A DNA stretch of 34,391 bases from a virus, in IMG/VR virus record IMGVR_UViG_3300048538_000090, positions 1 through 34,391 of that record; one strand, 5' to 3'. Both the position numbers and the translations under genes were made by a program. The stretch's first letter is position 1. Each line of letters opens with the position of its first letter. The notes below the pieces were generated by a model. That model did not search any database, was not told the DNA's origin, and was given only the letters and a program-made list of their open reading frames with translations. Shown here piece after piece: positions 1 through 34,391 of the stretch.

Positions 1-139
1 CTTGAATGTCATCCCGCCAAAAGTCATCAAAAGCTTTCATTTCTTTCATCAGGATTAGCTTGCCCATAGCTGCGCTGTAAACAATAGCCAATTGGGTTAT
101 TTCATCTAAAGCCAAGCTTGTTATTTTTTCTTCTTCCAT
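1..139 (-). CDS. Small acidic protein, 3' end beyond the window
   Basis: Forty-six codons stay open from an ATG at 139 to the left edge, so the gene is cut by the window. A purine-rich AAAGGTG lies a few bases upstream of the ATG and is a fair ribosome binding site. The visible N-terminus begins MEEEKITSLALDEITQLAIV and has an alternating acidic and hydrophobic pattern consistent with helix. I do not recognise a family. Its orientation agrees with all genes to the right, from which it is separated by about 230 bases of structured non-coding DNA. It could be the first gene of the next early operon. Confidence 0.5.
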   Translation of the reverse strand, partial: MEEEKITSLALDEITQLAIVYSAAMGKLILMKEMKAFDDFWRDDIQ

Positions 140-365
140 TTGCAGCACCTTTTTTAATGTTTAGACCTTTAAATGCTTTTTGGTGAAACCAGAGTGTATT
201 GGCATAGGTGGACTAACCCTAGAAAACAAAAGTTTTCCAAGGTAGTCACCTAGCCTTAATGCTTTTCGGAGCCAACCTTCGCATATCGGCCCGCACAATG
301 CCTCAGTTAAGCTTGTACGGTTGTCTGCTACTTATAGCGAGTAACTGCCCGCTAGAGACTACGCT
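140..365. other. Non-coding leader-like region
   Basis: No ORF with a credible ribosome binding site was found here on either strand, only 9 to 44 codon frames lacking Shine-Dalgarno sequences. It contains the long hairpin at 201-255, flanked by a short direct repeat (AATGCTTTT at about 171 and again at about 258), and a 5-bp inverted repeat TAGCG/CGCTA near 336-355. It may be the 5' leader of the gene that starts at 139. No tRNA cloverleaf could be drawn. Confidence 0.35.
201..255. repeat. Long imperfect inverted repeat (RNA-like hairpin)
   Basis: The two arms, about 201-227 and 232-255, are complementary over roughly 24 positions with a few bulges and mismatches, around an AAAA (or UUUU) loop. 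Outer pairing is GGC/GCC, then TAGGTG/CACCTA, then ACTA/TAGT, and inner pairing is GAAAAC/GTTTTC. It is not followed by a T-run on either strand, so it is not an ordinary intrinsic terminator. Possibilities are a structured leader or small RNA, a protein-binding palindrome, or a remnant of a mobile element. I tested it by eye against integron attC core sites and it does not fit. Confidence 0.55.
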
Positions 366-497
366 TCAGACTTTCGGTGTGCGTTGGCGCTGAGTCTCAC
401 CCCACAGTAGCGCCCTTTCACCTAACAGCGCTGCCGTATTGAACCCGACCACTGCTAGATTGCGAACCTCGTTTTTGGTAAAATTGATCCCGTACAT
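366..497 (-). CDS. Hypothetical 43-residue protein
   Basis: The ATG at 497 is preceded by GGGAGGTGA, one of the best ribosome binding sites in the window, at a suitable distance. The frame stays open for 43 codons and ends in TGA at 366. The product begins MYGINFTKNEVRNLAVVGF and has a short Ala/Leu-rich middle and a basic C-terminus. I recognise no family, and there is no clear membrane helix. It stands alone between the plus-strand terminator at 541-564 and the structured region to its left. The strong ribosome site is the main evidence; a chance ORF of this length is possible. Confidence 0.4.
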   Translation of the reverse strand: MYGINFTKNEVRNLAVVGFNTAALLGERALLWGETQRQRTPKV

Positions 498-540
498 TGG
501 TTCACCTCCCTATATGTACCCTAGACTGCCCAACTAGGTC

Positions 541-564
541 AAGCCCCCTACGGGGGGCTTTTTT
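541..564 (+). terminator. Intrinsic terminator, plus strand
   Basis: Eight-bp G+C-rich stem AAGCCCCC/GGGGGCTT with a short loop, followed directly by six T residues in the plus direction. On the minus strand the A-run precedes the stem, so termination is expected only for rightward transcripts. No rightward gene is visible to its left. Confidence 0.75.
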
Positions 565-567
565 AAT

Positions 568-645
568 TTATCCCACCATCAATGCCCAAACAGACATTAA
601 AATTACAATCACCAACGCTGCGTAACGTTCGTCAAAATACTTCAT
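568..645 (-). CDS. Predicted 25-residue single-pass membrane peptide
   Basis: A short frame starts at ATG 645 (or in frame at ATG 654) and ends in TAA at 568. It begins MKYFDERY and continues with about 16 mostly hydrophobic residues rich in Val, Ile, Leu, Met and Trp, the profile of one transmembrane helix with a charged N-terminus. The start overlaps the end of the Cys-rich gene at 632-823 in another frame, the same translational coupling seen throughout this operon. No strong Shine-Dalgarno is seen. Small phage membrane peptides of this shape are common, but there is no sequence family to name. Confidence 0.35.
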   Translation of the reverse strand: MKYFDERYAALVIVILMSVWALMVG

Positions 646-823
646 TGGGATCATTCTTTGCACTTGATACCGGCCTGTACGGATACAAAGAACAATCAAC
701 TGAAGTACAAGCTTGAACCTGTTGCCGCCAATTACCTTTATCTAGCGGGTCATAGATACAGTCTTTGCACTTTTCGTTGATTGCCCAACGCATACCTTTC
801 TTTGGCGCTGGTTCAGGCTTCAT
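632..823 (-). CDS. Small Cys-rich conserved phage protein
   Basis: The 63-residue protein carries four cysteines: CKDC near residues 19-22 and two more in the segment QACTSVDCSLYP. This spacing could bind a metal. The core KCKDCIYDPLDKG resembles a small conserved protein I have seen in phages and prophages of proteobacteria; its function is not known to me. The ATG lies inside the 3' end of the HTH gene to the right (overlap of about 11 bases), so the two are probably coupled. The Pro/Lys-rich N-terminus looks disordered. Confidence 0.75.
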   Translation of the reverse strand: MKPEPAPKKGMRWAINEKCKDCIYDPLDKGNWRQQVQACTSVDCSLYPYRPVSSAKNDPNEVF

Positions 824-1022
824 CTGTAATAAACTCCATTACAGGCATTTTAAGCGCCTCGCAGATAGCAACAATTTGACTTAACTTCATCGTCTTGCTG
901 TTAATCCAACGTGAAACTTGAGTCGGTGCCACACCCATTTTTGCTGCAAAGTCTTTTTTACTGACGTTTTGCTTTGCAAGAACGGCATGAAGCCTAGCCC
1001 CCAAATCAGAATGGTATGTCAT
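813..1022 (-). CDS. Cro/C1-type HTH transcriptional regulator
   Basis: The 69-residue protein is a single XRE-family helix-turn-helix domain, about residues 8-60, with the recognition region AAKMGVAPTQVSRWINS and the following LSQIVAICEAL helix. Proteins of this size in phages act as Cro-like dimeric repressors. There is no dimerisation or protease-sensing domain, so it is not a CI-type prophage repressor. Unusually for a Cro-like gene, it lies in the middle of a recombination operon instead of beside a divergent promoter. Its start overlaps the 3' end of the SSB-like gene by 17 bases. It might bind the inverted repeats at 3449-3485, but that is inference. Confidence 0.85.
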   Translation of the reverse strand: MTYHSDLGARLHAVLAKQNVSKKDFAAKMGVAPTQVSRWINSKTMKLSQIVAICEALKMPVMEFITDEA

Positions 1023-1272
1023 CGTCTGCTACCGCCATTTGTTGTTGAGGCACTGGTGCTGGTGCCGGAGCCTGCTGACGCTGTTCGTCTAGCTCATAAA
1101 GATTAACCCAGCCGCTAAAGTTGATAGGCAAAGAATCAATCTTTAGATAAAACGAACCATCATCACGCTTTAGCATTTTGCCTACCGTGTGATAGCTGTT
1201 CTTTTCTTCGCCTTGTTTGTTAATGTACTTGCCCGTGGTTGTCACAAGCTTTTTGACCGGTCGATCAGCCAT
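1006..1272 (-). CDS. Small protein with SSB-like acidic C-terminal tip
   Basis: I choose the ATG at 1272 (88 residues) over an in-frame ATG at 1296 because GGAGGT lies 6 bases before it. The N-terminal half contains VGKMLKRDDGSFYLKIDSLP, a pattern found in small conserved phage proteins. A Pro/Ala/Gln-rich linker (about residues 68-79) leads to the last residues DDDIPF. This is the acidic, Phe-terminated tip by which bacterial SSB recruits partners. The neighbours are the YqaJ exonuclease and ERF annealing genes, which suits a single-strand-binding or partner-loading role. A classical OB-fold is not evident in so short a domain, so SSB function is inferred from the tip and context. Confidence 0.75.
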   Translation of the reverse strand: MADRPVKKLVTTTGKYINKQGEEKNSYHTVGKMLKRDDGSFYLKIDSLPINFSGWVNLYELDEQRQQAPAPAPVPQQQMAVADDDIPF

Positions 1273-1882
1273 TGGTGTTACCTCCGTCGATTTCATTTAT
1301 GATTTGCTGCACTTCTTCTACTGCTTCCTTAACTGCCAACTCTAGCTTGGCAATCATTTCCTCATCCCTTTTTACGTGGATGATTAACAACTGCAACCGC
1401 TCTGGCATACGTGGGTCGTAAGATACGAAATCGCACCATTGCCGACCAGTGCATACCATTTGCCACTGCATTTGATACATATAATTATTTGGCACTTTCT
1501 TCTTTCTAAGGTAGCTAATGTGCGTAGCTGTGTTGGGACATTTAATCTCAACAAGACCATCAGACTCTACCAGCCCATCCGGTGATGCCCCAGTCCAATC
1601 ATTTAATCCAGGCTCAGGGTGTCTTACAAAGCCTTCGTCTTCAATGTAGTTGTTAGTTGTCAGAAAATATTGATCCCTTGCGTCATCTTCGTGGTCTATT
1701 CCCCACTGCATAGCGCTTGACGTAAAGCCCGCCTCAGACATACCTGTAAGACGCTCTGCGACCTTCTGAGCAATCTTGTTGTCTCTGGTTGCCGTTCCCT
1801 TCTTTGCCATGACAGCAGCCAACTCAGACGCTCCAAAGCGACCAGCACGGTCTGCAAACCATTCACTGCTACGCTGTTCCAT
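1265..1882 (-). CDS. YqaJ-family recombination exonuclease
   Basis: The 205-residue protein has the hallmarks of the YqaJ/lambda-exonuclease (PD-(D/E)XK) family. It opens with the RSSEWFADRAGRFGASELAAVM motif type and has a conserved acidic WGIDHEDDAR segment (about 60-69). Asp102 lies in GASPDGL, the EIK triad at 112-114 in VEIKCP, and the Tyr/Gln-rich YMYQMQWQM helix follows. All catalytic positions are present. Such enzymes resect one strand of a double-strand end to give a single strand for an annealing protein, here the adjacent ERF protein. The gene overlaps its neighbours by 14 and 8 bases, so the three are co-translated. Confidence 0.93.
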   Translation of the reverse strand: MEQRSSEWFADRAGRFGASELAAVMAKKGTATRDNKIAQKVAERLTGMSEAGFTSSAMQWGIDHEDDARDQYFLTTNNYIEDEGFVRHPEPGLNDWTGASPDGLVESDGLVEIKCPNTATHISYLRKKKVPNNYMYQMQWQMVCTGRQWCDFVSYDPRMPERLQLLIIHVKRDEEMIAKLELAVKEAVEEVQQIINEIDGGNTNG

Positions 1883-2456
1883 TTTCCACCCCCAATGCTT
1901 TCCATTCCTTTGACTTCATAAAAGCTTTTGTTGCCTCATTGACGCTGGGCCAAGCTTGACGCTTTTGCTCATTGTCTAAGCTTGCCCAAAATGCGTAGGC
2001 TTCTGTCTGGTCATTGAGCATTAGCTCTGCAAGCTTTCCAGAAGTTTCGGAGTTACCAATCTTATCGGTAGTTGCTTGCATTTGATTAGCAAAGCTAGCG
2101 GCTGCTGCATCGTCATCAGCAATCGGAACAACAAACATCGTCAACAACGCATAACGAGCTAGGTAAGTTCTACAGCTTCCAGCTTGTTGCAACGTCATCT
2201 TTTGCACATCCCACGATACAGAATGCGTTATATGGTCTTCAGGCTTTTCTGAGTCAATAACCTTTGTGATGACTGTCATTGTACCGGCTTCACCGGCTAA
2301 TTCTTGTATCAACAAAAGCTTTTGGCTTTCAAGCAACGGCTTTAACCGAGCAAGCAAGGTTTTTAGGTCTGCATATTTGCCATGACCGCCGCTTCTGTTC
2401 GCTACAACGATTTCCATTTCTTCTTGCACGCTGTATAGCTTCGCATAAATGCTCAT
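1869..2456 (-). CDS. erf: ERF-family single-strand annealing protein
   Basis: The 195-residue protein matches the ERF recombinase pattern. An N-terminal MSIYAKLYSVQEEMEIV helix is followed by KYADLKTLLARLKPLLE (the usual Y-x-x-L element). A beta-rich core then leads to the LQQAGSCRTYLARYALLTMF segment and an acidic DDDAAAAS stretch near residue 120. ERF proteins form rings that anneal complementary strands and promote circularisation or repair of the phage genome. The gene is coupled to the HTH gene upstream (ATGA overlap) and to the exonuclease downstream. The C-terminal third is variable and possibly a partner-binding tail. Confidence 0.92.
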   Translation of the reverse strand: MSIYAKLYSVQEEMEIVVANRSGGHGKYADLKTLLARLKPLLESQKLLLIQELAGEAGTMTVITKVIDSEKPEDHITHSVSWDVQKMTLQQAGSCRTYLARYALLTMFVVPIADDDAAAASFANQMQATTDKIGNSETSGKLAELMLNDQTEAYAFWASLDNEQKRQAWPSVNEATKAFMKSKEWKALGVENGTA

Positions 2457-2656
2457 TTTTCACTCCCTAAAAAATACTTAGCAATGCGTTTACCATCTTT
2501 GGTTTTGACAGTAACCATTTTGATCTTATACCCGATGTTTCTAAGATCGTGGATTCGTGCAGCCAAGCGCAAACACCCGTATTTATTAAGTGCTTCCAAT
2601 GCAGTTATTGGCTTACGGTGTAGGTGTTTCAGAATTGCAGTGCATTGATTGTTCAT
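2453..2656 (-). CDS. Small winged-HTH-like phage protein
   Basis: The 67-residue protein has the layout of a small helix-turn-helix domain common in phage early regions. Helix one is around ILKHLHRKPITALEAL, followed by NKYGCLRLAARIHDLRNIGY, where the second and third helices lie, and then a beta wing ending in a basic tail. It resembles the HTH_39 type of domain in which an A-x-R-I-x-D-L-R motif forms the recognition helix. It overlaps the methyltransferase stop by four bases and is read just after it. A role in local regulation or DNA binding is likely; no target can be named. Confidence 0.8.
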   Translation of the reverse strand: MNNQCTAILKHLHRKPITALEALNKYGCLRLAARIHDLRNIGYKIKMVTVKTKDGKRIAKYFLGSEK

Positions 2657-3414
2657 ACGTCACCCTCTAGTTTTATTAATTGACTTACTATTAGCTGCGG
2701 AATTTCAGGCACCACAGCGTTGCCTAAACATCTAATTCGGTGTGATCTATTGGGAATCCCATTAACCACTCTACAAACTGCGGGTTCAGTCTGCCATCTT
2801 CCCCGCGATACTCTATCGCATCGGGTAATGAATTGGTGTCGGCGTTGCGGCCTTTGGCTGCTAGCGTTTCCGGTCTTACTGCCCCCTTCCAATCCCGTGC
2901 GGCTGGGGTAGGCAATAATCCACACCCGCTCCCTGCGGTGTGGCGCTCCAACGGTGCTAGCTGATATGCAATGCCATTCTGCATCGTACCCGATTTGGGC
3001 CAAGTCATTGAGTATTCGCCCGAACCAGCGCCCTGAGTCTCCAACCAAGAGATTTGGCACGTTTTCCAAGATTGCGTATCGTGGTCTAACTTCGCCAATA
3101 AGACGCGATAGTTCTCTCCAAAGCCCTGTTCTTGCTCCGTCAGTTCCCTGTCGCTCTCCCCAGACGTATCCAACCGCAGAGGCATCTTGGCACGGGAAGC
3201 CTCCGGTGATGCAATCGACTCTAACTCCGTCTGTAGCCAATCGCTCTGCTGTAAGGGTTTGTATGTCTTCATATACCGGCACCTCGGGCCAATTTTTATT
3301 GAGCACCTTGATCGCGTAAGGGTCGATTTCGCAAAAGGCAACGGTCTTGCAGCCGACTGCCTCCATACCTAACGTAAACCCACCAATACCAGCAAAGGTA
3401 TCCAAGACGTTCAT
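2653..3414 (-). CDS. dcm: DNA C5-cytosine methyltransferase (phage orphan type)
   Basis: The 253-residue protein has all core C5-methyltransferase motifs. Motif I is DTFAGIGGFTLGME (5-18, AdoMet site). Motif IV is GGFPCQD with nucleophile Cys75. Motif VI is ENV (117-119), motif VIII lies around RRERVWIIAY (160-169), and motif X is GNAVVP (231-236). The stretch between VIII and IX is short, so target recognition is minimal. No restriction nuclease is adjacent, so it is probably an orphan enzyme that protects phage DNA or affects expression. The ribosome site is weak. The start follows inverted repeats at 3449-3485 that may control it. A second ORF lies inside this gene in another frame. Confidence 0.95.
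   Translation of the reverse strand: MNVLDTFAGIGGFTLGMEAVGCKTVAFCEIDPYAIKVLNKNWPEVPVYEDIQTLTAERLATDGVRVDCITGGFPCQDASAVGYVWGERQGTDGARTGLWRELSRLIGEVRPRYAILENVPNLLVGDSGRWFGRILNDLAQIGYDAEWHCISASTVGAPHRRERVWIIAYPSRTGLEGGSKTGNASSQRPQRRHQFITRCDRVSRGRWQTEPAVCRVVNGIPNRSHRIRCLGNAVVPEIPQLIVSQLIKLEGDV
2724..3272 (-). CDS. Overlapping ORF inside the methyltransferase gene
   Basis: A second frame, offset +1 from the methyltransferase, is open without a stop for 182 codons from ATG 3272. GAGGTG lies 7 bases before that ATG, a good ribosome site. The open frame extends further up to a TTG at 3341. The product starts MKTYKPLQQSDWLQTE and contains SWKT (68-71), WPKSGTMQNGIAYQL (91-105), LLPTPAARDWKG (119-130) and LNPQFVEWLMGFP (162-174). 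From memory these motifs, in this order, occur in phage proteins annotated as methyltransferase-related and encoded separately. Against it: the conserved methyltransferase codons could create the same pattern as a shadow. Biochemical function is unknown. Confidence 0.55.
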   Translation of the reverse strand: MKTYKPLQQSDWLQTELESIASPEASRAKMPLRLDTSGESDRELTEQEQGFGENYRVLLAKLDHDTQSWKTCQISWLETQGAGSGEYSMTWPKSGTMQNGIAYQLAPLERHTAGSGCGLLPTPAARDWKGAVRPETLAAKGRNADTNSLPDAIEYRGEDGRLNPQFVEWLMGFPIDHTELDV

Positions 3415-3448
3415 TGCTTGACTCTCTATTTATTAATAACTCCCAGAC

Positions 3449-3485
3449 ACACTAAACCAAAGTGTAAAGCCATGCAATACACTTT
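3449..3485. promoter_or_regulatory. Operator-like inverted repeats upstream of methyltransferase
   Basis: Between the lysin and the methyltransferase there is a perfect 8-bp inverted repeat, AAAGTGTA (3459-3466) and TACACTTT (3478-3485). A third half-site ACACT (3449-3453) pairs with AGTGT (3461-3465). The region is otherwise A+T-rich and non-coding (3415-3523). It is the obvious place for early-operon control, possibly by the Cro-like protein at 813-1022. I could not place a convincing -35/-10 pair; TTTACA near 3480 has no good partner. Confidence 0.4.
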
Positions 3486-3523
3486 TGTATATTTTTTAGA
3501 GGGGTGTCGTTAAAAGCTACAGG

Positions 3524-3880
3524 TCAGTAAGACCAGACAGTAGGGCGGGGGTGTTTGTCAGACATATCTAAGTGAATAAATCTTTTGTTGCCCTTCTGCT
3601 GCACGCCTATGCCTGTAATGCCGCACATTAAAGCTACTTTAAGCAGTGTATGAGCCTGCTTACGACTGACAGCAATATCTACAGCTTTACCTGTAGTATG
3701 ACTACCGGCTGCGGGTTTTGCGGCCTCTATCGGATGATCCAGACAGCGATACCCACTAGTAACAACAAGAGGAAAACCGCAATCAGCCCTAATACGATTA
3801 AGGACTCCCAAAAATTCCGCATTAAATTCATATTTGCCACAATGCTGACATTTTAACTCAGCCTCGCTAAAGTAATTCAT
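3524..3880 (-). CDS. M15-family peptidase endolysin
   Basis: The 118-residue protein is a compact peptidase M15 domain. It has SGYRC (42-46), then GSHTTGKAVDIA with zinc ligands His61 and Asp68, and IHLDM with the third ligand His103. These are the conserved metal and catalytic positions of D-Ala-D-Ala or L-Ala-D-Glu endopeptidases used by phages to cut the cross-bridges of peptidoglycan. There is no signal peptide, so it needs the holin encoded just upstream (ATGA overlap) to reach the wall. A CxxC pair at 11-14 near the N-terminus is an addition to the usual domain. There is no separate cell-wall-binding domain. Confidence 0.93.
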   Translation of the reverse strand: MNYFSEAELKCQHCGKYEFNAEFLGVLNRIRADCGFPLVVTSGYRCLDHPIEAAKPAAGSHTTGKAVDIAVSRKQAHTLLKVALMCGITGIGVQQKGNKRFIHLDMSDKHPRPTVWSY

Positions 3881-4266
3881 TTGTTGCGGGCAACCCCTTT
3901 TACCTTTTCATAGCTACGGTATGCGCCCAAGCCTAGCATTCCCATAAGAACCGGCATCATCTCACTCATATCTAGCATTGGCACGTCTAAGCTGAAAAAA
4001 GCGGCTAAATAGGGCATAAATACGAAGTTGTTAGCCATAGCTACTCCGCACGTCCAGCCAATAAAAGGTCGCCATCCTGCTACAAATAACGACTTGTGCG
4101 CGGCCTCTTGCTGATTAACTTCAATCTGCTGCTTTGCTATTTCGTGGGCATGATTTTCTGCGAGAGTCGCAACTTCGTGTGCTAATTCATTGGCTTTATC
4201 TTTGTCTGGTATAAAGCGCTCAACAATAGTTTGAATTAGCGGTATCGCAAGCGTCCACGGGGTCAT
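3877..4266 (-). CDS. Three-transmembrane holin (gene-transfer-agent type)
   Basis: The 129-residue protein fits the 3TM holin family first named for gene-transfer agents. It has an N-terminal amphipathic segment, a charged middle (about 20-58) and then the characteristic WRPFIGWTCGVAMANNF motif that opens the membrane part. Two more hydrophobic stretches and a basic C-terminus follow. Holins open the inner membrane at a set time and let the endolysin out. The four-base overlaps with the genes on either side place it in the middle of a lysis cassette. Confidence 0.88.
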   Translation of the reverse strand: MTPWTLAIPLIQTIVERFIPDKDKANELAHEVATLAENHAHEIAKQQIEVNQQEAAHKSLFVAGWRPFIGWTCGVAMANNFVFMPYLAAFFSLDVPMLDMSEMMPVLMGMLGLGAYRSYEKVKGVARNK

Positions 4267-4514
4267 TTATCAGCCTTTTTATCCAGCTTTTTATCAATCG
4301 ACTCCAACATGCTAAACAGCTTGCCAAATTCGTGTCTAAGCTCATCGCGGCGTACATATTCGCCAGCAACCAAAACTTCGATAGCGTTTACTTTTTGTAT
4401 TATTTCTTCGTCGGCTTCTTGCAGTTCCTTAACGGCATTCCACAAAGATTTAAGCAACCATCCTATGATGCCGCCCACAAAAGTAATAATTGAATAAACA
4501 ATATCGTGACTCAT
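4263..4514 (-). CDS. Membrane-anchored coiled-coil protein of the lysis cassette
   Basis: This 83-residue protein has one N-terminal membrane helix (about residues 5-22, IVYSIITFVGGIIGWLL). A charged, heptad-like coiled coil then runs to the C-terminus (KELQEADEEIIQKVNAIEVL, later MLESIDKKLDKK). The topology matches an inner-membrane spanin or a holin partner, and its place directly before the holin supports a lysis role. No Rz1-like lipoprotein was found inside or next to it, so spanin function is uncertain. The ribosome site AGGTTG lies upstream of ATG 4514. Confidence 0.8.
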   Translation of the reverse strand: MSHDIVYSIITFVGGIIGWLLKSLWNAVKELQEADEEIIQKVNAIEVLVAGEYVRRDELRHEFGKLFSMLESIDKKLDKKADK

Positions 4515-4531
4515 ACCGCAACCTATTTGTC

Positions 4532-4714
4532 CTATTCGTCGTAAAGTTCGTCGCCGTACATGGCGTATCTTTCACAGCAATCTTCACATTCTAACACTTG
4601 GCGCTGCTCATCACTATCTGAAGTGTACCAAGAGAATCTACGCCCGCCGCATTCCCCGCAGCTACGCTCTAAAAAGGATTCTTCACCTGGCTTAAACTGG
4701 ATTATATCACCCAT
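4532..4714 (-). CDS. Zinc-ribbon protein
   Basis: The 60-residue acidic protein has two Cys pairs, CGEC (near 19-22) and CEDC (near 43-46), with an aromatic beta segment RRFSWYTS between them. This is the shape of a treble-clef or zinc-ribbon fold. It starts inside the last codons of the phosphoesterase gene (8-base overlap), so it may be co-translated with it. I cannot name a family or substrate. Confidence 0.75.
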   Translation of the reverse strand: MGDIIQFKPGEESFLERSCGECGGRRFSWYTSDSDEQRQVLECEDCCERYAMYGDELYDE

Positions 4715-5876
4715 ACCGTGCCATCCTTATGTCGCATCTGTACCGTGCGATTTCGCCAAAGTCTTTGTGTAATACTATTGCATTCATATCACGCCCCGAC
4801 CTATAGCCCTTTCCAGCGTGCCAAGCGTCTTTAGCTGCAAGCGTGCGGAAACTTTCGACAGTACAGCCTCGCAACTCTGTTTTACGACTATTGTGGATAT
4901 GACCAACGTACCAGTACCGGTATTCGGTATTTCCCCACTCGGTAGGTTTATCAGTAGCCATCAAAGAACCTAGATCAGCGTGCTTTACAGTGTCGCCGTG
5001 GGTCACACCAATCAAGCTTTTGCCAAACTCTACGTAATGAAATTTTGAAGTTGTTGGCTGGATAGTAACGCGAGGCTCATTGCTAAAATAAGCGTCCATA
5101 AACGCAGCTAACATCACACTAGAATGATCGTCGTGATTGCCGATAGCGTTAATGACTTCAACGTAAGGGTGCTTTTTCAAAGCCAGCTTTACTATATCTA
5201 CCATTAACATGCAGCCTAGCTTTAAGACTTTGGCCCATCGGGTATCAACGTCAAGCGCGTGGCCGCTCCGTGAAGTTGTGTTAGACATATTATCAGCGTG
5301 AAAGAAATCACCTAAATTTATAATGACGCACTTACTGGCAACCGGTGCAATGTTGACCAGCTTCGCCGCTGCCGACAGCAAATCTTTTCTAGCGATATTT
5401 ATATCAAAGTCTTCGCCTGATTCTTCTGCCCAAGCATACATACCAATATGGGGATCACCCATTGGGATAGTCAGAATCACATCGTCGGTTTTTTGTTTCG
5501 GCGCTTTGCTAGGCTTACACAAACCTTTGTAATCAATCATCATTTCGTCAATGGCGTTCTTGATTGCCACCAAACGTTCTTCTTCAGCAAGCTTTGACTT
5601 GACCCATTGACCGGTAGGCACACCGTCTTCGTTGTAATAGGTAGAAACCCCAGATACTACAAACCCGTCAGGGACGGGCTTAGTCATATCGTTGCTAGGG
5701 GCATAGCCCTGTTTCGCAGCCTTTTTACGTATCGCAGCAAAATGCTCTCTAGCTGTACGCTCACCAATACCTAGTAATTTTGCAGCACCAGCAATTGACC
5801 CACATTTTTCAGAAGTCTTAACAACTTCTAATTGTCTTGGGGTGCAGTAAGGGTAAAGCCCCTTGTAATCTGCCAT
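4707..5876 (-). CDS. Calcineurin-like metallophosphoesterase with N-terminal HTH
   Basis: The 389-residue protein has two parts. Residues about 11-50 look like a helix-turn-helix, with the pattern AGAAKLLGIGERTAREHFAAI. From residue 135 on, a complete calcineurin-like phosphoesterase domain shows GDPH (140-143), GD (189-190), GNHDD (246-250), HGD (293-295) and GHIH (325-328), which together bind two metal ions. Phage enzymes of this kind are often annotated as DNA repair exonucleases, but the substrate is not established. The HTH suggests a nucleic-acid target. It lies between the tail-fibre genes and lysis genes and is coupled to the upstream gene by TAATG. Confidence 0.9.
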   Translation of the reverse strand: MADYKGLYPYCTPRQLEVVKTSEKCGSIAGAAKLLGIGERTAREHFAAIRKKAAKQGYAPSNDMTKPVPDGFVVSGVSTYYNEDGVPTGQWVKSKLAEEERLVAIKNAIDEMMIDYKGLCKPSKAPKQKTDDVILTIPMGDPHIGMYAWAEESGEDFDINIARKDLLSAAAKLVNIAPVASKCVIINLGDFFHADNMSNTTSRSGHALDVDTRWAKVLKLGCMLMVDIVKLALKKHPYVEVINAIGNHDDHSSVMLAAFMDAYFSNEPRVTIQPTTSKFHYVEFGKSLIGVTHGDTVKHADLGSLMATDKPTEWGNTEYRYWYVGHIHNSRKTELRGCTVESFRTLAAKDAWHAGKGYRSGRDMNAIVLHKDFGEIARYRCDIRMARYG

Positions 5877-6505
5877 TATTTTGTTGCTGCCAATTTAAAC
5901 AAATTATCTAAGTCTGCGTCATTCAGTGCAAGTGCAGCGCCAAGCGTTGACACCAAAGAAGAAGCACGCTCAACTTGACCGGCATACTCCCATTCAATTT
6001 GAGAATCTTCTGGCATTGCAGATATATTTGTTTGCACTGTGGCTAATAAGCCTTGCTCTTTTAAAGCGAGTCGGGCTTGCCGCATAGTGACATTGGCTTG
6101 AGTGCGCCACTGCGCTAAAAACGCAGACTGTTCAGCCGCCGAAAGCGCGACTATATCCCAGCCCTGTATGATTTGCGTATCAGTCTCACTTGCCGTTTCT
6201 TCTAAACGCTGAGTAAATTCATCATAACCAGGCTGATCGGTAGGCACCAACTCTTTTGTTAGAGGCGCTACATACGAGCCTGAACCAGCCGGAGGCAATT
6301 CAACACTTAATGGCGCGGCGTCAACAGCTTGCCAATAAGCTACTACGCTTACAGCATTGCGTTCAACTAACTCATTAAGACCTTCTATGGAAAAGTCAGT
6401 TGCCCTAAGATTTCTATATTGGGATTCTCGCCCTTCAGAACTGTACTCTACTTGTACAAATAGCTGCTTAGGTTCTATTTTTAAAAATTCATACGTGTAA
6501 TTCAT
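5876..6505 (-). CDS. Tail-associated protein of unknown function
   Basis: This 209-residue protein has AGGTG before its ATG. The N-terminal half is beta-rich. The C-terminal third carries a pattern I recognise from many phage tail regions: MRQARLAL, then IEWEYA and a Leu-rich end around LNDADLDNLF. Homologous endings are frequent in proteins next to tail fibres and assembly chaperones, but their function is not settled. It follows the fibre genes directly (8-base gap), so it may aid fibre assembly or be a minor virion part. Confidence 0.8.
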   Translation of the reverse strand: MNYTYEFLKIEPKQLFVQVEYSSEGRESQYRNLRATDFSIEGLNELVERNAVSVVAYWQAVDAAPLSVELPPAGSGSYVAPLTKELVPTDQPGYDEFTQRLEETASETDTQIIQGWDIVALSAAEQSAFLAQWRTQANVTMRQARLALKEQGLLATVQTNISAMPEDSQIEWEYAGQVERASSLVSTLGAALALNDADLDNLFKLAATK

Positions 6506-6513
6506 TTATGCAC

Positions 6514-7314
6514 CTACAATACATATTCAACTTTAGTCAATGTCACATTTACAAACGCCGTGCCAACTTTACGATAATAATTAGAGTTATTACCGTTTGA
6601 CCAATACACTTGCAACTCTAAATCTTCATTATTGTCTTGGTAATCCTGAACCGTTTGAGTAGTTGTAACAGTTAAATTGCTTCCGCTAAATGAGCCTTGG
6701 CTACCCGTTAAATACGCAGTTAAGCCTGAAGATGGGGAAGGCTTATAATACGCAGCGTGAGTGATAGAGCCAGTAACAATGTCCGGTGAACCCATAGATA
6801 CCGAAAGGGTAAGCTTAATTTTACAAAGCAAATCGGTGCCAATTGTAGAAAAGCTATTAATATCAAACAAAGCCTTGCCTTTAGGGTTATAAAACCGCGT
6901 ATTTGCAGATTCACTTATGGCATTAACTCTTAATCGCATTATTATGCTTTGATATAAACCAGAGAAGTTAATAACCTCCGTAGTATGGGTTGTGCTAGAA
7001 ATATTATTTGGGCTTCCGCTAGGCACTACAGCGTTAGCCACTACACTGGAAGTTGGCACAACACCTAAAGGTGATGGGTTAGTGCTTGTACTACCTGTCC
7101 ACAAAACTCTAGCTACAGGGTCAGGAATATTACTAGCACCATAAAAGTCATTAATGCTTATAGCCGTTCCTGATCCGGTATTAATAGTTTTGCCATCAGC
7201 AGGGGTAAGACCGCGAATATCAGAGTCATTAATGGTACAAGCGGTTTGCGAAGCACCGCCAGCCTCTACGTGAATGTCATTAAGACTCAACGCTCCGTTT
7301 GTTGGTAATACCAT
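6514..7314 (-). CDS. Putative tail fibre tip or adhesin protein
   Basis: The 266-residue protein starts with MVLPTNGALSLNDIHVEAGG, a conserved opening of phage structural proteins found at the end of tail-fibre modules. It continues with INDSDIRGL and SINDFYGA. The rest is Ser/Thr/Asn-rich predicted beta-structure with no signal peptide or enzyme motif. It starts in a TAATG overlap with the S74 fibre. A receptor-binding or fibre-capping role is likely but inferred only from position and composition. Confidence 0.78.
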   Translation of the reverse strand: MVLPTNGALSLNDIHVEAGGASQTACTINDSDIRGLTPADGKTINTGSGTAISINDFYGASNIPDPVARVLWTGSTSTNPSPLGVVPTSSVVANAVVPSGSPNNISSTTHTTEVINFSGLYQSIIMRLRVNAISESANTRFYNPKGKALFDINSFSTIGTDLLCKIKLTLSVSMGSPDIVTGSITHAAYYKPSPSSGLTAYLTGSQGSFSGSNLTVTTTQTVQDYQDNNEDLELQVYWSNGNNSNYYRKVGTAFVNVTLTKVEYVL

Positions 7315-10300
7315 TACTTAGCGGCCTTTAGATCGTCGATTTCATCCTTCAGTTCTTTGATTGCTTCGATTAACAAAGGCACGAGTCTTTCATATCTGAC
7401 CGTTTTATAATCATCGCCAGAAATTGAATTACCGTCTAAATCTCTGTCAAATGGAGCAGGACATACTGCGTCAGGCACTACCGTTTCGATTTCTTGAGCT
7501 ATAACACCGTGTTCATGTACGTTTGCTGGCTTAAAGTCTAGGCTATCGCACTTGTCCATATCCCAGTCAAAAGTATAACCACCTATAGACATAACTTTAT
7601 GCAATGCGCTATCTATTGGCATTTGATTAAGTTTGAGTCTTGAGTCAGACGAATAAGCTGTAACATTACCAGACGAAACTAAATTTGTTGAGCTAACAGC
7701 GGGTACAACTAAAGTATTGTTAGAAGTGTTGAAATAGAAAGAATTTCCACCGTCTTTGTATAAAGTAGCGGTGTTGTCAGTGGTGCCGGTTGCCACTGTA
7801 AGAACCAAAGCCCTGTTGCCAGAAGAATCTCCAACTACCCTAACTTCCGTAGCACTAGCAACGTTATCACTCGCTGTTACATAACCTGCACCATTTGTTA
7901 GCTGGTTGTTGTTAGTAATGTTATTTGCGTTAGTGTCGCCCGTATAACCAAGATTAGCTAATGTAAGCGTTCTAGTGGCAACAGTTCCGTTAGCATCTGT
8001 TACGTGACCTAAAGTATTAGTAGTAATATTAAAATCAAGATCACTAATAACTGTTGCACCGGTTAATGCGCCTGTATCTATACTAATGTCATCGCCAGTA
8101 GCGGAAGGGTGTACGTAAGCGTTAGCGCCAGTCGCTATACCGTCCAGCTTGGTTTTATCCGCAGCAGTCATTACGCCAGCAAGTGATGTAGTTGCTGCTG
8201 CAATTGAATCATCTGAGCCAGTAGAGGAGTTAATTGCTACCGTAGTTGTGCCTTCAGATACACTAATGTTCGTGCCAACATTTACATCAGCACCGGCTGC
8301 GATACCGTCAAGCTTGGTTTTATCTGAAGCAGTCATTACACCAGCAAGCGAAGTAGTTGCCGCAGCAATTGAATCGTCTGAGCCAGTAGACGAATTGATC
8401 GCTACCGTAGTTGCGCCTTCAGATACCGTAATGTTTGTGCCAACGTTTACATCTGCGCCAGTCGCTATACCGTCAAGCTTGGCTTTGTCGTTGTCGGTCA
8501 TCATGCCCCACAACAACGGTGTTGCAGCAGGCATAGATACGTTACTACCAGTGCTAGAAACAACAGTAAACGCTGACGCACTTCTAGTCTGACTAAGGTT
8601 AGTGCCTACGTTTACTTGCGCGCCAGTCGCTATACCGTCTAGCTTAGACTTATCTTCATCGGTCATCGCTCCCCACGCGCTTGTTGTAGCTGCTGGGATT
8701 GAAGCGTTAGTGCCTTGATTAGACGTAATTGTTAAAGATGACGCTGTAGCCGTTGCGCCTAAGTTTGCGTTGGTAATGTATCCCGCTGTGTTACTAAAGA
8801 TACCATTGCCAATTTCATTAGCGGCCTTACGTCTATCTGCGCCGTTATCTAACACGATAAACTCATCAGTGCCGACCATTGCCGCAGTCATATCAGTCAG
8901 TTCAGACAGATCAATCGTAAAGTTAATATTAGTATCTGCGCTTCTATCTACGTCTATACCAACGCCACCACTTAGGCTTACGTTGTAATCAGTACCTTCA
9001 GAAGCATTTAAAAACAGACTAGGATTTGCGTTAGTCCCGCCAGTTTGTGCCGCTGTTAGCGAGTACGTGGTGTTGGTGTCGTTAGAGGCAGTTCCCGTTG
9101 GCCCTGTTGTAATACTTGATATGCGGCCATAGGCATCTAAGGTAATGGTGTCGATCTTAGTATTATCTGCCGTAGAGCCATATACAGCAGCACCAGGCCC
9201 AGCAGTAGCAAGGGCAACGTCATCAGCATTAACTGCAATACCTGTACCTGCGCCAACCGCTAATGATCCAGACGTACTAACCGACCCTGTAAGACCAGCG
9301 CCTCCCGCTACGCTTGTAACTGTCCCTGTAGTTGAAGAAGTGCCAGCACCAATAAGAGTTCTAACTTCTGTCGCCGTAATACCCGCAGCCAATGAAGGTA
9401 CGCTACCGTTGCTTGTAATTGCAGCATCGGACGTTGCAGTTGCACCGGCCTCAATACCATCAAGCTTAGTTTTATCTTCGTCGGTCATTACTCCCCAAGC
9501 TGAAGTAGTAGCAGCAGGAAGGTCAACATTGTTACCTGTAGAAGAATTAACTTGTAACTGCGTACCGTCTGCCGTAGCACTGAGGTTAGTCCCTACGTTG
9601 ACTTGTGCGCCGTTAGCTATGGTATCTAGCTTAGTACCATCTGCATTTACATCACGGCTATCTACCGTTCCGCTTAAAGAAATATTGCCGGTTACATTAA
9701 CGCCCGTTGCACTAAATCTTGCCGCCGCAGCGCCGCCAAATTGCACGTCTAAAGTGCTAGGCAACGTAGTATGAGCAGCGCCCCGTCCAACGACAGTTGT
9801 TTCATCTGAAGTTAAACCAAGGTGTAATCTACCAGCATCACCAGCAGCACCAACTTTTGCATCACCATTTACTTCTAGCTTTTCGTCTGGATCGGTAAGA
9901 CCCACGCCAACATTGTTACTAGCGTTAATTGTAACCGTGGTAGAAGCAGCGTTATCGTCTATACCAGTAGAGGCAAAGTTAGATATAACACCACCGTCAA
10001 TTTTAGCGCCAGAAATCTGATCGTCTGCTAAAGACAAAGTGCCATTAACTACGTCAAGAGTCTTTCCAACACCTACGGTTATATCTGTACCGTCGATAGT
10101 ACCGCCGTTAATGTCGGCAGTAGTAACGCTACCAAGGTTTGATACCGTAGCGCCTGTAAGATTAACCGTGCCACTAGCTGATAAATCGGTAAATGCGCCG
10201 GTAGACGCCGCGTTAGCTCCGATAGCTGTACCATCAATTTCACCAGAAGCTATATCTACCTTGCTTATAGCCACTGATCCCGTACCGTCAGGCGTCAGTG

Positions 10301-12245
10301 CAATGTTGCCGTTGCCATTTGTAGAAGTGATAGAGTTACTGTCTATCTGTATGTTATCGACATTTGCAATAGTTGCAGACAGCGTAACGCCATCTATTGT
10401 GCCGCCGTTAATATCTGCCGTAGTTACCGAACCTAAGTCTGTAACGGTAGTAAAGCTAGCAGACGTAGCTGACAAAGTTGTAAAGTCGCCAGTGTCAGGA
10501 ACGGCAGAACCGACTGGAGTGTTATCTACAAAGCCGCCGCCAATATCAGCAGCATCTATAATTACAGAGCCGTTGCCATTTGGCGTAATAGAAATGTTGC
10601 CATCAACATCAGTGCTAGAAATTGTATTGCTGTCTAGGCTTAAATTATCTGCCGACAAAGAGCCTACAGTAATGTTACCTGTAACCGTATTTCCATTATC
10701 AGCAACGTCTTGTAAAGTAATGTCATCTAAAGTATTTAGCGCCTTTTGCACATCGTCATCAGCAACGCTTAAAGCTCCGTTAAAGCTTGCTGTAGTGGTG
10801 CTAATGTTAGACGCATTGACTCCAGTAATGTCACTAAGCTGGTGTCCATGATCGTCTAATACGTCTAACGCGGCTTGGACACTGCTTTCGCTACTGCTTA
10901 AAATATTGTTAAACGCAGCCGTGTCAGTCGTAATATTGCTTGCCAGCGCCACACTAGGAACAACACTAACCGGTACTGGAAATAGCGCCCTTAATGGGGA
11001 AGTTCCGCCTAATTGTGCTTCATAAGATGCAGTGCTTGAGTCTGTCTGAGCATAAAGCTTTAAAACAACACGATCAGTTTCACCAAATTCCTGCAAGGTA
11101 ATCGTTGCAGACAAACTAATTTGAGTGTATTGCGTTGTAGTTATATAGTCAGAAGTATTAGACGTGGCTAATATAGTCTCTGTACCTAAATCATCACGTA
11201 TGTAAATCTCAAAATAGAACCTAGCGTTACCGGAACCGCCATCTTTTCTGAAATTGCCAACAAAAGGCACAACGATACCGGCAACCGCCCCAGATAAAAC
11301 AGTGGGGTCAGAAATCCAAGTCTGGGCTAATGTTGCAGTGTTTGTAATTCCGCTGACAAGAAAATCAACAGCAGTTTCATCAAAACTTGGGTCAACAGTA
11401 GACGTTACCGCCTGCTTGTATCCCGCAATAACCGGATCATTTGCGTTAGTGTTATAAAAAGTAACGTTTGAAGTAAGTAAATCTAAATTAGCTTTTGTTA
11501 AATCTAATTCATCAAGAGCAGACTTTACGTTTGTTGCCAACAAATTAGAATCGGCATTGTTATACGTAACCTCATTAGAGGCCGGTACATCATGCTGGTT
11601 GACCCAGATAATACCGTCAGTAGAATCACTTTCGATACAAATACCAAGATGCAAAATGTTGTTTGGCGGCGAAGGTTGTATGTTAATTATTTCGCCAAAA
11701 GTATCTGGTGAAGCATAAAGAATGTCGCCAGGATTAAATGCAGCAGTATTTAAACCCCTAACCAATCCAAATTCGCAAATATAACCATAACCGCCAGCAG
11801 CTATATTTTCTGTGGCAACACCAATAACTAAGTTCGGATCAAAAGTACCATCTGCAATAAACTCTTTTACAGCTACAAGTTGCTCTGACGTACTATGAAA
11901 GTAAACAACGTTGCCGTTGTTAATTGGATTTGACTCAGCGTTATACACTCGGGTTAGCAATTCTTGCCCAAGTTGCTGCGTAACGTTACTACCTATAACG
12001 CCAACCTCTAAACAGCCATCTACATTATTCCAAGTTAAACGGCCTGTTTCTCTAGCAACCGTTGCAGCTAGGTCAAAATCTACATAATCTGCATCACCAA
12101 CCCCACCGGAAAGTCCGGCAAGGCTGGTAATGTCAGAGTTATCACCTGATTCAGCTTTGTCTGTGTTGAGGTTAGTGAAATTTGCATCTACCTCATCATT
12201 AGTCAGGGGCGATCCTTTACCCGCCCTTGTTGTAATGTCGGCCAT
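7314..12245 (-). CDS. Giant tail fibre with C-terminal S74 chaperone
   Basis: The 1643-residue protein is the largest in the window. The N-terminus (MADITTRAGKGSPLTNDEVD) resembles a virion-anchoring domain. The middle is low-complexity, Gly/Ser/Thr/Asn-rich beta-structure with two repeat families: one around GGTIDG and NGTGSV (roughly 10.1-10.7 kb) and one around MTDEDKTKLDGIATGA (8.1-8.7 kb, also 9.4-9.6 kb). The last 110 or so residues are an intramolecular chaperone of the peptidase S74 type, with SSDSRLKLN, a GGYTFDW segment, HGVIAQEIE and a terminal helix. This family trimerises the fibre and then cuts itself off at the Ser of the SDxRLK motif. It is probably the main host-recognition fibre. 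Confidence 0.92.
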   Translation of the reverse strand: MADITTRAGKGSPLTNDEVDANFTNLNTDKAESGDNSDITSLAGLSGGVGDADYVDFDLAATVARETGRLTWNNVDGCLEVGVIGSNVTQQLGQELLTRVYNAESNPINNGNVVYFHSTSEQLVAVKEFIADGTFDPNLVIGVATENIAAGGYGYICEFGLVRGLNTAAFNPGDILYASPDTFGEIINIQPSPPNNILHLGICIESDSTDGIIWVNQHDVPASNEVTYNNADSNLLATNVKSALDELDLTKANLDLLTSNVTFYNTNANDPVIAGYKQAVTSTVDPSFDETAVDFLVSGITNTATLAQTWISDPTVLSGAVAGIVVPFVGNFRKDGGSGNARFYFEIYIRDDLGTETILATSNTSDYITTTQYTQISLSATITLQEFGETDRVVLKLYAQTDSSTASYEAQLGGTSPLRALFPVPVSVVPSVALASNITTDTAAFNNILSSSESSVQAALDVLDDHGHQLSDITGVNASNISTTTASFNGALSVADDDVQKALNTLDDITLQDVADNGNTVTGNITVGSLSADNLSLDSNTISSTDVDGNISITPNGNGSVIIDAADIGGGFVDNTPVGSAVPDTGDFTTLSATSASFTTVTDLGSVTTADINGGTIDGVTLSATIANVDNIQIDSNSITSTNGNGNIALTPDGTGSVAISKVDIASGEIDGTAIGANAASTGAFTDLSASGTVNLTGATVSNLGSVTTADINGGTIDGTDITVGVGKTLDVVNGTLSLADDQISGAKIDGGVISNFASTGIDDNAASTTVTINASNNVGVGLTDPDEKLEVNGDAKVGAAGDAGRLHLGLTSDETTVVGRGAAHTTLPSTLDVQFGGAAAARFSATGVNVTGNISLSGTVDSRDVNADGTKLDTIANGAQVNVGTNLSATADGTQLQVNSSTGNNVDLPAATTSAWGVMTDEDKTKLDGIEAGATATSDAAITSNGSVPSLAAGITATEVRTLIGAGTSSTTGTVTSVAGGAGLTGSVSTSGSLAVGAGTGIAVNADDVALATAGPGAAVYGSTADNTKIDTITLDAYGRISSITTGPTGTASNDTNTTYSLTAAQTGGTNANPSLFLNASEGTDYNVSLSGGVGIDVDRSADTNINFTIDLSELTDMTAAMVGTDEFIVLDNGADRRKAANEIGNGIFSNTAGYITNANLGATATASSLTITSNQGTNASIPAATTSAWGAMTDEDKSKLDGIATGAQVNVGTNLSQTRSASAFTVVSSTGSNVSMPAATPLLWGMMTDNDKAKLDGIATGADVNVGTNITVSEGATTVAINSSTGSDDSIAAATTSLAGVMTASDKTKLDGIAAGADVNVGTNISVSEGTTTVAINSSTGSDDSIAAATTSLAGVMTAADKTKLDGIATGANAYVHPSATGDDISIDTGALTGATVISDLDFNITTNTLGHVTDANGTVATRTLTLANLGYTGDTNANNITNNNQLTNGAGYVTASDNVASATEVRVVGDSSGNRALVLTVATGTTDNTATLYKDGGNSFYFNTSNNTLVVPAVSSTNLVSSGNVTAYSSDSRLKLNQMPIDSALHKVMSIGGYTFDWDMDKCDSLDFKPANVHEHGVIAQEIETVVPDAVCPAPFDRDLDGNSISGDDYKTVRYERLVPLLIEAIKELKDEIDDLKAAK
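8120..8690 (-). repeat. 165-bp tandem repeats in the tail fibre gene
   Basis: The sequence GC(T/G)ATACCGTC recurs at 8134, 8299, 8464 and 8629, exactly 165 bases apart. The neighbouring bases are similar too, especially between the first two units. Each unit encodes a 55-residue module containing a (M)T-x-x-DK-x-KLDGI-x-x-GA element. Diverged copies appear near 9450 and 9610. In-frame repeats like these can change number by recombination and so alter fibre length. Confidence 0.8.
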
Positions 12246-12263
12246 TTGTCTCGCCCCTGCTAA

Positions 12264-12713
12264 TTAAGCTGCTGAAATGGTTATTGTCCAAGTGATAGTA
12301 AGCACGTCATCTGCCTGCTTATTTACCACTGGGAAGGTTGTTCGGCAAAGCATAGTCCCGCCAGAAGAAGCGTTAAACAATCCCGCCTCAGTGACAGCGC
12401 CAGTGCCTTCGCCAGCCTCAAAACCACAAACATATTGAACGGTGTTAGAAACAACAGTAGTGGTATCTAAAGCCTCTCTAACACCTAAAATAGATTCTAC
12501 GTCCGTATCAGCACCTTGCGCTGCCGTAGTACCAGAACCAACAGCCATATGGCTCATAACAGCGCTACTAACGCCTTCTAAGCGAGAAGCAATAAACTGC
12601 GTACCAGCATTGACCACTAGGTTCTTTCGGGTCACGTCTTCTTTAATAGCTCCGTCAGGCCCGCGAAGTACCATATGTACCTCACCAGCAATCCTTAATT
12701 TTTCGTTTACCAT
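12264..12713 (-). CDS. Conserved small virion protein
   Basis: The 149-residue protein shows a pattern common next to phage tail fibres: NLVVNAGTQFIASRL, MSHMAVGSGTTAA, AVTEAGLFNAS and a beta-rich end TLTITWTITI. AAGGAG stands before the ATG, so translation should be strong. No enzyme motifs or membrane segments are present. The family is found in siphovirus and podovirus structural regions with no proven function; a small fibre adaptor or cap is plausible. Confidence 0.82.
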   Translation of the reverse strand: MVNEKLRIAGEVHMVLRGPDGAIKEDVTRKNLVVNAGTQFIASRLEGVSSAVMSHMAVGSGTTAAQGADTDVESILGVREALDTTTVVSNTVQYVCGFEAGEGTGAVTEAGLFNASSGGTMLCRTTFPVVNKQADDVLTITWTITISAA

Positions 12714-12724
12714 TTTGTAACTCC

Positions 12725-13855
12725 TTAAAATGTGGCGCTTTGGCCCACATAATCCTGTAAAAAATAAGTGCGATCTACATAACTTTGAGAAAGCAGCGAT
12801 CCACTATCAGTTATTGCTATGTTTTCAACTCTACCCAAAGCCCTGAGTATGTCGATTATATCAGACACCGTTATAGAGTCATCCGCAGAAGTCTGTAACG
12901 ACAATGCGGCCAACTCATTGATTGCCAATAAATCTTGTCTTGTATTTGTAAGCGTAAAACTCAAATCTTCGGACAAAGAAAGTGCATCGGCAATGTTCTT
13001 GTTTAGTATTAGCGTTTCAACGTCTGCAATGTTTGCAGCATTGTCCAATACTACAAATATTTTACGTACTACGTTGATAACTTCGCTTACGCCAACACTA
13101 TTTGTAAAGACTTTACTAAACGACTTTGTGCGTCGATCTGACGCTACAGAACCATCTGATAAGCTGCGAATAAACGTTGTGACTTTTGCTAAAACATCGG
13201 CTATCAGTAATTGTTCATTTACGTTCTTTGCAAAGCTTACAGTGTCATCGTCAGACGCGCTTGACGCGCTTACTAAAGACTTTTGGGTATTCTGGCTAAA
13301 CGCCTCGGCTATCTGCGTAATCTCAGAAAACCCTCGATCAATTGTCAGCGACAAAGGATCATCTACAGAAAGCGAATCTGCTAAACTCTTTATGTAAGCC
13401 GTAACCGCTGAGTCTGCAACTTGCGGCAAGTCTGACAAGCCTTTAACTAGGTTAAATGCAATATCGTCATCTGCCAAAGACAAAAGCTCTGACAAGCTTT
13501 TTATTACATCTAAAGCTTCTTCTTCATCAATAACACCGCTATCAGCCAGCGCCTTTTCTACCGCAGTAACTTCACCGTCAGTCAACGTTAGCGAATCAGA
13601 TAAATTGCTTAAAAATTCCAGAGTAGCCTGCTCTACCGCGCTTGCAGCATCGGATTTAACGGGCTGATAATTACCGGAGTATGACTCAAAAACAGAAGAA
13701 TCGTCCGAAAACGGCCTTTCTACCGCTACCGATGGCTGGTCTGACGCAAAACCTTGGTCATCCAAAACAGGCTCAAACCGTGTCGCAAATAATCCCTTTT
13801 CTACCCTAGAGATAATTACACGGCTTTGCTTCGCTTTGACCCTTATGTAACCCAT
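12725..13855 (-). CDS. Repeat protein with about fourteen 18-residue units
   Basis: After an N-terminal region (1-80), this 376-residue acidic protein is built almost wholly from degenerate units of 17-20 residues. They follow the pattern K-x-L-S-D-x-L-x-L-x-D-D, then a hydrophobic helix-like half such as IAFNLV or AVTAYI. I count about fourteen between residues 81 and 350, for example KSLSELLSLADDDIAFNLV and KGLSDLPQVADSAVTAYI. The regular period suggests an elongated solenoid or coiled stalk. It lies between an Ig-like protein and the fibre genes and starts directly after the previous stop (TAAATG), so a fibre or baseplate spacer is likely. I do not know a named family. Confidence 0.82.
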   Translation of the reverse strand: MGYIRVKAKQSRVIISRVEKGLFATRFEPVLDDQGFASDQPSVAVERPFSDDSSVFESYSGNYQPVKSDAASAVEQATLEFLSNLSDSLTLTDGEVTAVEKALADSGVIDEEEALDVIKSLSELLSLADDDIAFNLVKGLSDLPQVADSAVTAYIKSLADSLSVDDPLSLTIDRGFSEITQIAEAFSQNTQKSLVSASSASDDDTVSFAKNVNEQLLIADVLAKVTTFIRSLSDGSVASDRRTKSFSKVFTNSVGVSEVINVVRKIFVVLDNAANIADVETLILNKNIADALSLSEDLSFTLTNTRQDLLAINELAALSLQTSADDSITVSDIIDILRALGRVENIAITDSGSLLSQSYVDRTYFLQDYVGQSATF

Positions 13856-14200
13856 TTAAAAGTCTTCTCTAAGAGTAAACTGCAAAGTTTCATAAACTGT
13901 TTCCGTTTCGCCAACGCCTAGCGGAAAGTTTATCTCTATCTCTGCCTCATATTTGCCAGGTGGCTGGTCTAAATCGCCTTGATCCCAAACAAATAAAGCA
14001 ATGCCATTAGCTGAGTCTTCAGCACTAGAAACAGACGTTAAAGTAGTAAGCACGGTATTTGTGCCTACTCTGCGAAACTTAAACTTAGTAGTAGCATCGG
14101 TAATATCCACTGGCAAGCCCGTATCTTCTCTAACAAGAGAAATTCGTAACTGCGGGCCTGTATCGCCCTGTACTAAAAAGTATTGTTCTTGAGTCGCCAT
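13856..14200 (-). CDS. Ig-like or BppU-like baseplate protein
   Basis: The 114-residue protein resembles the N-terminal domain of baseplate upper proteins. It starts with YFLVQGDTGPQLRISLV, continues with the sentence-like pattern VDITDATTKFKFRR, and ends with PPGKYEAEIEINFPLG and ETLQFTLRE. This is an immunoglobulin-like beta sandwich used to attach fibres. The ribosome site AGAGG precedes the ATG. A similar module seems to form the first half of the head protein at 31505-32083, so the phage may use this fold twice. Position between the tip protein and fibres supports an adaptor role. Confidence 0.75.
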   Translation of the reverse strand: MATQEQYFLVQGDTGPQLRISLVREDTGLPVDITDATTKFKFRRVGTNTVLTTLTSVSSAEDSANGIALFVWDQGDLDQPPGKYEAEIEINFPLGVGETETVYETLQFTLREDF

Positions 14201-14245
14201 TGTGGGCCTCTAATTAAAGTTCTATGGCATACCAATAGTTTAACA

Positions 14246-14680
14246 CTAATCTTGTGGCGGGTCAGGCCATGTAATATGCTCCGGCAAATAAGCATCTGGA
14301 AATTCTGAAGGCAAATCTCTAAGCTTTTGCCTGTACTGTACCCAATTGTTTTTCTTCTGCTGACCAAATGGTATATCTGAAACTTGAGTGTAATCAGTCT
14401 CTTTTAGCTTAGAATCCCTGATTTTTCTCACGTATTTCATCAAAGAAGCGTTATCTGCCCGCCATTCTTTCTTCTTTTTATCCCATTCGTGGGATTCCGA
14501 AGGCTGGTCGGGTATTGTCTGAATACCCTCATCATTCACATAATTGCTAAATGGGCATGGCTGCACGTCAGTTTCTATGTATTTAAGAGCAGTATCAGCA
14601 CCGGCCAACAGATCATCTTTGTTTGGCCCAGACTTCACCGTAATGATTTCACCATCATCATTGTAAAATGCAATTATCAT
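14246..14680 (-). CDS. Phage tail (fibre) assembly chaperone-like protein
   Basis: The 144-residue protein ends with the signature of the Phage_tail_APC group: RKIRDSKLKETDYTQVSDIP, then W-x-x-YRQKLRDLPSEFP and a Pro/Trp-rich close HITWPDPP. The N-terminal half is a small acidic beta domain. Such proteins sit next to tail fibres or tip genes and are thought to help fibre assembly without remaining in the virion. It overlaps the gpJ-like gene by four bases (ATGA). No frameshift product is seen for it. Confidence 0.85.
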   Translation of the reverse strand: MIIAFYNDDGEIITVKSGPNKDDLLAGADTALKYIETDVQPCPFSNYVNDEGIQTIPDQPSESHEWDKKKKEWRADNASLMKYVRKIRDSKLKETDYTQVSDIPFGQQKKNNWVQYRQKLRDLPSEFPDAYLPEHITWPDPPQD

Positions 14681-17600
14681 TTCTTCGCCCCAAATGCTGA
14701 CACACCGGCGACAGTAACACCCCTCACTGAATTCTGACTCCGTGCCTGTATGGTAACTGTAGCCGGTGACGCTCGGGATGTAGACATATCAACAAACCCA
14801 GTAGTGGCTACAGACCCGCCAAAACCGGAAGCAAAAGAATTGCCGACTTGACCAGCAGCAGCAGCACCCCCAGCACCAAACTGCACCAAAAACCTTATAG
14901 CTACTGTATCTGCTGTAGCAGAAACACCCGCCAAGTTAGTACCCAAAAAGCCAACGTAACCGCTAAGTATTAACCCTCTAGGCTGAAAATTAAAGCCACC
15001 AGACCAGCTTATTTGTACTGTTTGTAAACTAACCCAATTAGAGCCTGCGTTTTTCGATACTGCCCCTGAAGCGCCCGTAGGCACTGTTACCGCAAAGTCT
15101 TTTATCTTTAGCGTATCAACAGCAAGGTTTTGTATTTTGCCCTCAGTTACATTTAAGTCTTTTATAGCTGCTGTAGTAATTACTGCTTCATTTATTTGCG
15201 CTGCACTGGTAATAATACCAGACGTTGCTAGCAAACCGCCCGTAATAGTATTAGCAAAAATCTTGTCGCCTGTTATGGTGCCACCCAATATTTCTGCCGC
15301 TGTTATGCTTTCTGCGGCTAGCATTGGTGTGGTAATAAAGTCATCGGCTATTGTTACTGTATCGGGCAACTCGCCAATCAAATCTTGCACATCTGGTATT
15401 AACTGAACCCAAGAGTCGCCATCCCATTCATAAAGTTTGCCGTCTTCTCTAATAAACGCTAATTGACCAATTTCTGTTCCTGCTACAGCATCATTAAGCG
15501 TTGGATAAGGCGGCACTGCGTACAAGCCTGCTTCGTCAAATATGTCCGTAACGGATGTATTAAGGTCAGGCACATCAATTGTTTGTGTTGTTGAGTTACC
15601 ACAATATCGGTACGCAGATTTAAGTCCTGCCTTATTTACTGATTTAAGCCAATAGAAATAAGTATCATCGTTTGGCAAGTTACTATGCAAAAAATAAGTA
15701 GTAGGCGCTGCTATTTGGGCAATCAATCCAGCGTTGCCAACTGCGATACTTTTACCGCTCCAAACCTCAACATATGCCAAATCGGGATTAGTAGGGTTGA
15801 CCCAACTTACATTTACAGACTGATAACCGCCAACAACGCTAGGATTAGATGGTCTATCTGGTGGCGAGTTATTTTCAACCGCGCTACCCGCCAAAGTTGC
15901 ATACGTCCAGTCACTTTTAGCACCTATTGCGCTTATAGCTCTAACGCCAAATAAGTGTGCAATGTAGTCAGTCTTTATGCCCGTTGCGTTTTGCTTTTGT
16001 CCACGTACAGATTGAACAAGACCGAGCAACAGGTTAGCCGTTAGGCTTGCCCCTCTTGCCTCTTGTAGTTCTCCTGTTGACGATTGCGTAATAAGGTTTT
16101 CTACATTGTACTGACTAATTGACGTAAAAACGTTGGTCGTTGACGTATCTAAACGAAACTCTGTCAATTCATCTGTTGCAAGCCAAGCTAGCTCATACCT
16201 AGTCACATAAGACGAATTTGAATCAGGCCAATCAGCTAATACGTTAGTAACTAATTCACCGCTCGGCAAATAAGATTGCTCTGGAGTAAGAGTCAAAGAC
16301 TCGGGCGCGTCAATATCAAATGGGTCGGGTAAATCTGTGTCAGGTATTGGCGGCTGCAAAAAGTCAGGCTCATAAGAGTAAACGCTAGGGTCATACTCCA
16401 GCAAAGACAGTTCGCAAGTACCATCGTAGTTAAGACCAATCTGCTCAATCTGAAACAGCTTACCGTTAGTCCAGCCTGGTGTTGGATGCACTACGTTAAT
16501 TACATCGCCTGCAACCGCATTAATAGCTCTACTGTTTGACTTAATGTTACACCTAAGAGCATTACGGCTACGCAACGTAAGTATCCTAGCAAAGTCTCTG
16601 GCTGCGTAATAAGACGTAATCGTTTCTAGGTCTATTTCATCAACAAGCAACTCACCGTCTTGCTGCAAATATAGATTTGACTCGGTGCTTTCAGGTTCAG
16701 GCCATATAGCCTCATCGGGTTGCCATTCAGCTTTTGGGTTTGGAAACTTGCAAATGACTCTGTTAAATCTTTCATTCTTGCTCACATCAGCAATAGATAT
16801 GCCGCCGATAATGTCATCTGGCGTCAATGTGAGGTCATCGTCAGTAAACTCTACGCTGCGATCAATCCTAAGCGTGTACTTGCCATTAACGTAAGGCAGA
16901 AAGCCGCGCATACCAAGCAGCATTGTGTTTACGTTTTCAAACAGCTTCTTACTTGTGTTTAACACCATATTGCATCTAAATAATTGCTCTTGCGTAGTGC
17001 TTGGGCCTTGAGCCTGCTGCACTTCATCAAGCCAAAGCTGACCGTACAAATTAAAGTTTTGAATGAATATGTTGCTGTTGACCTCGGGAACCACAGCAGC
17101 TTCAACCACGGTCTGTTCGCAGTAAGTAGCAGCGTTACTAAAAGCAGTCATATCGAGAACAGAGTTAGGCAGACCTTTGCCATAAACAGGGTCTTTCATG
17201 TAATCAAGCAAGCACAAAGCAGGGTTATCACTCCATTGTGTTTGCCCATTGCGGGGGTCATAAACCTTTTTACCTTTTACAACGGCAGTAATTTCTGGCA
17301 TCCCAGAAAATACATCTTCATCCCATCTAAGTCTAATACCTAAATAAGCTACACCTTGAAGCCTATGCCTACTAGTCCATTTAGTTGAGTTTTGCAAAAT
17401 TTGTGAGGCAACTTGAAATGGCCTACCTTTCCAAGCCTCAATATATACAGCTTGAGCACCATCAGGATCACTTGTATCTCTGTATATAATCCTTTGCGCG
17501 TCTACAACAGACCTAGTAACGTTTCCATATTTAGAGTCAAAGATACTGAAGTCATCTATTTTTATGTCATAAATATCTTCTACTTCACCTTCGCCAAGCA

Positions 17601-17841
17601 CCAAACAAATATATAAAAACTTATTCTTTTCCCCGCCTTCAGCGCTAACAAAAACTCGGGTGCCGCCAACCCTGCGAGTGCCGTATATAACGGGTATCTG
17701 TTCAACGTTAGACTCTTTGTTGACCAGTACGCCCCGAAACGAATCTGCTGCTTCTTTTGCGGCTTTCTGCGCCTTTTTAGCAGCGGCATAGGAAAGCGCA
17801 AAAGCACCAATAGCAATTGCAATAAAAGCCAATAAAGGCAT
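14677..17841 (-). CDS. gpJ-like tail tip / host specificity protein
   Basis: The 1054-residue protein has the layout of lambda gpJ-type central tip proteins. A short hydrophobic N-terminus (LLAFIAIAIGAFALSYAAA) leads into a conserved hub region with EQIPVIYGTRRVGGTRVF and YDPRNGQTQWSDNPALCLLDY. Fibronectin-III-like segments follow around 550-760 (NPSVVGGYQSVNVSWVNP). Next comes an A/T/I-rich helical stretch near 870-930 (GDKIFANTITGGLLATSGI), and last a Gly/Ala/Ser-rich C-terminal domain. The C-terminus of gpJ contacts the receptor. The start is coupled by TAATG to the upstream minor tail gene. Lambda-like K and I genes are absent before it. Confidence 0.93.
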   Translation of the reverse strand: MPLLAFIAIAIGAFALSYAAAKKAQKAAKEAADSFRGVLVNKESNVEQIPVIYGTRRVGGTRVFVSAEGGEKNKFLYICLVLGEGEVEDIYDIKIDDFSIFDSKYGNVTRSVVDAQRIIYRDTSDPDGAQAVYIEAWKGRPFQVASQILQNSTKWTSRHRLQGVAYLGIRLRWDEDVFSGMPEITAVVKGKKVYDPRNGQTQWSDNPALCLLDYMKDPVYGKGLPNSVLDMTAFSNAATYCEQTVVEAAVVPEVNSNIFIQNFNLYGQLWLDEVQQAQGPSTTQEQLFRCNMVLNTSKKLFENVNTMLLGMRGFLPYVNGKYTLRIDRSVEFTDDDLTLTPDDIIGGISIADVSKNERFNRVICKFPNPKAEWQPDEAIWPEPESTESNLYLQQDGELLVDEIDLETITSYYAARDFARILTLRSRNALRCNIKSNSRAINAVAGDVINVVHPTPGWTNGKLFQIEQIGLNYDGTCELSLLEYDPSVYSYEPDFLQPPIPDTDLPDPFDIDAPESLTLTPEQSYLPSGELVTNVLADWPDSNSSYVTRYELAWLATDELTEFRLDTSTTNVFTSISQYNVENLITQSSTGELQEARGASLTANLLLGLVQSVRGQKQNATGIKTDYIAHLFGVRAISAIGAKSDWTYATLAGSAVENNSPPDRPSNPSVVGGYQSVNVSWVNPTNPDLAYVEVWSGKSIAVGNAGLIAQIAAPTTYFLHSNLPNDDTYFYWLKSVNKAGLKSAYRYCGNSTTQTIDVPDLNTSVTDIFDEAGLYAVPPYPTLNDAVAGTEIGQLAFIREDGKLYEWDGDSWVQLIPDVQDLIGELPDTVTIADDFITTPMLAAESITAAEILGGTITGDKIFANTITGGLLATSGIITSAAQINEAVITTAAIKDLNVTEGKIQNLAVDTLKIKDFAVTVPTGASGAVSKNAGSNWVSLQTVQISWSGGFNFQPRGLILSGYVGFLGTNLAGVSATADTVAIRFLVQFGAGGAAAAGQVGNSFASGFGGSVATTGFVDMSTSRASPATVTIQARSQNSVRGVTVAGVSAFGAKK

Positions 17842-18401
17842 TATTCTCTACCCCACTTTAAATCTTTGACAATTACGCTTGCATACTCAAAGCCAACATC
17901 ATCAGGGTAATATAGCCTCTGAATATTATTATTTGTTTTGCGCCCATTAAGCTTTTCAAAGTCTGCCCAATGGCTAGCTACGGTAAGCTCAACAGTGCTT
18001 GATTCTTCGTCTTCTTCTATCCCGTATTCAGAAATTCGCCCATCAAATTGCAAAAACGCGCCGTTTATATTGTTAGACTCATTTAATACAGCCTTGTATA
18101 TCAGCACTCTATCTGCAATAAAGTTTGGGTCATTTAAGAATGATGATATAAAAGTCTGATTAGCCCCACTTAAAGTAAGGCTCATATCGTTTACTTGCAG
18201 CGCTTGGCTTTCGGTAACGCTTGCAACTTCTAAAAGAAGCTCAGAAGAAAGGTACTCTATATTTTGATAGGTAAGGTTTATGCCGTAATCAGTCATAAAG
18301 AAGCTACCGCTATTTCTGCGGTTTATCTGCACTAATGTCGCATAATTAAATCCGTTAGAGCCAAAGGCATCTACAACAGACTGGGGCAAGCCTCTGCTCA
18401 T
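17841..18401 (-). CDS. Minor tail hub protein (gpL position)
   Basis: The 186-residue protein takes the place of lambda gpL, between the gpM-like and gpJ-like genes. Motifs include NYATLVQINRRNSGSFFMTD, then YLSSELLLEV and a beta-rich acidic core, ending in a region with YYPDDVGFEYASV. This fits phage hub proteins of the DUF2163 or gpL sort, but I cannot decide between them. The expected Fe-S Cys cluster of lambda gpL is absent, as no Cys run is seen. ATGA overlap with the upstream gene and GAGGT before the ATG support the start. Confidence 0.82.
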   Translation of the reverse strand: MSRGLPQSVVDAFGSNGFNYATLVQINRRNSGSFFMTDYGINLTYQNIEYLSSELLLEVASVTESQALQVNDMSLTLSGANQTFISSFLNDPNFIADRVLIYKAVLNESNNINGAFLQFDGRISEYGIEEDEESSTVELTVASHWADFEKLNGRKTNNNIQRLYYPDDVGFEYASVIVKDLKWGRE

Positions 18402-18748
18402 AAGACCTCTATAACGTCCATAGAAAACGATATTAAACTGTCTACACCAATTTCAAACTCTTGTTCCGACTCAGCTAATCGCACTTCATACGTCTTGTAT
18501 TGAGTAGGTACTGTTGGGTTTGGCAGACTCATTGAAAAGACTTTCTTCATGCCCTGCTGGTTTTGAATAAACGTCCATAAAGGGTCAAACTCGTTTCTTG
18601 TCATCATTGGAAAGCTAACAGTCCATTGATACCGTGAAGCGCCAATATTACGCACCTGAACCTTGCCGTTAATGCTTTCTGACATAACTTGATAGTTTTT
18701 TAGGACATAGCTAACGCTCTCATAGCCTACCCCTTGGAAGCTGCTCAT
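18398..18748 (-). CDS. Minor tail protein (gpM-like)
   Basis: The 116-residue protein follows the tape measure gene directly, as gpM does in lambda. It contains YQWTVSFPMMTRNEFDPLW, then a small beta domain with YKTYEVRLAESEQEFEIG and ends in SFSMDVIEVL, a pattern typical of the distal tail or gpM fold. It starts inside the tape measure stop (ATGA) with AAGG upstream. It probably links the tail tube and tip proteins. Confidence 0.83.
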   Translation of the reverse strand: MSSFQGVGYESVSYVLKNYQVMSESINGKVQVRNIGASRYQWTVSFPMMTRNEFDPLWTFIQNQQGMKKVFSMSLPNPTVPTQYKTYEVRLAESEQEFEIGVDSLISFSMDVIEVL

Positions 18749-20448
18749 ATGCTAGACCTTCCCTGATTGTTAATCGCTTTGTTGACCATGCCAGCGATTA
18801 AACCGCGCCGTTCGGTCAACAGCTTATCAATGCCTTTTGCGTCTACAGCCGATATGTTCATGGTTACGTTGACCGGTGCAGCACCAACACCACCTTTTTC
18901 CATATCAGTAATCTTTTCATTCGGGTGTACAACCGCCATACGGCCACCGCGGCCATCCATACCACCAGACCGGACGCCGTTAAACGTAATACCGCCACCC
19001 TCAAAACCGGCAACAGTTTGACCCGCAATCATTGCAATAGCTGCGACTTGCTGCGCTCTTAAAATTGCTTGCAATGGGATACCAAAAACACCCATTTGAC
19101 CAACGGCTTGAGCTATAGCAACTTCGTATTGTATGTAAGCTGTAGCCATTGCTAATGCTTTTTGAGCAACAAACATAGCTTTGCCGATAGCAGTACCTTT
19201 ATCAGCAAATGCAGCCATCTGGTTGACAGTGTTTTGAAGGCTAGATAATTGCTGTTGCTGCTGCATCAATTGCGAAGCTTTAATGGCTTGCTGAAAATTT
19301 GCCTCGTTTTGCAAAAGCAAAGCTTGCTGCTGTTCTCTTGATATGACCTCGTTTTCTAACGCGGCATCAATAATGGCTTGGCGTGATGCTGCCTGCATTT
19401 CTAATTGTTCTTCAGTAGTACCCAAAAAGAATTGCACACCAGCTAAGTCTTGTGCCGCTCTGTCTTTTTCGGCTTGTACTTTGTCTTCTTCTTTCATCAC
19501 GTCATTCAGACGCTTCATTTCTTTCTCTGCAAGTTCTTCTTTCTTTTTGTCTGCGTCTATTAACGCTTCCATTTCACGATCATTAGCACTTTGCAGATTT
19601 TTTAACTTTACCAAACGAAACTTTAACTCAAGCCTTTCTCTTTTTTCTCTAACCTTACTTTGCTTTATTACAAGATTAAATTCTGCGTTTGCAGCCTCTA
19701 TAATCTTTCCTGCTGATTTAACTCTTTGATCTGCTGCGGCTTTATCAAACTTCACTACACCTTTTAATTTACCTTCCAGTAATGCAAGCTCCGCTCTTGC
19801 AACCACATTCGCTTGTGATTGCTCTTTTATTGCATCAGTAAGAAACCTGTTGTTTCTTGTTGTAAATTCAGCAGTTTGACCGGCCCGCTTGCCAGCTTCT
19901 ATATTTTGGTTTAATAAGTGATTTAATCTTGCTAATTTTTCTTGCCCGTCTTCATATTCATCTGACAAAATCTTAAATCGTTTAGCGCTTTCGTCCAAAG
20001 AATTTTGTCTTTGCAATGCGTAAAACTCGGCAAACTCTGAATTGATAGTGCCTAATTTATCAACTTGCTTTTCAATTTCCGCACCTAATTCTTCAACAGA
20101 GACTTTGCCAATCTCCATTGATTTTATAAACGTGCTACCAATAGCAGCAGCAACAGCAATAAATGCACCAATCAAAGCGCCACCTGGCCCCATAATTGAG
20201 GCAAGCTGAGAACCCTGCTGCCCAATAACTAGCATTGCGTTTTGACCGCCCTGTAATTGAACAGCAACGTCTTGGATTTGATAACCTAGTTGAGCAGCGC
20301 CGCCTCGCATACCGCGAAACATTTTATTAGCTCTTTTTCCAGCGTTTTCAACACCGTTTAAACCACCTGTAACCTTATTTAGTCCGGCGTTTACCTGTGT
20401 TGCGCCTTGTAGCTGAAGCGCTATGACCGCTTGTTGTGTTGCTGCCAT
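18745..20448 (-). CDS. Tape measure protein
   Basis: I choose ATG 20448 (567 residues) over an upstream in-frame start because AAAGG lies a few bases before it. The N-terminus has the conserved AAQLGYQIQDVAVQLQGGQN and IGQQGSQLASIMGPGGALIG segments. Hydrophobic stretches follow, then a long charged coiled coil (about 180-380). A Gln-rich helix is next, with a second hydrophobic segment and the Gly-rich tail GGGITFNG...GGRMAVVHPNEKITDMEKGG. Tape measure proteins set tail length and enter the host membrane. At roughly 0.15 nm per residue the tail would be about 85 nm, a shorter tail than lambda. Confidence 0.93.
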   Translation of the reverse strand: MAATQQAVIALQLQGATQVNAGLNKVTGGLNGVENAGKRANKMFRGMRGGAAQLGYQIQDVAVQLQGGQNAMLVIGQQGSQLASIMGPGGALIGAFIAVAAAIGSTFIKSMEIGKVSVEELGAEIEKQVDKLGTINSEFAEFYALQRQNSLDESAKRFKILSDEYEDGQEKLARLNHLLNQNIEAGKRAGQTAEFTTRNNRFLTDAIKEQSQANVVARAELALLEGKLKGVVKFDKAAADQRVKSAGKIIEAANAEFNLVIKQSKVREKRERLELKFRLVKLKNLQSANDREMEALIDADKKKEELAEKEMKRLNDVMKEEDKVQAEKDRAAQDLAGVQFFLGTTEEQLEMQAASRQAIIDAALENEVISREQQQALLLQNEANFQQAIKASQLMQQQQQLSSLQNTVNQMAAFADKGTAIGKAMFVAQKALAMATAYIQYEVAIAQAVGQMGVFGIPLQAILRAQQVAAIAMIAGQTVAGFEGGGITFNGVRSGGMDGRGGRMAVVHPNEKITDMEKGGVGAAPVNVTMNISAVDAKGIDKLLTERRGLIAGMVNKAINNQGRSSI

Positions 20449-20922
20449 GATTCGACCTTTTCTCTCTGATCCGCAAAAAAGCAAACCAGTGCGTATATTC
20501 GTCTGCTGTCATGGCGAGAATGGTGCTAATTGGCTGGCGAAGGTAATCGGCTAATTCATACATATGATATAGCTCTGTTGGTGAACCCTCACCATCAATT
20601 AGTTTTTTTCGCGTTCCTCATCAGTTTCAGCAGAAGCGTTTAGTACAAAAAGACCGACCCGCTCCGTAATCGTGCTTCCGATTCGTCGCAAAGTCGGCTT
20701 ATCACCTACATCAAATAACGGCTGACCGTCCTTATCAAGAGCGCCTTCACATATAGCATTTAGCATAAAGTCCGTATTATCGCCGTTTGACTTTGCCATC
20801 CACGATGACTTTTGCCCTAGCGTTGGCTCTTTTGCATATACAGTAACGTCCCACTCGGGGACGTGTAGTTCTCGCGGTTCTATACTCTGAAAATGCTGTA
20901 AAGCTTTCTCAATAAGTTTCAT
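20375..20922 (-). CDS. Frameshifted tail assembly chaperone (gpGT-like)
   Basis: A -1 shift at the A AAA AAC heptamer (20602-20608) joins the 107-residue upstream protein to 75 more residues read to the stop at 20375. The extension begins LIDGEGSPTELYHMYELADY and includes MTADEYTHWFAFLRIRE, a pattern typical of the T portion of G-T chaperones. It ends in a basic tail. The long form is made at low frequency and binds the tape measure and tail tube during assembly. Its last 74 bases overlap the start of the tape measure gene. The shift is inferred from the canonical heptamer and from the position of the open second frame. Confidence 0.85.
20599..20922 (-). CDS. Tail assembly chaperone (gpG-like, short form)
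   Basis: The 107-residue protein is read in the normal frame to TAA at 20599. It has the usual small acidic chaperone sequence: LHVPEWDVTVYAKEPTLGQK, DFMLNAICEGALDKDG and a C-terminus EETDEEREKN type of charged end. It lies between the tail tube and tape measure genes, the place of lambda G. It should be the major product; the long form is made by frameshifting. A 3-base gap separates it from the tail tube stop. Confidence 0.88.
   Translation of the reverse strand: MKLIEKALQHFQSIEPRELHVPEWDVTVYAKEPTLGQKSSWMAKSNGDNTDFMLNAICEGALDKDGQPLFDVGDKPTLRRIGSTITERVGLFVLNASAETDEEREKN
20602..20608 (-). promoter_or_regulatory. Slippery heptamer for -1 frameshift
   Basis: Read on the minus strand, the last codons are GAA AAA AAC TAA. 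The heptamer A AAA AAC is in the X XXY YYZ register, directly before the stop. A slip of -1 continues as CTA ATT GAT into the open T frame. No pseudoknot was worked out downstream. Confidence 0.85.
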
Positions 20923-20925
20923 ATT

Positions 20926-21309
20926 TTACGCCGTTAGTGTTTGAAGCGGCCCGTTGCCTTCTACGCTAATTGAGGCTTCAATCATGCCATCAAATGACGC
21001 TGAAGAATTAAAACAGGTGATATGAGCTGGCCCTTCGTAATACTCAAATCCGGTTGTGTTGCCTTGTGGGTACAGCTTCAAAGTAATATCGCTGCCCAGA
21101 CCTACGGCCAAGCTTGCATCATAATAAATATTTACTGAAGCAGTCCAAGATTTTTGGGTCATCTTGCCCGTAGTCCATTCGTCGCCCATTACAGTAGCGT
21201 CAACTCGGGCAGAAGTTTGCTCTAAACTCCAATCCCGCACTTCGCCTACTAATGTGCCGCCAGTCGCGCCAATGTAAAATGCGCCATCTTTTCCAGTAAA
21301 GGTTGCCAT
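20926..21309 (-). CDS. Major tail tube protein
   Basis: The ATG at 21309 (127 residues) has GGAG upstream and is preferred to an in-frame start at 21336, which would overlap the preceding gene. The sequence fits a small tail tube protein: MATFTGKDGAFYIGATGGT, a central SLEQTSARVDATVMGDEWTT loop and SVNIYYDASL, with beta-strands throughout and no helix-rich part. It lies directly before the tail chaperones, as expected. Such proteins stack as hexamers to form the tube. Confidence 0.88.
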   Translation of the reverse strand: MATFTGKDGAFYIGATGGTLVGEVRDWSLEQTSARVDATVMGDEWTTGKMTQKSWTASVNIYYDASLAVGLGSDITLKLYPQGNTTGFEYYEGPAHITCFNSSASFDGMIEASISVEGNGPLQTLTA

Positions 21310-21322
21310 GTTTAATTCTCCG

Positions 21323-21757
21323 TTAAACTGTAACACTACCCTCTACGGTAGTGTAAATTAAAGTAATGTCTATTTCAGCCGAAGCTAACGGCTGGTCTGC
21401 GCCATCCTGATAGTTTACATCAGTTTCAACTACATAAGCGTCTTTGATAAGACCGCCAAAGTTACCCGCTGCATAAAGTGCGCTTTCTACTTCGGCACTT
21501 ATAGTATCCAGCAGATTGTCATATCCGGTATTTGCTCTAACATAAGCCTCGCAACTAATAGTTAGCTCTCTTACGAACGTTCTAGGCAAGCCAATAGTTT
21601 CTGGTGCAGAAGATTCCCGCTTGGTATATACCACCAGTGCAGGCAGTGTTTCGGTGTCTAATGGATATACGCGAGACACAAACACATTATTGCCTGTAGT
21701 GGTTAATCCAGTCACAGCAGATACAAATGCGTCCCTGATAGCTTGACGCTTGTGCAT
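21323..21757 (-). CDS. Tail terminator (gpU-like)
   Basis: The 144-residue protein matches the tail terminator pattern: an N-terminal helix HKRQAIRDAFVSAVTGL, a strand VFVSRVYPL, the conserved LPALVVYTKRE and a C-terminal QPLASAEIDITLIYTT. In lambda, gpU caps the tail tube and stops growth. It starts in a TAATG overlap with the connector gene and lies just before the tube gene. No gpZ-like completion protein is obvious between it and the connector, so one gene may serve both tasks. Confidence 0.82.
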   Translation of the reverse strand: MHKRQAIRDAFVSAVTGLTTTGNNVFVSRVYPLDTETLPALVVYTKRESSAPETIGLPRTFVRELTISCEAYVRANTGYDNLLDTISAEVESALYAAGNFGGLIKDAYVVETDVNYQDGADQPLASAEIDITLIYTTVEGSVTV

Positions 21758-22059
21758 TATTGTAGCTCCAGCATCAGTTCAGACATTCCAGTACCGTTTG
21801 CCATCACCAAAACAACTTTATAAGTCTTAGAGCGCACTTCGACAGTATCGCCAAACGCAACGCCTGCAATGTCATCGGTTACACAAGTAAGCAAAGGCTG
21901 GCTAGTAGCAAACTCTACAGACTCGCCTTGGATGCCTGCATATTCGTTGTCAAAGATAGCAGTAACCTGTTTAAATCCTACAGAAGAACCGTTAAATGTA
22001 ACGCTTTCACCGAAGTCTTTAACAAATAGCTGCCGATCTGCTGTGGTTTCAAAGATCAT
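21757..22059 (-). CDS. Head-tail connector (gpFII-like)
   Basis: A small beta-rich protein of about 100 residues occupies the usual place of the head-tail joining protein. It has FVKDFGESVTFNG early, a conserved central TAIFDNEYAGIQGESVEF and FGDTVEVRSKTYKVV late, a pattern also seen in gpFII-type and related connectors. I place the start at ATG 22059 in preference to the adjoining TTG at 22062. The start lies within the last codons of the AT-hook protein, so the two are coupled. Confidence 0.82.
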   Translation of the reverse strand: MIFETTADRQLFVKDFGESVTFNGSSVGFKQVTAIFDNEYAGIQGESVEFATSQPLLTCVTDDIAGVAFGDTVEVRSKTYKVVLVMANGTGMSELMLELQ

Positions 22060-22273
22060 CAATATCTACTTTTTTTGGTCTGCCACGCTTCTTTGGCATA
22101 TCATCAGTAGTTAATCCAATTGACCGATCAACGGCCTCTGGCTCTGCAACAGGATCAACCGCCCTGCCCATCGCCTTTAATTGACGCGCAATCTCGGTGC
22201 TTACTTCTATAGTGTCACCAATGACTTGACGCTTACCCGCTACTACGCAATCTTTAATAATCGCTAATTTCAT
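22049..22273 (-). CDS. Small head-region protein with AT-hook-like tail
   Basis: The 74-residue protein has a beta-rich N-terminal half (MKLAIIKDCVVAGKRQVIG) with STEIARQLKAMGRA, the kind of small domain common after capsid genes. An acidic linker follows, then KKRGRPKK near the C-terminus, a textbook AT-hook core (GRP flanked by Lys/Arg). GGGGTG before the ATG is a good ribosome site. It lies after the capsid gene and its hairpin terminator and overlaps the connector gene. It may bind packaged DNA or bridge capsid and connector; direct evidence is absent. Confidence 0.75.
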   Translation of the reverse strand: MKLAIIKDCVVAGKRQVIGDTIEVSTEIARQLKAMGRAVDPVAEPEAVDRSIGLTTDDMPKKRGRPKKVDIDDL

Positions 22274-22293
22274 TTTTCACCCCTGAAAAGCAG

Positions 22294-22313
22294 AAAAGGG
22301 GGGCGAACCCCCC
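22294..22313 (-). terminator. Hairpin terminator after the capsid gene
   Basis: Minus-strand stem GGGGGG/CCCCCC with a TTCG loop, followed by four T residues. It lies about 15 bases after the capsid stop. The T-run is short, so only part of the transcripts should stop, which would lower expression of the connector and tail genes relative to capsid. Confidence 0.7.
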
Positions 22314-22328
22314 TCGTCAATTTAGCTA

Positions 22329-24212
22329 TTAAGAACCGCCATCGTTACCAAGGCAGAAACTTACAGCGTGCCGTACCGCAACATCCATTGTCTGAATGAC
22401 TCGGACGCGCATAGTTCCACTTAAACCGTTGGTATATGGGTCTACCTGTAAGTCCAGGCCTCCCCAAAATCCTATTAACAAATCTTGAAAATTTCCGAAA
22501 TACAGATCGCCAGCTTCGACTTGGTTGCTGTTGATTGCACGATAACCGTTCAACGTACCGCCTGGCTCATAGACAAACTGAGCAGTTCCGGTAGCTTTCT
22601 CGGTAGTCTTCAGTCCACCAACCATTGAAGCAGGTAGAATGTACGCAAGATTACCCATCAGCGCGTTATCTTCAGCAATAGCAGTTTCCATTTCTACAAC
22701 TTTTGCGTAAGAAGGCACGGTAATTGGTGCAACACCAAAATCAACGCTGTTAATTCCAGCAGTAGACTTAATGCCGGTAGGTGACCCAGAAGTACCATTA
22801 CCGCGAAGGGCTGCTAAATCCATACCCAAGGCAATAGCCGTAGCAAGGTCATCACGAATAACTGCCTCAATGTCCAAAGTTGACTGCTGGAGCATACGTC
22901 GAGTTACTTGCGTATAGGCACCAATGTCTTTGGGTGACAAAGTGACCTGTCCGAAAGTAGGCTCTGTTTGAGCAACATCATCGCCTTCAGCGTTAAGCCA
23001 TGCAGCGCTAGAAGCTGTAAGCTTCTTGGGGATAGCAACATCGCTTTGCAGACCGTTCAACATACGCGCACCAGCCTGCATTACTGAGGATTGGTTACGC
23101 AGTACGTCAATGAAGTCACCGCCACGGAAATCTTCGGTCAATACAGCAGTATCAACGCCAGCAGACAGATCGCGGCTCCAGTTACGCAGAACGTCCGATG
23201 GGAGCATGATGCCCTCGGATGCACGTCCGTAAGCTTGTGAAGCAGCAGCAGAACACTCGATTTCAAAAGCAGCAGCTTCTTGAGCGCGCTTATCAGTCGG
23301 GTTAGCCAATGCGTTGATAGCACGGACGATAGAGAAGCGCTTAACTTCTTTGTCAGTCAGTCCTACGTTGGTTTCGTGTAGTGAACGCTCTGAGCCAATG
23401 ACTTCTAGCAATTCGCCACGAAATTCCTCAATTGATCGCCCTTGCTTTACAGCTTGTGCGGCCAAATCGGAACGTGAATGTGCAGCACCAAGCTCAATAA
23501 TCTTAGCTGCGTCTTTTTGTGCGGCTTTTCGGGCTTCTGCCTCAACCGCTGCAATATCTACTTCTGACATAGTATTTTCCTTTTGGAAGTCAGTTCTAAT
23601 TACAGGTTTTTGAGGTTCTTCAGCAGAACGCCCCAAGCCAACTGTCGGGTCGGCTGGTACGGAAACTAGTGAACCTTCTACGGGTCGCCAAGAACGAGCA
23701 ACATACTCGTCTTTATTTGACCCCCTTTCCAGCTTGTCGATTGAGTAACCAATACTTACATTAGTACGGATGCCATCAACCACATCATCAAATGCCTCTC
23801 TAGCAAGAGCGCTTCGTCCGAAACGCACCTTAGCCCGCAGCCTGCGAGACTCGCCATCAAGGTCAACTGATTCTATTACCCCAATCACTTGTGTATGATC
23901 GTGGTCAAGCAATAGCGGCGCTCTGCCACTACGCATAAACTCTAAGTCCATAGCGCTCTCAGAATGCTCTAGCACCTCAACGCCATAATTACGCTTTACA
24001 GGTTCTTCGCTACTCAATGCAATCATCGCGGTACGTGCTTCTTCATCCACCGCATCAATTTCCATTGCCATTGCGCGACTTTGTGTTTCTTCTGTTGCCC
24101 GAGATACCTGTTCGTCAGACACATCTACCGCGTCTTCAGATACCGCTTGCTCTACAGCCTCAACCGCCGCTTCTACCTGTACTTCTTCGCTTCTTTCTTC
24201 TGCGGAATCCAT
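22329..24212 (-). CDS. Prohead protease fused to major capsid protein (HK97 type)
   Basis: One frame of 627 residues joins two functions. ATG 24212 is chosen because AGGTGG lies at the right distance; an in-frame GTG at 24224 lies on that ribosome site. An acidic N-terminus leads to a U35/HK97 protease domain with LLDHDH (101-106), NVSIGY (151-156) and EGSLVSVPADPTVGLGR before residue 200. Helical delta-like scaffold (about 215-330) and an HK97 capsid fold follow, with typical motifs such as LPSDVLRNW, PTGIKST and a terminal beta-rich part. Maturation would free the protease from the capsid protein. An internal start inside the ORF would make capsid alone. Confidence 0.93.
   Translation of the reverse strand: MDSAEERSEEVQVEAAVEAVEQAVSEDAVDVSDEQVSRATEETQSRAMAMEIDAVDEEARTAMIALSSEEPVKRNYGVEVLEHSESAMDLEFMRSGRAPLLLDHDHTQVIGVIESVDLDGESRRLRAKVRFGRSALAREAFDDVVDGIRTNVSIGYSIDKLERGSNKDEYVARSWRPVEGSLVSVPADPTVGLGRSAEEPQKPVIRTDFQKENTMSEVDIAAVEAEARKAAQKDAAKIIELGAAHSRSDLAAQAVKQGRSIEEFRGELLEVIGSERSLHETNVGLTDKEVKRFSIVRAINALANPTDKRAQEAAAFEIECSAAASQAYGRASEGIMLPSDVLRNWSRDLSAGVDTAVLTEDFRGGDFIDVLRNQSSVMQAGARMLNGLQSDVAIPKKLTASSAAWLNAEGDDVAQTEPTFGQVTLSPKDIGAYTQVTRRMLQQSTLDIEAVIRDDLATAIALGMDLAALRGNGTSGSPTGIKSTAGINSVDFGVAPITVPSYAKVVEMETAIAEDNALMGNLAYILPASMVGGLKTTEKATGTAQFVYEPGGTLNGYRAINSNQVEAGDLYFGNFQDLLIGFWGGLDLQVDPYTNGLSGTMRVRVIQTMDVAVRHAVSFCLGNDGGS
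23568..23582 (-). promoter_or_regulatory. Internal ribosome site and start for capsid protein alone
   Basis: AAGGA at about 23578-23582 lies 7-8 bases before an in-frame ATG at 23570, which encodes Met215 of the fusion. Translation from here would give a 413-residue scaffold-plus-capsid protein without the protease. The site falls exactly at the domain boundary, which argues that it is used. Confidence 0.7.
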
Positions 24213-24260
24213 AAGATTATCCACCTATACAATTTAGTAAGAATATACCATAAATAACTA

Positions 24261-24500
24261 TCACAATGAATTTAGCTTGTTTTCCCAAAACACCGCATCC
24301 ATACGGTCTACATCTTCATTTCGTCTTTGTTTTGCACGCTTTCCAAATCTAATCAGTTTTATCTGCCCTTTTCTTCGGGCTAATACTTTATGCGTAAAAC
24401 GCGGGTGATCTGGCGTTTCTACAGGCTGGTTAAACGCTTCGACTCCAGCCCTGTCTAAAATCTTTTCTTTGCGCTTGTTCTTTTTCTTAGGCGGCGTCAT
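24261..24500 (-). CDS. Small basic conserved phage protein
   Basis: The 79-residue protein is strongly basic at both ends: MTPPKKKNKRKEK and later RFGKRAKQRR. Its middle, AFNQPVETPDHPRFTHKVL, then GQIKLIRFG and a final AVFWENKL, follows a pattern that I recall from a conserved phage protein family of the type GFNxPxRTPxHP...KxIRFG...AAYWANK. Its function is unknown to me. AGGTGA precedes the ATG. It lies between the fibre cassette and the capsid gene; a DNA-binding or assembly role in the head is possible. Confidence 0.8.
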   Translation of the reverse strand: MTPPKKKNKRKEKILDRAGVEAFNQPVETPDHPRFTHKVLARRKGQIKLIRFGKRAKQRRNEDVDRMDAVFWENKLNSL

Positions 24501-24507
24501 AAATCAC

Positions 24508-25671
24508 CTATATATCTGTGTTGTGCGGTATTAACAAAGACGCTTTCTTAACACCTTCGTTAATAACGCCTAGCGCAACGCCATTATCTTCAATGCTCTG
24601 GTTAATTGTTAAATCTCTTACATCACAAGTCCCAGTGCTAAAATCATCAACCCTTGCTATTCCTCTTACAGGCATAAAGCCAGCCGTACAAGATGGCTGA
24701 ACAATAACAACACCAGACGCCATATCAATGCACACGTCCCCATCATTGCTATCATCGGTATGATTCAGTAGCTCAATAACACCGGCATAATTGCGTAATA
24801 ACAATTGACCAGAACCGTTAAAGTCAATTTTCGGATTTGGTTGCCCTGCTAATGTGTTGCTGTAGCAGTCGATCATGCCAAGTAAAGCGTCTGGATTTAA
24901 CGTTATTGTTCCAAACAAAGAGCATTGAAATACAAAGCCGTTAGTAAAATTTATATCGCCAAGCAAACACTGACGATAAATGTTGTTGCCATCTAGCTCA
25001 CCAGTAACAAAGCAAAATTCAAAATCACAGTTTTGCAAATTTGCACTAGGATCAATGGTTATCAGTGTTGTAGCTGGTGAATCAGTAACAAATCGGTAAC
25101 TGCCCTGAAAATCCACATTAGCTATAGTCATAGATTCCAAAATACGTATTTGGTGCAAACCTTCCCGATCTGCAATGATTTTAGCGTCTGCTAGGTTATC
25201 AACAGGGGTAGAGCGCGTGCCTATTGGTACGGTTGTGCCTGATTGCCCGCCATTGCTGGGTGATACACAAACCTCGCCTTGATAAGCAGCAGAAAGCAAC
25301 GTAGATAAGTCTTGCAGGCCAGCAGAGTTACTAGAAGCAATAGATACTTGGTTTACGTTAGCTACATCAGCCAAATTAGTGTTTGCGCCGGTTAGGTTGA
25401 CTCGATACTGGTCATCTTCAAATGTAACTGTATAACCGTTGATTATTTCAACAACCCTTGCCAACACAACGCCACCAACCGTAATCGGGTCAATGTACCG
25501 GTGCGTAGTATCAAACACGATACCGTCAACATCGTCTTCTAAATCACGTAAAGTATCGTGAAAGAAGTCCATGTTTAACTGATAGATGGTTGAGGGTGTG
25601 GTTTGCAACAAGATCATATCGGATTTGTTGACCGATATAACTTTGGTGTCCCAATCTATAGTTATAGCCAC
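24508..25671 (-). CDS. Head-cassette fibre-like protein C
   Basis: The 387-residue protein starts with GTG at 25671 and has no strong ribosome site. The N-terminal part (about 1-130) is a conserved module with KVISVNKSDMILLQTTPS, RDLEDDVDGIVFDTTH and a VVEIINGYTVTFEDDQYRVN segment, widely seen beside head or fibre genes. From about residue 165 a repetitive pattern of NCDF, RQCLLGDINF and FQCSLFGTIT points to a right-handed beta-helix. Cys residues recur at similar spacing in successive turns. The end is TACDVRDL-like and then a short helix. I think it is a virion decoration or fibre; no function is proven. Confidence 0.8.
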   Translation of the reverse strand: MAITIDWDTKVISVNKSDMILLQTTPSTIYQLNMDFFHDTLRDLEDDVDGIVFDTTHRYIDPITVGGVVLARVVEIINGYTVTFEDDQYRVNLTGANTNLADVANVNQVSIASSNSAGLQDLSTLLSAAYQGEVCVSPSNGGQSGTTVPIGTRSTPVDNLADAKIIADREGLHQIRILESMTIANVDFQGSYRFVTDSPATTLITIDPSANLQNCDFEFCFVTGELDGNNIYRQCLLGDINFTNGFVFQCSLFGTITLNPDALLGMIDCYSNTLAGQPNPKIDFNGSGQLLLRNYAGVIELLNHTDDSNDGDVCIDMASGVVIVQPSCTAGFMPVRGIARVDDFSTGTCDVRDLTINQSIEDNGVALGVINEGVKKASLLIPHNTDI

Positions 25672-25677
25672 GGCAAA

Positions 25678-25869
25678 TTACTCTGTAGTGCTTCCCATGC
25701 CACGCCCTGCAACGTGACCGATTAACTGCTTGGTATTTGCCAAATCTCCCTGTATGGCCGCAATAGCCGCCTCAATTCTAGTAACTCGCTGCTGTAGCTC
25801 AACCAGTTTTTCTTGCTGATTCTTTGAATTAGTATGTAATGCACCAATATTTTTATCTTGGTAATTCAT
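25678..25869 (-). CDS. Short coiled-coil protein
   Basis: The 63-residue protein is mainly one amphipathic coiled coil: QEKLVELQQRVTRIEAAIAAI, with hydrophobic residues at heptad positions from about 20 to 50. ATG follows the previous stop without a gap (TAAATG), and AAGGA lies before it. Small oligomerising helices like this often pair a fibre to its anchor. It lies between two fibre-like genes of the head cassette. Confidence 0.75.
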   Translation of the reverse strand: MNYQDKNIGALHTNSKNQQEKLVELQQRVTRIEAAIAAIQGDLANTKQLIGHVAGRGMGSTTE

Positions 25870-27483
25870 TTACTGATCCTTAATTAGCTGAACCGTCAGT
25901 GACGAATCCGCAGCACTTGATATAGTACCAGCAGGGGAAGCAGGTTTATATAAAGTGCCATCGCCCAAGCTTGGGGTTGCGCGCCTTACACTGCCAACAA
26001 AAGGCTGGTCTGCTGTTAGCGATACAGTCGCGCTAACTTCGCCGTTTACGTCTGTGTTTATTTTGTCAATCAGCACTGTACCTGCCGTTAAGTTGCCGCC
26101 AGTATCAGCCACAACATAAACACGCGCATCAGGTATAACGGCGTTAGTATCAATATCCTTTACTACAATCGTAAAAGTGACCTGTCCAGCAACTACGTTT
26201 ACAGTAGCACCAGCAGTTCTAATTGACGGTACAGTAGCACCAGACGCCACGTTTATCGTCAAAGTACCAGAAGCTACGTTTACAAATATTGCTTCGTTAC
26301 CGGTACTGCTAGTTGACGCTGGCGAACCCGTAGACCCTGCGACATAGCCTGTTGCCGTGCAATTCCAGTTCATTGATCCAGTACCAACACTTGTAAGCTC
26401 TACAGCGTAATTAGAGCCATCTGAGACAAATGTGCAATCGTCCAAATCAGCCAAATCATCAGTAATCACTGAAGAAGCTGAAATAATCCCGTTAAACGTG
26501 CAAGCTGTAAATGTCGCTTGATTGGCAGTAATTGATTCGCAGTTAATCCATGTAGAGCCAGTTACCGACACTGAAGAATGCAAAGAAGTTGTAGCAATAT
26601 TTTGGAAAACGCTGCCCGTTATAGTGGTAGAGCTAGACGTATTTACGGTAATAACGCCTTTGTCTGTAGCATCCAAAGACAAGAATGTAATCCCATCCCA
26701 CGTCACCACAGACGAAGCATTATCAATAATTATTTCTTTATGCCCTATTAGAGTGTGCTGATTTACTGCCGATGGGTTGTTGTCTGGGAACAAAACTAAA
26801 ATATTGCTCTCAGAAAACTCACATTGAGCAGCACCCGTACCAATAAGTACCTTGCCTTGAACCTGAACACCGCCCCCAACTTCTTGGATCAGCCCCCAAG
26901 ATCGCGTCAGGTTATCTGCAAACTGAGCCAAGCCCGTAAATGTTGCTGGCTGACCTACACCATCAGTAATTGACACGTTACTGCCGTATCGAATGGCGTC
27001 AACTCCCAAGTTGGGAGCCTTAACCGACACTGTTCCATTCATTACTGAGCCAAAGAAGCTTGGCGTAGCACCCGCGCTACCTACAGCGTTATCAGGTGTC
27101 AGTGAGTAACGGATTGGGTAACAAACCCAGCCGCCTCGGAAGTAGGTGTCGTTACCTGCTACATAGTATTCTTTTCTGGCATTGGTGCCAGTACCAAGAG
27201 TGACCCGAAGGCCACCATTAGTCAGTAAATCTGTAGTTCCAGGTGTAGATACATATATCCATACGTAAACGTGATCGTCAGTACCTTGGGCGGTTGCACC
27301 ATTGTTGTAATGATGGCCTTTCAATTCATTTTTGACCTGCTTCGCAATGCAGTTATTGCCCTGAATAAAGAAGTCCGGCTCTACAGACAAACCAGCACCA
27401 CCCCCGCCAAGAGCCGCCCATCCGGTTGTACTCTCAGCGAGGTTTATGTCAGTTAAGTCTGTACTGTAGACCGGAGCCGCCAT
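25870..27483 (-). CDS. Head-cassette fibre-like protein B
   Basis: The 537-residue protein has an N-terminal lectin- or jelly-roll-like part (1-210), for instance DHVYVWIYVSTPGTTDLL and YFRGGWVCYPIRY. A repetitive beta-solenoid follows (about 230-400) with turns such as SVTGSTWINCESI, TFTACTFNGII and LDDCTFVSD. A C-terminal carboxypeptidase-regulatory-like Ig domain (about 430-490) has VVKDIDTNAVIPDARVYV. No enzyme motif is seen. The start is close behind the previous stop. The combination suits a surface fibre with a sugar-binding or decoration role, inferred only from the sequence pattern. Confidence 0.8.
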   Translation of the reverse strand: MAAPVYSTDLTDINLAESTTGWAALGGGGAGLSVEPDFFIQGNNCIAKQVKNELKGHHYNNGATAQGTDDHVYVWIYVSTPGTTDLLTNGGLRVTLGTGTNARKEYYVAGNDTYFRGGWVCYPIRYSLTPDNAVGSAGATPSFFGSVMNGTVSVKAPNLGVDAIRYGSNVSITDGVGQPATFTGLAQFADNLTRSWGLIQEVGGGVQVQGKVLIGTGAAQCEFSESNILVLFPDNNPSAVNQHTLIGHKEIIIDNASSVVTWDGITFLSLDATDKGVITVNTSSSTTITGSVFQNIATTSLHSSVSVTGSTWINCESITANQATFTACTFNGIISASSVITDDLADLDDCTFVSDGSNYAVELTSVGTGSMNWNCTATGYVAGSTGSPASTSSTGNEAIFVNVASGTLTINVASGATVPSIRTAGATVNVVAGQVTFTIVVKDIDTNAVIPDARVYVVADTGGNLTAGTVLIDKINTDVNGEVSATVSLTADQPFVGSVRRATPSLGDGTLYKPASPAGTISSAADSSLTVQLIKDQ

Positions 27484-27486
27484 ATC

Positions 27487-29241
27487 TTAAACGTCCGGTG
27501 TCCGAATCGCTGTAACACTTGAGTCGGCATTACCAAACACGGCTTCTGTCTCAAAGGTTTTAATACCCTGAGTATCGCCAGCCGTACCGCCATCACGTAC
27601 ACGTACAAACAACGTTCTATTTGATCCGCTGTATGTGGCCGTGTAGCTTTGCGTTGCCGCAGTGCCGTTATACAAAGCATCAACGTAAGATATAAACACG
27701 TTATTGCTACCAGCAGCAGTAGGCGCGCCAGTACAACCCGTAAAGGTCATAGTTCCAGAAGCAACCGTGTAGCCGGTGTAAGTAACGCGCTGATATACAC
27801 CATTGTTATCTTCTACGCGGATAGTTCCGGTGTTTGGCGTGTCATCTTCAGAAGCAGTACCAGTACCAGGAACCTCTGTTCCAGTAGTAACTACAATGCT
27901 AGCCGCGCCAGAAGTAATACCTGCATTTAAAGTAAACTGGCCGTTATCAAGCGCGGTTGCGCCTGTAGATGGGCCTACCAAAATACGGTCTTCGCCACTT
28001 GTTACGCCACCAACAGTAACTTTTACATTGTTTGGCGCTGAAGTTGCGTTATTACCCAAGTCAAATACAGTATCGCTTGGGCCAAGATCAGCAGCCTCTA
28101 CACCAAGACCATACGCACCAATCAAAGCTGAACCTGTTGATACACCAATAAACGGTGCAGATACGGGTCGCTCAATGTTGCCGCTTACGGTAAATGTTGC
28201 ACCGCCGTTGCCGGTCACAGTGCCAGAAGTAGGCGCAACGCCTGTTAGCAACTGAATCCACATTGCAGTGCCAGAAGCCGTATCGTCTATCGCCAAAAGT
28301 TGACCAGTGCCGCCAGTCCAGCTTACAGACTCAGGTTCTACAAACGTACCTGCCGCTTGCGTACCGTCAATTTGGTGGGTGATGCCTCGGAAAATCTTGG
28401 CATCAATACCGTACAAAGTGCCAGCATTACCCGAATCAGCGCGAGAAATGTACTTAATACGCTGATAAAGCTGATTGATAGTGTAAATGTCGCGGTTCCA
28501 CTCGGAATAATAAGGCTCTGGGGTTCCGTTAGCGTTTACATCAATCTCACGATAACCTTCTGTGTTGGTAATAGTAGTAAAACCAGAAGCGTCTGCATCG
28601 TCGTTAAGGTCATCGGTGTAGTTAAGTGCCGATACGTTGTTGCCTCGGGCAGTACCGTTAATCTTAAATTCTGAGTACGTTTGGCCTTTAGTCTTACTGG
28701 CTGGCTTAGTAGTAAAGTCAACGCGGGTAAAGGTTACAATCCGGCGACCATCAATATCTGCACCGCCAGTTCTAACCTTCAGCATAAACCGGTGTGAAAT
28801 ACCATTTGCCACATCACGGTTCAAACCTTTCTCGGTTTCACCGTTTGGTATGCTGTTCCAGAAATCGTTAGTCAACAAAGCGCCATCTTGGATGATTTGT
28901 AAATCCATACCTTCGCCAGCAATAACTACAAGACCATCAAATATTTCATTGCCGCCTAACTGCTCAATAGAACCGTCAAAAAGGTGTTCGCTAGAGGTTT
29001 GGTCAATGTTATACCCGTTGATAAGTACAACGTAGTTATCGGTCTTACGATCCGAAGGTGTATCAGTCGTAATATCGACTAAATCGTTTGCTGTAGCTGC
29101 TACCGCATCGTCTGCAATATCAGAAAGCCATCGGTGAAACTCAATTACGGAATAGTAGCCAGCACCAGCAGCGCCGTGTGCAGCCCCCGTATAAGTTATG
29201 TTGCCATTAGCGGCAACTGCAAAATCGTCGGCAATAGCCAT
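27487..29241 (-). CDS. Head-cassette structural protein A
   Basis: The 584-residue protein starts after AGGAG and shows a conserved N-terminal domain: YYSVIEFHRWLSDIADDA, VVLINGYNIDQTSSEHLFDG, and ISHRFMLKVRTGGADIDG, where it is presumably anchored to the virion. The middle includes YYSEWNRDIYTINQLYQRIKY and then a Gly/Thr-rich beta-rich C-terminal half. It resembles large structural proteins I have seen in phage head regions, with no settled name. It lies next to the collagen-like gene and before proteins B and C, probably forming one fibre or spike on the capsid. Confidence 0.8.
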   Translation of the reverse strand: MAIADDFAVAANGNITYTGAAHGAAGAGYYSVIEFHRWLSDIADDAVAATANDLVDITTDTPSDRKTDNYVVLINGYNIDQTSSEHLFDGSIEQLGGNEIFDGLVVIAGEGMDLQIIQDGALLTNDFWNSIPNGETEKGLNRDVANGISHRFMLKVRTGGADIDGRRIVTFTRVDFTTKPASKTKGQTYSEFKINGTARGNNVSALNYTDDLNDDADASGFTTITNTEGYREIDVNANGTPEPYYSEWNRDIYTINQLYQRIKYISRADSGNAGTLYGIDAKIFRGITHQIDGTQAAGTFVEPESVSWTGGTGQLLAIDDTASGTAMWIQLLTGVAPTSGTVTGNGGATFTVSGNIERPVSAPFIGVSTGSALIGAYGLGVEAADLGPSDTVFDLGNNATSAPNNVKVTVGGVTSGEDRILVGPSTGATALDNGQFTLNAGITSGAASIVVTTGTEVPGTGTASEDDTPNTGTIRVEDNNGVYQRVTYTGYTVASGTMTFTGCTGAPTAAGSNNVFISYVDALYNGTAATQSYTATYSGSNRTLFVRVRDGGTAGDTQGIKTFETEAVFGNADSSVTAIRTPDV

Positions 29242-29257
29242 ATTTTACTGCTCCTGT

Positions 29258-29986
29258 TTAAATTGTCATTCCGCGTTCAATTACTAAGCCTGTAACAGTC
29301 GATCCGTCAAACGCACTATAAAAGCGATCAGAGTAAGGATTACTGCCAATAAGGCGATATAAGGTGTCATTAACATACTGATAGCGATAAACGTCACCAC
29401 TAACAATAGATTGTTCAAAGACTGGCTCAACTGCGTAATTAGATACATAGTCTATCCATTTTAAACCGGCTGGCGCGCCAGTAGTAGGCCCACCGCCGTT
29501 ATAATATTGGTTAGTTTGCTTAAAAGTTATCCACTGACCATACCGGTTAGGGGCTATCTCAAAAGCTACTTTTCCGTTCTCTATTTTATGGCGTGGGATA
29601 TGACCGGCCTTACCTTCTTTACCAGTCTTTCCGGTATTACCGGTTACACCTTTTTCGCCTTTCTCACCCTTTGGCCCTTTTGGGCCTGATTTACCTTCTT
29701 TTCCCTGTACGCCTTGACTGCCTTGCGTACCTTTGTCGCCTTTTGACCCTCTTGGGCCTTGCTTACCTTGCGGCCCTGCTGGCCCTGATTCACCAGTGCG
29801 ACCTTGTAAACCTTCCGGCCCTTCAACGCCTTGCGGGCCTTCTGGGCCTCTATCGCCGCGCTCCGGCAACGGTATAGACTTAATTAGCTCTATATCACGC
29901 TCTAAAGTCTCAGTATTGCCCCTTAAACGGTCTTCTACAGACTTTAACCGCTCTAGGAATACAGCAAGTAACTGATTAGTCTTCAC
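29258..29986 (-). CDS. Collagen-like virion protein
   Basis: The 242-residue protein starts with GTG 29986, overlapping the portal stop. Residues 1-40 form a heptad helix (LLAVFLERLKSVEDRL) that could trimerise. Residues 44-127 are 28 uninterrupted G-x-y triplets, such as GPEGPQGVEGPEG and GPKGPKGEKGEKG, a true collagen triple-helix sequence. The rest is a small beta domain with WITFKQTNQYYN and WIDYVSNY. Such proteins serve as rigid stalks or as surface-attaching appendages in phages. Its position in the head module, not the tail module, is unusual and suggests a head fibre. Confidence 0.9.
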   Translation of the reverse strand: MKTNQLLAVFLERLKSVEDRLRGNTETLERDIELIKSIPLPERGDRGPEGPQGVEGPEGLQGRTGESGPAGPQGKQGPRGSKGDKGTQGSQGVQGKEGKSGPKGPKGEKGEKGVTGNTGKTGKEGKAGHIPRHKIENGKVAFEIAPNRYGQWITFKQTNQYYNGGGPTTGAPAGLKWIDYVSNYAVEPVFEQSIVSGDVYRYQYVNDTLYRLIGSNPYSDRFYSAFDGSTVTGLVIERGMTI

Positions 29987-31505
29987 TTAAAAAAGCCCTT
30001 TTTAAGCTTTCTTGCAAGACCTCATTTAATCCCCTGTCGGCTTGATCTTCGTTATTATCGTTACTAGGCTTTGGATTTCCATAAGGCTCTAGCGCATAAT
30101 CGACGCCAAATTGCTGCATCATATCTTTATCGCGGTCAATTTGAGCTAAAAGTTCTTCAACGTCTTTGCCATACTGACTGGCTACGTCTTGCAAGCTCAA
30201 TACACCACTTTGCAGCCCAAGAATAGCCGCAGCCATTTCTTTTTGGGGATCAACCCAAGACCAAGCCTTACCTCGGAATTGTGCCGCGTCTGCAAACTTA
30301 TCAAATGCAGCTACCGGTATACCAAAAGAGTCTACTTCCATAGCTGACCGCAGCCAGCCTTCAAACACCGGTCGTATAAAGTGATCTAACATAAAGCATT
30401 GCAAGTTTCGGTAATAATCGCGTTCTTCTAGCGCGCCTTGCCGAATACTAGAGTAAGAAGTCGCTTCTAGGTCATTAGCAAGTGACGTATAGGATACGCC
30501 CATACCCGAAGCGATACTTTTTAATATAGCCTTATGAAAATCAGCAAATTCATTGCTTGGAAATGCAGGATCAAACTTTTCCAGACCTACACCTTGAGGC
30601 AACTGGTGAAATGTTCCTGGTTCTGCATCCATGATAGGCACATTGTTCTCTATATCGTCAGGAACAAAGCCATCACCAGCCGGTGACGTAAAAAAGCCCA
30701 TTTTTGACGCGCCAATACGCGCATTAATGACAGCAGCCTCACTAAAACCAGACAAATGCTTAATCGCGTTGATTGAAGGCGCTAACCAAGGCTCACCGCG
30801 AGTTTGACCGGCCCGTAACTGTATAAATACATGTATAACTTTTTCTGCTAAAACCCGAACATGCTGCTTATTAGGCTTGTTAGCCCAATCATAATCACCA
30901 GGATGATAAGTGATGAAGTGATAGGCGACTGGTCTGCGAAACTTGTCCATTTCCACGCCCATTCGTATCTCATTGCCATTAGCCAGCCGCTCATTCTTTT
31001 CATCGTCAAGCTGATCTGCTTCCAGAAATTCAAGAGAAAATGTGTCATGGAAGTTGTTACCCCTGTGTTTAATTGCAATAATTTCGCCATCACGCGCTAA
31101 ACTTTCGATCGCCATCTTTTGCACGTCGATCCAAGTCATTTTTCCGTCAACAGAGGCATTACCAAGCTTTCCCCACGTCTTAAATGCGTTTTCTACGCGG
31201 GAATTGCCATCAACGTCCAATTGATCGCCAGAAGAAGACCTAGCCTTAACCTGCAACGTAAAACCGCGATCACCGACCACATTGGCCTTCAATAGCTCAA
31301 AATAACGCTTCACATACTCATTATTTCGGGCTAAATCACGCGATCTGGCACGTAAACTGCGTAATGCTGGTCTTAATTCGCTATCGGCAGACCGTTCAGA
31401 CCCAACAAAGTCATTTAACAGTCTATTTTGCCCTGCGGCACTGTAATAACGCTTCTGAGTCTTTGCAGGCTCAACTTTGCGCTTAAAAAAGTCTGAGAAA
31501 GCCAT
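29976..31505 (-). CDS. Portal protein (lambda gpB family)
   Basis: The 509-residue protein has the typical opening of lambda-type portals: DSELRPALRSLRARSRDLAR, then NNEYVKRYFELLKANVVGDRGF. Conserved parts follow: GEIIAIKHRG, EFLEADQLDD, then VIHVFIQLRAGQTRGEPWLAP, and GMGVSYTSLANDLEATSYSS with ALEERDYYRNLQ. The tail is acidic. Twelve copies form the ring through which DNA enters and to which the terminase and tail attach. The ATG overlaps the previous stop by one base (TAATG). Its length is within the usual range. Confidence 0.95.
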   Translation of the reverse strand: MAFSDFFKRKVEPAKTQKRYYSAAGQNRLLNDFVGSERSADSELRPALRSLRARSRDLARNNEYVKRYFELLKANVVGDRGFTLQVKARSSSGDQLDVDGNSRVENAFKTWGKLGNASVDGKMTWIDVQKMAIESLARDGEIIAIKHRGNNFHDTFSLEFLEADQLDDEKNERLANGNEIRMGVEMDKFRRPVAYHFITYHPGDYDWANKPNKQHVRVLAEKVIHVFIQLRAGQTRGEPWLAPSINAIKHLSGFSEAAVINARIGASKMGFFTSPAGDGFVPDDIENNVPIMDAEPGTFHQLPQGVGLEKFDPAFPSNEFADFHKAILKSIASGMGVSYTSLANDLEATSYSSIRQGALEERDYYRNLQCFMLDHFIRPVFEGWLRSAMEVDSFGIPVAAFDKFADAAQFRGKAWSWVDPQKEMAAAILGLQSGVLSLQDVASQYGKDVEELLAQIDRDKDMMQQFGVDYALEPYGNPKPSNDNNEDQADRGLNEVLQESLKRAFLSED

Positions 31506-32083
31506 TAAAAGCGTACCTTTATAGTTGACTTGCCTTGTCTGCCAGATTGCACGTCATCTGCGTTTTGCTCTCTGACTATCTCGGCACGATAATAGTCTCG
31601 CGCTTGCACCAACTCCATAAACCCAAGCTTTTTAAGCGACCTGCCACCGACTTCATATTCGGCTACATCACTGTCTGCCTTGCCGCTGAGTAATGATTCA
31701 ATCTTTGCAAGCATGATTGCGGAGTGACTTCTAGCGTCAAGACCAGAAGTATCCAGATCAGTAATAACTTGTATGCGACCGCGATCAACAACAACACGCG
31801 CACCGTCACTATCTCTGGATATTTCAATTTGCCAGCGATAGTCTTCCGGCAGAATAGTTGCCGTTTCAATGCTTGTCGCTGTAAATAGGAAATACCCATC
31901 TTCTTTAGTCGATCCAATCTCAAATTCGTTTACGTTATCGTTTGTACCCCGAGCAAGCAGCGTTGCTGTATATTCTGCTGTCGGGTAGTCTGTCGCTAAA
32001 TCAGAACGCTTAAACGTAACGTAGTCACCAGTAACAAACGATTTAGGTTGCCCTTCTGGTGCATCAGTAAATATATTTGCCAT
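31505..32083 (-). CDS. gpW-like head-tail joining protein with extra Ig-like domain
   Basis: ATG 32083, overlapping the TerL stop as TGATG with GGA upstream, is taken as the start (192 residues); an in-frame ATG at 32092 is possible. Residues about 1-110 form a beta-rich domain with YVTFKRSDLATDYP and DYRWQIEISRDSDG, resembling small Ig-like adaptor domains. The C-terminal part SHSAIMLAKIESLLSGKAD, then YEVGGRSLKKLGFMELVQ and RDYYRAEIVRE, matches the helical pattern of gpW-type joining proteins. Lambda gpW itself is about 68 residues, so the N-terminal domain is an addition. The location between terminase and portal is that of gpW. Confidence 0.82.
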   Translation of the reverse strand: MANIFTDAPEGQPKSFVTGDYVTFKRSDLATDYPTAEYTATLLARGTNDNVNEFEIGSTKEDGYFLFTATSIETATILPEDYRWQIEISRDSDGARVVVDRGRIQVITDLDTSGLDARSHSAIMLAKIESLLSGKADSDVAEYEVGGRSLKKLGFMELVQARDYYRAEIVREQNADDVQSGRQGKSTIKVRF

Positions 32084-33945
32084 CAACGCCATCCATTTAT
32101 AAAGTTGTTCCCTGTTCGCGGAACAAATGGTTTTTTCTGCTTCTTTTCTTGCTGATTATCTTGATTTGACTCTTTCTCTACTTCCACAGCCCTATCATTT
32201 ATTCGTCTATCAGCAAAGGTATTGACATTAACGCCAATAATAGCATAGGCGGCTATTGCATACACCATGCAGTCTAAAGCTTCATTTCTAGCTCTAAACT
32301 TCTCGTAAACTCGTTTTCTGAAGCCTTTGTGATAGCGAGTAACAACTTTTTCGGCAGTTAGCTGCTTAAAATATTCATCGCTCAATGCTTCGTTGAAATG
32401 AACATAACCTGGCCCTTCTTCCTGAATGCGTAGTCGGGCAAATAACAAATCTTTACCAGTGTCTACGCCAATCCCAAACAGCGGGCATTTCAAGTTATTA
32501 GATTTTGTAGGTCTGCCAGCTATCGGCTTACCCTCGCCACCAATACCTTTTATTGCAAATATTCGGCGTCCCCAATTCTTTTTACAGAATGCGTATACAG
32601 CTTGCGTAAAGTGACCACCCGAATCCACAGCAGCAGCCCTAACGCCTAAAACTCTATCGTTATCTGTGTAAAATTGCCGATATAACGCAGTATCCAAGTT
32701 AGCCCAAAGCTGCGGCGTAGATGGGTCGCCATAGAGTATTTCGTGATCTAACACGTAACTTTCGTCATCACGCGCCCAACCAACGTAAGTTATCTCTAAA
32801 CGTGAATCTTGCACGTCTACGCCAGCAGTTATAAGTTCTATGTCATCAGACGCATAAGCCATTGTTTCTCTGCGCTCTGCCAGCATCATTTCGTCAATCG
32901 TTTCGCCTTCATCTTCCCAGAGATTACCTAAATAGGTATTTATCCACACTCTTAACTGCTCTGGATTCTTCTTAACAGCTAAAAAGTCTCTTACACCGTC
33001 ACTTAACGGCGTCCAAGGCGAATACAATCCACTAATCTTAAATCCAGCGACACCCTTAAAATCTTTATGTGCAATCCAGCGTCCGTTACGAATGGAAAAA
33101 CGCCTGTCTGAATCAGTCCACAACACATTGCATTCTTCGCACATGTACCTCGCTGTCTCTGGGTCGCTGTCAGTCCACTTCACATTGCCCCAAATTAACG
33201 TCTGTTCGTGATGGCAATGCTTGCAAGGTACGTAATACTCTCTCTGATCGGAGTTTTCATAGGCATCTTCTATTCTGCTAGAGCCTTTATTAGTTGGCGT
33301 AGATACCATAATAATCTTACGGTTCCAGAATGTCGCCGCACGCTTGCGCGCTAACTGTATCGGATCACCTTCAGTACCAGCAGAAGCCGGATACCGGTCT
33401 ACTTCGTCACATAAGACCAGTCGAATAGGTCGTGACGCCAAACCAGACGGGCTATTAGCGCCAACCATCGTCAAAGCGCCACCAGCGAAAACCTTATGCA
33501 ATGTAGTGTTACCTGAGTCTCTTGCACGCGGGTCTTTAACCTTGTTAGCCAAAGCGGGTGTAGACCTTAACAATCCCGCAGCAACGCGATCCTTACTAAA
33601 CGCTTGCGCCATATCCAAAGTAGGCTGCAACACCAGTATCGGGCAAGGGTTGTTATCAATGTGATAGCCGACAATATTTAAGATCGCTTCGGTCTTACCC
33701 AACTGAGCGCCAGCCATTACAACAACTTCAGGTATCTCAGGATCAGAACAAGCGTCCATAATCCCGCGTTGGTACTCTGCCCTGCTTGTATACCACCGGC
33801 CTGGCTCTGAGCTACTTTGAGAGTCTAGTCGTCTTTCTTGGTCTGCCCACTGACTTACGCTTAGTCTTGGCGGGGGCTTTAGCGTCTGCATCGCTTTCTT
33901 TAGATGCCCCTTTAGAAACGCCCGTTGCTGAGATTTTAGGGTCAT
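32083..33945 (-). CDS. terL: Terminase large subunit (GpA family)
   Basis: The 620-residue protein has an ATPase domain with Walker A GAQLGKTE (79-86) and Walker B LVLCDEVDR (176-184). Inside the large loop is a zinc ribbon with CKHC (241-244) and CEEC (269-272). A nuclease domain shows GVDVQD (375-380) and AVDSGG (439-444). The C-terminus is basic. The start ATG 33945 is kept because the leader HLKKAMQTLKPPP and SVSQWAD correspond to the region before EWAD in lambda gpA. This gives a 134-base overlap with the small subunit. It drives DNA packaging and cuts the concatemer. Confidence 0.95.
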   Translation of the reverse strand: MTLKSQQRAFLKGHLKKAMQTLKPPPRLSVSQWADQERRLDSQSSSEPGRWYTSRAEYQRGIMDACSDPEIPEVVVMAGAQLGKTEAILNIVGYHIDNNPCPILVLQPTLDMAQAFSKDRVAAGLLRSTPALANKVKDPRARDSGNTTLHKVFAGGALTMVGANSPSGLASRPIRLVLCDEVDRYPASAGTEGDPIQLARKRAATFWNRKIIMVSTPTNKGSSRIEDAYENSDQREYYVPCKHCHHEQTLIWGNVKWTDSDPETARYMCEECNVLWTDSDRRFSIRNGRWIAHKDFKGVAGFKISGLYSPWTPLSDGVRDFLAVKKNPEQLRVWINTYLGNLWEDEGETIDEMMLAERRETMAYASDDIELITAGVDVQDSRLEITYVGWARDDESYVLDHEILYGDPSTPQLWANLDTALYRQFYTDNDRVLGVRAAAVDSGGHFTQAVYAFCKKNWGRRIFAIKGIGGEGKPIAGRPTKSNNLKCPLFGIGVDTGKDLLFARLRIQEEGPGYVHFNEALSDEYFKQLTAEKVVTRYHKGFRKRVYEKFRARNEALDCMVYAIAAYAIIGVNVNTFADRRINDRAVEVEKESNQDNQQEKKQKKPFVPRTGNNFINGWR

Positions 33946-34237
33946 AATTGCTAAATTCCTCTAATGCTTCGTGTACCAAGTCTTCTAATATCTTCTGACA
34001 TACGCCAGCTTCACTTTCTGCCGCAGTGATCGGAGCCGCTTTAGTCGGTATAGACATAAACTTTGCTTTGGCTGCTGCCAATACGTCTTCCCAAGCTGTA
34101 ACTACATCGTCGGCAATCACCAAGTCGCCTCTGATCTTCGCTAACTCTAACTCGGCAATCTCTGCCTCAGCGTTTACTTTACGTGTACGCGCTTCATCGT
34201 AGGTACTGCCAATCTTAACGCCGCCTGTAGATGGCAT
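33812..34237 (-). CDS. terS: Terminase small subunit (Nu1-like, without N-terminal HTH)
   Basis: The 141-residue protein lies directly before terL. Its helical core, YDEARTRKVNAEAEIAELEL then KIRGDLVIADDVVTAWEDVL and MSIPTKAAPI, resembles the oligomerisation and partner-contact part of Nu1-type small subunits. The winged-HTH DNA-recognition domain that usually starts such proteins is missing. Instead a Lys/Ala-rich tail ends with KRKSVGRPRKTTR, an AT-hook-like basic motif that could bind DNA. The 3' part that encodes this tail overlaps terL by 134 bases. AAAGGTG upstream of the ATG is a good ribosome site. Confidence 0.85.
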   Translation of the reverse strand: MPSTGGVKIGSTYDEARTRKVNAEAEIAELELAKIRGDLVIADDVVTAWEDVLAAAKAKFMSIPTKAAPITAAESEAGVCQKILEDLVHEALEEFSNYDPKISATGVSKGASKESDADAKAPAKTKRKSVGRPRKTTRLSK

Positions 34238-34270
34238 AAAATTTATTCACCTTTTTGTTGATTGCTATAG

Positions 34271-34276
34271 ATTATA
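34271..34276 (-). promoter_or_regulatory. Perfect -10 element before the packaging operon
   Basis: On the minus strand TATAAT lies 34 bases before the start codon of terS. There is no good -35 box at 16-18 bases (GAGTGA at best), so it may need an activator, as late promoters often do. Transcription would start near 34264 and give a leader of about 27 bases. A short palindrome TCACT/AGTGA lies at about 34294-34308, just upstream of the -10 box. Confidence 0.45.
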
Positions 34277-34312
34277 CATGTTAGTTTAATTTTTCACTCC
34301 TAAAGTGAGCGT

Positions 34313-34346
34313 CCAAACCGGTTTTACCCTTTCTGGTTTGGTTTTT
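34313..34346 (+). terminator. Intrinsic terminator 1, plus strand
   Basis: CCAAACC (34313-34319) pairs with GGTTTGG (34335-34341), extended by a G-T pair. TTTTT follows in the plus direction. The 15-base loop is larger than usual. No plus-strand gene is visible to its left. Confidence 0.6.
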
Positions 34347-34376
34347 GCCCTGAAGTCATCCTTTGGGGCTTTTTTT
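34347..34376 (+). terminator. Intrinsic terminator 2, plus strand
   Basis: GCCCTGAAG pairs with CTTTGGGGC (nine bp with two G-T pairs) around a five-base loop, followed by seven T residues. It stands in tandem with the terminator just to its left. Confidence 0.7.
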
Positions 34377-34391
34377 GCCTCAAATTCAGTG

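Follow-up and report, generated by a model that had tools for sequence, protein, structure and literature searches.

A phage C5-cytosine methyltransferase gene appears to encode a second protein, with motif IX and probable target-recognition modules, in a nested frame

Comparison of a phage C5-cytosine methyltransferase gene with its relatives supports the view that the +1 frame inside the gene encodes a second protein, and that both frames are under selection. In our reading, which we hold with good confidence, the two products would be the two chains of a single C5-cytosine methyltransferase specified by the same DNA, the outer chain (alpha) carrying motifs I-VIII and X and the nested chain (beta) a variable module and motif IX, and would assemble into the active enzyme. 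The same-DNA, two-frame arrangement occurs in hundreds of viral and bacterial loci, usually with only one of the frames annotated.

The locus

The window, i.e. the whole 34,391-nt stretch analysed here (IMG/VR record IMGVR_UViG_3300048538_000090), is phage DNA, with genes for a terminase, holin, endolysin, Erf annealing protein and exonuclease; the Erf-like annealing protein and exonuclease genes form a recombination module at 1265-2456, immediately downstream of the methyltransferase. The beta ORF lies wholly within the C5-cytosine methyltransferase gene (Table 1), and 214 open codons lie between the stops that bound the +1 frame. Re-reading of the sequence bore out the nested frame, coordinates and motifs given in the preliminary description (ATG at 3272, GAGGTG 7 nt upstream, 182-aa product), and the placement of SRAKM opposite FPCQD and of EWLMGFP opposite VVNGIPNR was correct in both cases. 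The alpha protein matches PF00145 with E=1.5e-47, over residues 1-179 only, and falls into PHROG_363 (E=4e-71), while the 182-aa beta protein falls into PHROG_1008 (E=3e-26) and yielded no match in the comparison with Pfam and NCBIfam.

Table 1. Coordinates of the outer gene, the nested gene and their component features in the window
Feature	Position	Strand	Description and basis
alpha (outer gene)	2653..3414	(-)	253 aa, C5-cytosine methyltransferase catalytic subunit, motifs I-VIII and X
beta (nested +1-frame gene)	2724..3272	(-)	182 aa, probable target-recognition and motif IX subunit
beta start ATG; beta stop TAG	3270-3272; 2724-2726	(-)	sequence
GAGGTG, Shine-Dalgarno-like	3280..3285	(-)	7 nt upstream of beta ATG
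beta N-terminal region (SWKT, TWPKSGTM, YQLAPL)	2919..3272	(-)	opposite alpha motifs IV-VIII; constraint on both frames
beta variable module (LLPTPAARDWKG...)	2790..2918	(-)	probable target-recognition domain; beta-frame conservation, module swapping and stacking
motif IX in beta frame (LNPQFVEWLMGFPID)	2745..2789	(-)	profile match to outer-frame motif IX of relatives
alpha passenger linker, residues 172-222, between motifs VIII and X	2749..2901	(-)	low identity and low pLDDT
motif X (LGNAVVP), alpha frame only	2707..2727	(-)	starts at the end of beta; silent-site divergence

Division of the enzyme between the two frames

Catalytic motifs I, IV (PCQ), VI (ENV) and VIII of alpha are invariant or nearly so in set A3. 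The sequence match between alpha and M.HhaI spans residues 3-171 only, and the AlphaFold2 model of alpha has pLDDT values mostly above 90 at residues 1-170, below 50 for most of residues 174-222, and about 90 at residues 230-250, the segment in which motif X lies. The best Foldseek match of this model was M.HhaI (E=4e-16, 169 columns), covering the catalytic part. From the AlphaFold2 model, alpha is predicted to consist of the catalytic core and motif X joined by a disordered linker. Alpha thus has the catalytic motifs of the C5 methyltransferases (PF00145), but motif IX and the variable region are absent from this chain. We do not regard the locus as coding for a single-chain enzyme, because it is the +1 frame that encodes motif IX and the modules, and the PF00145 and M.HhaI matches end at residues 179 and 171, respectively.

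The C-terminal end of beta reads LNPQFVEWLMGFP. Relatives are found in which LNPxWVEWLMGFP lies in the outer frame and is followed by LGNAVVP, and the profile of nested beta ends matches the outer-frame RLNPDWVEWLMGFP in four loci (L138, L140, L168 and L252), in each of which the outer-frame motif IX is succeeded, in the same frame, by LGNAVVP, i.e. motif X; in L138 and L140 the PF00145 match extends to profile positions 322-323 of 324. The +1-frame motif is motif IX, since its profile matches the outer-frame motif IX that precedes motif X in these relatives. The identities of the modules and of motifs IX and X are likewise fixed by such relatives, in which the outer frame carries motif IX as well as motif X, and by actinobacterial ones, in which modules, motif IX and motif X share one frame. 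In the same four loci, the nested product ends after the modules, representing a form between nested and fused.

Protein-level conservation in the module zone follows the nested frame. Identity within 529 module pairs is 0.81 when they are read in beta, as against 0.47 in alpha and 0.48 in the third frame, which is unused, and substitutions amount to 0.155, 0.104 and 0.447 at beta codon positions 1, 2 and 3, respectively. These pairs were picked by nucleotide similarity (blastn), and pairs picked by blastp agree with them, which, together with the retrieval of relatives through the outer frame only, takes care of ascertainment bias. Judging from the substitution pattern, beta is the coding frame under protein-level selection in this zone, and alpha is a passenger.

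Searches with the beta sequence against solved structures gave chance antibody matches only, the AlphaFold2 prediction for beta alone was poor (pLDDT 55.5), and comparison of this low-confidence model with the folds of solved structures returned no match; the assignment of beta as the small domain is therefore based on position, motif IX and evolution.

The preliminary description had suggested that the family of the +1 product probably arose by overprinting of dcm. A new, unrelated and functionally independent protein, for instance a regulator or an anti-restriction factor superimposed on a complete, self-sufficient methyltransferase, appears unlikely. It would accord with the lack of resemblance of the beta N-terminal region to any solved protein, and with the persistence of this region in the +1 frame in actinophage genes whose modules and motifs IX and X are in the outer frame; indeed, it is kept in +1 in every beta-bearing architecture. 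The outer frame, however, is incomplete, having no motif IX and a module zone that shows no conservation at the protein level, and the +1 product carries the very motif that is missing. Beta, then, is the part that the outer frame lacks, namely motif IX and the variable modules.

Selection on both frames

We collected 80 relatives by the alpha protein alone, which makes the sampling blind to the +1 frame. A long +1 ORF is kept in all 80, with a mean of 214 codons vs 81 codons after synonymous shuffling and 50 codons in the +2 frame, and its length is significant at p<=0.01 in each of the 80 (300 synonymous shuffles per gene). Control PF00145 loci were drawn from gammaproteobacterial genomes: the +1 ORF measures 229 codons vs 104 shuffled in the 21 loci with a beta match, and 79.1 vs 78.8, i.e. 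no excess, in the 29 loci without it. The open +1 frame is thus a trait of the nested class, and not of C5 methyltransferases in general, as these 29 canonical controls demonstrate.

Silent sites were analysed in 1304 moderately divergent pairs drawn from 71 distinct relatives. Third-position divergence of alpha is 0.48-0.59 upstream of position 3272, falls to 0.03 at the codon containing the beta ATG, averages 0.20 opposite the beta N-terminal region and 0.10 opposite motif IX, and is back to 0.44-0.68 starting with the first codon after the beta stop. With codons for conserved residues only, mean silent divergence is 0.54 upstream, 0.20 in the beta N-terminal region (median for conserved alpha codons, 0.11), 0.05 at motif IX and 0.50 downstream. 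The difference between sites inside and outside beta has a Mann-Whitney p=1.5e-12, which is indicative only, because the sequence pairs are not independent. Dual-frame selection therefore has exact boundaries, at the beta ATG and at the beta stop. The start signal is itself conserved: the ATG is present at this site in 66 of the 71 relatives, and an SD-like motif upstream of it in 56 of the 71, with a mean of 28 and a maximum of 39 in the shuffles for either feature. The proposal of a second protein in the +1 frame of the methyltransferase, with both frames selected, is upheld by the 80 relatives, the 29 controls and the silent-site boundaries, as are its two corollaries, avoidance of stops in the +1 frame of dcm relatives and extra constraint on the synonymous sites of the methyltransferase.

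The same boundaries bear on programmed frameshifting, by which ribosomes would pass between the nested and outer frames to yield a single chain with motifs I-VIII, module and motif IX. The order of domains on the DNA is that of a single-chain enzyme, and single-chain fusions do occur in relatives, but we consider frameshifting quite improbable, given the sudden onset of constraint at an ATG that is conserved and preceded by an SD-like sequence, and the conservation of the beta frame upstream of motif VIII as well; moreover, two shifts would be needed, because motif X remains in the outer frame. The notion that the +1 frame is untranslated and open by chance, or merely through methyltransferase conservation, codon bias or RNA structure, a general possibility wherever two frames share DNA, is rejected as extremely improbable, being contradicted by the synonymous shuffles and canonical controls, by a constraint bounded by the beta ATG and stop, and by the third-position substitutions of beta across the module zone, in which alpha shows no conservation.

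Recognition modules and their exchange

Each beta contains from one to six WPTPxAxD modules, and whole modules differ between genes in the zone between motifs VIII and IX. As a descriptive measure only, since pairs and genes are related, 72 module pairs are at least 75% identical between genes with alpha less than 55% identical, 146 module pairs occupy different positions in their arrays, and, of the 779 gene pairs whose alpha proteins reach 85% identity or more, 521 have no module in common. The WPTPxAxD modules are very probably target-recognition modules: the pattern of swapping fits the behaviour of target-recognition domains and suggests that the modules may determine specificity.

Relatives, architectures and annotation

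In a wider set of about 330 loci, which includes repeats of the same DNA and comprises 246 distinct module zones, about 296 are nested, motif IX belongs to the alpha ORF in 17, another 12 reach beyond alpha, and a few are incomplete or odd. Nesting, which had been expected to be rare, is thus the rule. An alpha-frame ORF covers the beta match in all 171 loci first tested, and in the set of about 330 alpha is absent only at two contig-edge fragments and one 80-codon remnant. The remnant (L216, 2971-3210) contains a module and motif IX, with alpha absent nearby, and has probably decayed.

It had been suggested that the +1 product belongs to a stand-alone family of phage proteins with the same motifs. 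Separately annotated proteins of this type do exist, as PHROG_1008 and as CDS features in four records, but they are not stand-alone: in these cases the nested frame was called in place of the methyltransferase. Searches of viral and genome contigs with the single beta protein and with a 54-row profile found no stand-alone homologues, and a stand-alone overprinted family is rejected on the strength of the 171 loci and of the wider set of about 330, with its three exceptions, mentioned above. The public records of Rctr197k, mycobacteriophage XFactor, Vibrio 1.236.O and Stenotrophomonas SOVA965 annotate the beta frame, whereas other records annotate alpha; CDS features in the beta frame, with the catalytic frame omitted, are seen in L012 (1510-2010), L003 (1435-2115), L007 (1369-2097) and L008 (1279-1977), and in SOVA965 the nested frame itself is named DNA-cytosine methyltransferase.

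Actinophages exhibit further arrangements. In ShiLan and Phasih, motif VIII is succeeded in a single frame by LLPTPxASD modules, LxPxFxEWMMGxP and a motif X of the LGNGVVPQQ type. A different layout occurs in Upyo, Jumbo, Heather and Camerico, where alpha ends past motif VIII and a +1 chain that begins inside alpha holds the modules and motifs IX and X. The ShiLan and Phasih loci (L174 and L178) have WPTP-type modules in both frames, some in +1 and the later ones, with motifs IX and X, in the outer frame.

Among bacteria, a beta-like match is carried by 15 of 369 gammaproteobacterial genomes. One Roseovarius genome has five copies of a beta-bearing methyltransferase (L234, L235, L237, L238 and L239), and the gammaproteobacterial genome G048 has twelve C5 methyltransferase matches.

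Proposed mechanism and origin

In single-chain enzymes such as M.HhaI, the small DNA-recognising domain lies between motifs VIII and X. In the two-chain enzyme proposed here, alpha would provide the AdoMet-binding and catalytic motifs I-VIII together with the C-terminal motif X, and the small DNA-recognising domain would be supplied by beta. Translation of beta would start at an internal ATG served by a separate ribosome-binding site, and the chain would consist of an N-terminal segment of no recognised fold, a target-recognition module that can be swapped, and motif IX. The split of motifs between the chains and the analogy with M.EcoHK31I (see below) suggest that alpha and beta would assemble into one enzyme, for which both would be needed. 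By analogy with known phage methyltransferases, the phage may modify specific sites in its DNA and thereby shield it from cleavage by host restriction enzymes; a change in the modules, whether by exchange or by stacking, would then alter the sites protected.

As to origin, the part of beta comprising the module and motif IX is probably ancestral coding sequence, and the outer frame there would be secondary. Only the N-terminal part of beta, opposite motifs IV-VIII, looks overprinted on older sequence, because elsewhere beta is the selected frame and alpha the passenger. It seems to us reasonably likely that the locus represents a large class of C5 methyltransferases, of phages and bacteria, with a specificity subunit in a nested frame, containing one to six exchangeable modules, and that nested, split-overlapping and fused forms arose as the module and motifs IX and X changed frames; phages would retune their methylation by swaps in the hidden frame, the outer frame tolerating any linker.

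Three aspects appear to be new: the scale of the phenomenon, the coding of recognition modules by the nested frame, and the series of relatives in which parts have switched frames. We found no report of the nested class in phages in the open-licence literature, which constitutes weak evidence, coverage being partial. To our knowledge, few long nested gene pairs on the same strand have been firmly documented in bacteria and phages; the alpha/beta pair offers hundreds of loci, a constraint bounded by the nested start and stop, and an obvious functional reason for its existence. The identity of beta explains PHROG_1008 and many phage proteins labelled as hypothetical or mislabelled, and implies that most annotations lack half of each such enzyme; a methyltransferase cloned from its annotated frame only is predicted to seem inactive. 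If modules set specificity, phage methylation patterns would be readable from the hidden frame. The nested, split and fused relatives also provide a series in nature that illustrates how a domain can pass from one reading frame to another.

Comparison with known systems

In M.EcoHK31I, the gene for the larger chain contains, in another frame, the coding sequence of the smaller one (about 176 aa), and methylation requires both; the smaller chain of the window locus is likewise placed in another frame within the larger gene. M.EcoHK31I (YGGCCR) is a two-polypeptide C5 methyltransferase (Lee, Kam and Shaw 1995, as summarised in PMC3404938), with motifs I-VIII and X on the larger chain, motif IX only on the smaller chain, and a recognition domain predicted in the larger subunit (PMC3404938). 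As compared by this description, the division of motifs is the same in the window, but the variable modules of the window are in the nested frame, where the outer frame is a passenger, in contrast to the larger chain predicted for M.EcoHK31I. In addition, M.EcoHK31I belongs to a restriction-modification system, whereas no restriction gene was recognised among the ten window ORFs scanned. Plasmid searches for M.EcoHK31I-like genes yielded no enterobacterial relative, and none of the 15 beta-matching genomes among the 369 gammaproteobacterial ones was tied to EcoHK31I.

M.AquI (CYCGRG), a two-subunit C5 methyltransferase with motif X on the small chain (PMC3404938), is split between motifs VIII and IX, and the same division is found in the actinophages Upyo, Jumbo, Heather and Camerico, in which beta consists of modules, motif IX and motif X. 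The window locus differs from it in having motif X in the outer frame and beta fully nested, so that its small chain has motif IX without X. An out-of-frame HNH endonuclease is hidden in the ShiLan methylase (PMC11855218), and is thus also an overlapping frame in a phage methylase, but it is a homing insertion in the third frame; we rejected it as a counterpart of beta, being a different element unrelated to it. PHROG_1008 and PHROG_363 are separate families, both labelled DNA methyltransferase, and their relation as two frames of one locus is unstated in the library.

Multispecific phage C5 methyltransferases with several target-recognition domains are known from Trautner and colleagues (reference listed in PMC12707154). 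In contrast to these single-chain enzymes, the modules of the nested class are in a different frame from the catalytic motifs; as in the multispecific phage enzymes, several swappable modules, here one to six, lie between motifs VIII and IX, and the nested class may be multispecific too.
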